Under the pieces are notes generated by a model. The model was not told where the DNA came from and did not search any database. It was given only the letters and a program-made list of their open reading frames with translations. Shown piece by piece: positions 1-64,000 of a DNA stretch of 64,000 nucleotides (position 1 is the stretch's first letter; each line of letters starts with the position of its first letter). The DNA lies in assembly GCF_030068455.1 (NCBI RefSeq), contig NZ_JAQOSQ010000001.1:186001-250000 (forward strand). Reading direction: 5' to 3'. The DNA comes from Roseofilum casamattae BLCC-M143 (GTDB lineage Bacteria; Cyanobacteriota; Cyanobacteriia; Cyanobacteriales; Desertifilaceae). The translations under genes were made by a program, and so were the position numbers.

Positions 1-1426
<1,426 letters not shown>

Positions 1427-1536
1427 CTAGTACTTGCACGTTTACTTACGCTTTTCATTTATTTTGCCATAGCTGCTACGATTACATCGGAGAGAATTGA
1501 TTGAGAATGGGTTCGGAAGAGAAGGAGAGCGCAGTC

Positions 1537-2463
1537 ATGGTAGAATTCCTCGGGCAACGGTGGTTGAATCGTATTTTTACCGGGATAGCGATCGCCGCAT
1601 TCTCGATCGCGATCGAGCCAATTCCTGTCAGAGCGAGCACCCCGCCAATTCAAATTGCAGAAGAAGACGAGACAGATCGCCCTTCCATTGACGATGCGAT
1701 CGCCGGCTATCTCAATCGTACTCCACTTGGTGCGATCGCAACCAACTGGAGTTTAGAACAAGCCATGGAGTGGCAAACTCAGTTCGTGCGGGGTCTCATT
1801 CCCCATCTAGGCCCCATCGTCGGCTACAAAGCCGCATTAACCAATCCCAAAGCGCAAGAGAGTTTCGGAGTATCTCATCCCTTGCGCGGTACCCTACTCC
1901 AACAGATGTTACTCCCAACCGGAGCAACGGTTCCCCTCAATTTTGGCACGCGCGGAGTCTTTGAAGCCGATCTAATTGTGCGAGTTAGCGACGAAGACAT
2001 TAATGAAGCAACGACTGCGCAACAAGTACTCGCGAGTCTCGATGCCGTCATTCCCTTTATCGAACTAGCCGATTTGGCTTACGATCCGAGTATTCCCTTA
2101 AACGGCCCGGCCTTAATTGCCATTAATGCAGGGGCGCGGTTAGGAGTTGTAGGCGAACCCATTCCTCTCGAAGCGACAGCAGAATGGGAAGAAAAATTAG
2201 GAAAAATTCAGGTTACCCTGAGTAATGGCGAAGGAGCAGTTCTCTCCGAAGGCAGCTCGGCAGCATTGTTGGGTCATCCATTGCACGTCGTGTTGTGGCT
2301 GAAAGAGGATCTACAGAAAGCAGGAATTCGCCTCAAACCCGGAGATTTACTCTCGTTAGGGACGATTACTCCGTTAACTCCAGTGACACGAGAAATGACA
2401 ATCCGAGCCAATTATTTAGGATTAGGTGAAGTATCGCTGCAGTTTTCCGGTGCAATCAGATAA
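1537..2463 (+). CDS. Secreted 2-keto-4-pentenoate hydratase-like protein (FAH superfamily)
   Basis: About 308 residues. An in-frame TTG at 1501 and ATG at 1507 extend it, but ATG 1537 has AAGGAG about nine bases upstream and begins a proper signal peptide: basic MVEFLGQRWLNR, a hydrophobic stretch, then a cleavage-like VRA|S. The mature part resembles MhpD-type hydratases of the fumarylacetoacetate hydrolase superfamily (GPIVGYKAALTNPKAQ, FEADLIVRV, PFIELAD, GDLLSLGTITP). The family usually hydrates 2-oxopent-4-enoates with a divalent metal in the cytosol, so an exported form is unusual and the substrate is not predictable. It stands alone; a REP-like repeat follows the stop. Family assignment good, function uncertain. 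Confidence 0.8.
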   Translation: MVEFLGQRWLNRIFTGIAIAAFSIAIEPIPVRASTPPIQIAEEDETDRPSIDDAIAGYLNRTPLGAIATNWSLEQAMEWQTQFVRGLIPHLGPIVGYKAALTNPKAQESFGVSHPLRGTLLQQMLLPTGATVPLNFGTRGVFEADLIVRVSDEDINEATTAQQVLASLDAVIPFIELADLAYDPSIPLNGPALIAINAGARLGVVGEPIPLEATAEWEEKLGKIQVTLSNGEGAVLSEGSSAALLGHPLHVVLWLKEDLQKAGIRLKPGDLLSLGTITPLTPVTREMTIRANYLGLGEVSLQFSGAIR

Positions 2464-2480
2464 CCAAACCCCATTCCCGT

Positions 2481-2523
2481 ACCCTGAGCGTAGTCGAAGG
2501 GTGCCTTGAGCGGAGCTGAAGGG
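2481..2523. repeat. REP-like pair of degenerate copies
   Basis: Two adjacent related 20-mers, CCCTGAGCGTAGTCGAAGGG and CCTTGAGCGGAGCTGAAGGG, each starting CCyTGAGCG and ending GAAGGG. This kind of short motif recurs in bacterial intergenic regions. A minus-strand ORF across it (SAPLKAPFDYAQG) is simply the repeat translated. Confidence 0.6.
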
Positions 2524-2618
2524 ATATTCCCACGGCAAAGGGCATAGGAGCACTCCTCACACTTACCATTCTCGTTTGCTCCCAATCCCCCTGCACTACA
2601 TCCAGCATCCATCGCAGC

Positions 2619-2789
2619 TCAAGTGCGAGGATGTTCTTCTTTACAACCCATTTGCCAGCATCGCTCGAGAAGCATTAGTTGATAGCACTGCCAAAACTTC
2701 GTCGGATTCCAAACCATATCCGAACTCAATACCGGTTGGTGCAGATAAGCCCATAGGGGAAGCCAAAAGGTGCGATAGTTAAAGTTCAT
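2619..2789 (-). CDS. Possible small Trp-rich protein (56 aa)
   Basis: ATG at 2789 runs 56 codons to TGA. The product is unusually rich in aromatic residues (five Trp, including WLPLWAY and MVWNPTKFW) with three Cys in the C-terminal half. No Shine-Dalgarno is visible and no family is recognised. It may be a real small protein, a gene remnant or chance; composition is the only argument for coding. Confidence 0.25.
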   Translation of the reverse strand: MNFNYRTFWLPLWAYLHQPVLSSDMVWNPTKFWQCYQLMLLERCWQMGCKEEHPRT

Positions 2790-2838
2790 AAGTTATCTAA
2801 AAAGGCGATCCGTGTCTACAACAATAAAAATCCACCCA

Positions 2839-2922
2839 CATGAGTAGGCAGTCAGGATAGAAGAGTTTACCCTCCGTCCCTTTCTCCACTCTGCCAAACT
2901 CTTCAAGTGAGTTGCCTACATG
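2839..2922. repeat. Long imperfect inverted repeat / hairpin
   Basis: The left arm (CATG 2839-2842, TAGGCA 2845-2850, GAAGAGTTT 2860-2868) is complemented in order by the right arm (AAACTCTTC 2896-2904, TGCCTA 2913-2918, CATG 2919-2922). It encloses a pyrimidine-rich loop of about 27 bases. It could be a structured transcript, a small RNA or a MITE-like palindrome. No T-tract follows, so it is not a standard terminator. Confidence 0.45.
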
Positions 2923-3106
2923 GTATTACTGAATCTGCATAAATTTCTAATACCAAATTTTAGTAATATTGCTTAATCAATAGCGCGAAAATGCGGTGGT
3001 TGCTGGATTTCAACGGGAGAAATTTGCGATCGCTTCCTCCTCTCAAGTTGTCACTTTTACATTAAAACTTCATAATTTATGATAATATGTTACTTATTCT
3101 GAATAG

Positions 3107-5131
3107 ATGTCCGCTCCTCAGTCTCCCCAATCTCCCCAATCTCCCAAGTCATTCAATAGCCTACAACAAACGGCATATCAGCTTGCCTCTTGTACCGATC
3201 GCCTGTTCGAGGAAATCGAGCAACAGCAAGCTTTAGCGAAGATCCTGGACAATATTCGATCGTCTTTCGATGTTCGGACAATCTTCAAGACAACCGCTCG
3301 CGAGATTCGTCATTTGCTCAATGCCGATCGCGTTGCTCTATTTCAGTTTGCTCCAGACAGTGGATACAATACAGGCGAATTTGTCTGGGAAGATATCAGT
3401 CCTGAATGGCCGTCAGCTCTCGGATTTCAAGTTGACGATCGTTGGTTTGGGTCTCAATTTGTGGCAGATTATATCGAAGGAAAAATCCAAACAGTTACCA
3501 ATATTTATGAGACTGAATTAAGTAACTTTCAGCTTGAATTTTTACAGCAATTTCAAATCAAAGCTTACTTAATTGTTCCCGTGATTCAAGAAAACAAGCT
3601 TTGGGGATTATTAGACATTCATCAATGTTCTCAACCCCGTCGATGGAAACTCAACGAAATTGACTTTATCCGAAAAATTGCGAATTATTTTGCTATTGCC
3701 TTGCAACAAGCTGGCGAGCGAGAACAAGCGATTAATCGCCAAAAATCTCTCGTCAAAATTGTCGGTAAAATTCAGCAATCATTTGATTGGTCGGAAATTT
3801 GCCAAACTACGACGGAAGAAGTTCGTTTACTCCTTAATGTCGATCGCGCTGCTGTGTTTCGTTTTAATCCAGATTGGAGCGGTGATTTTGTCTTTGAGTC
3901 CGTTGCTTCTGGATGGAATCCTTTGGTAGGAGTTTCTCCAGTCATTGAAGATACCTATTTAATGGAAACTCAAGGAGGAAGATATGCCGATCGCGAATCG
4001 TTTGCGGTAGCTGATATTTACACCGTCGGTCATTCTGACTGTCATATTGAACTATTAGAGCAATTTCAAGCAAAAGCTTATGCGATCGCTCCTATTTTTC
4101 AAGGCAAAAAATTGTGGGGATTGCTCGCCGTCTTTCAAAATTCTCGCTCGCGACAGTGGAAAGAAGATGAGGTTGAACTGTTAGTACAACTTGGCGATCA
4201 ACTGGCGATCGCTCTGCAACAAGCTGAATTTGTTGCCCAAATTCAAGCACAATCAACTCAGTTAGAACAAATGTTGGCAGAAGTTCAACAATCTCAATTA
4301 CAACTGGTGCAGCATGAAAAGATGGCAAGTTTGGGGCAGTTAGTAGCTGGCATTGCCCACGAGATTAATAATCCGGTTAACTTTATTTATGGAAACTTGT
4401 CTCACGTGCAAACCTACACCAACGATCTATTAAATATCGGTAATTTTTATCAAGATTATGAATCGAAATCTGCGGAGGAAATTGCGGAATTCCAAGAAGA
4501 CCTAGAAGAAATGGAACTGGAGTTTATCGTCGAAGATTTGCCAAAAACACTCGCCTCGATGAAATTAGGAGCCGATCGCATCCGAGATTTAGTCTTATCG
4601 TTGCGCAACTTTTCCCGCTTGGACGAAGCAGAAGTGAAAGCCGTCGATCTGCATGAAGGAATCAACAGTACCTTATTGATTTTAGGACATCGGATTAAAA
4701 GTGTTAAAGAAAAAGCTGCGATTGAAATCATAAAAGACTATGGGAATATTCCCTGCCTAAACTGCTATCCAGCGCAACTCAATCAAGTGTTCATGAACTT
4801 GCTGGCTAATGCTCTAGACTCTCTTGAAGAAAAAAGCGATCGCGATTTATTTGCCCAGGACACTAATCCGCAAATATGCATTAGAACGCGCTCTAGTGAC
4901 GATGGCGCGATCGCCATTACAATTAGCGATAATGGTATGGGAATAGAAGAGGAAGCGCTCTCCAGGATATTCGATCGCTTCTTTACCACTAAATCTCTTG
5001 GAAAAGGCACGGGGTTGGGTTTAGCCTTGTGTCAAGACATTATTATCGAACAACATGGCGGCACAATTAATGCGCGTTCTACAGTCGGTGAAGGGGCTGA
5101 ATTTGAAATCACCTTACCCATCCACCAATAA
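3107..5131 (+). CDS. Double-GAF sensor histidine kinase, second GAF cyanobacteriochrome-like
   Basis: 674 residues, soluble. A Ser-Pro-Gln repeat opens the protein, followed by GAF1 (about 50-195), GAF2 (about 220-370), a short coiled coil and the kinase core. The H-box AHEINNP has His418; an N-box NLLANALDS, G1 DNGMGI, F-box FDRFFTTK and G2 GKGTGLGL are all present. GAF2 has Cys312-His313 in the context SDCHIELLEQFQ, the place where bilin-binding GAFs carry their thioether Cys; GAF1 has Asn-Phe there instead. A light or redox sensing role is therefore possible but inferred. No response regulator adjoins it. It converges on the Kir gene with a 5-base gap. Confidence 0.88.
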   Translation: MSAPQSPQSPQSPKSFNSLQQTAYQLASCTDRLFEEIEQQQALAKILDNIRSSFDVRTIFKTTAREIRHLLNADRVALFQFAPDSGYNTGEFVWEDISPEWPSALGFQVDDRWFGSQFVADYIEGKIQTVTNIYETELSNFQLEFLQQFQIKAYLIVPVIQENKLWGLLDIHQCSQPRRWKLNEIDFIRKIANYFAIALQQAGEREQAINRQKSLVKIVGKIQQSFDWSEICQTTTEEVRLLLNVDRAAVFRFNPDWSGDFVFESVASGWNPLVGVSPVIEDTYLMETQGGRYADRESFAVADIYTVGHSDCHIELLEQFQAKAYAIAPIFQGKKLWGLLAVFQNSRSRQWKEDEVELLVQLGDQLAIALQQAEFVAQIQAQSTQLEQMLAEVQQSQLQLVQHEKMASLGQLVAGIAHEINNPVNFIYGNLSHVQTYTNDLLNIGNFYQDYESKSAEEIAEFQEDLEEMELEFIVEDLPKTLASMKLGADRIRDLVLSLRNFSRLDEAEVKAVDLHEGINSTLLILGHRIKSVKEKAAIEIIKDYGNIPCLNCYPAQLNQVFMNLLANALDSLEEKSDRDLFAQDTNPQICIRTRSSDDGAIAITISDNGMGIEEEALSRIFDRFFTTKSLGKGTGLGLALCQDIIIEQHGGTINARSTVGEGAEFEITLPIHQ

Positions 5132-5136
5132 GATGA

Positions 5137-6027
5137 CTACAAGGGTTTAGTATCGTGAAATTGAGTATAATCAATACAGCGAGTTCCGTTCTCATCCATA
5201 CTGACCACATTGACAAATATAGCATCGCACTCAATATCTTCGGGATGATACCAATAGCGCGCGTGAATCGTTTGCGAAACGGTTTCATCCAGTCCGGTTA
5301 AACTCACGATCGTTTCCGGTTTCCATTCCGCAATATCTTCCGCAGTCATGCCATATTTAAAGAAAGGACTGCGCTCGTCAATGGGGTGCATAATCATCCA
5401 ACTCAGAACCAAGAACGGATTTTGCGATCGCACCAAATCTAAATCCACAATCCGGCGCAAATTATGACCTTCTTTCGTCTCCTCCTGCGGTAATAACACC
5501 GTCACCCGCACTTGCGCTTCCACAATCCAATTATTCCGCTGATTGGCAATGCGAAACATCAACGTCGGTACCCCATTATACGGCGCGATCGCCGCCACTT
5601 TACTAAACAACACTCGCGCCGTTGGTTTCGAGAACCGAGCAAACAACAACCCCGTCGCTACCGCAAATCCCAATAACCCGAACAAGGCTTCCAATGTCAC
5701 CAACACATTGGCATAAAACGTCGTCGGATACATAGCGCCGTAACCAATCGTTGCCATAGTTTGTACGCTAAACAAAAAGGCATCCGTAAACGATCCCGGT
5801 TCCGCATTGGCAATACCATTTCCACCAATTAAATAAGCGCAAGCAAACAGAGCATTGGCAATAAAATAGATGAGAAAAATCACCCCGAAAAACTGCCACC
5901 ATTCTATGGAAAGCAAGCAATGATAGAGGTCGCTCCAGTGATAATGGGTCCACGCCATCCGGACAAACTTCACCCCACTGAGACTGGATGTGAACGACAG
6001 TTGTTTCTTTTTGCGTCTATTTATCAT
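5137..6027 (-). CDS. Inward-rectifier potassium channel (Kirbac type)
   Basis: 296 residues. There is a basic N-terminus, a slide helix, TM1 around 45-66, a pore helix with selectivity filter TIGYG (93-97), and TM2 around 105-128. A cytoplasmic beta-sandwich domain follows, with Kir-typical PTLMFRIANQR and MHPIDERSPFF segments. Kirbac channels are tetramers passing K+ across the cytoplasmic membrane and gated through the C-terminal domain. The ATG shares one base with the stop of the upstream antiporter gene (TGATG), so the two are probably translated together and act jointly in K+/pH balance (inference). Confidence 0.93.
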   Translation of the reverse strand: MINRRKKKQLSFTSSLSGVKFVRMAWTHYHWSDLYHCLLSIEWWQFFGVIFLIYFIANALFACAYLIGGNGIANAEPGSFTDAFLFSVQTMATIGYGAMYPTTFYANVLVTLEALFGLLGFAVATGLLFARFSKPTARVLFSKVAAIAPYNGVPTLMFRIANQRNNWIVEAQVRVTVLLPQEETKEGHNLRRIVDLDLVRSQNPFLVLSWMIMHPIDERSPFFKYGMTAEDIAEWKPETIVSLTGLDETVSQTIHARYWYHPEDIECDAIFVNVVSMDENGTRCIDYTQFHDTKPL

Positions 6028-7952
6028 CAGCTATCGATAATTTCCAACAACTTTTCCGGTTCTAACGCACTCAGTGGAATCTCCTCCACCTCCGGCAACC
6101 TCTCCACCGACAAGCGCGTTGCCTGAGACGCCCCTGATAGGCGCTTGAGCAAAGCCGGACGCGGATCGTGGAGCAAATAAATAATGCGATCGCCGCTGCG
6201 CCATTCTTCCGTCGCTGGCATCACCTGCAACCGCCCTTCCCGAGAAAGCAAAATCGGCACCAGCTCTCCCGCGCGAATTAACGCTTGCAAATGAGCCTGT
6301 TGAAAACCTAAACCCTCAGCGCGCAGTGTCGTCGCTCCCAACTTCACCTTACCCTCATCCACATACTGGTTCCAGGCCTTAATCGGAATATCGGGAACAA
6401 AGGCAGGGGCAACCTTCTGAGTCGTGCTAGCTCCTGTAGCCCCCTGAGACTCATGGGGAAAAACCGCATAGACTCGTGGCGGGTCGAACTCTTCCACCGC
6501 CCGCTGCGCCAGCACCACATTCACTTCCCCATTATTCGTCATCGCCAGAAATGTCCCCATGGAAGACAATCCCGCCTCGTCCAGCACCGCCGTATTCAAC
6601 GCGCTACTCATAAACACTCGCAAGCCCTCCGCCTCCGCTTCCTGACAAGCTTCCGCATTCGTATCGATCAACACCACCGACTCCCCTTGTTCCTCAAACA
6701 AGCGCGCGATTAAGCGACTGATAGGGCTAATCCCCACAATTACCGCTCCCGTTGCCTTCATCGACGTAATCTGCAACAGACTGGCTAACCGTCCCGCCGT
6801 CAATCCCTGACAGAGCACCGTCAGGATAATCGTCAAAAAGACCAGCGCCTTAATCGAATCTCCCCCATTAATGCCGCGCTCGGTGAGCAAAATCGAGAAT
6901 AACGATGCTACCGATGCCGAAACAATCCCTCTCGGGCCAATCCAACCGAGAAATAACTTTTGCCGCCAGTTCATGTCGCTATTCCAGGTACACACCCAAA
7001 TATTCAGCGGCCGGATAACGAACATCAACAGCAGAACCGTCCACAAACTGCCCCAACCTAGGGCAAAGATACTGGCAATGGACAAATCGGCGGCCAGTAA
7101 AATAAACAATACCGAAACCGCCAACATGGTGAGCTGGCCTTTAAAGCGGCGCAATAACCGCTCTTCCGGAAGAGCTGACCCGCGCAAGACAATTCCGGAA
7201 ACTACCGTCGCCATCAGTCCGGACTCGGAGCGAATGGTTTGCGCGATGCCAAATAATCCTAATAACCCAGCCAAAACGACCAGATTTTTCAGATCTTCCG
7301 ATAAAAACTTACTCCGCTTGAGGAACCATCCCAAGAGCCATCCGCCTGTCGCTCCAATGGCGCCTCCAATCCCCAACCGCAATAGTAACCCGCTCACGAT
7401 CGCCATGGGGTCTGCATCGCCATTCAGAATAATATCCAGGACGACAACGGCGAGGATGGCTCCCACCGGGTCGATGAGTACTCCTTCTCCTTCCAGCAGC
7501 GTTGCTACCGGCCGCTCCACCTTCACGTGCTTCAGCAACGGAGAAATGACCGTCGGCCCGGTGACCACCACCAAAGCAGCATAGAGAAAGGCAATTCCCC
7601 AAGGAAACTCCGCCAGGAAATGGGCCCCGATACCGCCACCAACAAGGGTGATTAACGTCCCGATGGTCACCAAATTGCGCAAGCTCCCGGAAACTTTGCC
7701 CAAATCGCGCAACTCCAGGTTCAATCCACCTTCAAACAGAATCAGGGCAACGGAGAGGGCGACAATAGTTTCAATGCCAATACCCAGCAACTGCGGCTGG
7801 AGCACCCCCAATCCATCCGGCCCCAAGCCAATTCCAAAGGGCAAGAGAAAAACAATGGCTGGTACGCGCAAAAAATCTGCCAGCACTTGGGCGCTAATCC
7901 CTGCAATGACAGTGAGGATAATCAGTAGGGTGATTTCAAACGATCCTTCCAT
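6027..7952 (-). CDS. CPA1-family Na+(K+)/H+ antiporter with TrkA-N domain
   Basis: 641 residues. The first ~390 form about 12 membrane segments of the sodium/proton exchanger fold, with TGPTVISPLL and the LLEGEGVLIDPVGA motif that carries acidic residues of the ion path. From about 400 a Rossmann-like TrkA-N (RCK) domain follows (GAVIVGISPISRLIARLF, then VVLIDTN about 25 residues on), then a TrkA-C-like part to about 610. NhaP/KefC-like proteins with such tails exchange Na+ or K+ for protons under nucleotide control. The ion cannot be decided from sequence. First gene of a two-gene unit with the Kir channel. Confidence 0.92.
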   Translation of the reverse strand: MEGSFEITLLIILTVIAGISAQVLADFLRVPAIVFLLPFGIGLGPDGLGVLQPQLLGIGIETIVALSVALILFEGGLNLELRDLGKVSGSLRNLVTIGTLITLVGGGIGAHFLAEFPWGIAFLYAALVVVTGPTVISPLLKHVKVERPVATLLEGEGVLIDPVGAILAVVVLDIILNGDADPMAIVSGLLLRLGIGGAIGATGGWLLGWFLKRSKFLSEDLKNLVVLAGLLGLFGIAQTIRSESGLMATVVSGIVLRGSALPEERLLRRFKGQLTMLAVSVLFILLAADLSIASIFALGWGSLWTVLLLMFVIRPLNIWVCTWNSDMNWRQKLFLGWIGPRGIVSASVASLFSILLTERGINGGDSIKALVFLTIILTVLCQGLTAGRLASLLQITSMKATGAVIVGISPISRLIARLFEEQGESVVLIDTNAEACQEAEAEGLRVFMSSALNTAVLDEAGLSSMGTFLAMTNNGEVNVVLAQRAVEEFDPPRVYAVFPHESQGATGASTTQKVAPAFVPDIPIKAWNQYVDEGKVKLGATTLRAEGLGFQQAHLQALIRAGELVPILLSREGRLQVMPATEEWRSGDRIIYLLHDPRPALLKRLSGASQATRLSVERLPEVEEIPLSALEPEKLLEIIDS

Positions 7953-8290
7953 AAGCGAGTTGGCAAGGTATTAGCTTTCCTATCTTTAATATGTTAAACG
8001 GGATTTTATATAAGACTCTTGGGTTGGTATGCCCAGAGACAGATATAACCTAGCGCGTTCTTCTCGCTTTGACCAGAGTCATCGAGTCATGACAGGGGAG
8101 CAAAACTGTAGAAGAGCATAGGCGGTAGAGCCAAGAACCTGTAACAGAGATCGCAGTTATGGCGTTCCCAGTCTAGTTCTTCCAACAGCGATCTCACAAG
8201 CGGTTTTATATGCCTCAGTGCTGCAGTGCGATCGCCCTCAGCGCTTTGCCTTTTGACTACCGAAAGCGCTATAAATAAGTTAATAAATGT
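7953..8290. other. Divergent spacer of 338 bp
   Basis: Lies between the antiporter (leftward) and cytM (rightward) and so should hold both promoters. TATAAATAAG at about 8270-8279 is a possible -10 region for cytM. A HIP1-like GCGATCGC core is present at about 8229. No coding region seen apart from a 24-codon ATG frame at 8287 that overlaps the start of cytM out of frame. Confidence 0.5.
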
Positions 8291-8746
8291 TTGTATTTTA
8301 CGTTCAATCCATTGATCCCTTTACAAAATTCTCTTTCAAATCCCTTAGTAAAACCGATTAATAAACCACCATTGGAAAACCCCATCCCCAGTAACGAGAG
8401 TTGGCTCAAGCCCATCTGGACTTGGCTGCTTGTGGTTTTACTAAGCGCCAGTCTCCTGGGAGTCGGTTGGTATTATTTCGGTCAGCCTGACCCTTACGTG
8501 AATCAAGTTCTGTCTTTGGAAGGAGACATAACTCAGGGCCATGCTATCTTCCAGATGAACTGCGCTGGATGTCACGGACTCGAAGCTGACGGTCGAGTTG
8601 GCCCCAGCTTGCTCTCTGTCTCGGAGCATAAGTCAAAACGGAGTTTAATTCGCCAGGTGACTAGCGGTCAAACTCCTCCGATGCCTCAATTTCAACCGAG
8701 TCCGCAAGTGATGGCAGATTTGCTCAGCTATTTAGAATCATTATAG
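8291..8746 (+). CDS. cytM: Cytochrome M-like c-type cytochrome
   Basis: Up to 151 residues from TTG 8291. One membrane anchor (about 41-63) is followed by a small class I cytochrome domain with heme site CAGCH (Cys91, Cys94, His95) and the distal Met131 in TPPMPQF. The motifs QGHAIFQMNCAGCHG and MADLLSYL match cyanobacterial CytM, a membrane-tethered cytochrome of thylakoid or plasma membrane whose role in electron flow is debated. There is no in-frame ATG before the anchor. TTG 8291 or TTG 8372 are candidate starts, neither with a good ribosome site, so the N-terminal ~30 residues are doubtful. Confidence 0.85.
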   Translation: MYFTFNPLIPLQNSLSNPLVKPINKPPLENPIPSNESWLKPIWTWLLVVLLSASLLGVGWYYFGQPDPYVNQVLSLEGDITQGHAIFQMNCAGCHGLEADGRVGPSLLSVSEHKSKRSLIRQVTSGQTPPMPQFQPSPQVMADLLSYLESL

Positions 8747-8877
8747 AGTTGTTGATTTGTTGCCCCGTGGCGATCGCCAGTTGCTCTTGGCTAGTGGCGA
8801 TCGGGTTGGGTTGGTATCATCTACCGATCGCGATTCCTTAGCCCAATAAGTGCAGCATCATGGAGAAATGGTATAAG

Positions 8878-10095
8878 TTAATTCGGGTTCGCTCTCCCCA
8901 GCTCCAAGGCAACTTGATGCACTTGTTGCCAGGGAAGATCCTGCTCTCGCGCCAACCGGGCACAATCTTCATATTCCGGTTGAATATTACACAGTTCTTC
9001 TCCTTTCCAAGCAAACTTGACCCGCACTTCGCCATAGGGAGTTGGCAAGGTACGCAACTGGCGGCGTAAAATCGAACGAGACTGGAGCGATCGCCGAATG
9101 CCCAAAGTTGTAGTTTCGCGAAAGATAATTCCTTCGCACTCTTCTATCTTATCCAGTGGACAAATAACGGTTAGCAACGTACCCAAGCGGGACTTTTTCA
9201 TCATCGTCGGTTGCGTAAAGGCATCGAGAGCGCCAGCTTCTAGTAATGCTTCTAGGCAATAGGCGATCGCCTGCGGACTAACGTCGTCAATCTGTGTTTC
9301 CAGCACCGCTACCTGCTGCAAACCTTCCTCAGCCTGGCGTCCGACCCAAAGCCGAACCATATTTGCTAGAGGCAGTTTCGCCGTACCCGCTCCCCAACCG
9401 ACGCTCTCCAAGGTCATCATCGGAGCAGAACCGAATTGAGTTGCGAGAGTGACGGCGATCGCGGCACCAGTTGGAGTCACTAATTCGCGATCGATGCCAT
9501 TACTAAACACCGGAACCTTGCCCATTTCCCACAACTTCAACACCGCTGGTACGGGAACTGGCAGAACGCCGTGAGCCGCTTTCACAGTACCGCCTCCCGT
9601 GGGTAGGGGCGAGCAAAACACCTCGTCAATTCCCAACCATTCCAAGCCCAAACAAGTCCCGACGATGTCTACTACGGCATCAGTTGCGCCCACTTCGTGA
9701 AAATGTACCTGCTCCGGCTCGATGCCATGCACCGCTGCCTCTGCCAGAGCTAACTTGTGGAAAATGGCTAAACTGCGTTCTTCCACTCGCGCCGGAAAGC
9801 GAGCCGCACGAATCATCTGGATAATTTCCGGTAAATGGCGGCCGTGTTGGTGCTGATGCTCGCCGTCATGATGGTGGTGGTGATGAGCAGTGGGGTTCAA
9901 ATCCACATGCACCTTAGTTCCGACTTGCCCGTGATGGGTTATCCGTTCCGCCCGCAGTTGATACTCCTGCGCCATCCTCAAAGGTTGCAGGCTCTCTGCC
10001 AAATATTCCAGAGGAACCCCAGCATCGACGAGAGCGCCCAAACACATATCGCCGGCTAAACCGGTGGGACAATCGAGATATCCAATTTTACCCAT
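8878..10095 (-). CDS. larC: LarC-type nickel insertion protein (DUF111)
   Basis: 405 residues from ATG 10095. The start KIGYLDCPTGLAGDMCLGAL is the hallmark of the LarC family. LarC uses CTP to place nickel in the nickel-pincer nucleotide (NPN) cofactor of lactate racemase-type enzymes. Residues 71-87 form a histidine-rich metal loop with six consecutive His then HQHQH, as in many LarC proteins. PLPTGGGTVKAAHG and ETQIDDVSPQ are further family motifs. No larA, larB or larE lies in this window, so the client enzyme is unknown here. Family assignment strong; the cofactor role is inherited from the family. Confidence 0.92.
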   Translation of the reverse strand: MGKIGYLDCPTGLAGDMCLGALVDAGVPLEYLAESLQPLRMAQEYQLRAERITHHGQVGTKVHVDLNPTAHHHHHHDGEHQHQHGRHLPEIIQMIRAARFPARVEERSLAIFHKLALAEAAVHGIEPEQVHFHEVGATDAVVDIVGTCLGLEWLGIDEVFCSPLPTGGGTVKAAHGVLPVPVPAVLKLWEMGKVPVFSNGIDRELVTPTGAAIAVTLATQFGSAPMMTLESVGWGAGTAKLPLANMVRLWVGRQAEEGLQQVAVLETQIDDVSPQAIAYCLEALLEAGALDAFTQPTMMKKSRLGTLLTVICPLDKIEECEGIIFRETTTLGIRRSLQSRSILRRQLRTLPTPYGEVRVKFAWKGEELCNIQPEYEDCARLAREQDLPWQQVHQVALELGRANPN

Positions 10096-10161
10096 TTATT
10101 CCCCCTGAAATTGCCATCGAGCACCTTCTCAATTTGGCTGAAAATCTTCCAATATGGCAAG

Positions 10162-10206
10162 GTATGCCGAATTCTGTAGGGGTGAAGGGCCGTTCGGCCC
10201 CACGTG
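10162..10206. repeat. GC-rich palindromic spacer repeat
   Basis: Contains the palindrome GGGCCGTTCGGCCC (10187-10200) inside a GTAGGGG...CCCC context. The same GTAGGGG lead occurs in the nested repeats at 34304-34459, suggesting a dispersed family in this genome. It lies between two divergent genes. Confidence 0.5.
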
Positions 10207-10320
10207 CTTTACTATATTGACAGTTCTAGAGTAGAAAATAACTGAACATTGGTTGCTCTTCTCCATGAGACTGGCATCCTTTACGGTCTGCATAAACTTA
10301 AACATATCTCTTTTAAGATC

Positions 10321-10977
10321 GTGGCAACTTTATATACCTTGCATCCGAAAAATCCCCAACAGCGTACTATTGAAGAGATCAAAAGCGATCTGCAAGCTGG
10401 AGCGGTGATGTTATATCCCACCGATACAGTTTACGCGATCGGTTGCGACTTGAATGCAAAATCGGCGATCGAGCGGGTGCGCAGGATTAAACAGCTTTCT
10501 AATGAGAAACCGCTCACCTTTATGTGCCCGTCCCTCTCTAACGTGGCGAGCTATGCGGTGGTCAGCGATATGGCGTATCGGTTGATGAAGCGCTTGATTC
10601 CGGGGCCCTATACCTTTCTCTTACCGGCGACAAAAGCCGTACCGCGCTTGGTCATGTCTCCGAAACGGCGAACTACGGGGATTCGAGTGCCGAATAATGC
10701 CGTGTGCTTAGAGATACTGAAGGCGTTAGATAACCCAGTTATTTCGACATCTGCTCACCTGGTGGGAGATGAGGAGCTATCGCCGGCTCCGGATGCCCCC
10801 GAATATACCTCTAGCGCGGAGTTATTCGATCGCCTGGATAAGCTGGTTGATATTATTGTTGACGACGAGTCCTCTGTGGGTTACCAAGTCTCTACAGTCC
10901 TCAATTTAACCACTGATGAGCCAGAGGTAGTGCGCGAAGGCCTCGGATGGGAAGCGGCCTCGGAGTGGTTGGCTTAA
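10321..10977 (+). CDS. tsaC: L-threonylcarbamoyladenylate synthase (TsaC/YrdC/Sua5)
   Basis: Makes threonylcarbamoyl-AMP from threonine, bicarbonate and ATP, the first step of the tRNA t6A modification. 218 residues from GTG 10321; an upstream in-frame TTG at 10249 adds 24 unlikely residues, whereas MATLYTLHPKNPQQ is how cyanobacterial relatives begin. YrdC motifs are clear: LYPTDTVYAIGCD near residue 35, KQLSNEKPLTF, GPYTFLLPA, GIRVPNN and ISTSAHL. It stands alone on the plus strand between two leftward genes. The start has no strong Shine-Dalgarno, so it is chosen on homology. Confidence 0.92.
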   Translation: MATLYTLHPKNPQQRTIEEIKSDLQAGAVMLYPTDTVYAIGCDLNAKSAIERVRRIKQLSNEKPLTFMCPSLSNVASYAVVSDMAYRLMKRLIPGPYTFLLPATKAVPRLVMSPKRRTTGIRVPNNAVCLEILKALDNPVISTSAHLVGDEELSPAPDAPEYTSSAELFDRLDKLVDIIVDDESSVGYQVSTVLNLTTDEPEVVREGLGWEAASEWLA

Positions 10978-11009
10978 CTCCTAATTTAGGACAGGAACAC
11001 CAGGTGAGG

Positions 11010-12197
11010 CTAGAAACCGGGTTTCTCCAAGTCATTCCACTCCTTGCTTGAGGTAATGTCAGAAACCCGGTTTCTGAGAACCTGGCTATAGCGTTCCAGT
11101 AGATCTTCGATACAATTGAGGATATCTGTCGATGTACGATCGCAAGAGACAGAAGCGGCGATCGCGCATCCGCCAGCGCCCACTCCTTCTTTCACATAAC
11201 CTTGTTCGTAAATCTGCAACTGGGGATATTGAGAACCGCTAAAGTCGAGCTGAGTCGCCAGCAGCGGTACGGGAGCGAGCAAGTTGGCCAACCCAACCGT
11301 ATCCCCAGTGGGGTCTTCAGCCACCCAGCGAGTGGTGCCAACGACCACTTGGCGATCGTTCCAACTGAGGTTTTCCTCTCGGGCAATACGTTGCATTAAG
11401 CCATAAACCGCCAGCATCTGCGTGCCCCCCGCTAATAATACACCACCTTGTTGACTGGCGGCGATCGCCATTCCAGCGGCAACCGGTTGCATGGGATCGC
11501 CAACAGCAGCGACTAACTCCCAAACCGAGCGCGGCGATTGATGTGACATCCATCCAGCAGCAGTTAATCCTGCGCGAACCACATCTATTTTCTGTTGATG
11601 GTTGCACTGAGGATGGCTGCTATTCACTTTACCCGATGCCGCATACCCCAACCCGGTTAAGATACCGAGAGCGGTTGTAGTTCCGCCAACTACGCATTCA
11701 CCGATAATCAGATAATCAGTTTCTCCAGCAAGTTGTTCGCCCCATTGGTATCCTTGCTCGAATAAATGGCGGACAAGATTGATATTTAGCGCTTTTCCGG
11801 TACTAACGCAACGCGCGGGAGCGCCACCTAAATCTGTTGTCGGTACTGGAGGTAAATCGTGCAATCCGGCATTAAATAAGGATATAGGAATCTGCAAAGT
11901 TTCGCAGAGGGCGCGGGAGATAAAGGTGGGCGAAATTCCAGCGTGTAATGGAGGTAGGGGATAAGTGTAGTTGCTTTGCACCCCACGAAACAAAAATTCG
12001 GCATCGGCCAAACAAGTATAGCGTCGGTCTTCGGGAGTTGCTCCGGCAGCAGAAATTCCCGGAATTAAAGCGGTTTCCGTAAACCCTAAAATGCAGGCAA
12101 AATGGCAGCGACTTCCACGATAGTACTCGAACCAATTTCGCCCTCGTTCGAGCTGACTATAAACCCGGACTGCTGCTGTTTGCGATTTATCCATCAA
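11010..12197 (-). CDS. CobT-like nicotinate mononucleotide phosphoribosyltransferase (UPF0284)
   Basis: 395 residues. It resembles the cyanobacterial/archaeal branch of nicotinate-nucleotide:dimethylbenzimidazole phosphoribosyltransferases: GFTETALIPGISAAGATPEDRRYT, GECVVGGTTTALG, GLTAAGW, GVLLAGGTQMLA and a Gly-rich GVGAGGCAIAASV. CobT activates the lower ligand base for cobalamin or pseudocobalamin assembly, consistent with cobQ at 19044. The last ~20 residues lie in and next to a near-palindromic AGAAACC(C/G)GGTTTCT repeat, and the stop falls inside one copy, so the native C-terminus may have been altered. Family assignment is good; lower-ligand specificity cannot be read. Confidence 0.85.
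   Translation of the reverse strand: MMDKSQTAAVRVYSQLERGRNWFEYYRGSRCHFACILGFTETALIPGISAAGATPEDRRYTCLADAEFLFRGVQSNYTYPLPPLHAGISPTFISRALCETLQIPISLFNAGLHDLPPVPTTDLGGAPARCVSTGKALNINLVRHLFEQGYQWGEQLAGETDYLIIGECVVGGTTTALGILTGLGYAASGKVNSSHPQCNHQQKIDVVRAGLTAAGWMSHQSPRSVWELVAAVGDPMQPVAAGMAIAASQQGGVLLAGGTQMLAVYGLMQRIAREENLSWNDRQVVVGTTRWVAEDPTGDTVGLANLLAPVPLLATQLDFSGSQYPQLQIYEQGYVKEGVGAGGCAIAASVSCDRTSTDILNCIEDLLERYSQVLRNRVSDITSSKEWNDLEKPGF
11012..11075. repeat. Pair of AGAAACC(C/G)GGTTTCT palindromes
   Basis: Copy one at 11012-11026 (AGAAACCGGGTTTCT) and copy two at 11061-11075 (AGAAACCCGGTTTCT) are reverse complements of each other and each nearly self-complementary, so the pair can form one large or two small hairpins. 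They overlap the 3' end of the CobT-like gene. Palindromes of this kind are common dispersed repeats in cyanobacteria. Confidence 0.7.
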
Positions 12198-12266
12198 TCC
12201 TCAACCTAACCCAGACTTTTGCGATGACACGATATACTATAGGGTATTCGTATTAGGGAAAAAGCC

Positions 12267-13175
12267 ATGTCGATTAAACTAATTGACGAACAAATACCTC
12301 AAACCAATGGGATTGAGGAAGAAGTCGCTCCTCTTTCCCTAACCGATCTGCCTTATGACGACGGAGAACCTTTGGAAACTAACCGCCATCGCATCGCTAT
12401 GAACGTCCTCATTAACTCGCTCCATCAAGCTTATGGCGAACGAGATGATTATTATAGTGGCGGCAATATGTTTCTCTATTACAGCAAGCAACAAGTGAAA
12501 AATAAAGACTTTCGTGGGCCGGATTTTTTCGCTGTTTTAGATGTTGATGGTACCAGAGAGCGACGCAGTTGGATAGTCTGGGACGAACAAGGACGCTATC
12601 CCGATGCGATCGTTGAATTAATGTCAGATTCCACTGCAGATATCGATCGCAATGAGAAAAAGACGTTATACGAACAAACCTTTCAAACCCCCGATTATTT
12701 CATCTACGATCCATACGATCGCGATTCATTGCAAGGATGGCATTTAGGAGCCAATGGTACCTATCAGAGTCTGGTGGCTAACGATAGAGGATGGTTGTGG
12801 TGTGAAAGTTTGGGGTTGTGGTTAGGCGTTTGGGATGGGGTACTAACGAAGGAACAGGCACCTTGGTTGCGCTTTTACGATCCTGATGGCAATTTGGTCT
12901 TATTGCCAGAAGAAGTGGCTCTTCTGGAGCAGAATAGAGCCGAACGGCAGCGAGAACGAGCCGAGCGGGAACAAGAACGTGCCGAGCGGGAACAAGAACG
13001 TGCCGAGCGGGAACAAGAACGTGCCGAGCGCGAGCAAGAACGAGCCAGTATGGCTGAGGAGAATCTTCAGCAAACCGAAGCGGCTTTAGCGCAAGAACGC
13101 CAGCAAAACCAGGAGTTGCAAGCCTATCTCCAAGAGTTAGAAGCTCGCTTGCGAAATTTGGAAGGCGATCGCTAA
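12267..13175 (+). CDS. Uma2-family PD-(D/E)XK endonuclease-like protein with repeat tail
   Basis: 302 residues. The N-terminal ~200 are a Uma2 (DUF820) restriction-endonuclease fold with Asp86 in GPDFFAV, Glu117 in AIVELMSDST, then DRNEKK and YFIYDPY. The family is greatly expanded in cyanobacteria; its biological role is poorly known. Residues about 225-265 are a charged coiled coil built by five 21-bp repeats encoding (A-E-R-E-Q-E-R), then a Gln/Glu-rich helix. AGGGA about eight bases before ATG 12267 and TATACT at 12233-12238 may be its ribosome site and -10 box. Monocistronic. Confidence 0.88.
   Translation: MSIKLIDEQIPQTNGIEEEVAPLSLTDLPYDDGEPLETNRHRIAMNVLINSLHQAYGERDDYYSGGNMFLYYSKQQVKNKDFRGPDFFAVLDVDGTRERRSWIVWDEQGRYPDAIVELMSDSTADIDRNEKKTLYEQTFQTPDYFIYDPYDRDSLQGWHLGANGTYQSLVANDRGWLWCESLGLWLGVWDGVLTKEQAPWLRFYDPDGNLVLLPEEVALLEQNRAERQRERAEREQERAEREQERAEREQERAEREQERASMAEENLQQTEAALAQERQQNQELQAYLQELEARLRNLEGDR
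12939..13043 (+). repeat. Tandem repeat, five 21-bp units in frame
   Basis: Units begin at 12939, 12960, 12981, 13002 and 13023. Units two to four are identical and the outer two are diverged. Each encodes AEREQER or a near variant. Perfect inner copies imply recent expansion by slippage or unequal exchange. Confidence 0.9.
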
Positions 13176-13208
13176 TTTCATCATGGAAAATATTCTACAC
13201 GATCGCGA

Positions 13209-13913
13209 TTATTCTTCCTCTAACATAACTTCTACCCAAGAAGGGGGAGCGGGAATGGGGTTGCCCAGTTTTTGTAGGAGCAAACTGGCAATGAGATGAA
13301 CGACGAACAAATAGATTAAATTATTCAACCAGACCATCACGATCGCGATCGCCTGTACGAGAGTAATGCTCGGTTCAATGAGTAATCCTAACCTTAAAAA
13401 GACCCAATCGAGCAAGTTAGTCACCTGCACTGTTGAATAGAGCCACAAATCTTCGCCTAACAGAATAGAAACCAACCAAATATTAAAGAAAAAACCCAAG
13501 GAACCGAGTATGCTCCCAATACCAATTGACAGTTCCCAATTTGCCCGGCGCCGCCACATGAAGCCCAGTTGTACGCCTAAAAGTCCGTAGGGCATGAGGA
13601 ATAAAATACTGCGCGTCGGTCCCATTAACACGGTGAGCAATAATCCGGTGACGACGAAGGTCATCCACGCAGTTCGCGGTCCCCAACGCAAGTAAGACAG
13701 AGCAATGGGTAAGGCACAAAAAAAACGGAGCAGAGGACCGGGAGGAAAATAGTAATTGACGAGCCAAATTAAACTAGACGTACTGGCGAGAAATGCAGAT
13801 TCAACGAGGGCAAGAGTTAATTCCGAGTTGCGTGACTGAGGCGAGTTTAACTCTTCCATTTTTTCCATTTTGGGAGAGAGTACGGGATTTTGCTCGTCCG
13901 GTGGGTTAGTCAT
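13209..13913 (-). CDS. DUF2232 multi-pass membrane protein
   Basis: 234 residues with about six hydrophobic segments after a polar N-terminus of ~30 residues. LLRFFCALPIALSYLRWGPRTAW and a GPTRSILFLMPYGLLG segment resemble DUF2232 proteins, which look like membrane components of ECF-type transporters or sporulation YybS; function unknown. It lies 24 bases downstream of obgE on the same strand, an order I recall as frequent in cyanobacteria, so co-transcription is likely. Confidence 0.8.
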   Translation of the reverse strand: MTNPPDEQNPVLSPKMEKMEELNSPQSRNSELTLALVESAFLASTSSLIWLVNYYFPPGPLLRFFCALPIALSYLRWGPRTAWMTFVVTGLLLTVLMGPTRSILFLMPYGLLGVQLGFMWRRRANWELSIGIGSILGSLGFFFNIWLVSILLGEDLWLYSTVQVTNLLDWVFLRLGLLIEPSITLVQAIAIVMVWLNNLIYLFVVHLIASLLLQKLGNPIPAPPSWVEVMLEEE

Positions 13914-13937
13914 GTAAGATCGATGAAGAATGGGAAA

Positions 13938-14957
13938 TTAAACATTGCTGAGAAAGGACGTCGGTTGGCGATCGAGAATATCCCAAACTTTTTGAATGAC
14001 CTCTTGCAAACCCTGTTGCGTGACGGCGGAGAGTTTTAAGACGGGGTATCCGGTTTCTTCCTGGAGTCGATCTGCGATCGCATCAATATCAATATCGGGA
14101 GAGAGCGCATCAATCTTATTCAGTCCAATAGCTTGCGGCCGGTGTTCTAAGCCTTTGCCATAGGCGACTAACTCGCTGGCGATCGTATGATAAGCTTCTA
14201 ACGGATCGTCTTGGGTACAATCGATTAAATGCAATAAAACTCGGGTGCGCTCGATATGTCGGAGGAAATCGTGACCCAAACCAATGCCGTCGGCAGCCCC
14301 TTCAATGAGTCCGGGAATATCGGCAAACACCGTACCGTCCCCAGTGGGTTTGCGCACTACGCCTAAGTTGGGAACTAAGGTAGTAAAGGGGTAATCTGCA
14401 ATCTTGGGACGGGCAGAAGAAACGACAGAAATAAACGTGGATTTTCCGGCATTGGGCAATCCAATAATTCCCACATCAGCTAATAGCTTTAATTCCAAAC
14501 AAAACTTTCCCTCTTCTCCCGGCAAACCCGGCAGCGCGTAATCTGGAGCGCGATTTTTATTGCTGAGAAAATGTTGGTTTCCCAGTCCTCCTTTCCCCCC
14601 CTGAGCAATAGTGAGTTGTTGCTCTGGTTCGGTCAGATCGCCAACCCATTCTCCCGTTTCCGCATTGGTAATGACCGTTCCACAGGGAACCTCTAACAGC
14701 CGATCTTTACCGTTAGCACCGGTTTTATTGCTCGGGCCGCCGCGCTTGCCATCATCGGCGCGAAAGGTATGTTTATAGCGAAAATCTAATAAGGTTTGCA
14801 ACCGTTCTGTTGCTTGCAAAACGACCGAACCCCCTTTACCTCCATTTCCTCCAGAAGGGCCGCCAGCGGGAACGTATTTCTCGCGGCGAAACGCAATTAA
14901 GCCATCTCCTCCATCGCCAGCTTTTACGTTAATTTCAACGCGGTCGATAAATTGCAT
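13938..14957 (-). CDS. obgE: Obg family GTPase
   Basis: 339 residues. The N-terminal glycine-rich Obg fold ([33 protein letters not shown]) runs to about 158. The GTPase domain follows with G1 GLPNAGKST (166-174), switch/G3 DIPGLIEGA and G4 NKID. ObgE binds the large ribosomal subunit and links ribosome assembly with the nucleotide state of the cell. It lacks the extra OCT domain seen in some homologues and ends soon after the G domain, usual for the short form. Followed closely by the DUF2232 gene. Confidence 0.97.
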
Positions 14958-15016
14958 TCTGGTGTCGTCAGTATAAGACTATATAAGACTATGGGATAAA
15001 ATGATGCGATCGCCAA

Positions 15017-15050
15017 CCGGGGTTGCTCTCTGGGCGATCGCCAACCCCGG
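15017..15050 (-). terminator. Hairpin after prxQ, possible terminator
   Basis: A perfect 9-bp stem, CCGGGGTTG (15017-15025) with CAACCCCGG (15042-15050), has a HIP1 octamer in its loop. It lies just past the minus-strand stop of the peroxiredoxin gene and before obgE. The T-run (TTTT) comes about 17 bases beyond the stem, so termination is plausible but not textbook. Confidence 0.45.
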
Positions 15051-15058
15051 CGGGAAAT

Positions 15059-15502
15059 CTACGCTCCGAGTTCGGCTAGAATATCTTGAGCGTGGGTTTG
15101 CGTTTTCAGGTTTGCCCCCTCAAAAACTTTGGTAATTTGCCCGGAACCATCGATGACATAAGTGACGCGCTTGGAGTAGCCAGCACCCTCGACATCATAA
15201 GCTTTGGTCAGTGCTCCATCAACATCGGCGAGGAGCTGAAATGGCAAGCCATACTTCTCGGTAAACATTTTATGAGAGGCTTCATCATCCATGCTTACGC
15301 CTAAGACAACCATGTCCTTGCCTTGATACTCGGTATAGTTGTCCCGAAAGCTTTGTGCTTCTAGAGTACAACCGGGAGTATCGTCCTTGGGGTAAAAGTA
15401 GAGGACTACGGTTTTTCCGGCAAAGTCAGACAGAGAGACGGTGTTGCCATTGGTATCTTTGACGGTGAATGCTGGAGCAGCGGTGCCGACAGCTAAAGAC
15501 AT
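15059..15502 (-). CDS. Peroxiredoxin Q / BCP-type thiol peroxidase
   Basis: 147 residues, full length. Thioredoxin-fold peroxidase with the peroxidatic Cys45 in YPKDDTPGCTLEA. In E. coli BCP and many PrxQ proteins the resolving Cys sits five residues on; here that residue is Gln50 and no other Cys exists in the protein. It must therefore work as a 1-Cys enzyme resolved by an external thiol. PrxQ proteins detoxify H2O2 and alkyl hydroperoxides in the cytosol with thioredoxin. Transcribed alone, apparently ended by the hairpin at 15017-15050. Confidence 0.94.
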   Translation of the reverse strand: MSLAVGTAAPAFTVKDTNGNTVSLSDFAGKTVVLYFYPKDDTPGCTLEAQSFRDNYTEYQGKDMVVLGVSMDDEASHKMFTEKYGLPFQLLADVDGALTKAYDVEGAGYSKRVTYVIDGSGQITKVFEGANLKTQTHAQDILAELGA

Positions 15503-15648
15503 AATCCTTTCCTTTCCGTTCCGTTACATTAAAAACTGCTCTTGTCAGTATACCAAGAGCGCGGTATCTCTTCCCATGTTAGGATCGAGCGACATCACTT
15601 AGAGGGCAAACTGGCTCTTTAGGGTTTGTTGTTTTCTGTAACGCTGAT

Positions 15649-16080
15649 ATGTCCTTGGTTAACTCTCCACCTCCTGCATCGCCGAAGAGCACTCCGAGCA
15701 TCCTGCCGTCCCATCCTAGCTGGAAACGTGCCGATCGCGCCCTACGCTGTTCTCCGTTTCAACTGAGCTTGTTTATTGCCATGCGATCGCAGAGTATTCC
15801 TTTAGCGGCAATGTCTGCTCCCGCTGGAGTTACCATTGGCTATACGCGCAACCCCCTCACCGAATTGAGGGCAGAAAACAGCTTATTGTGGTTAATTCAA
15901 GTGGGCTTATTGCGCCGAGAAGTAGACGGACAAGGGATTACGGATCGCTTTCGTTTAACTCCTCTAGGACGAAATATTGTCGAACATTGGGAGCAGAAGT
16001 TGGGAGAGTTGCCTCCTGCTTCGTTTGGCGATCGCCTGCGCAATTTTATCGATCGCCTAATTCCAGGATTTTTGCGATAG
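15649..16080 (+). CDS. Npun_F0494-family conserved protein
   Basis: 143 residues. After a Pro/Ser-rich leader the conserved core KRADRALRCSPFQLSLFIAMRSQS(I/V)PLAA, GYTRNPLTELRAEN and LLRREVDGQGITDRFRLTPLGR is one I recall from a cyanobacterium-specific family. The second half looks like a winged-helix or PadR-like module (leucine-rich helices then FRLTPLGRNIVE). No experimentally known role. It ends with a short basic helix. Monocistronic, 63 bases before an MscS gene on the same strand. Confidence 0.75.
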   Translation: MSLVNSPPPASPKSTPSILPSHPSWKRADRALRCSPFQLSLFIAMRSQSIPLAAMSAPAGVTIGYTRNPLTELRAENSLLWLIQVGLLRREVDGQGITDRFRLTPLGRNIVEHWEQKLGELPPASFGDRLRNFIDRLIPGFLR

Positions 16081-16142
16081 CGTTATCTTATAATGAATAA
16101 TTAATAACGAAGAGTCGATTGTCAGTAATTGTTCATTGCTGA

Positions 16143-17240
16143 ATGGAAATTTCAGAAATGGTGAGTTTAACCACAGCATTGTCCCTCTCGCTAATCCTAT
16201 TTTTGGCGTTTCTGGCGATCGCTTCTTTCGTCTATTTCCAACTTCCAAAAGCGGCAAACGCGATGGTGCAAAATCTGGCCGATGGGCAAATAAAAGCGAT
16301 CGTCGAGGAAGTGGTGCTTCCCGAGCAGGAAAAACTGAGCCAGATCGGGGTTGCGATCGCGATCGATATCCTCATTTTAGGCATTCACTTTCCCCAGTGG
16401 ACGAATATAATTGAATTTCCCCTGGGGATTTTTCTCGCCATTAGTATTAGTTTGCTCGGATTTCAGTTATTCGATCGCTTGTTTGAAGGCTATTTTCTGG
16501 AAGTTGTTTTAGAAGATCGGAATAAGATTAATAGCGAACTTCTCGCTCTGGCACAATTTCTGGCGAAAGCAGTTCTCGTATTAATTGTTATTTTTGTGTT
16601 CGCCCAAACCCATAATATTAATCTCATTGGTTTAATTGCCAGCTTGGGAGTTGCCGGAGCGGCGATCGCATTTGCCTCGCAAAAAATTCTCGAACAAATT
16701 CTCTGGAGCGTTGTCTTATATCTCGATCGCCCGTTTAATGTGGGAGACTATATTCATCTAGAAGGAGGAATTATCGGTCAAGTAGAAACCACGGGATGGC
16801 GATCGACGAAAGTTAGATTATCGGGAAAAAATACATTAGTTATTGTGCCCAATAGTTCTTTGGCGCAAAGCAATATTGAAAACCTGACTAAGGCTCGGCG
16901 AGTCGTGTTGATGGTGGATCTGGTCTTTTTCCGCAGTATGTCGGACGAAGAAAAGGCGCTCATTCGTCATTTAATTTTGCAAAGTACGAGAGAGATTTTA
17001 GGCATTGATTCGCAATTGACGCAAGTTACCTCCTATGATGAAGTCGATACCCAGCAGCAAAAACACGTGCGCACGCAAGCCATTTTCTTTGTTCTCGGTT
17101 CGGCAGAGACATCCATGGAAATGCGGAAAAATCTCCTAGAAATTGCGCGAGGTAATATTATCGAACAGTTGCGCAATTATGGCATTGACTTTAAGTTTGA
17201 AGAGAAGATTGTTGATATTACGCAACCTATGCGAATATAG
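16143..17240 (+). CDS. MscS-family mechanosensitive channel (first copy)
   Basis: 365 residues. About four to five membrane segments, the last being the glycine/alanine-rich pore helix GLIASLGVAGAAIAFASQKI, then the beta domain beginning LYLDRPFNVGDYI with VRLSGKNTLVIVPNSSLAQSNIEN, and the alpha-beta C-terminal vestibule. MscS channels open on membrane tension to release solutes during hypo-osmotic shock. The paralogue follows 33 bases downstream, so tandem duplication or a hetero-oligomer is possible. The start ATG 16143 has no strong ribosome site; ATG 16158 is a near alternative. Confidence 0.9.
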   Translation: MEISEMVSLTTALSLSLILFLAFLAIASFVYFQLPKAANAMVQNLADGQIKAIVEEVVLPEQEKLSQIGVAIAIDILILGIHFPQWTNIIEFPLGIFLAISISLLGFQLFDRLFEGYFLEVVLEDRNKINSELLALAQFLAKAVLVLIVIFVFAQTHNINLIGLIASLGVAGAAIAFASQKILEQILWSVVLYLDRPFNVGDYIHLEGGIIGQVETTGWRSTKVRLSGKNTLVIVPNSSLAQSNIENLTKARRVVLMVDLVFFRSMSDEEKALIRHLILQSTREILGIDSQLTQVTSYDEVDTQQQKHVRTQAIFFVLGSAETSMEMRKNLLEIARGNIIEQLRNYGIDFKFEEKIVDITQPMRI

Positions 17241-17273
17241 AACCAGCGTGCCATACCAAACCTGCTGCCACTG

Positions 17274-18410
17274 ATGTCAGACGATTTACTCTTAAATCAA
17301 ATCGATCCGGAACTTCTGAGCGAAACCCTACAGCTCGCGCTCAGGTTGGGTTTGTTCCTCGCTAGCGTTGCGATCGCTCCCCAGATCGGCAGATCCCTAC
17401 CCCTCCTCTTGTGGCAAGTTTTAAAATGGAATCAAAATTACACGGAAATTAACGCCAGAGATGTTTACAAGCGTTATGTGAAACCCGTACAAAATTTAAT
17501 CGCAGTAATGGGCGGTTTGATTTTCGTAGCGCTCAACTTAAATTGGTTGATTATCTATGAAGAACTCTATGGTTTTTTAGGATTTTTCGTCTATTCGGCA
17601 CTGTCTATTGGGTTACTCTGGTTTGCCTCCCAAGCCACTCGGCAAATTATCCGTCAATCCGTCATTCATTTAGTCAAGCGTTGGTTTGGAGAAGTGAACG
17701 AAATTGTTCTTGTCTTTGAAACTCTAATTTATATTGTTATTGTTTTAGTTGCGATCGTTATTTTTGCTCGCGGCTTGCAACTCGATTTGTTTACCTTGAG
17801 CGCAAGTCTGGGTATTGGTGGAGTTGCCGTTGCCTTTGCCTCTCAACAAGCTTTAGGACGACTGGTTGGAACCTTAGAATTATATCTCGATCGCCCTTAT
17901 TTGCCCGGAGAATATATTCGCGTTACCTTTAATCCCTATGCCGAGGAAGTATACGGGCGGATTGAATCTATCGGACTGCGATCGACAAAAATCCGGATTG
18001 TAGCTCGGAATACAGTTACCATCGTTCCCAACTCGATGATGGCAAGTTTAAATATTGAAAATATCAGCCGGGGAAAGAAGATTATGGCCATTCTCTGTTT
18101 GAATTTTAATAAACTCTTAAAGGAAGGAGAATGCGCTCTGGTTCGGCAAATTATCGATCGCGAAACCATCGTCTTTCGCGACTTAGATCGGGCCAGTACT
18201 CAAGTGCAATTTGAATCGTCCGAAAACAATGGACACACTCGCGCTCGGGCAATCTTTTTCCTGACTGGCTCCAGTCGCAACTCAGTTGAATTACGCAAAG
18301 GCTTGTTAGAATTAGCCAATGAGGCCATCGCCCAGAAACTAGCCGCCTATAACATTACCTTTACGACCCCCGATCCAATCGTTTATATTGATTCTCCCAT
18401 GTCCATTTAA
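17274..18410 (+). CDS. MscS-family mechanosensitive channel (second copy)
   Basis: 378 residues, with the same architecture as the preceding gene: hydrophobic N-terminal half, pore helix TLSASLGIGGVAVAFASQQAL, beta domain LYLDRPYLPGEYI and VTIVPNSMMASLNIENISRGKK. It carries a longer insert after GEYIRVTFNPYAEEVYGRIE. Sequence divergence from its neighbour is large, so this is an old duplication. It is probably co-transcribed with the upstream channel and with the coiled-coil membrane protein starting 25 bases after its stop. Confidence 0.9.
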   Translation: MSDDLLLNQIDPELLSETLQLALRLGLFLASVAIAPQIGRSLPLLLWQVLKWNQNYTEINARDVYKRYVKPVQNLIAVMGGLIFVALNLNWLIIYEELYGFLGFFVYSALSIGLLWFASQATRQIIRQSVIHLVKRWFGEVNEIVLVFETLIYIVIVLVAIVIFARGLQLDLFTLSASLGIGGVAVAFASQQALGRLVGTLELYLDRPYLPGEYIRVTFNPYAEEVYGRIESIGLRSTKIRIVARNTVTIVPNSMMASLNIENISRGKKIMAILCLNFNKLLKEGECALVRQIIDRETIVFRDLDRASTQVQFESSENNGHTRARAIFFLTGSSRNSVELRKGLLELANEAIAQKLAAYNITFTTPDPIVYIDSPMSI

Positions 18411-18435
18411 CTCCCGTGTAATTATTAACCATTTG

Positions 18436-18930
18436 ATGATGAACGAACCGAACGAACCTCCCTTTTCACCCGAAATTACCGATCGCGATGCCGAAGTGCG
18501 ATCGCAACGTTTAGACGAACAACATATCGATCTGAAATTGGAAGTCGAAGAACTCTACCGACAAGTCGATCGCTTGCGCAATTGGTTACAAACTTTGGTG
18601 AGTGGTTTGCTCGTGGCCATTCTCATGTCCATTGGTATCGCCAGTTGGTTGTGGTATCGCCTATTACTTTCAGCCACCCTAGAGCGACAGGAAACCCAAC
18701 GCATTCTCGCGATCCAGGAAGAGATGCAGGAAACTCTGCAGGTTTTAGACGAACAACTTGCCAGTCAAGAACGGAAATTGAGCGAACTCCGGGAACAATT
18801 TTCGACGGACTTGAATGTTGCGATCGCAGAAAATCGGCAGAAATTAGACGATCTGCAAGAGCAAGTAATTACGATAGAAAATACGAAAGGAGTCACGCCA
18901 TCTCGGGACGAATCAACGAGCAAGAATTAA
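18436..18930 (+). CDS. Single-span membrane protein with coiled coils
   Basis: 164 residues from ATG 18436 (a second ATG follows at once; an earlier TTG overlaps the MscS gene and is unlikely). A charged N-terminal helix (about 20-48) precedes one membrane segment (about 53-77). A long Gln/Glu-rich coiled coil (82-152) follows and a polar tail. No family recognised. Position directly behind two MscS genes suggests an accessory or regulatory subunit of the channels, which is inference only. Confidence 0.7.
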   Translation: MMNEPNEPPFSPEITDRDAEVRSQRLDEQHIDLKLEVEELYRQVDRLRNWLQTLVSGLLVAILMSIGIASWLWYRLLLSATLERQETQRILAIQEEMQETLQVLDEQLASQERKLSELREQFSTDLNVAIAENRQKLDDLQEQVITIENTKGVTPSRDESTSKN

Positions 18931-19043
18931 TGAAGACTTTAACCGATCGCGACATCTTTCAACTTAAGCTAGGATGAGAGAGACGAGATAGATACAAACA
19001 GCGCCATTCTATCTAAGCAGAGAGCGATCGCAATTGAGAGCAT

Positions 19044-20522
19044 ATGAAAGCAATTATGGTTGTGGGAACCACTTCCCATGCAGGGAAATCCCTGCTTTGT
19101 ACGGCATTGTGCCGCATCTTAGGACGACAAGGTTGGCATTTGACTCCCTTCAAGGGCCAAAATATGGCTTTGAATGCCTATGTTACCGCCAGTGGTGGTG
19201 AAATTGGTTACGCGCAAGCCGTACAAGCCTGGGCTGCAGGCATTTCTCCCCAAGTTGCCATGAACCCAATCTTGCTAAAACCGCAAGGAGATATGACCTC
19301 TCAGGTGATCTTGCGAGGGCAAGCCGTGGGGCAAGTGAGCGCGCAAGACTATTACAAAGACTACTTCGATCGCGGATGGGATGCGATCGTGCAATCGTTG
19401 GAGCAATTATCCTACGAGTTCGACCTGGTTATCTGTGAAGGAGCCGGTTCTCCAGCAGAAATCAATCTCAAACATCGAGATTTGACTAATATGCGCGTCG
19501 CCAAACACTTAAATGCTTCCACCTTACTCGTGGTAGATATCGATCGCGGTGGTGCCTTTGCCCACGTGGTTGGTACTCTAGAATTACTCGAGCCAGAAGA
19601 GCGATCGCTGATTAAAGGAATTATCATTAATAAATTTCGCGGCCAGCTCTCCTTACTCGAATCCGGTATTGAGTGGTTGGAGAAGTATACCGGAATCCCG
19701 GTTATCGGCGTCATTCCCTGGTTGGAAGAAGCCTTTCCCGCCGAAGATTCCCTCAGTCTCCTCGATCGCAACACCAGTAGTACAAAACGCTCTGCCGATC
19801 TCAACATCAGCGTCATTCGCCTGCCGCGCATCGCCAACTTTACCGACTTCGATCCCCTCGACGCCGAAGAAAGTGTCAAAATGACCTATATTAGTCCCAA
19901 AGATCGCTTGGGCTATCCCGATGCGGTGATTATTCCCGGTTCCAAAACCACCATCGCTGACTTACTCGTGTTGCAGAAAACTGGTATGGCGGAAGAATTG
20001 CAAAATTATGCTGCCAGTGGTGGAACTATCCTCGGAATTTGCGGCGGATTTCAAATGCTCGGTAAAATGATTGCCGATCCGGAAGGATTTGAAGGGGAAG
20101 GAGGACGTTATTCGGGTTTAGATTTATTACCAATCCAAACTGTCTTTTTAGGCAATAAGGTGGCTCGCCAGCGAACGGTGACCTCTCGCTATCCTCAAGA
20201 TGGGTTGCCCATTAGCGGCTTTGAAATTCACCAAGGTCGAACGAGCGCGATCGCTGGAATCTCCACTCAGGAGCTATTTGACGACCCACAACTCGGCATC
20301 CTCAGCGAAAACCACGGGATTTGGGGAACCTATTTGCACGGTATCTTTGATAACGGCCCCTGGCGGCGCATGTGGTTAAATCGCCTGCGCAAACAACGAG
20401 GACTGCTAGCTTTACCTACTGGGGTTCCGAACTATCGGGAACAGCGAGAGTTGGTGTTAGATATTCTTAGCGATCGCGTTGCCGAACATCTGCATCTGAA
20501 ACCCATTTTGCAGAAGCTATAA
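19044..20522 (+). CDS. cobQ: Cobyric acid synthase
   Basis: 492 residues. ATP- and glutamine-dependent amidation of adenosyl-cobyrinate a,c-diamide at four side chains. The N-terminal dethiobiotin-synthetase-like domain has the P-loop GTTSHAGKS (8-16) and FKGQNMALNAYVTASGGEIGYAQ. The C-terminal type 3 glutaminase has the nucleophile in GICGGFQMLG and the catalytic His in WGTYLHGIFDN. Length is normal. With the CobT-like gene at 11010 it shows that this strain makes or finishes corrinoids. The small ferredoxin gene follows 27 bases later on the same strand. No cobalamin riboswitch was recognised upstream. Confidence 0.96.
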   Translation: MKAIMVVGTTSHAGKSLLCTALCRILGRQGWHLTPFKGQNMALNAYVTASGGEIGYAQAVQAWAAGISPQVAMNPILLKPQGDMTSQVILRGQAVGQVSAQDYYKDYFDRGWDAIVQSLEQLSYEFDLVICEGAGSPAEINLKHRDLTNMRVAKHLNASTLLVVDIDRGGAFAHVVGTLELLEPEERSLIKGIIINKFRGQLSLLESGIEWLEKYTGIPVIGVIPWLEEAFPAEDSLSLLDRNTSSTKRSADLNISVIRLPRIANFTDFDPLDAEESVKMTYISPKDRLGYPDAVIIPGSKTTIADLLVLQKTGMAEELQNYAASGGTILGICGGFQMLGKMIADPEGFEGEGGRYSGLDLLPIQTVFLGNKVARQRTVTSRYPQDGLPISGFEIHQGRTSAIAGISTQELFDDPQLGILSENHGIWGTYLHGIFDNGPWRRMWLNRLRKQRGLLALPTGVPNYREQRELVLDILSDRVAEHLHLKPILQKL

Positions 20523-20549
20523 CCATTGAGTTGAGGAGAGAAGAGTCAG

Positions 20550-20804
20550 ATGAGTGATGCAATTGCGACCATCGTGGTTCGCTTTTTGCCCGATAATCTC
20601 AGTACGGAAGCACGAGCCGGCGAACCCTTGTTGGAGGTTGCAAACCGTGCTGGGGTTACCATTCCAACCGGATGTTTGATGGGATCGTGCCATGCTTGCG
20701 AAGTCGAAATTGTCGGCGGCCCGACCCTATGCGCCTGTATTAGCGGAGTTCCCGGCGACTCGCCAGAGGTAACGGTCAATCTGGAGAGCGATCCGTTATG
20801 GTAA
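20550..20804 (+). CDS. Small [2Fe-2S] ferredoxin-like protein
   Basis: 84 residues. A plant-type ferredoxin fold reduced to its core: cluster ligands Cys42, Cys47 and Cys50 in CLMGSCHAC, with the fourth Cys at 61 (Cys63 is nearby). The sequence is not that of photosynthetic PetF, which has a longer CRAGACSTC loop. Such short proteins act as electron carriers for unidentified partners. GAGGAGAG upstream of ATG 20550 is a good ribosome site. Placement between cobQ and cutA may mean co-transcription with either. Confidence 0.88.
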   Translation: MSDAIATIVVRFLPDNLSTEARAGEPLLEVANRAGVTIPTGCLMGSCHACEVEIVGGPTLCACISGVPGDSPEVTVNLESDPLW

Positions 20805-20865
20805 ATTAGGGAACGGGTAAGATCGATCTCAACCTTAAAAATAGAGAGAAAGGTGTATCGGGACT

Positions 20866-21207
20866 ATGGAGGAAACAGCACGAGAATATTTAGTCGTTTT
20901 GGTTACTGCCCCTTCAGAGGAAGAAGCCACTAAAATTGCTGGAGTGCTTGTCGAATGTCAATTAGCTGCTTGCGTGAGTCTGGCTCCGATTCAATCAGTT
21001 TATACTTGGCAGGGGAATATTGAGCGCGATCGCGAATGGCAATTAACGATTAAAACGGCTCGCTCTATCTTTCCCGAATTAGAACGCAAAATTCGGGAAC
21101 TCCACTCCTACGAAGTTCCCGAAATTATCGCGATTCCTATTATTGCTGGCTCTCAGGAATACTTAAGTTGGTTGGGTCAATCTCTCAATCCCCAGTCAAA
21201 AGCTTGA
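20866..21207 (+). CDS. cutA: CutA family protein
   Basis: 113 residues. Trimeric PII-like fold; motifs VLVTAPSEEEATKIAGVLVE, LAACVSL, SVYTWQGNIERDREWQLTIKT and HSYEVPEIIAIPI are diagnostic. Named for divalent cation tolerance in E. coli, but in most bacteria the role is unclear; cyanobacterial CutA is not essential as far as I recall. Third gene of the cobQ-ferredoxin-cutA run, 61 bases after the ferredoxin stop. Confidence 0.95.
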   Translation: MEETAREYLVVLVTAPSEEEATKIAGVLVECQLAACVSLAPIQSVYTWQGNIERDREWQLTIKTARSIFPELERKIRELHSYEVPEIIAIPIIAGSQEYLSWLGQSLNPQSKA

Positions 21208-21224
21208 GCGCGATCGCACTCCAG

Positions 21225-22334
21225 TTATTTAAACAAACCGCTACTGAGTTGTTTGACGGCAGTGCCGGCAACTTCAGCATAACTGAGCTGTCCGCACAAA
21301 ATTTGGCTCATTACCTTACTCGCTGCCGGCCGTTTCACTCCCACGCGATAGCTGACTTTCGGCAACTTATAAAAGACACCACTAATGCGAGCGGCCCATT
21401 TCATGTCCGCTCCCCATTCTTCCGCAAGGGTTTTGGTGTAGTTCTCTAAGGCTTTGCCATCGCCGGCGATCGCCCCATCGATGGCCTCAGCCGCCTTCAC
21501 TCCACTGACAATAGAAGGACGTATCCCTTCTCCAGAGAGGGGATCGACGATTTGTGCGGCTTCGCCAGCGAGGAGAGCATTTTGCGTATGCAATTTGCGA
21601 TCGCCATCCCATAACCGCAAAGGATGCTCGTGGTATTGTGCTGTTGCAATGTCCAGTTGTCGATTTTGACTGTAGTTTTCTAAAGTCCCTTGCAAATTTT
21701 TGGGGTCGCCTCCTTGAAAAGCCGTGCCGCTAACCGAATAACCTTCTTGACGGGGATAGCTCCAAATAAAGCCATTTTTCTGACTGCCAAAATCGTAGTG
21801 CAAGGTTTTTTCTACCGACGGGCTGGAAACTTGCAACAGTCCGGCTGTTCGTTGTTTCCCTTGTTTGAGTTTCAGCCATTTGGCCATCGGCCCTTTAGCT
21901 CCATCTGCAGCAATAATATAGCGTCCTTCAACCGGCCCCCCAGACGTGTTAACCTGCCAGCGATCGCGCCTCCACTCAATACCCGTAACTTCTGTTTCTG
22001 CTTGGAACGTTGCTCCTTGCTCTTGAGCGTGTTGCACCAGTAGTTCATCGAAGAGATCTCGACGCACAATGAGCAGTTCTCGATCGGTAATTTGCACCTC
22101 TACAGGATCGTCAAGTTGCCACGTATAGCGTAGTTGATTGATTTTGAAGCTAATTGCTGGTTCTAGGTCAAAATCGAAGTATTGGGCGATCGCCGGAGAT
22201 ACCCCACCATTACAAGGTTTGTATCGAGGCCAAGCCCCTTTCTCTAGAATCGTGACAGAACGGCCTTTTTTTGCCAAATGATAAGCAGCGGTCGCGCCAG
22301 CAGGACCAGCTCCAACAATGATGCAATCAAACAT
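21225..22334 (-). CDS. Geranylgeranyl reductase-family FAD oxidoreductase
   Basis: 369 residues. FAD-binding GxGxxG near the N-terminus (IIVGAGPAGATAAYHLAKKG, residues 5-24), then PRYKPCNGGVSP, the RRDLFDELL helix, a second FAD contact in GRYIIAADGAKG and the ribityl-binding GEAAQIVDPLSGEGIRPS. This is the family that includes ChlP and archaeal GGR, reducing prenyl double bonds, but it is shorter than typical ChlP (about 405) and probably a separate paralogue. The substrate is unknown. Converges on cutA with 17 bases between stops. Confidence 0.88.
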   Translation of the reverse strand: MFDCIIVGAGPAGATAAYHLAKKGRSVTILEKGAWPRYKPCNGGVSPAIAQYFDFDLEPAISFKINQLRYTWQLDDPVEVQITDRELLIVRRDLFDELLVQHAQEQGATFQAETEVTGIEWRRDRWQVNTSGGPVEGRYIIAADGAKGPMAKWLKLKQGKQRTAGLLQVSSPSVEKTLHYDFGSQKNGFIWSYPRQEGYSVSGTAFQGGDPKNLQGTLENYSQNRQLDIATAQYHEHPLRLWDGDRKLHTQNALLAGEAAQIVDPLSGEGIRPSIVSGVKAAEAIDGAIAGDGKALENYTKTLAEEWGADMKWAARISGVFYKLPKVSYRVGVKRPAASKVMSQILCGQLSYAEVAGTAVKQLSSGLFK

Positions 22335-22635
22335 AGGACAACGATTTGCAAAATTTGGTTAATAGTAACATACTACTAACCAAAGCCAGCTAATCGGTAA
22401 CCGTTCCGGATAAATCGAGTTCTCGATCTGTGCGGAACTTGCGCTAATTACATACCGATACTTTTTTCTAATACATAAGAAAGTGCTATTTGTACTGAAC
22501 TCAAAACTCGAATCTAACGTTTAGGATAGATCTCGTGAAGTTTCATAAAAACTTCATAAAAATCACTCGTAATCTTACGAGGTTTGGACTTTAGCATTAG
22601 CATCGGGTTTTAGCATCATGAAGGAGGTAGCGATC
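22335..22635. other. Divergent spacer of about 300 bp
   Basis: Between the leftward oxidoreductase and the rightward small gene. It is AT-rich with a direct repeat near 22540-22561 (TTCATAAAAA twice). No coding region recognised; promoters of both flanking genes should lie here. Confidence 0.5.
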
Positions 22636-22833
22636 GTGACTTGGCAAGTGTGTCTGAAATATGCGAACGGACGGGAGATAGTTCTCAAAACCTATCATCA
22701 CCGGGAAAAAGCTCTCAAATGCATTGACTTTATCTATTCCACCTACGGCTACCCGATGCATATCGCTTTCATTGTTCGTCCTGGAAACCCTGCAACCCGA
22801 CTCCATCATACTTCAATAGCGATCGCATCTTAG
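22636..22833 (+). CDS. Small conserved-looking protein (65 aa)
   Basis: GTG 22636 is preceded by AAGGAGGT at seven to eight bases, one of the best ribosome sites in the window, so this start is preferred over ATG 22618, which overlaps that site. The product opens TWQVCLKYANGREIVLKTYHH, then KALKCIDFIYSTYGYPMHIAF: alternating strands and one helix, a compact fold. No family recognised. Transcribed alone and convergent with the Fur paralogue. Confidence 0.65.
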   Translation: MTWQVCLKYANGREIVLKTYHHREKALKCIDFIYSTYGYPMHIAFIVRPGNPATRLHHTSIAIAS

Positions 22834-22879
22834 CCTAGCGATCGCCTTCTAGAATATTCGCTCTGTCGATAACATGATT

Positions 22880-23365
22880 CTATTTGGCGATCGCGCCATG
22901 CTCGACAGCAACGCTCTCTTCTGGCTCCGTTGATTGATAGCCATAAAAATCAATGCGATAACTCGATATTTTCACGCCAGTTTGTTGTTCGATTTGCATG
23001 ACGATCTCTTCCGGCAATTGCACCCGAACATCAATAATTTTTTTCGTATCTAAGCAATTAACATGAGAATGAGGATCGCTAATATGACCGTATAAGCGAC
23101 CATCAGCGCGATCGACGCATTCGATAATTCCCTGAGATGAGAGGGCTTCTAGATTTTGATAGACTGACGTATGGCCGATCCCCCGCCCTTGTTGATTTAA
23201 TAAGTCATAGATTTCTCGCGCTAATAGATGCTCTTGTTCCTGCCATAGCAATTCTAGGATGAATCTGCGCTGGCGACTCAGGCGCATTCCGAGTTGCTGA
23301 CAGCGGTTAATGGCATCGTCTAAAGAGCGGATGGGTTGGGTTTGGGGTTGGAATTGGTCAGTCAT
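22880..23365 (-). CDS. Fur-family regulator, PerR/FurC-like
   Basis: 161 residues. Winged helix with RLSRQRRFILELLW and recognition helix GHTSVYQNLEALSSQGII, then the dimerisation domain HISDPHSHVNCLDTKKIIDV. The structural zinc CxxC pairs typical of Fur and Zur are missing (only Cys in ECVDR and VNC remain). This pattern and the RSLDDAINRCQQLGMRLSRQRR start resemble the cyanobacterial PerR/FurC branch that answers peroxide, but that subgroup call is from memory. It is not next to an obvious target, although carbonic anhydrase is divergent from it. Medium confidence for subgroup, high for family. Confidence 0.85.
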   Translation of the reverse strand: MTDQFQPQTQPIRSLDDAINRCQQLGMRLSRQRRFILELLWQEQEHLLAREIYDLLNQQGRGIGHTSVYQNLEALSSQGIIECVDRADGRLYGHISDPHSHVNCLDTKKIIDVRVQLPEEIVMQIEQQTGVKISSYRIDFYGYQSTEPEESVAVEHGAIAK

Positions 23366-23671
23366 CGTTGGTAATATCTATATCTCCTATTCCAGGATCG
23401 AAGGTCAATGAGGCAATAGACAGTTGCACTGCACTCGCTCATCTATATTTTATTGTACCGTTATTAAATTAATGAAGAGGGAAAGCGCTCTTAGTGCCAT
23501 TTCTCCATGATACTGCACTTCTTAGGGACTGACGGGTTGACCCAAACGCTCTGGTGCCGCAGCAGAGCGGTTCGATGTTCTCAATGTTGCATGGGGAGAG
23601 CGATCGCGATCCCCTTTAGTCTTATAATCAATAAATATAAATTGGAATATCTTAAATCAAGACTTATCTCA
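23366..23671. other. Divergent spacer of 306 bp (fur / ccaA)
   Basis: An open frame continues upstream of ccaA to TTG/ATG codons near 23507 but is atypical (many Cys and Arg) and unlikely to be translated. TATTTTATTGTACCGTTATTAAATTAAT (AT-rich part of 23441-23475) is the likely promoter area. No defined operator identified. Confidence 0.45.
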
Positions 23672-24568
23672 ATGAAAAAGTTAATCCGTGGTTTAGATGA
23701 GTTTAGAAAAACTTATGTCCCCGATCGTCAAGACCTTTTAGAGCAGCTCTCTCACGGTCAAAAACCGCGAGTTCTCTTTATCACTTGCTCGGACTCGAGA
23801 ATAGCTCCTAATTTAATCACGAGCACCGATATCGGAGAATTATTCATCATTCGCAATGCAGGTAATATTGTTCCTCCTTTTGGAGCTGCCAATGGTGGCG
23901 AAGGTGGCACGATAGAATATGCCATCACGGCTTTGGGAATCGAGCAAGTGATTATTTGCGGACATTCTCACTGCGGAGCAATGAAAGGATTGCTCAAGCT
24001 GAATAAACTGCAAGCAGATATGCCCTTAGTCTATGACTGGTTGAAACATGCTGAATCGACTCGGCGTTTAGTCTTAGACAACTATCCCCATCAATCGGGT
24101 GAAGAATTGATTGAGACATTAGTGGCTGAAAATGTTCTAATCCAGATCGAAAATCTGAAAACTTATCCCATGGTCAGAGCAAAGATACATCAGGGGAAGT
24201 TAAAAATTTATGGCTGGATTTACGAAATTGAAACGGGAGAAGTTTTAGCTTATGATGCAGAAACTCACACCTATCTTCCTCCTCAAAGTCAATTACTCGA
24301 CGAAGATTCTTTAACTCTCAGAACTTGCGACCCAAATTCGCAAATGAGTTCGGAGAAACTAAACAACATTCGCGCCAAGTTAAATGCTTTACTGTCCGTT
24401 ACGCCTCACTCGGCTGGCGCGGCTCAGCTCGCTATACGATCGCTGCAAGAATTATTTGAAGATGCGAGTAAATCTGGTATGGCAAACGGAGAGTTACGGG
24501 ATTATCATTTTCGCTTCGCCGAACCCGTGCAAGTGTGGGCGAGAAAAGTGACCGAACCCGTCTATTAG
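23672..24568 (+). CDS. ccaA: Beta-class carbonic anhydrase, CcaA type
   Basis: 298 residues from ATG 23672; a longer frame from 23507 has no ribosome site and an atypical composition. Zn ligands Cys39 (ITCSDSRIAP), His98 and Cys101 (CGHSHCGAM) sit at the same numbers as in Synechocystis CcaA. Asp41-Arg43 is the catalytic dyad. Residues beyond about 200 form the C-terminal extension that in carboxysomal CcaA binds CcmM. It interconverts bicarbonate and CO2 inside the carboxysome, raising CO2 for Rubisco. The carboxysomal location is inferred from the extension and subtype; no ccm genes are near. Confidence 0.92.
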   Translation: MKKLIRGLDEFRKTYVPDRQDLLEQLSHGQKPRVLFITCSDSRIAPNLITSTDIGELFIIRNAGNIVPPFGAANGGEGGTIEYAITALGIEQVIICGHSHCGAMKGLLKLNKLQADMPLVYDWLKHAESTRRLVLDNYPHQSGEELIETLVAENVLIQIENLKTYPMVRAKIHQGKLKIYGWIYEIETGEVLAYDAETHTYLPPQSQLLDEDSLTLRTCDPNSQMSSEKLNNIRAKLNALLSVTPHSAGAAQLAIRSLQELFEDASKSGMANGELRDYHFRFAEPVQVWARKVTEPVY

Positions 24569-24648
24569 TTATTCCAAGTCAATCAATAATTGATTGTGCG
24601 ATCGCACTGAAGCTTCCAATCACCAGTTGCGATCGAATTGCTCTAAGA

Positions 24649-25575
24649 TTACTCAGCTCTGCGATCTGCAATGAAGTTGGGTAGTGCGGTTGCGATCGCA
24701 ATTCCAACTAAGACAATAATTGCTCCAACAAATACAATGGGAGCGGGCATTTCTCGAAAAGCAAAATAAGCCAATATCGTCGCTCCAATGGGTTCGCATA
24801 GTACTGCTAAAGCAACTAATGTTGGAGATGTCCAATGGACTGCCCAATTCATGGCAGTATGACCCATAGCTTGGGGTAACACTGCCATTAAACCAATATA
24901 CAAATAGACATCAACGGGATGGCCGGTGTAGGACGTGCCGAGGAGGGGAGGCAGAGGCAGCAAACAGATGGCTCCAGTGGTATAAACAATGACGGTGTAG
25001 TGCGCCAAACTCAAGCCTCGCTGTTGCGCTTGCTGCCCTAAAATTAGATAAATACTCGCCATCCAAGCTCCCATCAGTGCCAACAAATTGCCCAGCCAAG
25101 GGAGCGAGTCTGCTCCAGAGCCGCGATCGCCTCCCAAAGCAATCAAAACGCTACCCACCATCGCCACCACAATGCCCGTACCAGTCAACTTGCTCGGCTT
25201 TTTCCCCTGCCAAACCCAAACAATTAAGGCAACCCAGAGTGGATTAGTGGTCACTAATGTTGTCGCTGCGGCAATGGAGGTATAAGAAATAGACGTAATC
25301 CAAAATGAGAAATGGATCGCGAGGGCTACTCCAGCACCGATCGCCAATTTCCAGCCTCCTCCTGCCAGTTTCTCCGATCGCATTCCGCGCCACAACGGCA
25401 GACACAACCCCGAAGCCATGACCAGACGCAAAGCCGAGATGGCCAAACTAAACCCAGTACTCTCTATCCCTGCTGCCTGGTTGCACAAACGTACCAAAAC
25501 AGCAGAAGTGGCGATCGTAAAAATGCCAAACCCCAAAACGATCGCCAGCAACCAGTTTGCCGGTTTTTGCTTCAT
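24649..25575 (-). CDS. EamA/DMT family transporter
   Basis: 308 residues with ten hydrophobic segments in two repeated EamA halves (first about 10-145, second 160-298). SFWITSISYTSIAAATTLVTTNPLW and HTAMNWAVHWTSPTLVALAVLCEPIGATIL are the paired conserved loops. The family exports or imports metabolites across the cytoplasmic membrane; the substrate cannot be predicted. It begins seven bases after the secF stop on the same strand, so it is likely the last gene of the pdhB-secD-secF transcript, though function need not be related. Confidence 0.88.
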   Translation of the reverse strand: MKQKPANWLLAIVLGFGIFTIATSAVLVRLCNQAAGIESTGFSLAISALRLVMASGLCLPLWRGMRSEKLAGGGWKLAIGAGVALAIHFSFWITSISYTSIAAATTLVTTNPLWVALIVWVWQGKKPSKLTGTGIVVAMVGSVLIALGGDRGSGADSLPWLGNLLALMGAWMASIYLILGQQAQQRGLSLAHYTVIVYTTGAICLLPLPPLLGTSYTGHPVDVYLYIGLMAVLPQAMGHTAMNWAVHWTSPTLVALAVLCEPIGATILAYFAFREMPAPIVFVGAIIVLVGIAIATALPNFIADRRAE

Positions 25576-25582
25576 CCACGCC

Positions 25583-26575
25583 TCAACCGGACTCTGCGGG
25601 AGTATCGGATTCTTCGATTATCTCGGTATCTGTTACTTTTGCCAGGATTGCGCGTCCCGTGCGCTCTCGCCACCAAGCGAGCAAAGTACTCGCAATGAAG
25701 ATACTGGAATACGCTCCCGAGATAAATCCCACAATTAAGGCTAAGGCAAAGAACTTCAGGGTATCTCCGCCGAGGATAAAAATCGCCACTAGAGGTAAAA
25801 TCGTGGTGATCGTGGTATTGAGCGATCGCATCAACGTCTGGTTCACCGCATCATCGACGATCTCATCAATATGCTTCTCGGGATAAAACTTCAGAGTTTC
25901 GCGCACGCGATCGTAGATGACTACCGTATCGTTCACCGAAAATCCAATAATCGTCAGCAAAGAGACGATAAATAAACTATCGACCTCCACTCCCGCAAGC
26001 AAACCGAGGATTGCAAATACTCCCATAGTTACGAAAACATCGTGGAAGAGAGCGACAAAGGCAAAGAAGGCATAGTCGAGTTGAAAGCGGAAATTGAGAT
26101 AAAGCGTAATTCCGGCAAACGCTGCCAGCAACGCGAAGAGTCCGGAGGTAAACAATTGCCGTCCTAACGTCGGCCCCACCGTATCGATCTGGGTTTGTTC
26201 CAGGTCAAACTCGCCCAAAGCCTCGCGCAAGTTATCTTGCAGTTGGCTGCGCTCTTCCACATCCAAATCTTTCGTGCGGATGCTAACTCCCGTGCCGTTT
26301 TCTCCGGTAATCTGAATATTAGGATTGACAATTCCCAGGCGATCGCTCACTCCCCGAACTGTAGCAATCTCAATCGGCGCATCGCAGGCTCCCGGTTGGG
26401 TGCAATCCAGCTCCAGTTGCAAGCGAGTTCCACCGACGAAATCCAAACCCGGTCGCAGGGGAGCACCGATATTTGGATTCGCCCAAGAAACGGCCATGGC
26501 GATTAATCCGGCTAAGATGGTGCCGCCGGAAATCGACCACCAGAGAGTGCGTTGTTTAATAATACTAATGGTCAT
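25583..26575 (-). CDS. secF: Protein translocase subunit SecF
   Basis: 330 residues. TM1 near the N-terminus, a periplasmic/lumenal domain starting with the signature [15 protein letters not shown], then five membrane segments with [16 protein letters not shown] and SLNTTITT. With SecD it uses the proton-motive force to pull exported proteins through SecYEG. The start ATGA overlaps the secD stop by four bases, showing translational coupling. Confidence 0.96.
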
Positions 26576-27996
26576 GACATTGCCCTCTGTTGTTTCGCAT
26601 TCGCCACGCTATTCAGATTCGGACAAAAGAGATTGGGTTTGCGCAGTCCGGGAAATTGCAGGACATAGAGCATGAGGGTGCGAGTGCAAGTGACCGCCGT
26701 AAACATGCTGATGACCACGCCAATACCCAAGGTGAGGGCAAATCCTTTCACCAATCCCGTTCCCAACCAGAAGAGGGCGATGCAGGAGATGAGCGTGGTG
26801 ACGTTACCGTCGAGGATACTGGTAAAAGCGCGATAAAACCCGGACTCAACCGAGCGATATAGAGTTTTCCCCACGCGCAACTCTTCCCGAGTTCGCTCGA
26901 AAATCAGCACGTTGGCATCCACTGCCATGCCGATGCTGAGGATAAATCCGGCAATTCCCGGTAAAGTTAGGGTGACTTGGAAGAGCTTAAAGGCGGCAAA
27001 GACGAGCAGAGCATAGATAACCAGGGTAATATTGGCGATCGCGCCGGGAAGCCGATAATACACCACCATGTACACCAGCACCAGAGCCAGTCCGCCCAAC
27101 CCGGCATAAATGCTGCGGCGAATGCTATCCGCGCCCAAGGTTGCACCTACCGTGCGGTTTTCCACAATTTCCACAGGAACTGGCAGTGCACCGCCGCGCA
27201 GTTGAATGGAGAGGTCGTTGGCGGTTTCAGCGGTAAAGTTTCCGGTAATTTCGGCTCGTCCGCCCAAGATTCCGGTTTCGGCAAACTCAACGCCGACGGT
27301 GGGCGCGCTAATCAGGTCATTATCGAGGAAAATCCCAATACTGCGACCGGTTCCAGCTAAGGTTTTGGTTAATTCGGCAAAGCGATCGCCTCCGGGGCCG
27401 GTAAACTCAATCGTGACTGCCCAAACTGCCCCACCTTGGGGAGCGCGGGGTAGGGAATCGCGCAATTGTTCGCCGGTTAATCCGATACTTTTGAATAAGG
27501 GCGCGATCGCTTCATTGGCGCGATCGATCTCCAATTGATTTTCCTCAATCTCTTCCGCACTCACTTCCGGATCGCCCAGTAACAAGGTTCGTTCAAATTG
27601 CAGCGTTCTTAAAATCTGGTACTGAACGGTAAACTCATCTTCGCTCCCTTGAATCTGCTCGCGAAACTCCAGTTGCGCCGTTCCGCCCAAAACCCGCTCC
27701 GCTTGTGCCGGATCGCTCACTCCCGGAAGTTGAATCGAGAGCTGGTCCTCACCAACGGTTTGAATCACTGCCTCAGACACTCCCAAACCATTCACCCGGT
27801 TTTCCATCACCCGTTGCACGGCTTCGAGTTTCCGGGGCGTAATCTCTGGAACTTCCGGAGTGGTTTGCACTTGAATCGTCAGTTGCGCGCCACCACGTAA
27901 GTCCAGGCCCAAACGGGTTTCTACATTCATCAATACCGTAATTGCGGCGATCGCCAGTACGATAATTAAGGCTAAAATTGTCCTTTGTTTGCCCAT
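26572..27996 (-). CDS. secD: Protein translocase subunit SecD
   Basis: 474 residues. An N-terminal TM is followed by [16 protein letters not shown], the P1 domains with [25 protein letters not shown], then the RND-like membrane bundle with [23 protein letters not shown]. It acts with SecF as a proton-driven helper of Sec export in the plasma and thylakoid membranes. Length is somewhat shorter than E. coli SecD (615), as usual outside proteobacteria. Upstream is pdhB with an AT-rich inverted repeat between. Confidence 0.96.
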
Positions 27997-28010
27997 TTTT
28001 CTTTGTCAAT

Positions 28011-28069
28011 AATGAATAATGGATAATGGATAATCAATTAACGGAATAATTCATTATTCATTATCCATT
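28011..28069. repeat. AT-rich nested inverted repeat
   Basis: AATGAATAAT (28011-28020) and AATGGATAAT (28018-28027 and 28025-28034) are complemented by ATTATTCATT (28053-28062) and ATTATCCATT (28060-28069). It can fold as a hairpin between pdhB and secD. It may lower read-through between them or protect an mRNA end. Such simple AT palindromes are dispersed in cyanobacterial genomes. Confidence 0.7.
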
Positions 28070-28079
28070 GGCAGCAGGG

Positions 28080-29063
28080 TTAAACTTGCAACGCCATCAA
28101 TTGTTTGACGGCTTCCACAATTTTAGCGGGTTGGACGATGGTCAAGTTTTCCAGAGTTCCGTTATAGGGAGTGGGAATATCCTGAGACGACAGACGAACC
28201 ACCGGAGCATCGAGTTCGTCGAACAAGCGCTCGTTAATCGAAGCAGTCAGTTCGGCGCCAATACCTCCGGTTTTCATGCATTCTTCCACGATAACCACGC
28301 GATGGGTTTTGCGAACCGACGGGCCGATGGTCTCGAAATCGAGAGGTTTCAGGGAAATTAAATCGATCACTTCCGGATCGTAACCTTCTTTTTCCAGGAC
28401 TTTCGCCGCTTGGATGGCATGGTGGCGCATCCGTGAATAGGTGAGAATCGTGACATCTTTACCGCGACGAACGATTTCGGCGCGATCTAAGGGAACTAAA
28501 TATTCAGTTTCCGGTAAATTTTCTTTTAGGTTATAGAGTAGGACGTGCTCGAAAAACAGTACTGGGTTCCCGTCGCGAATAGCCGATTTCATTAATCCTT
28601 TAGCATTGTAGGGAGTGGAACAGGCAACGATTTTCAGACCGGGAACGGCTTGGAAATAGGCTTCTAAACGCTGGGAGTGTTCGGCACCCAGTTGTTTCCC
28701 AACCCCACCCGGACCTCGGATGACTAGGGGAATGGTAAAGTTACCACCGGAGGTATAGCGCAGCATTCCCGCATTATTGGCAATTTGGTTAAACGCCAGC
28801 AGCAGAAAGCCCATGTTCATCCCTTCAATAATGGGACGCAAACCGCAGATTGCCGCTCCCACAGCGAGTCCGGTAAAGCTGTTCTCCGCGATCGGAGTGT
28901 CGAGCACTCGCAGTTCTCCGTATTTGTCATAGAGTCCTTTGGTGACTTTGTAGGAACCGCCATACTGTCCCACATCTTCGCCGAGGACGAAGACTGAGGA
29001 ATCGCGGGCCATCTCTTCGTCGATCGCTTCCCGGAGAGCGTTGAAGAATAGTGTTTCTGCCAT
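28080..29063 (-). CDS. pdhB: Pyruvate dehydrogenase E1 component, beta subunit
   Basis: 327 residues. Thiamine-diphosphate enzyme, beta chain: [54 protein letters not shown] and [23 protein letters not shown], then the transketolase C-terminal domain with [16 protein letters not shown]. With the alpha subunit it decarboxylates pyruvate for acetyl-CoA synthesis. The alpha gene is not in the window. It is the first gene of the leftward group that includes secD and secF. Confidence 0.96.
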
Positions 29064-29275
29064 TTGCTACGATAGGTGATTGTGGGGTTATTCGCAACTA
29101 GCAGTTTATCAAAAAATGGGGTCTTGGCAGCAATGGCGATCGAATCGGTACTGGATTGGTTGGCGGTAGCAGGCTATTTGGCGTTTGCATCGTTCATTGT
29201 GTGGCAAGTACTTACTCGCTCTGGATCGTAGGAAGCACTGGCGCGATCGCCATTGCTATCCTTGTTATCCTTACA

Positions 29276-29932
29276 CTAAGCTAGAGAACGCTCGTAATGA
29301 TTCAGCAGATCTCGACTAAAGCAATATTTGGAGGAAAGCTCTCTAGCATCTTCTTCAGACCAATCGTCCTCCATTAATAATCCGCACAGTTTGGTTTCGT
29401 CTAATAAAGATTTTTCCTGATGAGCTTGGATAATAAAATTGAAAAACCTTCTTTCATCGTATGGGTGGGTTCCACCTGATGATTTGTTAGCACCATCAGA
29501 AAACCTTTTCAGCAATTCTGACATCTCAGGACTCATTGCATTATCAATAGTGCGTTCAGAAGGAGTTGTTATGACTTGGATATTTAATTCAAGTGCAGCA
29601 GGTTCTACAAATTTAGTTAAAAACTCTTCCAGAATCACATTATATTCATCTTCACTCAGATGTCCGCCCTTGCTGGGAACTATATTGCATACATATAAAT
29701 AATCATTTTCATCTGGAATTAACCACAAGGTTGCGGCACGCCTAGAGGTGTTTGCCGAACAACTGAAAACGATGTACTTCTTTCCACCCCTAGGTAAAAA
29801 TCTAGAGGTAGTTTGAGTCGCCATCTCTGGTTCTGTAGACCATCCATCCTTGAGGTTGCGTTCAATTAGAGCGATCGCATTCTTTTGTTCTTGAGAACTA
29901 CCAATCATCTTCAGATCGCGATACACTTTCAT
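29276..29932 (-). CDS. Unknown protein (218 aa)
   Basis: Not recognised. A soluble alpha/beta protein with a central hydrophobic strand-rich part (KKYIVFSCSANTSRRAATLWLIP, YLYVCNIVPS) and a helical, acidic C-terminus (DDWSEEDARELSSKYCF). No signal peptide or membrane segment. It reads like a toxin- or immunity-type accessory protein, but there is no direct evidence. TATAAT on the minus strand at 29962-29967 is a perfect -10 box 30 bases before the ATG. It is divergent from the sulfotransferase gene. Confidence 0.6.
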   Translation of the reverse strand: MKVYRDLKMIGSSQEQKNAIALIERNLKDGWSTEPEMATQTTSRFLPRGGKKYIVFSCSANTSRRAATLWLIPDENDYLYVCNIVPSKGGHLSEDEYNVILEEFLTKFVEPAALELNIQVITTPSERTIDNAMSPEMSELLKRFSDGANKSSGGTHPYDERRFFNFIIQAHQEKSLLDETKLCGLLMEDDWSEEDARELSSKYCFSRDLLNHYERSLA

Positions 29933-29961
29933 AGGGCAAAATCAATAAAAAAACAAACTTA

Positions 29962-29967
29962 ATTATA
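29962..29967 (-). promoter_or_regulatory. Consensus -10 box of the unknown 29276-29932 gene
   Basis: TATAAT on the minus strand, 30 bases upstream of ATG 29932, in AT-rich sequence. No good -35 is seen at 17 bases, so an activator or a weak promoter is possible. Confidence 0.4.
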
Positions 29968-30069
29968 GTGTAACTAAAAAAAGTGGTTCTGTGTTAGATC
30001 TCTTGGGTTTCTCGGGCCTTTTGCCGATTTTTTTCTTGACCGACTCAAAATCTCGAGTTTTCCGGTACT

Positions 30070-30843
30070 ATGATCCTGATGTTCTTTAATGTCAGAGTTA
30101 ATCGAGTGGCTATTCCAGTGAAGCGTATTGGTATGTGGGCCAGTCCGCGCTGTCTTTCAACCGTTTTACTGCGGTCTTGGAGCAATCGTCCCGATACGTT
30201 TGCCCAAGACGAACCTCTTTATCCCCATTATCTCGTAGTGTCCGGTCGCCAAGACCCCGGAAGAGATGCTGTTCTCGCACATTATGAAACAGATTGGGTC
30301 AAAATTGTCGAGCAACTAGTAAGTGGAGAAATTCCCGATGGCAAATCGATTTATTACCAAAAATTTATGGTCTATCGGCTACTTCCTCATATCGATATTG
30401 ACTGGATTTCTGGGTTAACCAACTGCTTTCTCATTCGCGACCCAAAGGAGATGCTCTTATCGTATCGAAAACTCTGGCCGAACCCAACCCTAGAGACTCT
30501 CGGAATTTTACGACTTCGCGACGTGTTCCATCGGGTGCGTGACACAACCGGCACCATACCACCGGTAATCGATGCGCGAGATTTACAAAGCAATCCCCGC
30601 CAGACTTTATCCTTGCTCTGTCAAGCCATTGGGGTGGACTTTTCGGAAGCGATGTTGAACTGGCCAAAAGGTAACCCAACTAACGATCTTTGGTGTCAAT
30701 ATCAGTGGTATGACACCGTGAGAAACTCAACCAGCTTTCATCCGTATCAGCCGAAAACCGATCGCATTCCAGAGCAATTTTCCGATCTGTTGGCTCAATG
30801 TTATAAAGTCTATGACGAATTATACCAATATCGCTTAAGATAA
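30070..30843 (+). CDS. Sulfotransferase-family protein
   Basis: 257 residues; the first ~20 may be excess. RIGMWASPRCLSTVLLRSW fits the P-loop-like 5'-phosphosulfate-binding motif, then RPDTFAQDEPLYPHYL, an internal CFLIRDPKEMLLSYRK (the 3'-phosphate-binding RDP...S region) and a C-terminal LWCQYQWYDTVRNSTSFHP. These point to PAPS-dependent sulfotransferases, small soluble type. The acceptor is unknown. The SET-domain gene starts 13 bases after its stop, so the two are probably one operon. Confidence 0.78.
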   Translation: MILMFFNVRVNRVAIPVKRIGMWASPRCLSTVLLRSWSNRPDTFAQDEPLYPHYLVVSGRQDPGRDAVLAHYETDWVKIVEQLVSGEIPDGKSIYYQKFMVYRLLPHIDIDWISGLTNCFLIRDPKEMLLSYRKLWPNPTLETLGILRLRDVFHRVRDTTGTIPPVIDARDLQSNPRQTLSLLCQAIGVDFSEAMLNWPKGNPTNDLWCQYQWYDTVRNSTSFHPYQPKTDRIPEQFSDLLAQCYKVYDELYQYRLR

Positions 30844-30856
30844 AACGGAGTTTAAG

Positions 30857-31234
30857 ATGATTGAAATTAAGCTTTTTCCCCAGAAAGGACGGGGAGTAAT
30901 TGCCACTGAACTCATTCACAAAGGAACACTAATCGAGCAGTCTCCAGTTGTGGTTTTTCCCACAGAGCAACGGAAGATTATTGATAAAACGGAAGTGTTT
31001 CGGTACTACTTTGTTATTCCCGCAGAATACAGTGAAAGTAAAGAAGTCGGAGGCTATCTGGTGTTTGGACTCGCGTCGTTTTGCAATCATTCCGATACTC
31101 CCAATACTCGGGTGGATTGGGTGAAAAACGAAACGGGCTTATGGGCCCATTTATTGGCATTGGAAGATATTCAGCCGGGAGCAGAATGTTTGCTCTTTTA
31201 TACGAATGTCGATGAATATCCTGCGAACTGGTAG
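30857..31234 (+). CDS. Short SET-domain protein
   Basis: 125 residues, essentially a bare SET domain: GRGVIATELIHKGTLIEQSPV at the start, the SAM-binding FCNHSDTPN (75-83) and GAECLLFY (108-115). SET proteins methylate lysines on proteins (histones in eukaryotes, ribosomal or other proteins in bacteria). The post-SET region is minimal (ANW end). Its target here is unknown; the tight link with the sulfotransferase suggests a shared substrate or condition. Confidence 0.82.
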   Translation: MIEIKLFPQKGRGVIATELIHKGTLIEQSPVVVFPTEQRKIIDKTEVFRYYFVIPAEYSESKEVGGYLVFGLASFCNHSDTPNTRVDWVKNETGLWAHLLALEDIQPGAECLLFYTNVDEYPANW

Positions 31235-31519
31235 TTAACTCTTCCCAAAATATTAGTGTCCGGAGCCATTCCCTGGGATATCTTTCCTTGAGGGAGTGGC
31301 GATCGCTTTTGTCTACCCGACTCCCAACTTGGGCAAAAGGTGTCAAGTTCGATTCTTAACTGTATTGTCAGAATTTCGCTTATTTCTCTTGCATTTATAC
31401 TGAGTCTTGGCTAGTATAGTTGCAAATCCTTTGAGTTACCTTAGCCCTCTTCTTCAAATACAAAAAAATCATTTGTTTACGATTGATTTCATTAGCATAG
31501 AATAGTCACTGAGAAAAAT
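31235..31519. other. Spacer after the SET gene
   Basis: About 285 bases with no supportable gene. A minus-strand frame across 31014-31346 is antisense shadow of the SET gene. The stretch from 31360 on is AT-rich. Confidence 0.5.
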
Positions 31520-31807
31520 ATGTCACTAGACAAACTATGGAGTCACATAGAAGGCATCAGTAAGCCGATAAATCTTGACTCATTCCATATCTGTAGTCTA
31601 TCAGCAACTCGCTTATTTCTTTGGCCCGGTCCGAACGAACGTATCTATGACATCTATCGATTTTCGATCGCAATTGATAGACAAGGATGTTCCTATGTTG
31701 CAGAGCCTATTGACCTTACACCATATATCGTTTGGCTGGCATGGTTTGTTGACTTTTTCCACTCTACCTCTCTATTATCTGCCATTTCTGCATTGACGCA
31801 ACACTAG
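31520..31807 (+). CDS. Possible hypothetical protein (95 aa)
   Basis: ATG 31520 opens SLDKLWSHIEGISKPINLDSF and ends in a hydrophobic segment (PYIVWLAWFVDFF). No family recognised and the ribosome site is weak (GAGAAAA). It ends seven bases before the crr7 stop (convergent). It could be a small membrane-associated protein or a chance frame. Confidence 0.35.
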   Translation: MSLDKLWSHIEGISKPINLDSFHICSLSATRLFLWPGPNERIYDIYRFSIAIDRQGCSYVAEPIDLTPYIVWLAWFVDFFHSTSLLSAISALTQH

Positions 31808-31813
31808 GACTCT

Positions 31814-32074
31814 CTAAGATTTTTCTAGGCGCACCACGTACCACTGAATGAACTTTCCCGAACCGAGATCGAGTTCGCAGGAGGTTTCCATCAAATATTG
31901 AGCTTGCTCGGCAACGGTGGCAAACTTCTGTAAATCTCGCGGCAAATCATCTTGGAGATCGTGCAAATAAGCCGTTAGCTTGTCTAAGAGTTCGGCTTCG
32001 GTGTAAAACTCTTCCGGTTGGCTAAACTCCAAGACGACATATCCGTCGGACTGATACATTAAAGAATCTGGCAT
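31814..32074 (-). CDS. crr7: CRR7-family protein (NDH-1 related)
   Basis: 86 residues from ATG 32074, which has GAGGAGG five bases before it; the frame continues upstream to 32272 but that part is non-conserved. MPDSLMYQSDGYVVLE, then LQDDLPRDLQKF and FIQWYVVRLEK match the CHLORORESPIRATORY REDUCTION 7 family. In plants CRR7 is needed for assembly or stability of the chloroplast NDH complex; cyanobacterial homologues are presumed to serve NDH-1. Divergent from sir. Confidence 0.85.
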   Translation of the reverse strand: MPDSLMYQSDGYVVLEFSQPEEFYTEAELLDKLTAYLHDLQDDLPRDLQKFATVAEQAQYLMETSCELDLGSGKFIQWYVVRLEKS

Positions 32075-32368
32075 AATTCCTCCTCTAGTTGGGACTAACT
32101 CGCGATCGCTCTGTTGCCGTTCTCCTCTGGCTTTCTCGGTAAGCTGTCTGAGGTGGGTGAGTTTAAGAAAATCTAAGTGTGGTTTCGCGCGATCGCCAAT
32201 CTCCGATAAAATACAGGAAAACCCCAATCGCCTGAGTGATGGATGGGTGGTTAACACCGGGTCAAATGGCACGAGTACCGGGAGTCCCCCCCCACTACAG
32301 GCCGTTTCCCCTCCACTTGGGTTTCAGAAACACGGGTATTCTAGCAAAAAAATTACACGATCGACTCT

Positions 32369-34288
32369 ATGGTTTCATCTCCTGTTGCTCCCCAAACCTC
32401 TAAATTAGAACGGCTGAAAGAGAATAGCAATTTTCTCAGAGAACCCCTTGCCTCCGAACTATTAGAAGAGACGACTCATTTTTCCCAAGAGGGAGTACAA
32501 ATTCTGAAGTTCCATGGGTCGTATCAGCAAGATAATCGAGATAATCGCCAGCGCGGACAAGAGAAAGATTATCAGTTTATGTTGCGCACTCGCAGCCCTG
32601 GGGGATTTATTCCTCCGGAACTGTATTTGGCTCTCGACGATCTCTCGGAAACTTATGGCAATCATACCCTCAGAACTACAACTCGGCAAGGGTTTCAGAT
32701 TCACGGAATTTTGAAGAAGAATCTGAAAGCCGTGATTTCCACCATGGTTCAAAATATGGGGTCTACTTTAGGGGCTTGTGGCGATTTAAACCGCAACGTC
32801 ATGGCGCCGGCAGCGCCCTACAAAAATCGCCGGGATTATCAGTATGCTTGGGAATATGCAGATAATATTGCCGATTTGTTGACGCCGCAAACGGGAGCTT
32901 ATTACGAGATTTGGTTGGATGGGGAAAAAGCGATTAGCGCTCAAGAAGATCCGGCGGTAAAAGCGGCTCGGTTAAAGAGCTTGGATGTTACTGGATTTAC
33001 TGATAAGGAAGAGCCGATTTATGGGGAACATTATATGCCGCGCAAATTTAAGATTTGCGTTACGGTTCCCGGAGATAATTCGGTTGATGTTTTAACCCAT
33101 GATATTAGTTTGGTGGTTATTATCGATGGGGCTGGGGAGCTGCAAGGGTTTAATGTTTATGCTGGCGGTGGAATGGGACGCACTCACAATAAAGAGGCGA
33201 CGTTTGCGCGGGCGGCCGATGAGATTGGTTATGTGGAAAAAGACGATGTTTACGATTTAGTAAAAGCCATTGTTGCCACTCAGAGAGATTATGGCGATCG
33301 CAAAGACCGACGTCATGCTCGGATGAAGTATTTACTCCATGATTGGGGCGTGGAGAAATTCCGCAAGCAGGTAGAATATTATTTCGGCAAACCCCTGCAA
33401 CCATTTAAGTCATTGCCCGAGTTTAAATATCTAGATTATCTCGGTTGGTACGAGCAAGGCGATGGCAAACTTTTCTTCGGATTATCGATTGAAAATGGAC
33501 GGGTGAAAGACGATGGGAAATTTAAGCTGAAAACGGCGTTGCGGGAAGTTGCTTCGCAGTTTCAGTTGCCCATGCGCCTGACGGCTAATCATAATCTGAT
33601 TGTCTACGAAATTGACCCGGCGGATAAAGAGGCGATCGCCAAAATTTTCCAAAGCAATGGCGTCCAAACCAATCCGGACAAGATCGATCCTCTGGTGCGC
33701 TATTCTATGGCTTGTCCGGCGCTCCCCTTATGCGGTTTAGCCGTAACTGAGTCGGAGCGCGCCCTACCCGGCATTCTGCAACGCATCCGCGCTTTGCTGA
33801 ACAAAGTGGGACTGAAAAACGAGAGCTTTGTTACCCGGATGACGGGATGCCCGAATGGGTGCGCCCGACCGTATATTGCCGAACTGGGTTTGGTCGGTCA
33901 AACTCCAGGAGCGTATCAAATTTGGCTGGGAGCCGAACCGAATCAGATGCGCCTGTCTCGCCCGTATTTGGATAAGGTGAAAGACGAAGATTTGGAAGCA
34001 ACCCTGGAGCCATTGTTCGCTTATTTCAAGCAAAGTCGCCTGAATAACGGCACGTTGGAGAGTTTTGGCGATTTTTGCGATCGCGTCGGATTTGAAGCCC
34101 TCAAAGCCTTTTCCGAGACCTATACTCCCCTGCCCGATCTGCCTAAATCTTCCGGTAAAGCTCGATACCGGATTGGCGTGCGCGATACGGTCTACCAGCA
34201 GTTCAAACAAGTGGCGGAGCAGGAAGGTAAGTCTATGACTCAGCTCGCTACCGAAATCCTGGAAGCGTATATGGCTGAAAAGGAATAA
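32369..34288 (+). CDS. sir: Ferredoxin-dependent sulfite reductase
   Basis: 639 residues. Reduces sulfite to sulfide with six electrons from ferredoxin; siroheme and [4Fe-4S]. Two repeated ferrodoxin-like halves: [15 protein letters not shown] and [15 protein letters not shown] in the first, and the cluster-binding [11 protein letters not shown] plus [17 protein letters not shown] in the second. The final ~70 residues are the C-terminal extension seen in cyanobacterial Sir, ending in a helix-rich tail ([20 protein letters not shown]) resembling a ribbon-helix-helix. The Sir rather than NirA call rests on length and the HGILKKNLK and [11 protein letters not shown] segments. Confidence 0.93.
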
Positions 34289-34303
34289 TAGTATCCAAAT
34301 CCT

Positions 34304-34459
34304 GTAGGGGCAGGTTCTCCCATATCCCTCATTTCCAACCGATAACCTTTGTGAACCTGCCCCCAACCCCTGGGACATTTCCGCGAACGTACCCAGAGGT
34401 GAGGGCGGGTTCTAGGAATTATCGCTCTCTTGTCTAGATTATCGAGAACCCGCCCCTAC
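34304..34459. repeat. Nested inverted-repeat element (four arms)
   Basis: Two perfect 11-bp stems stand side by side: GGGGCAGGTTC (34307-34317) with GAACCTGCCCC (34353-34363), and GGGCGGGTTCT (34403-34413) with AGAACCCGCCC (34445-34455). The outermost arms GTAGGGGCAGGTTCTC and GAGAACCCGCCCCTAC also pair with one mismatch across the whole 156 bp. It looks like a mobile-derived palindrome repeat. Confidence 0.8.
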
Positions 34460-34472
34460 CGGTCTATTTTTT
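34403..34472 (+). terminator. Hairpin plus T6, possible sir terminator
   Basis: The second 11-bp stem of the repeat (34403-34455) is followed after 11 bases by six T (34467-34472). The repeat may serve as a transcription stop between sir and purH; the gap between stem and T-tract weakens the call. Confidence 0.4.
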
Positions 34473-34568
34473 CCGATTGTAAATGGGTGAGGTGCGCATT
34501 GCCCACCCTACTGGCTATGGTTCTAATACCCGTTGTTCATTGTTAATTATTAATTGTTAATTGATACT

Positions 34569-36113
34569 ATGGCTCCTTTAGCTCTTCTCAGTACATCCGA
34601 TAAAACTGGATTGGTCGATCTCGCTCGTGGTTTAGTGGAAGAGTTTGGATACGATATTATCAGTAGTGGCGGTACGGCGAAAACGCTACAACAGGCTGGA
34701 ATTCCGGTAACCAAGGTTTCTGACTATACCGGAAGTCCCGAAATTTTGGGGGGACGAGTGAAGACGTTGCATCCTCGCATTCATGGCGGCATTCTTGCAC
34801 GACAAACTCTGGAGTCCGATCGCCAGGATTTAGCGGATAATGATATTCGCGGGATATCGTTGGTGGTGGTGAATTTATATCCCTTCGAGCAAACTATTGC
34901 CCGTCCCGACGTTACTTTAGAAGATGCGATCGAAAATATTGATATTGGCGGCCCGACATTGCTGCGCGCGGCGGCGAAAAATCACGCTCATTTAACCGTA
35001 CTTTGCGATCCTGGGGATTATTCGGCTTATTTAGAAGAGTTGCGCCAAAATAACGGTACGGCATCTCTGAAATTTCGGCAAGAGCGCGCGATTAAAGCTT
35101 TTGCTCATACAGCCGCTTACGATCGCACCATCACCGATTATCTCACAGCGCAGTTAACCGAAGCCACAGACTTACCCGCGCAGTTTACGCTCTCCGGACA
35201 ACAGAAGCAAATCTTGCGCTACGGCGAAAACCCCCACCAAAGCGCCGGTTGGTACCAAACCGGGACGGGAGAACAAGGATGGGCGGGAGCAACCCAACTG
35301 CAAGGAAAGGAACTCAGCTACAATAATCTGGTGGATCTCGAAGCCGCTCGGCAAATTATTACCGAGTTTACCGATAAGCCAGCGGTTGCTATTCTCAAAC
35401 ATACCAATCCTTGCGGTATTGCGTTTGCCGATACTCTGGTGGAAGCGTATCAAAAAGCGCTGGCGGCAGATTCGATCTCGGCGTTTGGCGGTATTGTGGC
35501 GTTGAATCAAACCATTGATGCAGCGACGGCGCAAGAACTGACGAAAATATTTCTTGAATGCGTAGTTGCGCCAGGATGCGACCCAGACGCGCAAGAAATT
35601 TTACAGAAAAAAGGGAAGCTGCGCGTCCTCATTTTACCAGATCTGCACTACGGCCCCTCGGTGATGGTGAAATCAATTGCAGGCGGATTTTTATTGCAAC
35701 AGAGCGATACAACGATCGCAACTCCCGATACTTGGACTGTGGTGACGGAAAAACAACCGACTCCAGAGCAGTTAGACGAGTTGTTCTTTGCCTGGAAAGT
35801 AGTAAAACACGTCAAGTCAAATGCGATCGCATTAACGAAAAATCGGACGACTTGCGGCATTGGTGCCGGTCAAATGAATCGAGTAGGAGCGGTGAAAATT
35901 GCCCTAGAACAGGCGGGAGAGCAAGCGCGCGGAGCGGTCCTTGCAAGCGATGCCTTCTTCCCCTTTGACGACTCGGTACGCACCGCTGCGGCGGCTGGAA
36001 TTGAGGCGATCGTGCAGCCGGGAGGAAGTTTGCGCGATAAGGATTCGATCGCGGCGGCCAATGAGTTAGGCTTAGTTATGGTCTTTACGGGAATGCGTCA
36101 TTTCCTCCACTAA
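34569..36113 (+). CDS. purH: Bifunctional AICAR formyltransferase / IMP cyclohydrolase
   Basis: 514 residues from ATG 34569 (a TTG five codons earlier is unlikely). The N-terminal methylglyoxal-synthase-like cyclohydrolase domain (about 1-190) begins APLALLSTSDKTGLVDLARGL with GGRVKTLHPRIHGGIL. The C-terminal AICAR transformylase has RYGENPHQSAGWY, LSYNNLVDLEAA, the catalytic region ILKHTNPCGIA and the end DSIAAANELGLVMVFTGMRHF. Last two steps of purine synthesis. Monocistronic after the palindrome repeats. Confidence 0.97.
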   Translation: MAPLALLSTSDKTGLVDLARGLVEEFGYDIISSGGTAKTLQQAGIPVTKVSDYTGSPEILGGRVKTLHPRIHGGILARQTLESDRQDLADNDIRGISLVVVNLYPFEQTIARPDVTLEDAIENIDIGGPTLLRAAAKNHAHLTVLCDPGDYSAYLEELRQNNGTASLKFRQERAIKAFAHTAAYDRTITDYLTAQLTEATDLPAQFTLSGQQKQILRYGENPHQSAGWYQTGTGEQGWAGATQLQGKELSYNNLVDLEAARQIITEFTDKPAVAILKHTNPCGIAFADTLVEAYQKALAADSISAFGGIVALNQTIDAATAQELTKIFLECVVAPGCDPDAQEILQKKGKLRVLILPDLHYGPSVMVKSIAGGFLLQQSDTTIATPDTWTVVTEKQPTPEQLDELFFAWKVVKHVKSNAIALTKNRTTCGIGAGQMNRVGAVKIALEQAGEQARGAVLASDAFFPFDDSVRTAAAAGIEAIVQPGGSLRDKDSIAAANELGLVMVFTGMRHFLH

Positions 36114-36182
36114 TCTTGATGGAACCTTAGATATTATGAGTGTAATGGTTAAGGTTCCGCGATCCATTTTTCTTTGTTCTTC

Positions 36183-37100
36183 ATGAGTACTTCATCCCAA
36201 GCCGAACCTCAAACCGTCCGAGTTACCTTGCTCTTAGCCGGAGGGCATCAACATACTCTGTCCCTGCCTTCCAATTCTCCGGTGTTGGTCGCCGTGATGA
36301 AAGCTGTAGCGGCACAAACGGGAAGCGATCGCAATACCATACCGCCATCGCAACTCTTTCAAATTCCTCTCGATGGGGATAAGCGCGCTCTCTGTTTCCC
36401 CAGTCACCAGCTCGTGGGAGTGGTGACGGAACCTCCAATTTACGTGCAGTCGAAGCAAACTCAGATGGCTGCTGCAGCGCCAAATGCTCCGACTCCAGCA
36501 GTGAACGATCCAACCATTCCATCTCGGTTCGTACATTTGGATAATTTCTTCAGCAAAGAGGAGTGCGATCGCCTTCTCCAGTACGTGATGGAACGAGAAT
36601 CCGAGTTTACAAGCACCACAACATCCACCGGGCAAGCCGATTACCGCCATTCTACAGTACTATATCATTTTTCTGAATTTTCGGAAATGACAATTGAGCG
36701 AGTGAAAGGATTGATGCCGAAAGTCTTACCAGCTCTGGATCGTCCGGTTTTTGTTCCCCAGGAAATTGAAGCTCAACTCACGGCTCATAATGAGGGGAAT
36801 TATTTTAAGTTGCATAATGATAATGGCTCCCCCGATACGGCAACTCGCGAACTAACTTACGTCTACTATTTCCACAATTACCCGAAGAATTTTACGGGTG
36901 GCGAACTACTCATTTACGATAGTAAAATTCGGAACGGTTACTATACCAAAGCCGAGTCATTTCAAACCATCGAACCCCGCCACAATAGTATTGTCTTTTT
37001 CCTCAGTCGTTACATGCACGAAGTTCTACCCGTGCGCTGTCCCTCGCAAAAATTTGCCGATAGTCGCTTTACAATTAACGGCTGGGTGAGACGGAGTTGA
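36183..37100 (+). CDS. 2OG-Fe(II) oxygenase, prolyl-4-hydroxylase-like
   Basis: 305 residues from ATG 36183. Residues 1-90 are a separate small domain (TVRVTLLLAGGHQHTLSLPSN) and 91-112 an Ala/Pro linker. The rest is a P4H-type double-stranded beta-helix: iron ligands His211 and Asp213 in KLHNDNG and His279 in RYMHEV, with Arg295 (SRFTINGW) to bind 2-oxoglutarate. It hydroxylates a peptide or small molecule; the substrate is unknown. A repeat-like GGELLIYDSKIRNGYYTKAE segment is a substrate-side loop. Its 3' end nearly meets the opposite-strand acyltransferase, seven bases apart. Confidence 0.85.
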   Translation: MSTSSQAEPQTVRVTLLLAGGHQHTLSLPSNSPVLVAVMKAVAAQTGSDRNTIPPSQLFQIPLDGDKRALCFPSHQLVGVVTEPPIYVQSKQTQMAAAAPNAPTPAVNDPTIPSRFVHLDNFFSKEECDRLLQYVMERESEFTSTTTSTGQADYRHSTVLYHFSEFSEMTIERVKGLMPKVLPALDRPVFVPQEIEAQLTAHNEGNYFKLHNDNGSPDTATRELTYVYYFHNYPKNFTGGELLIYDSKIRNGYYTKAESFQTIEPRHNSIVFFLSRYMHEVLPVRCPSQKFADSRFTINGWVRRS

Positions 37101-37107
37101 TCTTCCT

Positions 37108-38397
37108 TCACGCTTTGCAGAAATTGCTTAAATAAGAAATTGTTTTAGCGATCGCGCCCTCGATTGTCTCTCGATTAACTAATGGCTCCACCCAAATAAA
37201 ATTCAACGTCATTTTTCTCTTCCATGTCGAAACAGCAACGCCAAAGACACTGCCCATTGCTGTCGTCGAAACCGCATAACTAATTTCTTCTAATTCAAAA
37301 GGCTCGTAATTAGACGCAATGGAAACTTGTCCTATGTTCGTCACGAATATTGAAGAAGACGTTAACTCCGGATGTTCCAGGCGCAACTCAGTTCTTTCCT
37401 TGTAATTCAGGATAGAATTATAAATTTCTTCAGTTTCTAATCTTTCTTTAATTTGCTGGGAAACATCTCTCGCTAAATCCCAAAATGAGGTAACTTCGTT
37501 CAAATGATGAAATGATTTCAATACCGAATAGGCGATCGCAATATTTTCATCGCCCACAGGCGGATTAAGTCGCTTTCTCAGATCGACTGGAGAAAGACAA
37601 CTCAAATATATACCTTTTTCATCTCGATTGATTTCCTCAGCCAGAGCTAACATCATCGCCGCACCAACCGCACCATGTACTGTCGCTTGCTGAGTTTTAC
37701 AAGATTTAATAATAGTCCCGGTTAATGCGATGTCTAGCACTCGATTTGCGATCTGACATTGACGCTCTTGATAAGGAACACACTTCTCTATAGGGAGAGT
37801 CTGAATATCTTGAATAGGTTTCTGAAGTTCTGGCTTTTTCTTCTCTCGATTGGCAATTAACTCTTCAAGAGAAGGCAATACGGGTAATCGAGGAAAATTG
37901 GTAATTTCTCGACCTAATGCTAGCATTTGACAGCACTGCAAGATCTCTGAGTGCAAACGAACTCCACTAATACCATCTATAATGACATGATGAATGGTGG
38001 TAATTAAATAATGCTGCTCCCTATCTTCAGTTGAGTTAATCAAAATTGCCCTGATTAACCCTCGATCGCTCTCGAATACAGTATTGAGTTCGCTGACAAC
38101 AACAGTTTGCCAAAAACCTGGCTCCGAATTCGTAATAACTTGCAACGGAATTGCTTGCGTTCCTTCAGTTTCAAATTGTAGCCCATTCGAGGAAGTAACA
38201 ATACGAGACCGAAGTCGAGGATGTCGATCTCGAACTAACGTTAAGGATTGAGTCAATATGGCTGCAGTCAGAGGTCCTCTAATTTGACTAATAATAACAA
38301 CATTTAAGGAATTGGCGCAGCGATTCAAAAGCTCTATTCCTTGTTCCATGCCGATTAAGACTCTATTCGTGCGATCGCATTTAATCATCTCGTTCAT
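37108..38397 (-). CDS. Stand-alone condensation-domain acyltransferase
   Basis: 429 residues. Chloramphenicol-acetyltransferase fold of the NRPS condensation/PapA5/alcohol acyltransferase type: catalytic HHVIIDG (136-142, second His general base), a structural GDENIAIAYSVL stretch, and SPVDLRKRLNPP. It is a single module without carrier or adenylation domains. Such enzymes make esters or amides of lipids or small metabolites. No biosynthetic partners adjoin except the convergent 2OG oxygenase, so the substrate is unknown. Good family, unknown role. Confidence 0.82.
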   Translation of the reverse strand: MNEMIKCDRTNRVLIGMEQGIELLNRCANSLNVVIISQIRGPLTAAILTQSLTLVRDRHPRLRSRIVTSSNGLQFETEGTQAIPLQVITNSEPGFWQTVVVSELNTVFESDRGLIRAILINSTEDREQHYLITTIHHVIIDGISGVRLHSEILQCCQMLALGREITNFPRLPVLPSLEELIANREKKKPELQKPIQDIQTLPIEKCVPYQERQCQIANRVLDIALTGTIIKSCKTQQATVHGAVGAAMMLALAEEINRDEKGIYLSCLSPVDLRKRLNPPVGDENIAIAYSVLKSFHHLNEVTSFWDLARDVSQQIKERLETEEIYNSILNYKERTELRLEHPELTSSSIFVTNIGQVSIASNYEPFELEEISYAVSTTAMGSVFGVAVSTWKRKMTLNFIWVEPLVNRETIEGAIAKTISYLSNFCKA

Positions 38398-39055
38398 GCA
38401 TCTCTATACTATCTTCGATCGTGATTCTTCCCAATTCAGGCAATCTGTTCTACGATCTAGCTCTCTGAATCCTAATTATATCTATCCCAGGCGTATTCGC
38501 ATTTCCAGTTGCTCTCATCTGGTATATTGCAGCGCTGCTGTACTGCTACATTCGCCGCAACATCCGATGAAATCTGGTGAAACGGCGGTTGTATAGCAAT
38601 TTCTTTGTCAGTGGGGGAAATCGCTGGTTTTGCGATCGCCATTCTTTCAATCTATGGCATGGGGGGCGATCGCCCTCATGTCAATAACTAAATAATAATA
38701 CTTATTCTACAAAACTAAATAGCACTTTTACTCCGGATATTTTGTTACATTTCTTCAAAGTAAGTAGAAATTGGGAGCAATTGGTAGCGCGATCGAGATT
38801 TGACTTCATCAAAACTTTAAATTAATGGTGACAATAGTAAAGATTCGGTAAATTCACTCTAAATGCTCTGGTACAATCTGAGGAAATTGTCTAGGATAGA
38901 ATCCAATGAGCACAAAGGACATCGCAGCTGGTGTAACAGGTTACTTCGCAAACGCTCTCATGCGATACCCGAAATCTCTTACCCCTTTATTCAAATATTA
39001 CCGTCCTCTGCCATTGTCAAATTAGTCCAATCTCTTCTACCATCGGGAAACTCTC
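38398..39055. other. Spacer of 658 bp
   Basis: Divergent between the acyltransferase and the PEP-CTERM gene. Contains HIP1-centred palindrome GGGCGATCGCCC near 38665-38676 and AT-rich segments around 38690-38850. Frames here (for example 38863-39183) are shadows or chance. No confident small gene or RNA found. Confidence 0.5.
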
Positions 39056-39904
39056 ATGAAGAACCTCTATTCTATCTCCAAAGGTATTGTTGCAACGACT
39101 ACTGTTACTCTGACCGGTTTAGGTTTCATAACTCTTACCAGTGGAACTGCGGAAGCAATAACATTTGGCACAACATGGGATAGTCCCGACAAATGTGCCG
39201 ATGTCGGTACCGTATCCGTCCCCACCACCTGCTCTCTGCAAGACCTCTTTGACAGTCAAACCGTAAGCGGGCCGGGGATTGATGCCGAAGACGATACGGG
39301 TTTTGAATGGTTTACCAATACCGCAACGGGTAATGCAACTGGCTCCTTTATGTTTGAAGTGGCTGGTTTTGCTCCCCACAACCAGTTCGGTATTTACAAC
39401 AGCGCAGGAGACCAGATTCGCTTATTTGATGGAGTCAATGATGAGGGTGATTCTACCTTTGTTACCTTCCTGGCTGGTGGAAAAGTCAGTCGGATTACTC
39501 AGCAGTTTGCACCCGACGCTGACGATGCAACTCCCGTGTTCGATACGTTTGAGGACTTTGGTAATGAGTTCGGCTTCTACTTAACCAACAAAAAGGGCGA
39601 GACGTTCTATACTCAGAGTGCCAAAAATGATGGCGGTTATCAGCAAGCGGCCGTGTACCAAGGCGATAATGAAACCGTGATGGAATTACCTGGAAAAGCA
39701 CCAGGAACATTCACTGATAATGAGTTCATCATTGCTTTTGAAGATTTGTTTCGTGGAGGAAATTCCGATTCTGACTTCAACGATCTGGTCGTGATGATGG
39801 AGTCCATCGAACCGGTGGATGATATTCCCGAACCCTCCATGTTGCTTGGATTAGGTATTTTAGGAGCCAGTTTCTGGTCGATGCGCCGCCGCGATCGCAT
39901 TTAA
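39056..39904 (+). CDS. Exported DUF4114 protein with PEP-CTERM sorting signal
   Basis: 282 residues. Signal peptide 1-34 (KNLYSISKGIVATTTVTLTGLGF then a small-residue cleavage site near AEA). The body carries two Cys near residues 43 and 55, and a DUF4114-like motif FEDLFRGGNSDSDFNDLVVMME near 230-250, probably Ca2+-binding. The C-terminus is a PEP-CTERM: IPEPSMLLGLGILGASFW then MRRRDR. Such proteins are anchored or released by exosortase and belong to the extracellular matrix; no exosortase gene is here. An intrinsic terminator follows at 40005-40036. Confidence 0.9.
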   Translation: MKNLYSISKGIVATTTVTLTGLGFITLTSGTAEAITFGTTWDSPDKCADVGTVSVPTTCSLQDLFDSQTVSGPGIDAEDDTGFEWFTNTATGNATGSFMFEVAGFAPHNQFGIYNSAGDQIRLFDGVNDEGDSTFVTFLAGGKVSRITQQFAPDADDATPVFDTFEDFGNEFGFYLTNKKGETFYTQSAKNDGGYQQAAVYQGDNETVMELPGKAPGTFTDNEFIIAFEDLFRGGNSDSDFNDLVVMMESIEPVDDIPEPSMLLGLGILGASFWSMRRRDRI

Positions 39905-40004
39905 AGTTTCTCTTTGTTGTGGGAGAAAGGATGGGGGACGATCGCGTCCGCGCTTTAATTCCCCATTCAGCTTGGAAAATTAGGTTTTAACTCGAAGTTT
40001 CTGT

Positions 40005-40036
40005 TAGGGGTTCTGTCAAAAGAATCCCTATTTTTT
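40005..40036 (+). terminator. Intrinsic terminator
   Basis: Stem TAGGGGTTCT (40005-40014) with AGAATCCCTA (40021-40030), a 10-bp stem with one G-U pair and a 6-base loop, directly followed by TTTTTT (40031-40036). It ends transcription from the PEP-CTERM gene; it also stands just before the convergent GST stop. Confidence 0.85.
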
Positions 40037-40054
40037 AGGATATTTTTACAATCG

Positions 40055-40657
40055 CTAAGGAATCGCCAGACCTCGTTGCACCGCAGAACGTTGGCGCAAG
40101 GTTTCTACCCAGCGTTGCAGATTAGGATAACCCTCTAGAGTTAATTCCTGGAACTCATAAATGTTAACCCAGGGAAAGATAGCAATATCGGCAATGGAAT
40201 AATCTCCACAGATATACTCGTTCTGTTCCAGTTGCTTATCTAAAACCCCATAGAGCCTTAGAGTTTCTTTCTCGTAACGGTTAATCGCATAAGGAATAGT
40301 CTCTGGGGCAAATTTTCGGAAATGGTTGAGCTGACCGAACATAGGGCCGACGCTTCCCATTTGCAACATTAACCATTCAATGACTTGAAAGCGTCCTTTG
40401 AGGTCGGTTGGCATCAGTTTCCCGGTTTTTTCGGCCAAATAGATTAAAATGGCGCCAGACTCAAAGACGGTTATATCCGTTTCGCGATCGCAAATCGCCG
40501 GAATTTTGCTATTCGGATTAATCGCGACAAACTCCGGCGCAAACTGGTCGCCTTGCTTAATATCAATCTGATGAACGGTGTAAGGCAGTTCAACTTCTTC
40601 TAACATGATAGAAGCTTTGCGTCCATTCGGCGTACCAAAGGTATAGAGGTCAATCAT
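40055..40657 (-). CDS. Glutathione S-transferase family protein
   Basis: 200 residues. N-terminal thioredoxin-like domain (MIDLYTFGTPNGRKASIMLEE, NPNSKIPAI with the cis-Pro, and FESGAILIYLAEKTG) and an all-helical C-terminal domain. Resembles YfcG/YghU-type Nu-class GSTs (GTPNGRK active-site turn), which act as disulfide reductases with glutathione. It lies 38 bases downstream of crtB on the same strand and may be co-transcribed. Confidence 0.9.
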   Translation of the reverse strand: MIDLYTFGTPNGRKASIMLEEVELPYTVHQIDIKQGDQFAPEFVAINPNSKIPAICDRETDITVFESGAILIYLAEKTGKLMPTDLKGRFQVIEWLMLQMGSVGPMFGQLNHFRKFAPETIPYAINRYEKETLRLYGVLDKQLEQNEYICGDYSIADIAIFPWVNIYEFQELTLEGYPNLQRWVETLRQRSAVQRGLAIP

Positions 40658-40695
40658 TAATCTTCTCGCTGAAAGAACAACAGTACAATTGGAAC

Positions 40696-41625
40696 TTAGA
40701 AAATTTGCGATCGCATATAAGCTACCGGCAAACTCACTAACTTTCTCGGCAGCGAAACATAAGCTCGCTTCGTAAATACATCATAGTCATTGCGCTCGAT
40801 CGCCCCTAAAATTTGTTGATAGAGCATCAGAGCCGACCATACCGGCCAGCGAGCATCGCTAATCAAATACTGTACCCCTCGTTCTGCTTGTTTGAAGAAC
40901 TTTCGCGCGCGCTGGATTTGGAAGCGCATAAATTCTTTCCAGCGCTTGTCGATAACGCCATTAAGTAAGTCAGCTTCGGTATAATCGAACAAGGCTAACT
41001 CTTCTAAGGGTAAATAAATTCTGCCTCGCTGGATATCCTCGCCCACATCTCGAAGAATATTCGTCAGTTGGTTGGCTATCCCCAGAGCGATCGCTTCTTC
41101 CAGAGGAACGTAAGGTTCTCGGTTGCGATGCCAAGGTGCATAATTCCCCAACTCATTCACTCCCATCACCTTTGTAGACATTAACCCCACTGTTCCTGCG
41201 ACTCGGTAGCAATAGAGATACAAGTCATCAAACGTGTGATAGCGATTTTGGAATAAGTCCATCCGCTGTCCGGCAATCATATCGCGAAAGGGCTGGATTT
41301 CGAGGGGAAACTGTTCCAGAGTATGGACTAACGCCACTTCTTCATCCGCCTTTGCCTTGCCAGAAAAGACCTCTTCCAGGCGGTCTTCCCAGCGATCTAG
41401 GGTATCGGGAGTAGTAATTTCGCTTTCTTTGCCATCGACTAATTCATCGGTATGGCGACACCAAGCATAGATGGCCCAGATAGCGCGGCGCTTGGCTTCT
41501 GGCATCAACAACGTCCCCAAATAAAAGGTTTTGGCGTAGGTGGCCGTAATTTGACGACAAAGTTCGTAAGATTCTTCGAGGGAGACGAGCGGTCTCATGC
41601 GAGCAGTCTTGGGTATTTGCAGCAT
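40696..41625 (-). CDS. crtB: Phytoene synthase
   Basis: 309 residues. Condenses two geranylgeranyl diphosphates to 15-cis-phytoene, the first committed carotenoid step. Both Mg-binding aspartate motifs are present: DELVDG after CRHTDE, and NILRDVGEDIQRGRIYLP; KTFYLGTLLMP at the N-terminus is typical. It follows crtP by 32 bases on the same strand, the well-known cyanobacterial crtP-crtB pair. Confidence 0.97.
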   Translation of the reverse strand: MLQIPKTARMRPLVSLEESYELCRQITATYAKTFYLGTLLMPEAKRRAIWAIYAWCRHTDELVDGKESEITTPDTLDRWEDRLEEVFSGKAKADEEVALVHTLEQFPLEIQPFRDMIAGQRMDLFQNRYHTFDDLYLYCYRVAGTVGLMSTKVMGVNELGNYAPWHRNREPYVPLEEAIALGIANQLTNILRDVGEDIQRGRIYLPLEELALFDYTEADLLNGVIDKRWKEFMRFQIQRARKFFKQAERGVQYLISDARWPVWSALMLYQQILGAIERNDYDVFTKRAYVSLPRKLVSLPVAYMRSQIF

Positions 41626-41657
41626 GGGTTACAGGGAGATTCTGCACTGGGGGGGAC

Positions 41658-43082
<1,425 letters not shown>

Positions 43083-43389
43083 TTAATTTACGTTTACTGC
43101 TGGATTTGTAATATTTCTTATCATTTTACACCAGTTGGCCCGGCCTGCCGATCTTTTTTCCCGCCCCACCCCTCAGCTATCCCTTTTCTGTCACTTACCA
43201 TCTACCGATATCCCGAACAACGATCGCCCGATCGAGTATTATGTCGGTATTTGCGATCGCCAGCCAATAGAATCTGGAAAACCATTTTGCATCGGACTAA
43301 TCTATTTGCGATCGTCATAGTGTAGGAGAGAATGTAGGAGAGGAATTGGCTCACCGAAAACCCGTCGAGATAGAGGAGGAACAGCTATT
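43083..43389. other. Divergent spacer of 307 bp (crtP / AI-2E)
   Basis: Promoter region for crtP and the transporter. Contains a direct repeat TGTAGGAGAG(A/G) at about 43321 and 43334, just before the transporter ribosome site. No gene supportable. Confidence 0.5.
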
Positions 43390-44568
43390 GTGACGTTAGG
43401 GCAACTACTGGGATTTTTCAGTTTAGTGACATCGCTATATATCCTCTGGACAATTCGGCAAATTTTATTGTTGGTATTTACTGCTGTCGTGCTCGCAACT
43501 GCCCTCAATCGAGGCGTTCGCCTAGTACAAAAAACAGGGATTAAGCGAGGGCCGTCTGTCTTAGTCACCATTGCCATTACTGTTTTAGCCTTCCTCTTAT
43601 TCTACTGGATTATTGTTCCTCCCTTTATCGAACAATTCCAAATCCTCATTGACTTAATCCCAACTGGAATCGATAGGTTGCGATTTTTGCTCGCTCAATG
43701 GCGGCAAGACACTCCCACTTGGCTACCCGAACCTCCCGATTTATCGAGCGGGTTTCAACAAATTCAACCCTTAATTGCCCAAGTTTTTGGTAACTTTTAT
43801 TCCTTCTTTTCCAGTTCGATTATTGCCGTCGGGCAATTTTTACTGGTTCTGATTTTAACCTTAATGTTTTTAGGAAACCCAACGGCCTATCGCCAAGCGT
43901 TAGTGCGGTTGTTTCCTTCATTCTATCGCCGACGAGCAGACAAAATTTTATCTGAATGCGAAGTTGCTTTAGGTAACTGGTTTGGAGGCGTTATTGTTAA
44001 CTCTCTGTTTATTGGAACCCTAAGTGCAATTGGCTTATCCATTATTGGAGTTCGCTTGGTATTGGCGCACGCTTTACTCGCCGGATTGCTCAATTTTATT
44101 CCCAACATCGGGCCGGTATTAAGTGTGGTCTCGCCAATGACGATCGCCTTACTCGAGCAAGGAGGATTTCTGAAAGCGGGTGCGGTGTTAGTATTATACG
44201 TTATCGTGCAACAAGTTGAGAGCTATTGGTTAACCCCAACAGTCATGGCAAAACAAGTGTCTCTGCTACCGGCGGTGACCTTATTAGCACAACTCTTCTT
44301 TGCCAGAACTTTCGGACTCATCGGGTTGTTTTTAGCCCTACCCTTAACCGTGATTGCGCAAGTTTGGATTAAGCGATTGTTATTAGAAGATATCCTCGAT
44401 CGCTGGACCAAGAAAGCCGGGATTTCTCAAGCAATAGCCGCTTCCGAAGTCAATACCAATCTTTCGCTCGAGTCCGCCGAAGAGCTAGAAATACCGGAAG
44501 ATGTGGGAGCAATTACTGCGGAAAATTACGAACGTGAGGACAGGGTTGAGGAAGAACAGAATCCATAG
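43390..44568 (+). CDS. AI-2E family transporter
   Basis: 392 residues from GTG 43390, with GAGGAGGA eight to ten bases upstream. About seven membrane segments in the AI-2E/UPF0118 pattern: an N-terminal pair, a soluble central domain (PPFIEQFQILIDLIP), then GLLNFIPNIGPVLSVV and PTVMAKQVSLLPAVTLLAQLFFARTFGLIGLFLALP. The acidic tail (ESAEELEIPEDVG) is typical of cyanobacterial members. Members move small solutes or act as Na+/H+ antiporters. Its 3' end overlaps the convergent D27-like gene by 56 bases. Confidence 0.9.
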   Translation: MTLGQLLGFFSLVTSLYILWTIRQILLLVFTAVVLATALNRGVRLVQKTGIKRGPSVLVTIAITVLAFLLFYWIIVPPFIEQFQILIDLIPTGIDRLRFLLAQWRQDTPTWLPEPPDLSSGFQQIQPLIAQVFGNFYSFFSSSIIAVGQFLLVLILTLMFLGNPTAYRQALVRLFPSFYRRRADKILSECEVALGNWFGGVIVNSLFIGTLSAIGLSIIGVRLVLAHALLAGLLNFIPNIGPVLSVVSPMTIALLEQGGFLKAGAVLVLYVIVQQVESYWLTPTVMAKQVSLLPAVTLLAQLFFARTFGLIGLFLALPLTVIAQVWIKRLLLEDILDRWTKKAGISQAIAASEVNTNLSLESAEELEIPEDVGAITAENYEREDRVEEEQNP

Positions 44569-45175
44569 AACAATGCTGTTTTAAACAAGGTTGTTGGAAT
44601 ACCTCTTCCTGTTCTAACGCAGGTGGAGTTTGACCAAAAATCATATCACAACTGAAATCTTCAAAATTGGGATTCATGGTTAAAGGAATCCCAAACTGTT
44701 GGGTAAAAAAGTCTTGAGTGGGGAGTTTACACAGATTAATACAGAGTCCGACGCAACCGCTTTGCTCTAAATATCGGCATTTTTCGATCTTTACGTTGCT
44801 CTTTTGCCAGGAGCTAGTGTTATTTTCACTAATAATTTCAACGTCTTCTAGGTGGCAAGGTCCGACCAACCATTCAAATAAATGAGCCGCAAACCAAGCA
44901 TTGGATTCGCAAACCCATTGATTGGGAGAGATGAGAGCGCGCAGTAGGGTTAAAATTGGGGCAGGAATCAGGGAGTTTAATACTTTTTTAACTAGATGTT
45001 GTTGCTCGAGGGCGTTGCGTCCCTGCATTATCTGTTTGGAGATATCAACAAATCCTTCGTAGCCTTTTTTGGAAGTTCGAGCACCTAAAGCTGCTGACAT
45101 TTTACGCGTAAACAGAGCAATAAAGATGCGATCGAGGAAGGTGTCTTGATAAGAAGTCGGTTCGGAAATGGTCAT
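44513..45175 (-). CDS. D27-like protein (DUF4033, beta-carotene isomerase family)
   Basis: 220 residues. The Cys-rich core CRYLEQSGCVGLCINLCK followed by LPTQDFF and NPNFEDFSCDMIFG is the DUF4033 signature of plant DWARF27. D27 is an iron-dependent isomerase turning all-trans- into 9-cis-beta-carotene for strigolactone synthesis; cyanobacterial members' reactions are less known. An added C-terminal Cys motif (QPCLKQHCS, QPCPH) is present. It starts 21 bases after the upstream aldehyde dehydrogenase stop and lies near crtP-crtB. Confidence 0.86.
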   Translation of the reverse strand: MTISEPTSYQDTFLDRIFIALFTRKMSAALGARTSKKGYEGFVDISKQIMQGRNALEQQHLVKKVLNSLIPAPILTLLRALISPNQWVCESNAWFAAHLFEWLVGPCHLEDVEIISENNTSSWQKSNVKIEKCRYLEQSGCVGLCINLCKLPTQDFFTQQFGIPLTMNPNFEDFSCDMIFGQTPPALEQEEVFQQPCLKQHCSMDSVLPQPCPHVRNFPQ

Positions 45176-45196
45176 ATCAATTAAAAATAAAAGATG

Positions 45197-46588
45197 TTAA
45201 TACCCTAAGATTCGCTTCAGCAAGTTTAACTTATTGCCGTAGGGAGGGTAGCGCAGGTTAATATCGAACTGAAATGGGCGTTTTAAGATGCTTTTATAGT
45301 GACTGAATGTATCGAATCCGGCTTTACCGTGATAGTTGCCCATACCGCTGTCTCCAACCCCTCCAAAGGGAAGTTGCGGCATATTCACTTGCATCATGGT
45401 ATCGTTGAGAACGACGCTGCCGGATGAGGTATTCTGCAAAACTTGATGCTGTACCCGAGCATCGGTGGAAAAGAGGTAGAGGGCTAAGGGTTTGGGATGC
45501 CGGTTAATTTGGGCGATCGCCTCTTCTATATCGCCATAGTCTAAAATCGGCAGGATGGGGCCGAAGATTTCTTGCTGCATAATCCGACTCTCCCAGGTGA
45601 CCCCTGCCATTAACGTCGGAGCGATATAATACGTTTCGCGGTTGCTTTGGCCGCCACAGAGGATTTCTCCCTCTTCCAATAATGGAATTAAAGAGTTAAA
45701 GTGCTTTTCATTGACAATGCGAGCATAGTCACTGCTCTGTTCGGGATCTTCACCGTAAAATGTTTTAACTTCCTGAAGAAGCTGTTGAGTAAGTTCGGGT
45801 TGAATTTGGCGATCGACTAATACATAATCTGGAGCAATACAAGTTTGTCCGGCATTCAGAAATTTTCCCCAAATAATTCGCCGCGCGGTTGTTTTTAGAT
45901 CGCAATTTTTATCGACAATACAAGGACTTTTTCCACCCAGCTCTAATACGACTGGCGTGAGAGTTTTTGCGGCTTGCTCGAGAACGAGTTTGCCAACTCG
46001 GCCGCTTCCGGTAAAGAAGATCAGATCGAGTTTTTCTGCCAGTAGACTTTGGCTGGTTGACCCATCCCCTTCAATAACCGTAATGTAATCTTTCGGGAAC
46101 GTTTCCTCAATTAACTCGGCGAGCATGGCTGAAGTATGAGGAGCGAACTCCGAAGGTTTCACGATCGCGCAATTTCCAGCCGCGATCGCATTAACGAGGG
46201 GGCAGATAGCGAGGGAAAATGGATAGTTCCATGCCGAAATAATCAGCACAACCCCCAAAGGTTCGGGGCGAATTTCTGCCTGACTGGGCAAACTAACCAA
46301 AGGAGGCATTACCCGCCGAGGCTTCATCCAAGTTCGCAGATGCTTCAGAGCATAGTCAATTTCACTGATAGGACTGAACTCATAATAGCCCTCTAACTCC
46401 GGTTTAGAAAGGTCGGCCCTCAGAGCAGTCAAGATCCGGGATTTATTCTCAGTAATAGCGCCACGCAGTTTTTGCAGTTGAGTGCGGCGAAAGGTGATGT
46501 CTTGCGATCGCCTCGAGGCAAAAAACGACCGTTGTGCCGCGATAATAGTTTGAGAAATTTCTTGGGGATTGTGCGCTTGTTGGTTCAT
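45197..46588 (-). CDS. Aldehyde dehydrogenase (class 3 / fatty or apocarotenal type)
   Basis: 463 residues from ATG 46588; the frame runs on upstream to 46834 but without family features. NAD(P)-dependent oxidation of aldehydes. Catalytic Cys250 in NAGQTCIAPDY and Glu216 in VVLELGGKSP; cofactor motif FTGSGRVGKL and SAWNYPF. The C-terminal basic/hydrophobic tail (FDINLRYPPYGNKLNLLKRILGY) suggests membrane contact as in class 3 fatty aldehyde dehydrogenases. Synechocystis Slr0091 of this type oxidises alkanals and apocarotenals (recalled). The D27-like gene follows, so apocarotenoid or fatty aldehyde metabolism is plausible. Confidence 0.9.
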   Translation of the reverse strand: MNQQAHNPQEISQTIIAAQRSFFASRRSQDITFRRTQLQKLRGAITENKSRILTALRADLSKPELEGYYEFSPISEIDYALKHLRTWMKPRRVMPPLVSLPSQAEIRPEPLGVVLIISAWNYPFSLAICPLVNAIAAGNCAIVKPSEFAPHTSAMLAELIEETFPKDYITVIEGDGSTSQSLLAEKLDLIFFTGSGRVGKLVLEQAAKTLTPVVLELGGKSPCIVDKNCDLKTTARRIIWGKFLNAGQTCIAPDYVLVDRQIQPELTQQLLQEVKTFYGEDPEQSSDYARIVNEKHFNSLIPLLEEGEILCGGQSNRETYYIAPTLMAGVTWESRIMQQEIFGPILPILDYGDIEEAIAQINRHPKPLALYLFSTDARVQHQVLQNTSSGSVVLNDTMMQVNMPQLPFGGVGDSGMGNYHGKAGFDTFSHYKSILKRPFQFDINLRYPPYGNKLNLLKRILGY

Positions 46589-46787
46589 AAATACACTAAA
46601 TGCCGCTGACGAACTGCGATCGCCCATCGATTTATCCAAAATAACTATAGCATTGTTTGCCCCATGCCGTTCTTCCTTCTCCAGCAGATTTTGTGACCTT
46701 TTCTTCTCGTGATTTTTCATCGCCCAATAGAGCTTTATTTTGCTATGATTGCAATATCGATTGTTATTCTTTTCAGCTCTAAAACTA

Positions 46788-47186
46788 ATGCTATCATTTG
46801 CCGGAAAACCCCCGACAAACTTAGGAGTAAACAATGGGAAACTCGCCGAGTGTCCCTCCTCTCCTAACTGTGTTTGCAGCCAATGCGCTTCAGCCGACGC
46901 CGAACATTATATCCAACCGCTGTCCTACTCTGGCTCTCCGGAACAAGCCCTCGAGACACTAACATCGATTATTCAAGGGATGGATCGAACCAATATTATT
47001 ACCACCTCCGCTGACTATCTTTATGCTGAATTTACCAGTCAGTTGATGGGATATGTCGATGATGTGGAATTTTATTGCGATCGCGCCAACAACACTATCC
47101 ATGTCCGTTCTGCCTCTCGATTGGGCAAATCTGACTTAGGTGTTAACCGCAAGCGAATAGAAACAATTCGCGCAGCCTTCGCGTAA
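46788..47186 (+). CDS. DUF1499 domain protein
   Basis: 132 residues from ATG 46788 (TTG 46749 earlier is less likely). Begins LSFAGKPPTNLGVNNGKLAECPSSPNCVCSQ, the DUF1499 signature with three Cys, then EHYIQPL, YLYAEFTSQLMGYVDDVEFYCD and HVRSASRLGKSDLGVNRKRIE. A widespread bacterial domain of unknown role, with plant thylakoid-lumen relatives. Its 5' end overlaps only the untranslated upstream frame of the divergent aldehyde dehydrogenase. Confidence 0.88.
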   Translation: MLSFAGKPPTNLGVNNGKLAECPSSPNCVCSQCASADAEHYIQPLSYSGSPEQALETLTSIIQGMDRTNIITTSADYLYAEFTSQLMGYVDDVEFYCDRANNTIHVRSASRLGKSDLGVNRKRIETIRAAFA

Positions 47187-47272
47187 TTTCCCCTCTCTCC
47201 TAGGGGTTCGGATCGGGGAATGTTAGGAAGCCGCGACATTTTCTCGATCGTATTCCCCACTGTAAGTCTGTG

Positions 47273-47470
47273 CTAAACACCCCGTTCCGAGCCGCGAGAC
47301 TCTTGCAACACTTTTCCCGATAGGGTAGCTTGCTGCAACCGAACAAATGCCTGAACGTCCTCCAGTCCGTACTGAGTACGTTGGAGCAGATAGCGCAGTT
47401 GGTCTTCCCTCGTTTGAGTTAAGTATCCAGACGTTAATGCCTGTTGGACAATGTCACGAATCAAAATCAT
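47273..47470 (-). CDS. Small conserved helical protein (65 aa)
   Basis: From ATG 47470 (the frame extends to 47527 but without conserved features). RDIVQQALTSGYLTQTREDQLRYLLQ, then YGLEDVQAFVRLQQA and GKVLQESR: two amphipathic helices, soluble. I recall similar short proteins in many cyanobacteria without a name. GGGAG lies about 12 bases upstream. Divergent from the sigma-like gene at 47719, sharing a promoter region of about 250 bases. Confidence 0.6.
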   Translation of the reverse strand: MILIRDIVQQALTSGYLTQTREDQLRYLLQRTQYGLEDVQAFVRLQQATLSGKVLQESRGSERGV

Positions 47471-47638
47471 CAGTAGATTACTCCCATTTGAGAATACTCC
47501 GATCCTCGCAAAGCTGCGGAAGAGCACCGGTAACTTTACAAGGTCTTCATTAGATTACTCGGATTTTCCCGAGCGATCTTATGCAAGATCCGAGTAAATT
47601 GAAATATTTATTAACATATTTGCGCGATTTTAGTCATG

Positions 47639-47661
47639 TAATGTTAATTTTTGTAACATTA
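47639..47661. promoter_or_regulatory. Perfect 8-bp inverted repeat, candidate operator
   Basis: TAATGTTA (47639-47646) and TAACATTA (47654-47661) with a 7-base spacer, 58 bases upstream of the sigma-like gene and about 170 bases from the small divergent gene. The symmetry and half-site length suit a dimeric regulator. There is also a shorter related TTAACATA near 47610. No T-tract, so not a terminator. Confidence 0.4.
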
Positions 47662-47718
47662 CGATCGCTCTTGCATAAAAAACTAGCAAAAAAACCGAGA
47701 ACCCTATAGAGGTGCGCA

Positions 47719-48459
47719 ATGACACCTCAACTGCAACAATGGTCTCAGACAACAACCGGCATGGAAGAGTTAGAACCCCTAGAAGCAAGGTTGAAAGAAT
47801 TGGCGATCGCCGCTCAGCAGCAACCGCCGAAAAGCCTAAAACGGAAGCGAATGTTGGCCCGGCTAATCCGAGAGCTGATTGCTTGCGATCGTTTGATGAA
47901 ACCCAAAGGCGATCGACGGCGCAAATTCTACAACGAGATCTATGCTGAAGCCAAACAGCGACTTTTCTACCATCTATGTTCTCGCTTAGACGATTATGAC
48001 CCCAACAAAGGAGAAGTTTTACAATGGGCCAACTTTCTCTTGGAAAAACGCTTTTTTACTGAAGCTTCTCGCTGGGTATTTCAGAATATTCCCAGTACCG
48101 TACAGCGCCTGAGTTTAGATGAACTAGAAGTCCAGCTCAACACCAAAGAGCGCCCCCTAACCTTAGAAAGTATTTATCCCGAACAAACCCCCCTAGTGTC
48201 CGAACAGATTATCGAGTGGATTAAAACCGATCCGGAACGCATCTTTCAAACCGCCCACGTGCACAACCACCCAGCGGCCAATTTTCGTTTTCTAGCGCTG
48301 CGAGCGATCGAAGGGTATTCGTGGAAAGAAACAGCGAGCAAACTCGGCATTAAGTTAGTCACCCTCAACAGTTTCTACCGCCGATCTTTAGCCAAATTTG
48401 CCCCGAAAATTCAAGAATACCTACTGACCCAAGCCATTCCCACATCAAAACTCTTATGA
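47719..48459 (+). CDS. Divergent sigma-70-like factor
   Basis: 246 residues. A sigma-2-like helical part (about 60-120: LIRELIACDRLMKP, RLFYHLCSRLDDYDPNKG, WANFLLEKRFF) and a sigma-4-like HTH (about 195-230: RFLALRAIEGYSWKETASKLGI). The middle has none of the sigma-3 residues. Such ECF-like proteins next to DUF1822 genes recur in cyanobacteria as I recall, with no assigned regulon. The stop overlaps the next ATG (ATGA), so it is translationally coupled to the DUF1822 gene. No anti-sigma gene is adjacent. Confidence 0.75.
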   Translation: MTPQLQQWSQTTTGMEELEPLEARLKELAIAAQQQPPKSLKRKRMLARLIRELIACDRLMKPKGDRRRKFYNEIYAEAKQRLFYHLCSRLDDYDPNKGEVLQWANFLLEKRFFTEASRWVFQNIPSTVQRLSLDELEVQLNTKERPLTLESIYPEQTPLVSEQIIEWIKTDPERIFQTAHVHNHPAANFRFLALRAIEGYSWKETASKLGIKLVTLNSFYRRSLAKFAPKIQEYLLTQAIPTSKLL

Positions 48460-49385
48460 ACGTTCAAATTAACCCGACGATTGCAATTCCTTTAACCCTA
48501 AGCGCTCATCAACTGGCCCGGTGCCATGCCTGGAAGCAAATCGACCCCAAACGAGCCAAGCAAGTCTATCTGAATACCCTAGCGATTCACGCCGTGAAAG
48601 ACTACCTGGGATGGCTAGACATTGCCACCAACTGGCCCGAGTCGGAAAGTGCAAATCCCATTCAGCAATCCCTGTGCAATAGCGCCGATCTGGTTATTTC
48701 CGGTAAAGGCACCATCGAATGCCGACCCGTATTACCCGACGAAACCACCTGCACTATTCCCGAGGATACGTGGGGCGATCGCCTCGCTTATATTGCCGTC
48801 CGACTCAACCCCGAGTTAACCGAAGGGACTCTACTGGGTTACCTGAGCGAAGTAGAGCGTTACAAAACTCCCCTGAACCAACTGCACTCTCTCGACACCT
48901 TACTCGATCGACTCGACGAAGAAGCTGACGAGGCAATTCTGCTGACCCAATGGTTAAACCATGCCTTTGACGCCGGTTGGCAAACTCTTTCAGAACTTCT
49001 CGGCCCGGACGAACCTCAATTCGCCTTTAACTTTAGAAGTCCAGCGAGTCAGAGTAATCCTAGCAGTTCGGCGGCTACTATTAAACGAGGAAAACACTTG
49101 CAATTGCAACCCGATCGCGATCCGGTGGGACTGTTTGTCGGCATCGAACCGAGCGATCGCGAAGAATTCGATATCTCCGTCGAACTCTCTCCGACTGGAG
49201 CCGAGCGGCATCTGCCCAAAGAACTGCAACTCTCAATTCTCGACGATGAAGATCGGGTGGTGATGCACGCCTCCTCTCGAGGCACCAAATCCATCCAACT
49301 GGATTTTAGTGCGGAAGTTGGCGATCGCTTCTCGATTAAAGTAACTCTCGGCGAAATTGGCGTTACCGAATTCTTTGCGATTTAA
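48456..49385 (+). CDS. DUF1822 family protein
   Basis: 309 residues, soluble. Start TIAIPLTLSAHQLARCHAWK, then AIHAVKDYLGWLDIATNWPESES and WGDRLAYIAVRLNPELTEGTLLGYL; this is the cyanobacterial DUF1822 pattern. Residues 215-309 form a beta-rich second part (VGLFVGIEPSDREEFDISVELSPTGAERHLP, LGEIGVTEFFAI), like a C2- or carbohydrate-type sandwich. Role unknown. Four-base overlap with the sigma-like gene; the YaaW gene follows after 85 bases. Confidence 0.85.
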   Translation: MNVQINPTIAIPLTLSAHQLARCHAWKQIDPKRAKQVYLNTLAIHAVKDYLGWLDIATNWPESESANPIQQSLCNSADLVISGKGTIECRPVLPDETTCTIPEDTWGDRLAYIAVRLNPELTEGTLLGYLSEVERYKTPLNQLHSLDTLLDRLDEEADEAILLTQWLNHAFDAGWQTLSELLGPDEPQFAFNFRSPASQSNPSSSAATIKRGKHLQLQPDRDPVGLFVGIEPSDREEFDISVELSPTGAERHLPKELQLSILDDEDRVVMHASSRGTKSIQLDFSAEVGDRFSIKVTLGEIGVTEFFAI

Positions 49386-49470
49386 TGAGAGTATTGGAAG
49401 TCCGAGCGATCGCGAATATTGTACCCAGGAAACTCTAAAATGGGATCGGGATTCAATTGAGGTAACCAGT

Positions 49471-50313
49471 GTGAAAGAACTAAGAGCCGCCTTAGAACTA
49501 GCCACGGAAGAGGAATTGCAGCAATTAACTCATTTGCTCTTCCAACGCAAACTCAATCCCCTAGATTATGTCTATACTCCCGATCCTCTCGACGTCCAAA
49601 GTCAAGATCGAGACCTTTGGATCGAGGCGATCGCCAACCGCTTCCAATTTCTCGCTGCTGATGGCTTAACCGTTCTGCGCGGACAAACCCAGCAGATTAC
49701 CTATCGCCAAGTCCTCATCCAAGTCTGTCGCTATCTCAGACTTCCCTACCAAAACTCCCTCTCCACCACCGAACTGGAAGCTGAAATCTTCTTACATCTG
49801 ATTCGCCGCTCCTGGAAACGCTTACCAGCCTCCGAAAAACGAGGCTTAAAAGCCAGAATTAGTAAAGCGCTTGCCGAATCAAATTTTGCCCAACCCCTCC
49901 CTCTTTCCGCTCAAAAAGACCCGATCGGAGTATTTTTGAAAGGGGGATTTGCCTTTGCCGTAAACTCAGCCATCAAACCCTTGTTAATTGGCAAGTTTGC
50001 CCGTCAGTTTGCCCTACATTTCGCCAGCTACCAAGCCACCAAACAAGTCTTAGTACGCGGCTCAGTTGCGGCCACGGCTAAACTCCACTCGCAAGTTATC
50101 TTGCACCGATCTAGCGTAGGGATGGCTGCCAATGCCACGCGCTATGGGGTTGCTCGTACGGTCTTCTCCGTGTTAGGACCCGCTTTGTGGGCTTGGTTTT
50201 TTGCCGATCTGGGATGGCGAGCGATCGCCACCAACTATACTCGCATCATTCCCACCATCTTTGCTCTAGCTCAGATTCGCTTAACTCGTTCTGCCTGTTG
50301 GGAACCGGCTTAA
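49471..50313 (+). CDS. YaaW family protein
   Basis: 280 residues from GTG 49471, with GAGG nine bases upstream; the frame upstream to 49357 overlaps DUF1822 and is unlikely. KELRAALELATEEELQQLTHLLFQRKLNPLDYVYTP, then WIEAIANRFQFLAADGLTVLRGQT and LEAEIFLHLIRRSWKRLP are the YaaW signature. The C-terminal third is hydrophobic (GFAFAVNSAIKPLLIG, YGVARTVFSVLGPALWAWFFADLGWRAIA), suggesting membrane association. E. coli YaaW is uncharacterised. Its stop shares one base with the next ATG (TAATG). Confidence 0.83.
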   Translation: MKELRAALELATEEELQQLTHLLFQRKLNPLDYVYTPDPLDVQSQDRDLWIEAIANRFQFLAADGLTVLRGQTQQITYRQVLIQVCRYLRLPYQNSLSTTELEAEIFLHLIRRSWKRLPASEKRGLKARISKALAESNFAQPLPLSAQKDPIGVFLKGGFAFAVNSAIKPLLIGKFARQFALHFASYQATKQVLVRGSVAATAKLHSQVILHRSSVGMAANATRYGVARTVFSVLGPALWAWFFADLGWRAIATNYTRIIPTIFALAQIRLTRSACWEPA

Positions 50314-51593
50314 TGGCTCTGTCAACTTCATCTTCAGTCTATCCGCGACGGGCTTGGGAACTGCTGCAAGGCTGGTTAGCAATTTTTGTTTTCAGTCCCG
50401 TCATTGGGGCCGCTTTGGGTTTGGTCTTTTGGTACGACACCATTCGCCAACGCGGCGCGATCGCCTTACGTCGTCCCCTAACTCAGGCGATCGCTATTCT
50501 CAGTGTTGGCTTAGTCCTCACCTGCCTCCTGGGCGAATATCCGGGAGATGCCTTGCTCGGACTCTTTCACTTTCTCCCCTTTTTCCTGCACCTGGTGTTA
50601 CTCGGCGAAGTCGTGGAGACAGGCAGCCAACTGCGGCGGATGGCACAAATCGTAGTATTCTCATCCATCCCCGTTGCGGCTATGGGACTGGGGCAGATCT
50701 TTTGGGGATGGTCGGGCCCCGTACGCTGGTTGAGTATTGTCATTAACTGGGAACTATCTCCAGGAGGCAATCCTCTCGGTCGCATGTCCTCGGTCTTTGA
50801 TTATGCCAATGACTTAAGCTCCTATTTGCTCGTTGCTTTCGTCTTATCCCTGGGGCTGATGGGAGATAGACAACGGAAAAAGCGTTGGGTGTGGTTGCTG
50901 CTCGGATTAGCTATAGTTCTCGATGGCACGAGCCTTTTTCTCACCCATTCTCGCAATGGTTGGGCGATCGCGATTTTAGCCATTCTCATCTATGCTCTCT
51001 ATTGGGGATGGCATTGGCTCGTCGGCGCCGTCACCGCTGGAGTTGGACTAATTCTCTGGTCGGCCTTCGGCATCGATCCATCTCGACAATGGTTGCGCGT
51101 CATTGTTCCTCATTATATTTGGGCCCGGCTCACCGACGAAATGTTTCCCGATCGCCCCTTAGCCCAACTCCGCTCCACTCAATGGCAATTTGCCCTCGAC
51201 CTGATCCAGCAACGCCCCTTCACCGGTTGGGGACTGCGCAGTTTTTCCCCCCTTTACGAAACCCAGATGAACTACTGGATCGGCCATCCTCACAACCTCC
51301 CTCTCATGTTATTCTCCGAGGTCGGAATTTTAGTTGCCGTCTGGTTCTTGTGTTTAGTGACTTGGATTTTAGCCAAAGCCGTTTACTTCTGCTCTTTGCT
51401 GCGTCCTTCCACCGAGCAAGCGATCGTCTTTACCTACCTAGTGGCCTTTACATCCATCACTTTATTTCACCTGCTCGATATCACCTTATTCGATTCCCGA
51501 ATTAACTTCTTAGGCTGGTGGTTGTTGGGGTCTCTCCTGGGTTGGGTTTATCATCGCTCCCAAACGGCCCGAGAAAGGGCCAACAACCGTTGA
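50313..51593 (+). CDS. O-antigen ligase family membrane protein
   Basis: 426 residues from ATG 50313 in the TAATG junction with yaaW. About ten to twelve membrane segments, then a large exported loop with SPGGNPLGRMSSVFDYANDLSSYL and the Wzy_C-like region SLFLTHSRNGWAIAIL and PFTGWGLRSFSPLYETQMNYWIGHPHNLPLMLFSEVGI, where ligases and polymerases keep their key Arg and His. This family joins or polymerises undecaprenyl-linked glycans at the outer face of the membrane. It is the last gene of the sigma-like/DUF1822/YaaW run, tying that run to surface glycans. Confidence 0.85.
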   Translation: MALSTSSSVYPRRAWELLQGWLAIFVFSPVIGAALGLVFWYDTIRQRGAIALRRPLTQAIAILSVGLVLTCLLGEYPGDALLGLFHFLPFFLHLVLLGEVVETGSQLRRMAQIVVFSSIPVAAMGLGQIFWGWSGPVRWLSIVINWELSPGGNPLGRMSSVFDYANDLSSYLLVAFVLSLGLMGDRQRKKRWVWLLLGLAIVLDGTSLFLTHSRNGWAIAILAILIYALYWGWHWLVGAVTAGVGLILWSAFGIDPSRQWLRVIVPHYIWARLTDEMFPDRPLAQLRSTQWQFALDLIQQRPFTGWGLRSFSPLYETQMNYWIGHPHNLPLMLFSEVGILVAVWFLCLVTWILAKAVYFCSLLRPSTEQAIVFTYLVAFTSITLFHLLDITLFDSRINFLGWWLLGSLLGWVYHRSQTARERANNR

Positions 51594-51618
51594 CCCCTAC
51601 CTTGAGTTTAGGTAAAGC

Positions 51619-51846
51619 TTAGAGCGCGCCAGTACTGCTCAACCCGAGGATAACGCCAGCACCGATAATGTGACCCAGGCTGGTGGTGGCTAACAGTTCC
51701 GCTGCTCCCATACCGCCAAAGAACGGGCCGCCAGGCAGTCCGGGACCGACTCCCTGTTGTTGAATATTCAATTTGCCGATCGCGATCGCCAGAATATTGC
51801 ACACGATCATGATCAGTCCCACATTCGTAGACCATTCAACAGTCAT
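51619..51846 (-). CDS. psaK: Photosystem I reaction centre subunit PsaK
   Basis: 75 residues. Two membrane helices (WSTNVGLIMIVCNILAIAIGK and the C-terminal HIIGAGVILGLSSTG) joined by a Gly-rich stromal loop GPGLPGGPFFGGMGAAELLATTSLGH, the PsaK signature. Peripheral subunit of PSI that helps bind antenna. The N-terminus lacks the longer leader of some PsaK proteins. It converges on the O-antigen ligase-like gene by 25 bases. A weak HLR1-like element is noted upstream. Confidence 0.93.
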   Translation of the reverse strand: MTVEWSTNVGLIMIVCNILAIAIGKLNIQQQGVGPGLPGGPFFGGMGAAELLATTSLGHIIGAGVILGLSSTGAL

Positions 51847-51999
51847 GGTTCTCTTCTCTCCTCAATTTGCAAGTTAATTAGTGTTATTAACAGATACCTC
51901 AATTTACCACTAGGCTTTCTCCTCCCAGACTGCCGCAACGGCGTTTCGTTATATTTCTTATCAGAAAAGCGAAACCACTCCTCTCGATTTGTCTTGCTT

Positions 52000-52017
52000 G
52001 TTAACCTTTATTACAAT
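52000..52017 (+). promoter_or_regulatory. Weak HLR1-like direct repeat upstream of psaK
   Basis: GTTAACCT-TT-ATTACAAT has the spacing of the HLR1 element bound by RpaB ((G/T)TTACAww-NN-(G/T)TTACAww). The second half matches seven of eight, the first half only four. It is about 155 bases upstream of psaK, in the spacer shared with trpF. Suggestive only. Confidence 0.25.
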
Positions 52018-52049
52018 TTTGCTATGAATTAGACTCAGGCGAACGGAAA

Positions 52050-52679
52050 ATGCGGATCAAGATTTGTGGAATTACTCAAGCAGAACAAGGCGCTGCGATC
52101 GCCAATCTCGGCGCTACTGCTCTCGGATTTATCTGCTCTCCCAGTTCGCCTCGTTACGTTCGAGCCGAACAAATTGCCAACATACGCGAATATCTTCCCG
52201 CATCGATCGATCGCATTGGCGTATTCGTAAATGCCTCCATGGAGGAAATTAGCAAAACCGTGGAAATCGGTGACCTAACTGGAGTGCAACTTCATGGAGA
52301 TGAATCTCCAGAATTTTGCCAGCAATTACGCCAGCATCTACCGGATATTGAATCTATTAAAGCCTTCCGAGTCCGCCACCTATCGCCAGAAGTCCTCAAT
52401 ACTATTGCTGCCTATCAATCTAGCGTTGACACCCTACTTCTCGATGCCTATCATCCCACCCAATGGGGCGGAACGGGGCACACCCTGAACTGGCAAGACT
52501 TAGCTAGCTTTCTCCCTCCCTTACCTTGGTTTTTAGCGGGAGGTCTCACTCCTGAGAACATCCAACACGCCTTACAGCACGTTTCCCCCGATGGTATCGA
52601 TCTCTCGAGTGGAGTAGAGCGCGCACCTGGCAATAAAGACCCGAACAAAGTCAAATACTTGCTCGAACAACTGACCTAG
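52050..52679 (+). CDS. trpF: Phosphoribosylanthranilate isomerase
   Basis: 209 residues, a TIM barrel. The catalytic Cys in the N-terminal KICGITQ and Asp in [23 protein letters not shown], with [17 protein letters not shown] and [16 protein letters not shown] at the C-terminus. Third step-type isomerase of tryptophan synthesis. A 14-bp tandem duplication (GAACAACTGACCTA) covers its stop codon. Diverges from psaK. Confidence 0.96.
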
Positions 52680-52692
52680 AACAACTGACCTA
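52665..52692 (+). repeat. 14-bp perfect tandem duplication at the trpF stop
   Basis: GAACAACTGACCTA at 52665-52678 and again at 52679-52692. The stop TAG spans the junction. Recent slippage event that left the reading frame intact. Confidence 0.85.
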
Positions 52693-52733
52693 GAAGCCTT
52701 CAGACATGATGACACGAGGGAAACTCATGGAAA

Positions 52734-53441
52734 TCATTCGCTTTGTGCTTCAGAGGCTGGAGGTTCAAACTTATAGCCAACTCCCCGAACTGTCTTAATA
52801 AACCGATTAACGCCATCGGCTTCTAGCTTCTTGCGAATCTGGCCGATATGAACATCAACCACTCGCTGATCCCCCTGGTGTTCGTAATCCCAAACAGCAC
52901 TAATCAATTCCGAGCGACGCAGTACCTTCTCTGGATTGCTAGCGAGCACTTGAAGTAAATCAAACTCTAGGGCTGTCAGATTAATCTCTATCCCTTGCAG
53001 GGTCACTTCTCGGCGTTCTGGGTCAATCGAGAGATCCCCGTGGGTAATCAGTTGACTGTTACGAACGCCGGCCGTTCGTTGGCGCTTGAGCAGAGCTTCA
53101 ACCCGATACTTAAGTTCTTCGACATTAAACGGTTTCGTCAAATAATCATCTGCTCCCTTTTCAAAACCAATAATCTTATCTTCCATATCGGCTCGGCTGG
53201 TGAGCATGAGGACTAACACATCCACGATCTTTTGCATTTCCTGACACAAATTGTAACCGAGAGCGTCGGGTAAATTGACATCTAAAATCACCAGATCGGG
53301 ACTAAATTGCTTGAACTTGTTCATGCCAGTTTCCCCATCGGGAGCCTGTTCGAGTTCATAACCATATCGTCCCAAAAAACGGAAGACGAGATTGCGAATA
53401 GCGGGATCGTCATCGACGACAAGAATCTTGGCTGGAGCCAT
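52734..53441 (-). CDS. OmpR/PhoB-family response regulator
   Basis: 235 residues. Receiver domain with acidic pair in VVDDDP, phospho-acceptor Asp54 in VILDVNLPD, Thr81 and Lys103 (TKPF), then a winged-helix DNA-binding domain ending VVDVHIGQIRKKLEADGVNRFIKTVRGVGYKF. It resembles neither RpaA nor RpaB closely as I recall those sequences, so no gene name is given. Partner kinase unknown; none adjacent. Upstream spacer of about 480 bases holds a HIP1-based hairpin. Confidence 0.88.
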   Translation of the reverse strand: MAPAKILVVDDDPAIRNLVFRFLGRYGYELEQAPDGETGMNKFKQFSPDLVILDVNLPDALGYNLCQEMQKIVDVLVLMLTSRADMEDKIIGFEKGADDYLTKPFNVEELKYRVEALLKRQRTAGVRNSQLITHGDLSIDPERREVTLQGIEINLTALEFDLLQVLASNPEKVLRRSELISAVWDYEHQGDQRVVDVHIGQIRKKLEADGVNRFIKTVRGVGYKFEPPASEAQSE

Positions 53442-53926
53442 ATGGATAACCTTGCTATCTAAACTGAGTTGACTGCGCCCGAGTTGAGGGCGGAGAGTGC
53501 CGCACTAGCAGTAGATTGGGAAAAATAAGTCCTAATTCCCGACTCCCGACTTCCACGTTGAACGCGGTTGACACGCAGACTCAAGACTGGCGGCTTTACT
53601 ATTAAAGCAAATCTCCTTACTGGAAGCTGCGATCGCTTTATTCTCCGTAGAATAACTGAAGTCTCAGCGATCGTATCGGCTTCCCATGGCAGACGCGATC
53701 GCTGAGTTCCTGATGGGGGATGTTTGTCGCCCAGGTCAGCAACTCGATTAAGGATTATGTTAAAGTGGCACTATTCAAACATTTAAAAAGGTTTAAACTG
53801 GCTTGGCAAGTTTTACCGATCGGGTTAACCTTCCTGTTAGGCTGGCCAACTCGTCCAAGCTCAACGTCTATGATACTACGAGTCCTCGATGGGATCGCTG
53901 AATGATTGGGAGAGAAGAAACTAAAA
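53442..53926. other. Divergent spacer of 485 bp
   Basis: Between the response regulator and the CPP1-like gene. Holds the 53663-53706 inverted repeat. A 61-codon frame at 53720-53905 is not supported: no ribosome site and unbalanced composition. Confidence 0.5.
53663..53706. repeat. Perfect 11-bp inverted repeat around HIP1-like arms
   Basis: CTCAGCGATCG (53663-53673) and CGATCGCTGAG (53696-53706), spacer 22 bases. Lies about 220 bases upstream of both divergent genes. Could be an operator, a hairpin or a by-product of HIP1 density. Confidence 0.55.
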
Positions 53927-54550
53927 ATGAGCGACCAAAGTCCTTATGAAACCTTGGGGTTAACGGAAGAGGCCTCGTTCGATCAAATTCAACAGGCCCG
54001 TCAGCTCCTTACCGACCGCTACAGTGGCGATCGTCGCCAAGTCGAGGCGATTGAAACGGCTTATGATGCGGTTTTGATGGATCGACTGCGATTGCGGCAA
54101 GAAGGAAAACTGAAAGTGCCCGATCGAATTCGATTTCCAGAGAAAATGACCGTGACGGAACCCAAGCCTCCGGTGACGTCCGATAGTTCGATGCCCGGAT
54201 GGTTACAATCTTATATCGATACTCCGAGTCAAACGGATATTTTGCTGCCGATGGGCGTGTTTTTGGTGTTGATGAGCTGCGTAGCCTTGTTGCCACCAAC
54301 TCCTGCCAGTCAATCTCCACTTCAGGTCAGCTTATTGGCTGGGGTGGTTGCCAGTATTTATTTTCTCAATCGCAAAGAACAACGATTTGGTCGATCCGTA
54401 TTGCTGACTGTGGGAGGTCTGGTTGCTGGATTATTGGTAGGAGGACTGCTGGGGACAGCCCTAGCAGATGTCAGCCAGATTGATAGCGATCGCTTTGCTG
54501 CTGTGGTGGCGTTTTTTGCCTTGTGGTTGACCAGTAGCTTTTTGCGCTAA
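53927..54550 (+). CDS. CPP1-like family protein (DUF3353)
   Basis: 207 residues from ATG 53927 (the frame extends upstream to 53906). A J-like N-terminal domain (SPYETLGLTEEASFDQIQQARQLL) lacking the HPD motif, a linker, then about four membrane helices with GGLVAGLLVGGLLGTALADV. In plants CPP1 is a chaperone-like protein that stabilises protochlorophyllide oxidoreductase in plastid membranes. A similar role in thylakoids is inferred. Its last four bases overlap the convergent PLP enzyme gene. Confidence 0.87.
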   Translation: MSDQSPYETLGLTEEASFDQIQQARQLLTDRYSGDRRQVEAIETAYDAVLMDRLRLRQEGKLKVPDRIRFPEKMTVTEPKPPVTSDSSMPGWLQSYIDTPSQTDILLPMGVFLVLMSCVALLPPTPASQSPLQVSLLAGVVASIYFLNRKEQRFGRSVLLTVGGLVAGLLVGGLLGTALADVSQIDSDRFAAVVAFFALWLTSSFLR

Positions 54551-55746
54551 TCTCGGGCAGTAGTGCGGGCTAGCTCGTCAATTCCTCGGATGAGACAATC
54601 GATCTCTGCTGTCTCGGTGAAATAGTGGACGCAGGCGCGAACGCAGTTGGGGTAACCAATCGTGCGGATAACAATACTTTGCCGGTCTAAGGCGCGCGCT
54701 ACAGAGGAATGGCAACCGCTTTCAAGCTGAAATGAAACTAACCCTGCTTTCGGAGGAGTATTGCGCAAGCGATGCACGCCAGAGATTTGACCCAGTTTTT
54801 CCCAGAGTAGAGTGCTGGAGCGGCAAATTTGCTCGTATCGCTGCTCGGCAGTTCCCCAAGTGTGGTGAAAGGCGATCGCAGAGCGCAGTCCGGCCAGTAA
54901 GGGATAGGCAGAGGTAGCCACTTCATAGCGCCGGCCGTCTGGTTGCCATCTCAACCCCTCCAGAGTCCGGCGAAGACCTCGCCAGCCAATATAGGTCGGA
55001 TGCAGGGTTTCCATGGCTTCCGGACGAATGTAGAGGGCGCCCAATCCTTCCGGGCCGCACCACCATTTATGACCGGTAAACGCATAAAAATCAATTCCAT
55101 CCTCGGCGAGGTTCAGGGGTAAAGAGCCAACTGATTGCGCCGCATCGACGAGAAATTGGACTTGAGGATAGCGCGATCGCACGGCGGCGACAATTTCCCC
55201 TTGGGGCAGCACGTCACCGGTGTTCCACAGCAGGTGACTGATAATAATTAGTTTCGTGTGCGATCGCGCGTGGGAGGCGATCGTATTGACTGGATTATCT
55301 CGGTTTTCCAACAACGGACAGACAGACAGCTCGACCTGGAAGCGACGGGAAATTTCTTCAGCGGCAGCAATAATTCCGGGATGCTCGCAGTCAGTTAAGA
55401 GTAAATGGTCGCCGGGTTTCCAGGGAATACCCCACAAAGCAATATTACATCCAACTGAAACATTTTCAGTCAGGGTAATCGTATTCGTAGGAACATTCAG
55501 TTCCTTGGCAATTATCTCTCTCGTGTCATAGCATTCTTGGGTCACCCACTCCTTTGTTGCATCGCTAAAGGGGCCGAGGCGTTGAATCTGGCGATAGGAA
55601 TTCAAAATGGCTTGCAATGCCGATTCTGGTAAGGGGCCTTGACCGCCATAATTGAAATAAGATTTATTTTGGAGAGCAGTAAGTTGTTGGCGATGTTGGT
55701 AGAACACGGGTGGGTGAATATCTTTATATGACACATCACTTGACAT
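54547..55746 (-). CDS. PLP-dependent cysteine/cystine C-S lyase-like (aminotransferase class V)
   Basis: 399 residues, fold type I. PLP Lys227 in YAFTGHKWWCGPEGLG, Asp201 in FLVDAAQSVG, and NVSVGCNIAL and DCEHPGII in the phosphate and substrate regions. It resembles the Synechocystis C-DES cystine lyase, which releases persulfide for Fe-S assembly, more than classical NifS or SufS because the catalytic Cys loop of the latter is absent. Substrate not proven. Poly-T (TTTTTTTT) lies just upstream of the start. Confidence 0.85.
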   Translation of the reverse strand: MSSDVSYKDIHPPVFYQHRQQLTALQNKSYFNYGGQGPLPESALQAILNSYRQIQRLGPFSDATKEWVTQECYDTREIIAKELNVPTNTITLTENVSVGCNIALWGIPWKPGDHLLLTDCEHPGIIAAAEEISRRFQVELSVCPLLENRDNPVNTIASHARSHTKLIIISHLLWNTGDVLPQGEIVAAVRSRYPQVQFLVDAAQSVGSLPLNLAEDGIDFYAFTGHKWWCGPEGLGALYIRPEAMETLHPTYIGWRGLRRTLEGLRWQPDGRRYEVATSAYPLLAGLRSAIAFHHTWGTAEQRYEQICRSSTLLWEKLGQISGVHRLRNTPPKAGLVSFQLESGCHSSVARALDRQSIVIRTIGYPNCVRACVHYFTETAEIDCLIRGIDELARTTARD

Positions 55747-55922
55747 ATAATTTTACCTCTTTTTTTTGTGAATCTGTTATGCTGCACAAAGCTAGTGTTT
55801 CGAGAAATACGGTTCTAACTTAGCGTTGCACTGGAAAGACTGGCGATCGCTCGGCCGCTGAACCCACAATCCATGCCACCAGCGAGCGGGGCCGTGAGAG
55901 TGCTGTCTAGTTTAGGTTGCTT

Positions 55923-56112
55923 ATGAATATTCCATTGCTTCCCCAAAACGATTCTAATCCTCAATCGCGTCAGAATTATTTGACTCAGCAGAAAAGTGAC
56001 TATGTTTATGCTAAAGAGCCGCTTCTCCCACCTTTACCGCAATTAGATGACGTTCCGAGTCATGAAGATTTTGATTTACGCTATCAATTGCACAGAGCAC
56101 GAGGTCTGGTTC
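55923..56112 (+). pseudogene. 5' remnant of a lipoxygenase-like gene
   Basis: ATG 55923 begins NIPLLPQNDSNPQSRQNYL, then PLPQLDDVPSHEDFDLRYQL and HRARGLVP, similar in layout to the N-terminus of cyanobacterial minimal lipoxygenases (LPQ-D, Tyr-rich helix, P..E.F.L.Y...R..GLV). The frame is cut by the left end of the ISAs1 element, whose first bases supply a stop. The remaining ~500 residues are gone from this locus. Similarity judged by eye; medium confidence. Confidence 0.5.
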
Positions 56113-57481
56113 CAGGGTAAGCTCATCTAATTTGGTAGCGAATGTAGCTGACAAAAACTAAAACATATGAGTTGAGCCAGAATCTGGCCAAGTTTGATAA
56201 TATAGGTCTGGCATAAACTTCAATCAACTCATCCAATCAAGATTATGGCTCAAGGTTTTGCTCCTTCACTTCAATCAGACAAGACAGATAAGAGTATTTC
56301 AACTACAACTGTCAAATCAGTGGAGGAAATTCAAGCTGGTTTATTAAGTTGTGTTGAGCAGATTGAAGATCCTCGAACCACTCGAACTCAAAAACATGGG
56401 TTAAAAGATATCATCGTAATTGCCATTTTAGCTATTATTTCTGGTGCGGAAGGTTGGGAAGATATTGAGAATTATGGTCTGAGTAAATCTCAGTGGTTGA
56501 GTGAGTTCTTAGACTTACCTCATGGCATTCCGTCTGATGATACTTTTCGACGAGTATTTGAACGAATTAATCCGTCGGAACTGGAGCAAGCATTACAGCA
56601 ATGGCTTCAACCTCTTCTCGGTTCTTTGGTTGGAGAAGTCGTCCCTATAGATGGCAAAACTTTGCGAGGTTCTTACGATCGACAGAAGGAAATAAAAGCC
56701 TTAAACTTAGTCACAGCTTGGGCCAGTCAACAGCAACTGGTTTTAGGACAAATTCCAGTAGACGACAAATCGAATGAAATCACGGCAATCCCTGCCCTGC
56801 TTGAATTATTAGATATTACGGGAGCGATTATCACTATTGATGCCATGGGGACTCAGACCGAAATTGTCCGCAGAATTCAAGAGAAAAAAGCCGATTATGT
56901 TTTGTCGTTAAAAAAGAATCATCCCACCCTTCATGCTGAAGTCAAACAGAAGTTTAATCAAATCAAAACGAATTCAGGTCAATCCGGAAATATTGACTAT
57001 AACCAAGGAGTTGGAGCTGGACACCATCGCCGAGAAAAAAGACGAGTTTGGGCGATTCCAGTAACGGAGTTTGAGTCCTTATATCAATCAGAGCAATGGG
57101 TGGGACTACAAACTATAGTGGTGGTGGAAAGAACTCGTCATCTCTGGAATAAAACCACTCACGAAGTTCAATTATACTTATCTTCTTTACCTGCCAATGC
57201 TCGGGTTTTAGGCAACATTATTCGCCAACATTGGGGCATTGAAAATCAAGTTCATTGGACTTTGGATGTCACCTTTAATGAAGATTCCAGTCGGATTCGT
57301 TCCGGTCATAGTCCTCAAAATTTGGCCCTTCTACGACGTTGGGCGCTCAATGCTCTTCGTCAAGAAACTACTCTCAAGCGTAGTTTACGACAGAAGCAGA
57401 AGCGGGCAGCTATGAATAATGACTATATGTTCTCTATCCTCAGTTCCTTTTGTCAAGGGTGATTGAGATGCTCTTACCCTG
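56113..57481 (+). mobile_element. ISAs1-family insertion sequence, complete
   Basis: 1369 bp. Left terminal repeat CAGGGTAAGCTCATCT (56113-56128) matches the reverse complement of the right end AGATGCTCTTACCCTG (57466-57481) at 14 of 16 positions. One intact transposase gene inside. No clear target-site duplication (the flanks share only TGGT near the ends), so a deletion or rearrangement may have accompanied insertion. Left and right flanks carry remnants of two different genes. Confidence 0.85.
56245..57462 (+). CDS. ISAs1-family transposase
   Basis: 405 residues, uninterrupted. DDE transposase: QIEDPRTTRTQKHGLKDIIVIAI at the start, first Asp in VVPIDGKTLRGSYDR, second Asp in IITIDAMGTQTEIV, then ADYVLSLKKNHP. 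The third acidic residue lies in VTFNEDSSRIRSGHSPQNLALLRRWALN. HWGIENQVHWTLDV is the usual family segment. Likely active. A nested palindrome (AGCCAGAATCTGGCC and TCAACTC/GAGTTGA arms) upstream at about 56171-56229 may regulate expression. Confidence 0.95.
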   Translation: MAQGFAPSLQSDKTDKSISTTTVKSVEEIQAGLLSCVEQIEDPRTTRTQKHGLKDIIVIAILAIISGAEGWEDIENYGLSKSQWLSEFLDLPHGIPSDDTFRRVFERINPSELEQALQQWLQPLLGSLVGEVVPIDGKTLRGSYDRQKEIKALNLVTAWASQQQLVLGQIPVDDKSNEITAIPALLELLDITGAIITIDAMGTQTEIVRRIQEKKADYVLSLKKNHPTLHAEVKQKFNQIKTNSGQSGNIDYNQGVGAGHHRREKRRVWAIPVTEFESLYQSEQWVGLQTIVVVERTRHLWNKTTHEVQLYLSSLPANARVLGNIIRQHWGIENQVHWTLDVTFNEDSSRIRSGHSPQNLALLRRWALNALRQETTLKRSLRQKQKRAAMNNDYMFSILSSFCQG

Positions 57482-57892
57482 GTCGTTAAAGAAGCATTGA
57501 GGTTGTATCCCGCTGTCCCTTTATTTATTCGAGAAGTTATTTCCGGACAATCGGTCATGCTCGGTGGCTACACTATCCCTGAGAAAACTCAAGTTTTTAT
57601 TAGTAGCTGGTCGTTTCACCGCAATCCTAACTATTGGCAGAATCCCAATGCTTTTATTCCAGAACGCTTTACGAATTCGCCTCCTCCGTTTCACTATTTT
57701 CCCTTTGGTGCTGGACCTCGCCAATGTATTGGGATGGCTTTTACCTTACTCTGTACAAAAGTTATGGTAATTAATATTCTTTCACAATACTCGGTGGAAC
57801 TCGAGCCTGGCACGACCTTTGAGACTGAGTATTTTTCGGGTACGATTCAGCCTCGTGAAGGGCTTGCGGTTAAACTTAGTAAACTTGAATAA
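57482..57892 (+). pseudogene. 3' remnant of a cytochrome P450 gene
   Basis: Frame from the IS edge: VVKEALRLYPAVPLFIRE (the ExxR helix K), GYTIPEKTQVFISSWSFHRNPNYW, PERF, and the heme loop FGAGPRQCIGMAF with its thiolate Cys, to a normal C-terminus. About the last 135 of ~450 residues are kept; the N-terminal two thirds, including the oxygen-activating helix I, are lost. Without them it cannot be active. No start codon or ribosome site. Confidence 0.9.
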
Positions 57893-57926
57893 TACGCTCT
57901 CTTCTATACAGCAAGCTCTAGTTATA

Positions 57927-58910
57927 TTAAATGGAGTTTTCCTGTAGCCAGTCAAGCAGATCGTCACTGGTCTGAAAATCCCACATGGCATCTGCTAAAT
58001 TATCTAAGTCCTGGGGATTCAATTCTGCTATTGCGGTATTCAGTTGCGAGCGGATTTCTGGGAAACGGCGCTCCAGTTGTCCCTGGAGTAAGCTTCTTTT
58101 ACCTTCTTCTCGACCCTCTTCTCGACCTTCTTCTCGACCTCGGATTTCTGCTTGTTCGATCTCAATGAACGGCCATTGTGCTTCAAACTCTTGGGTGCTC
58201 AAGATGCTCGCTTCGTAACTTTTGTTGTCCATATAACGATTGTATGCTGCTCTTTCTCCGTCGGAGAGATTATTGACCCGTAAGGTTTCTTTGGCTTCGG
58301 GTAAGCCTTTGGCAGCAAATTCTTCTTTAATTTCGCTGTTTTTGAGAAAATAGATCCATTCGTCAAGTTTTGTTTTTGCGTTTCCTTGAAAGTTCTTGAC
58401 TTTCAGTAGGTAGTATTCAGGAAAAAGATCGGCAACTTGTTTGATTTTGTATTTTGTTTCTTGAGCTTTGGTCGGTTGCAGAATGTCGGAGTTGTTCAGA
58501 CCAACGAACTCGGGGCGCAGGCGATAGATATAGTCATCTCCTTTACCGAGGTTAAAGTAGACGATATTGATGGAGTAGATTTTCCGAATTTTGCCGTATT
58601 CCTCGCCTTGCTCTAGATATTCGGTAACGAGTTGCGAGACACCATAGAGCATACGATGGAAATAATCGAGTTGGGAGTTGTTTTGTACTTCGATGAGGAT
58701 TAACTCGGAGTCTTCTGTTTCGGCGAGAATATCAACTCGGTTGCTTTTATCGTCATAGGTTTGTTGATTTCCTTCACTCTCGAGGAGGGTGTTGATTTTG
58801 ATATCGGTCTGTAAGAGTTCGCTCAAAAATCCTTCTAAGACTACATAGTTAGCTTTATTGCGTAGTAGTCTTTTGATGGCCCAATCAAAGCGTATGTGTT
58901 TTGATGGCAT
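57927..58910 (-). CDS. Rpn-family PD-(D/E)XK nuclease (putative transposase)
   Basis: 327 residues. HIRFDWAIKRLLRNKANYVVLEGFL opens the PDDEXK_2 family; Asp60 in NRVDILAETED and Glu74-x-Gln76 in LILIEVQNNSQ form the active site. DYFHRMLYGVSQLV is typical. The C-terminal part (REEGREEGREEGKR, from 12-bp DNA repeats at 58102-58137) precedes a DUF4351 helix-rich tail. Rpn proteins promote RecA-independent recombination; cyanobacteria have many copies. Confidence 0.9.
   Translation of the reverse strand: MPSKHIRFDWAIKRLLRNKANYVVLEGFLSELLQTDIKINTLLESEGNQQTYDDKSNRVDILAETEDSELILIEVQNNSQLDYFHRMLYGVSQLVTEYLEQGEEYGKIRKIYSINIVYFNLGKGDDYIYRLRPEFVGLNNSDILQPTKAQETKYKIKQVADLFPEYYLLKVKNFQGNAKTKLDEWIYFLKNSEIKEEFAAKGLPEAKETLRVNNLSDGERAAYNRYMDNKSYEASILSTQEFEAQWPFIEIEQAEIRGREEGREEGREEGKRSLLQGQLERRFPEIRSQLNTAIAELNPQDLDNLADAMWDFQTSDDLLDWLQENSI
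58102..58137 (-). repeat. 12-bp tandem repeat, three units
   Basis: Three units (58102, 58114, 58126), the middle differing by one base, encode REEG three times in the Rpn protein tail. Confidence 0.8.
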
Positions 58911-58935
58911 GGTTGGTGTGGTGGTCTTACAATTA

Positions 58936-60510
58936 CTATTCTATTGATATTTTAGCGATCGCATCGAATTCTCCAGCAGAATCGATCGCCTTGACTTCCC
59001 AGCGATCGCCTTTTTCCGGATTTGGATAATAGCAGGTTGCCATCCAACCGCTGTACCAGTAGCGAGTGCTGCCCCAATATTGAGCCACATCGGGACGATC
59101 GCAGTTGGGAATGCAGCATTGAACGAGATCGCGATCGCGCCAAATTTCGATGTTAGCGATCGCGGGATTTGAGTCCAGGGAGATGGCCCATCCTTCGAGT
59201 TCGAGATAGGTTTGTTCGGTTTGAGGATCGGTGTTCAGGGTGGCGCGATCGAGATTCAGGTGGATGTGAGGTTGGCCGAAGGTTTGCGCGAGTTTGGCTT
59301 TCCAGTAATTGAGTTTGCCAGAAAGGGAAGGTTGCGATTCTGGGATGGATTGGATGGATGGGTTAATATCTGGGAAGGTTTGCTGGATTCGGTTTAGGTA
59401 AATGATGCGTTCTTGTTGGCGATCGCTTATTGCTTTAATCGATAGAATACTAGTCTCGCGATAGAATTCTGGCGGAAGATTAAAGGTGCAGGACCATCCC
59501 GATTTTTGCGTCCATTGGCGATCGATATTCAGCAGGCGCGCTGCGGTTTCGGAAGGGAAGGTGGGAATGGTTCGTTGCAGCAGTTGAGGTTCTGATGATG
59601 GGTTGCTCGCCCAAATTTGGATTTCTCGTACGCGAGAGTCCGGTTGCATGATGGCTGCCCATCCCTGGAGGGTAATTCTGCCGCGATCGTCGGTTGAATA
59701 GCTCTCTAAGACTCCTTTTGGGGTGAAATCGATTCTTAAGTCAGAAAAGTCGCAATCGGGCTGTTTGATGAGAATATAGAGGTCTTGCAAGGAGAAGGCT
59801 CGAGGCACGCGGGTGTAGGAAGCGCGATCGCCTGCTACAGTTGCGATCGCTTTTTGCACGAATTCTTCCGCAACCCAAGTCGAACCGTATTCGCTCGTAT
59901 CTAAGGATTGACTTTCGCTTTGCTCGACGAACAAGATGCCGGAGTCTGGCATAGTGTAGTTTGGGGGTTGAACGGCGCGATCGTGAACGCTAAATAGAAG
60001 CATTCCGTCGGGAAGGAGCAAATCGTATAAAACCTGAAGCCATTGGTGAAAGCGATGTTCGGGGAGATGGCTGAAGAGGGAATAAACGACGATGCAGTTA
60101 AATTTTTGCGCGCATTGATAGGTTTGCGGATCGGTCGTAGAATAAATCCCATGCACTCCCCATTCTTGGGAGACAAAATCTACCGCATCGCTATAGATAT
60201 CGGAGGCCCAGATTTTCTCTGGAGGGAGTTGGTTAACCCAAAACCGAGTTAAGCGTCCGTAACCGCAGGCAAATTCGAGGAACGAGCCAATGTTACTCCA
60301 TTGCTGAAACTTCCAGGCGATCGCTTGCTCGACGCGATCGACAATTTCTTGGGCTGATTTAAAATAAGCTAATCTGGCTTGCTCTTCTTCTCCTCGGTAG
60401 CGATCGGCAGCTAAGAGAAAAAGCAGCATTTCATCCTGGGGGTGGATTTTTGTACTCGTCTGGCGAGCGGGTGAGTCCCCATAAAAGATATCAACCAGTA
60501 AATTGCTCAT
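58936..60510 (-). CDS. SAM methyltransferase with two C-terminal beta modules
   Basis: 524 residues. Class I methyltransferase domain about 55-215 with motif I FLEFACGYGRLTRFW, acidic motif II WASDIYSDAVDF and a post-motif CIVVYSLFSHLPE. After about 260 there are two related modules, each with L(Q/E)GWA...I..IEIW: LQGWAAIMQPDSRVREIQIW and LEGWAISLDSNPAIANIEIW, probably beta sandwiches. Such tails occur in glycan-modifying enzymes. It follows the hybrid kinase by 13 bases on the same strand, so they are likely one transcript. Substrate unknown. Confidence 0.8.
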   Translation of the reverse strand: MSNLLVDIFYGDSPARQTSTKIHPQDEMLLFLLAADRYRGEEEQARLAYFKSAQEIVDRVEQAIAWKFQQWSNIGSFLEFACGYGRLTRFWVNQLPPEKIWASDIYSDAVDFVSQEWGVHGIYSTTDPQTYQCAQKFNCIVVYSLFSHLPEHRFHQWLQVLYDLLLPDGMLLFSVHDRAVQPPNYTMPDSGILFVEQSESQSLDTSEYGSTWVAEEFVQKAIATVAGDRASYTRVPRAFSLQDLYILIKQPDCDFSDLRIDFTPKGVLESYSTDDRGRITLQGWAAIMQPDSRVREIQIWASNPSSEPQLLQRTIPTFPSETAARLLNIDRQWTQKSGWSCTFNLPPEFYRETSILSIKAISDRQQERIIYLNRIQQTFPDINPSIQSIPESQPSLSGKLNYWKAKLAQTFGQPHIHLNLDRATLNTDPQTEQTYLELEGWAISLDSNPAIANIEIWRDRDLVQCCIPNCDRPDVAQYWGSTRYWYSGWMATCYYPNPEKGDRWEVKAIDSAGEFDAIAKISIE

Positions 60511-60523
60511 CCACCCCTCATCA

Positions 60524-63331
60524 CTATTGTTGCTCTTGGATTAAAATTGCTTTGACGCGATCGAATTCTACTTGAATTTGGGCAATTTTCTCACCGAGCT
60601 TCACCCAAGAGGCTGATTCGGCTTCCGTTTCCAGATCGCTGCACAGATTAGCTAGAGCTTTCGCTCCAAAGGTGCGAGAACTGCCTTTGAGGGTATGAGC
60701 TTTAATCATCAGGGTTTGGCGATCGTTATCTTGAGCAGAACGTTGCATTCCTTCAATATTTTTCGGAACATCGCTGAGGAATTGATGAATCAGATCGCTA
60801 AAGAATTCGGGATCATCTTCGCTGTCTAATTCATCGCGCAAGTTGGTAAACACTTGCCAATCTAAACTTTGTTCCCGGCCGGGATTAATGGCCAGGTTAA
60901 ATTGAGCAGGACTGGCTTCCGCGCGAATTTCTTGAAGCTTGCTGTAACCTCGTTCTAAAGCTGCTTGTAGGGCTTCAACTTTCACCGGTTTGCTCACATA
61001 ATCATCCATTCCTGCTTCAATGCATTGCCATTGATTTCCTTCAATAGCACCAGCAGTCATGGCAATAATGTGGGGACGATTGGAAGGGGGCCAATTCTGG
61101 CAAATATATCGAGTGGCTTCTAGTCCATCCATTTCCGGCATTTGCACGTCCATAAGGATAATATCATAGGCTTGGCGATCGAGGGCTTCGATAACTTCTA
61201 AGCCATTACTGACGATATCTGCGGCATAGCCTAAGCGTTCTAGGATGCGTATGGCAACTTTTTGGTTGACGATGTTATCGTCGGCGAGAAGAATGCGAAT
61301 ATAAGAATTTACGGCTCGCTCTTCATTTTTACTGTTGTTTTCTTTCGCCAAGATTTTCCGTGTCTTGGAGACCGAGAGGGATTGAGATTTTTTCGATTCC
61401 GAGGTAGAGATTGGCGATACTATTGAATCTTGAGCTGTATTGGGAAAGGGAATTATACTTGGTTGAGCGGTCGTTCTTCCGGCACAAAGACTAATTAAAA
61501 CTCGGTAGAGTTGGGCAACTTTAATCGGTTTTGATATATGAGAATCGAATTGTTCTTGGATGGATTTCTCAACAGTTCCGGTGAAGGTAAGCAATACTAA
61601 GGGAAGGCTGTCGCGATCGCGGTGTTTGCGGATATCCGTGACTAAATCATCTAGTGTTTTTCCTGCAATTGGCGCGCCGATAATGGCGACATCAAAATGG
61701 GTGGAGCGCTCGATCCATTCCATAGCTTCTGGAATCGTACTGACTTCAATACTATTCATTCCCCAGCGTTGAATTTGTTGTTTAAGGATCTGGCAATTAC
61801 TGGTATAAGCATCCACGACTAAGACATTTCTCTGGCGCAGTTGAGGTTGGGTATTGCGTAGATGGACGGGAATGGGCGATCGCGCACTTTCGGCAACAAT
61901 TTTAAACTGAAATCTCGAGCCTTTTCCCTCTTCGCTGTCCACCCACATTGTGCCTCCCATGAGTTCGCTCAGACGCTTGCTAATGGATAAGCCTAATCCC
62001 GTTCCTCCATAACGCCGCGTCGTCGAACTATCAACTTGGGAAAAGGATTGAAAGAGTTTATCTTGCAGTTTTTTGGGAATTCCTATGCCCGTATCTTCTA
62101 CGGTGAATTCGACTTCGTAGAAAACCGGTTGACTCGGGTCGGGAATGGGGGTAGGCGATCCGCCAATTCGAGTACTTGAAACGGAGACGCTGACTTCTCC
62201 TTCTTCAGTAAATTTTAAACCATTACCAATTAAGTTAACTAAGATTTGGCGCAAGCGAGTCACATCTGCATTCAAGGAATGAGGGCTTTGCGGATCGATA
62301 TTGTAGGATAAGTTAATTTGTTTTTCAATGGCTTTTGTGGTTAATAGCTCTAAAGAATCTTCGACACATTCATAGAGGTCGAAGGGGCGAGTTTCTAGTT
62401 CTAGTTTTCCGGCTTCAATTTTGGAGAAATCGAGAATATCATTAATAATAGTTAATAGGGATTGACCGCTTTGGAGAATGGTTTCCACATATTCATTTTG
62501 TTCTTCATCTAATTCAGTATCGAATAATAAACCTGCCATGCCCAAAACTCCATTCATGGGCGTGCGAATTTCATGACTCATGACAGCTAAGAAGTCAGAT
62601 TTCATCCGCGTAGCCGATTGCGCTTCTTGTAAAGCCAGATCGAGAGCCGCATTTTTAGCTTTAAGTTCTTGAGCAATTTTGGTTTTATCTCGTTCGGCTC
62701 GCATGAGAGCGCTAATATATTCTTTGATTTGCTGCAGTCCTGGATAAAAGATTAATAAAGCTTCTAATACTAGAACAATTAAGGTTAATCCAAATAGGGA
62801 GAGTTGAACTTGTTCGGCGGTATTGAGCGACTTGGGTAAAGTCATGGATAATTGAGCCGTCATCTCCGAAATATCCCGATCGCATTGACGATATTGGGGC
62901 AGCCAAGTTGCCGTACTAGAATTACTTTGCGATCGCGGAATTAGTTGTTCGACAATCTCTAATAGTTGTTGATAGCAACGTTGGAGGGTTTCTTTTTCTT
63001 GGCTGCTCCACTCTTGCAACTGTAGCTGTTCGTAACTGCTGGTCCATTGGTCTTCCATTTCGCGAATTTTGGATATGGCAGTGTCTACCTCAGCATCGGC
63101 AGAAATTTCCTCGAGTTCAATAGCGCTCAAGGTGAGATTGCTGGTTAAATGACGATAGTGCTCGAGACCTTCCAACTGATGGCCGGATTTAATCGGCTGT
63201 TGTAGAGCGTGCTGAATCAGCAGTTGGCTCGCCAGGGATAACAGGGCCACAATACCTAATGAGGTGAAAGAAAGGGTTGCTAAACGACGCAGGGATGGGC
63301 GAGAAATTTCAGAAGATGGAGAATCTTGCAT
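60524..63331 (-). CDS. Hybrid sensor histidine kinase with two receivers and Hpt
   Basis: 935 residues. N-terminal membrane segment (about 18-36), periplasmic helical sensor of ~130 residues, second membrane segment (about 175-195), coiled coil, HisKA with [14 protein letters not shown] (His253), HATPase with [17 protein letters not shown] and GTGLGL. Receiver 1 lacks the phospho-Asp (AIIGAPI), so it is degenerate. Receiver 2 is intact with Asp728 in [13 protein letters not shown]. The C-terminal Hpt has His879 in [13 protein letters not shown]. BarA-like architecture; the output regulator is not adjacent. A 13-bp tandem duplication lies just upstream. Confidence 0.93.
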
Positions 63332-63347
63332 AATTTATTGTGTCATG

Positions 63348-63373
63348 GATTAACTGCCGAGATTAACTGCCGA
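63348..63373. repeat. 13-bp perfect tandem duplication
   Basis: GATTAACTGCCGA at 63348-63360 and 63361-63373, in the divergent promoter region between the hybrid kinase and the RecB-like gene. Confidence 0.85.
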
Positions 63374-63417
63374 GAGGTGACTGGTGACTGGAACCGGTTC
63401 TTGCTACTCTAATAGTC

Positions 63418-64000
63418 ATGTTGCTCACTGCCCAATTACTACTGAATTACCAACGCTGTCGTCGTCGAGCATTTTTGGATGTTTATGGAGACGATGGTCA
63501 ACGAGATCCACCGAGCGATTATCTGCGGAAACTAAGACAAGATAGTTCGGCCCATCAACAAGCTATGCTGGCAAGCTATGCTTATGATAAGCCTCGCTAT
63601 TCTCAGGATAATTGGCAAGAGGGCAGTGCCGCCACATTGTCATTAATGGCGCAAGGAGCTGAGGCAATATATCATGGAGTTCTTTTGGTTTCTGGGAATC
63701 ATTTTCAGGCGCTGGATCTGGCAGTATCGGAAAGCTATCGTTTAGAGAAACTGGTGGGTTTAAGTATTCCCGGTTTATTGGTAAAGTCTCCTGGAACTTC
63801 TGCGTTTGGCCCCTGGCAATATGCTCTGGTGGAGATTAAATGGGGGAAGCGGCCGAAGCGAGAATATCAGATGGTGGCGATGTTTCATGCTTGGGTATTG
63901 AGTTGTTTGCAAGGGTGTCCTCCGCAGTCGATTCAGTTGATGCTGCGCGATCGCTCCCCTTACTATGTGGATAATGTTAAACTCTGGCCGGAGTTTCAGG
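63418..64000 (+). CDS. TM0106-type RecB-like nuclease (5' part)
   Basis: ATG 63418 opens an uninterrupted frame to the window edge (194 codons). LLTAQLLLNYQRCRRRAFLDVYGD and PPSDYLRKLRQDSSAHQQ are the start of the TM0106/RecB-like family; YALVEIKWGKRPKREYQMVAMFHAW contains the catalytic E-x-K of the RecB nuclease fold. The members I recall are ~480-500 residues with a C-terminal RNase H-like exonuclease domain, which would be off-window. Role probably in DNA repair, unproven. Confidence 0.85.
   Translation, partial: MLLTAQLLLNYQRCRRRAFLDVYGDDGQRDPPSDYLRKLRQDSSAHQQAMLASYAYDKPRYSQDNWQEGSAATLSLMAQGAEAIYHGVLLVSGNHFQALDLAVSESYRLEKLVGLSIPGLLVKSPGTSAFGPWQYALVEIKWGKRPKREYQMVAMFHAWVLSCLQGCPPQSIQLMLRDRSPYYVDNVKLWPEFQ

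Follow-up and report, generated by a model that had tools for sequence, protein, structure and literature searches.

The closest described relative of this locus is the EACC2-caspase system of Kaur et al. (2021; PMC8195603), in which genes for an ECF sigma factor and a DUF1822 protein stand beside EACC2-caspase genes. In the part of that account dealing with it, the system is defined from gene neighbourhoods and read as one of apoptosis or immunity; DUF1822 is labelled a TPR protein, and the targets of transcription are left unspecified. The section of PMC9679502 that mentions DUF1822 genes merely lists them as mutated. An alternative-sigma promoter over many cyanobacterial genes is represented by the SigJ regulon of Nostoc punctiforme, whose J-Box, GGGaAtacT, forms an extended -10 element (PMC6495340, passages on this motif).

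The locus presented here lies in a 64-kb window (the whole stretch of DNA that was analysed) and contains the same pair of ECF sigma factor and DUF1822 genes, but without an adjacent EACC2-type gene. We propose a promoter and a target set for it, neither of which appears in the relevant part of PMC8195603. The earlier note on this DNA knew of no description of the locus as a system; the sigma-DUF1822 part is in fact already contained in that publication. The ECF-DUF1822-EACC2 grouping is known, and it is the promoter motif that is newly noticed here. Our main reading, to which we assign a probability of about 0.6, is that an autoregulated ECF sigma factor, controlled together with DUF1822, runs a cell-surface and exoprotein regulon, the pair being an orphan of the EACC2 system.

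ORF calling in the window gave four genes, all on the plus strand, at 47719-48459, 48456-49385, 49471-50313 and 50313-51593. The junctions reported earlier were re-checked and are correct: an ATGA overlap of sigma and DUF1822 genes at 48456-48459, 85 bases (49386-49470) between the DUF1822 and YaaW-like genes, and TAATG at 50311-50315 between the latter and the Wzy gene. For the sigma gene two starts are possible, 47719 and the ATG at 47779; the third ORF begins with GTG, its longest possible frame starting at 49357.

The first gene had been called sigma-70-like, and profiles, model and structure alignment agree with a divergent ECF-type factor. Its product combines sigma-2 (about residues 18-120) and sigma-4 (about residues 166-238) in one short protein, as indicated by the predicted fold and by a profile match that is collinear with ECF sigma-2 and sigma-4 but weak (best E 0.036; 8 of the 16 matches up to E 1 were ECF sigma factors and the other 8 unrelated). 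Neither of the curated sigma family cut-offs was passed: Sigma70_r4_2 fell just short (7e-5, 22.8 bits vs. 25.7) and TIGR02937 reached 12.4 bits against 42.9. The AlphaFold model (pLDDT 86.7) was aligned by VIA-align to sigma-factor entries in 50/50 of the matches listed, the best single domain being sigma-2 of SigC (Z 9.7, rmsd 2.2, 86 residues), at a level to be read with the aligner's caution that Z below about 13 is common among helical folds. Foldseek returned no match at E 0.001 or better for the sigma or the DUF1822 model. Judged by its sequence, the protein is a divergent relative of ECF type and not a formal family member.

The second product belongs to DUF1822 (PF08852; 4e-62, 210.8 bits against a gathering score of 25). 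In contrast to the TPR label in the published description (PMC8195603, as far as its treatment of DUF1822 is concerned), the model shows an alpha+beta N-terminal part and a C-terminal Ig-like beta-sandwich (residues about 207-309); it consists mainly of strands, and no TPR match was found in Pfam up to E 1. Fold-search alignments were confined to residues 207-309, with a middling best Z of 7.7, and a profile search against solved structures yielded a single match at chance level. The pair resembles ECF sigma factors with an anti-sigma, such as SigE-RseA, in the sigma-2/sigma-4 architecture, the partner gene in the same operon and the possible autoregulation; it differs in having a soluble DUF1822 protein as partner, for which no anti-sigma match was listed, and in promoter elements unlike the GGAAC/GTC usual for ECF factors.

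A sigma gene lies upstream of DUF1822 at 76 of the 80 loci surveyed, at a distance of at most 60 bases in 66 of these 76 (mechanical starts). DUF1822 is thus the usual neighbour of the sigma gene; the earlier note had suggested that it could be its partner. Downstream of DUF1822, an EACC2-type CHAT gene was present at 63/80 loci, where the EACC2 label follows the published description and CHAT matches in scanned examples and was assigned without an EACC2 profile. Distance matrices of 47 sigma and DUF1822 pairs correlated at 0.58, compared with a maximum of 0.21 in 500 permutations. By these comparisons of sequence and gene order, sigma and DUF1822 are a widespread cyanobacterial unit. At the present locus an ECF sigma gene adjoins DUF1822 as in the published system, and no EACC2-caspase gene was found in the neighbourhood; elsewhere in the same genome there are a stand-alone EACC2-type homologue (G000:C15) and a complete cassette (G000:C6).

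All four genes were originally proposed to form a surface-glycan stress cassette, a proposal that we now regard as most improbable. The tight spacing and the lack of a listed terminator-like site between the DUF1822 and YaaW-like genes speak for it. The third gene (49471-50313) has PRK10236, which we take to be the YaaW family, as its sole match, below the curated cut-off (1e-7, 31.8 bits vs. 395), and is therefore only YaaW-like; the fourth (50313-51593) encodes an O-antigen-ligase-like membrane protein with a Wzy_C match (Pfam, 2e-15). These two are adjacent in 28 of 36 genomes, but lie beside sigma-DUF1822 in the window's genome only (0/35 of the other genomes holding them), and neither gene occurred at any of the 80 DUF1822 loci in the neighbourhood survey that the earlier note had suggested. 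In five genomes of the same genus an ABC-transporter gene follows the YaaW-like and Wzy genes, directly in four and with one gene between in G005; in the window's genome this gene is on another contig, so the sigma-DUF1822/YaaW junction is probably a rearrangement. From gene order, the four genes are two unrelated conserved pairs, the YaaW-like and Wzy genes being probably chance neighbours outside the system, which may be read through from the sigma promoter in this genome alone. What survives of the proposed surface role comes indirectly, from the other sites of the promoter rather than from the ligase gene.

Upstream of the sigma gene, at 47672-47709 on the plus strand, lies the conserved promoter-like motif TGCRTAAAA-N16-GAGA-N5-ATAG with fixed spacing. 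It comprises a predicted -35-like element TGCATAAAA (47672-47680), a predicted -10-like element GAGAAC 16 bp further on (47697-47702) and a conserved ATAGAGG (47706-47712), the predicted initiation region. Deduplicated sigma upstreams with the motif numbered 31 of 87; in shuffles the mean was 0.69 and the maximum 4. The remaining 56 fail the motif test. Of the five same-genus copies of the motif, only that of G004 departs from it, by one mismatch; the other four and the window's own copy are perfect.

Across the six Roseofilum-group genomes, the core GCATAAAA-N25-ATAG occurred at 87 sites compared with 3 reversed-pattern controls, and 85 of these sites carried GA at the start of the -10 element, which the core does not specify. 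Only 5 of 82 fetched core sites fell inside ORFs of at least 100 aa (random positions, 1275/1640). Similarity among 35 deduplicated sites was limited to about -35 to +42, on which ground a dispersed repeat was rejected as their source. The enrichment in the window's own genome is modest (5 sites vs. 2, 8 vs. 1 and 6 vs. 0 in three counts against controls). Of 147 genomes surveyed, the 119 with DUF1822 held 199 sites against 15 controls, 72 of the 199 coming from the window's own genus and the co-occurrence counts ignoring phylogeny; without Roseofilum and one further family (f28), 106 DUF1822 genomes still gave 88 sites vs. 14. Some DUF1822-rich genomes are poor in sites (14 matches and 0 sites in G011, 10 and 0 in G089, 15 and 1 in G096).

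In related genomes the motif often precedes PEP-CTERM, DUF4114, subtilase, RTX, CAP, M50 and glycosyltransferase genes. Among 68 downstream proteins, which are not independent because orthologues and paralogues are included, matches up to E 0.01 comprised PEP-CTERM (17, NCBIfam) and, in Pfam, DUF4114 (11), Peptidase_S8 (9), RTX (5), M50 (5), CAP (4), CHAT (4) and glycosyltransferase (3). PEP-like C-termini were seen in 19/47 downstream proteins vs. 4/156 mechanical background ORFs. One listing apart, the open-licence literature yielded no description linking PEP-CTERM to an ECF factor, a sigma factor or a promoter motif; a text search for GCATAAAA there gave 608 matches, the best 10 without cyanobacteria in the title. 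A stand-alone EACC2-type gene is found under the same motif, away from sigma-DUF1822, in the other five Roseofilum-group genomes; the fetched flank of G000:C15 contained no motif.

Under our main reading, 47719-49385 would carry the ECF-DUF1822 half of the EACC2-caspase system as an orphan copy. The sigma factor would read the motif and would therefore activate itself together with the cell-surface and exoprotein set. DUF1822, to go by its neighbourhoods, might hold or escort the sigma factor and relay a signal from an EACC2-CHAT protein. The motif could instead belong to another alternative sigma factor or regulator, with the sigma-DUF1822 genes merely among its targets, an explanation that we consider unlikely. 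It draws on an AT-rich block upstream (47642-47659, plus strand), which aligns to an element, TGTAAA-N4-TRTWACAA, located some 10-27 bp upstream of the promoter core, and is only weakly seen in the consensus of a second family. In the HLR1 consensus, KTTACAWW occurs twice in direct orientation with two bases between. By eye and unscored, such repeats are good in some orthologue upstreams and imperfect in the window, and we speculate that in some genera the block is similar to an HLR1/RpaB box, at which an outside regulator may act. Set against the high-light boxes exemplified in the pertinent part of PMC6331805, the block fits two TTACA-type repeats in several genera, again by eye, but in the Roseofilum consensus, as in the window, it is imperfect or palindromic. 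Five PEP-CTERM genes of N. punctiforme also depend on SigJ and, having no J-Box, do so indirectly (PMC6495340, in the pertinent part). The present motif is not the J-Box, which is absent from its -10 position and different in sequence; a second motif of that paper (clusters 10/11, unnamed in the part concerned) may be the same as ours. Against an outside regulator, sites are no more frequent than controls (2 vs. 2) in those 28 genomes that gave no DUF1822 match, and in six genomes the -10 variants agree with the sigma paralogue that each of them has: a second sigma paralogue is preceded by a promoter with a GACTA-type -10 in three genomes, and sites of that type are confined to these three. 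G004 has an additional, longer divergent sigma-r4/DUF1822 cassette (L064), so its motif sites are not assignable to one sigma factor with certainty.

That the pair is a functionless, decaying remnant of a conflict system for cell death or immunity would suit the missing EACC2-type neighbour and the published reading of the system (PMC8195603, where apoptosis and immunity are treated), but is very improbable: neither reading frame is broken, and the motif has been kept at about 60% protein identity among same-genus copies, which suggests selection. Starting from the autoregulated sigma factor that we prefer, a wider generalization can be offered tentatively, at somewhat worse than even odds. 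DUF1822-paired divergent ECF sigma factors may run production of the PEP-CTERM and secreted-protease surface proteome of filamentous cyanobacteria, using a class of promoter that has not been described before and whose -10 element varies with the paralogue; EACC2-CHAT caspase-like proteins would be the switch, maybe acting in trans. If so, a supposed cell death or immunity system would be a surface-remodelling switch, and in mat-forming cyanobacteria the PEP-CTERM surface proteome would be linked to a regulator. A fixed promoter and a candidate target list would make the targets of a caspase-linked sigma factor directly testable.

The perfect inverted repeat noted upstream of the sigma gene is present, with arms of 9 bp and not 8 (GTAATGTTA-N7-TAACATTAC, 47638-47662), and overlaps the conserved upstream block. 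It is unique in the window even when up to three mismatches are allowed. The search for further copies, suggested beforehand, gave one perfect site in the genome and four places at up to three mismatches vs. five for the reversed control, and no copy of the repeat turned up ahead of the sigma gene at nine related loci; a role as shared operator was rejected on these genome counts. The window holds 16 perfect repeats with arms of at least 9 and spacers of 3-20, compared with 1-11 in five shuffles. By eye, a few upstreams show TTATGCA/TGCATAA around the core as an inverted repeat whose changes match, its right arm being accounted for by the fixed-spacing motif.

The gene layout proposed in the earlier note, four rightward open reading frames joined by an ATGA overlap, an 85-base gap and TAATG, is present in the sequence: a sigma-like gene (47719-48459), a DUF1822 gene (48456-49385), a YaaW-like gene (49471-50313) and a Wzy_C gene (50313-51593). 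Profile searches identified protein 2 as DUF1822 (4e-62) and found Wzy_C in protein 4 (2e-15), while the sigma-4 match of protein 1 and the PRK10236 match of protein 3 fell below threshold; PRK10236 is presumably the YaaW family. With a profile built from 21 sigma-like proteins, ECF sigma-2 and then sigma-4 were matched collinearly but weakly (best E 0.036); at E up to 1 the profile made 16 matches, half of them to ECF sigmas and the other 8 to unrelated proteins. The AlphaFold model of the sigma-like protein (pLDDT 86.7) gave no Foldseek match at E 0.001 or better. In a second structural comparison, each of the 50 entries listed was one with sigma factors, the top single-domain match being SigC sigma-2 (Z 9.7, rmsd 2.2, 86 residues). 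The DUF1822 model (pLDDT 89.4) comprises a predicted alpha+beta part and, after it, an Ig-like beta-sandwich, a fold without the look of a TPR, in contrast to the TPR label used in the excerpt of PMC8195603.

Gene neighbourhoods were surveyed around DUF1822 at 80 named loci in cyanobacteria, the best 80 out of 274. A sigma gene lies 5' of DUF1822 in 76 of them (2 are cut at contig ends, 2 lack it), which bears out DUF1822 as the usual companion of the sigma-like gene. The idea of a four-gene system was not upheld, as no YaaW-like or Wzy homologue occurred in the stretches surveyed at any of the 80 loci. The YaaW-like gene and the Wzy gene each have homologues in 36 of 39 genomes; counted by hand from coordinates, they adjoin each other in 28 of these 36. 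The window genome alone places them next to sigma–DUF1822, with 0 of the other 35 doing so. In the five same-genus genomes they lie elsewhere and are followed by an ABC-transporter ATPase gene, immediately in four and after one intervening gene in G005; the homologue of this ATPase gene in the window genome (80%) is on a different contig. Given this separate placement in relatives, the junction at 49386-49470 is probably a rearrangement. In the window genome and in 3/5 same-genus genomes, a DUF1499 gene stands 5' of the YaaW-like/Wzy pair. Across the order, the YaaW-like and Wzy/ligase-like genes (49471-51593) form a mostly single-copy pair.

An EACC2-type gene, named in this analysis after the published description, follows DUF1822 in 63/80 loci (2 cut, 15 without). 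The examples scanned encode CHAT + TPR (locus L032) or CHAT + CHASE2 (L089), and DUF928 is one further neighbour at L059. Two relatives join the C-terminal part of DUF1822 to other domains, L065 (G001:C88) to a weak LuxR-type HTH and TRADD-N, L069 (G024:C1) to an NB-ARC ATPase; these fusions link DUF1822 directly to TRADD-N/EACC2 systems. An EACC2-type gene adjoins the L065 protein and, by eye, the L069 protein. The excerpt of PMC8195603 reports ECF sigma and DUF1822 genes alongside EACC2-caspase genes. The sigma–DUF1822 pair is therefore already known, and the claim that no description existed fails for it. For the orphan arrangement, the promoter class and the target set, no description was found in the open-licence literature searched, mostly through listings. 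A complete second cassette is present in the window genome (G000:C6). At L064 (G004:C41), a longer DUF1822 protein (475 aa, HEAT-like insert) is encoded 3' of one of 481 aa whose match to sigma-70 region 4 is sub-threshold, perhaps a larger form of the sigma–DUF1822 pair.

Besides the sigma–DUF1822 pair, a promoter-like motif of fixed spacing and the distribution of its sites were observed. TGCRTAAAA-N16-GAGAAC (up to 3 mismatches) occurs in 31 of 87 deduplicated sigma upstreams, against a mean of 0.69 and a maximum of 4 in 200 shuffles; the other 56 failed this test, and alternative spacings of 6 to 27 gave none above 9 upstreams. Anchored alignment of 54 upstreams revealed two further elements, ATAGAGG at +34 and, spanning -27 to -12, a block rich in AT. 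Judged by eye, this block may be where an activator, for instance RpaB, binds (HLR1 examples, excerpt of PMC6331805). The window's motif core (47672-47709) has zero mismatches and is the sole such site within the window. With 47719 as start codon the leader is only ~10 bases; an alternative ATG lies at 47779. The motif differs from the SigJ J-Box in the excerpt of PMC6495340, where a second, unnamed motif could be the same as ours. The inverted repeat noted earlier upstream of the sigma gene exists, with arms of 9 bp (47638-47662) rather than 8, and overlaps the AT-rich block. It has no second perfect copy in the genome, its looser copies are at control level genome-wide, and it was not found in the nine related upstreams examined.

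Sites were searched as exact matches to GCATAAAA-N25-ATAG, the -10 left open, with the reversed pattern as control. The six Roseofilum-group genomes (G000, the window genome, to G005) contain 87 sites (5, 13, 8, 22, 8 and 31) versus 3 controls, and GA opens the unspecified -10 in 85 of the 87. Four genomes from another family hold 24 versus 7, one genome having none. Only 5 of 82 sites fetched lie within ORFs 100 aa or longer, against 1275/1640 random positions, and 35 sites with differing downstream DNA are similar from about -35 to +42, with background beyond. Among 147 genomes of the order, the 119 with a DUF1822 match have 199 sites versus 15 controls and the 28 without have 2 versus 2. 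The window's genus contributes 72 of the 199 and family f28 contributes 39; the other 106 genomes hold 88 versus 14 controls. Counting against a sigma–motif link are several DUF1822-rich genomes with zero sites (G011, G089), the 56 of 87 sigma upstreams that failed the motif test, and the few sites in the window's own genome.

G001, G003 and G005 carry 2, 5 and 7 GACTA-type -10 sites, and in each of these genomes the promoter of the second sigma–DUF1822 pair itself has a -10 of this type; G000, G002 and G004 have 0 such sites. The promoter of the second pair differs in G000, one DUF1822 copy is split into two matches in G002, and a second short pair was not seen in G004 in the genome comparison. 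As GACTA-type sites are restricted to genomes with a GACTA paralogue promoter, the sequence comparison suggests, on only six genomes, that each sigma reads its own -10 variant. The sigma factor would recognize the motif and activate its own gene plus surface/exoprotein genes, and DUF1822 would be its partner, connecting it to EACC2-CHAT sensing.

Target families were assigned for 68 downstream proteins (E up to 0.01, sister-genome orthologues included): PEP-CTERM (17 by NCBIfam, 14 by Pfam) and, by Pfam, DUF4114 (11), subtilase (9), RTX (5), M50 (5), CAP (4), CHAT (4), glycosyltransferase (3) and trypsin (2). PEP-like C-termini occur in 19/47 downstream proteins versus 4/156 mechanical background ORFs. 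Judged by eye and from alignment identity, targets in the other family are similar, with DUF4114-type and PEP-CTERM proteins and glycosyltransferase and M50 types that are the same. In G001-G005 the motif precedes a stand-alone EACC2-type gene; it was not found upstream of the window-genome homologue of that gene (G000:C15:28501-30309). Large proteins behind the motif in two families (L248, L251, L261, L264, L267, L270) share a conserved N-terminal FILEPILTPSG, which may be a sorting signal.
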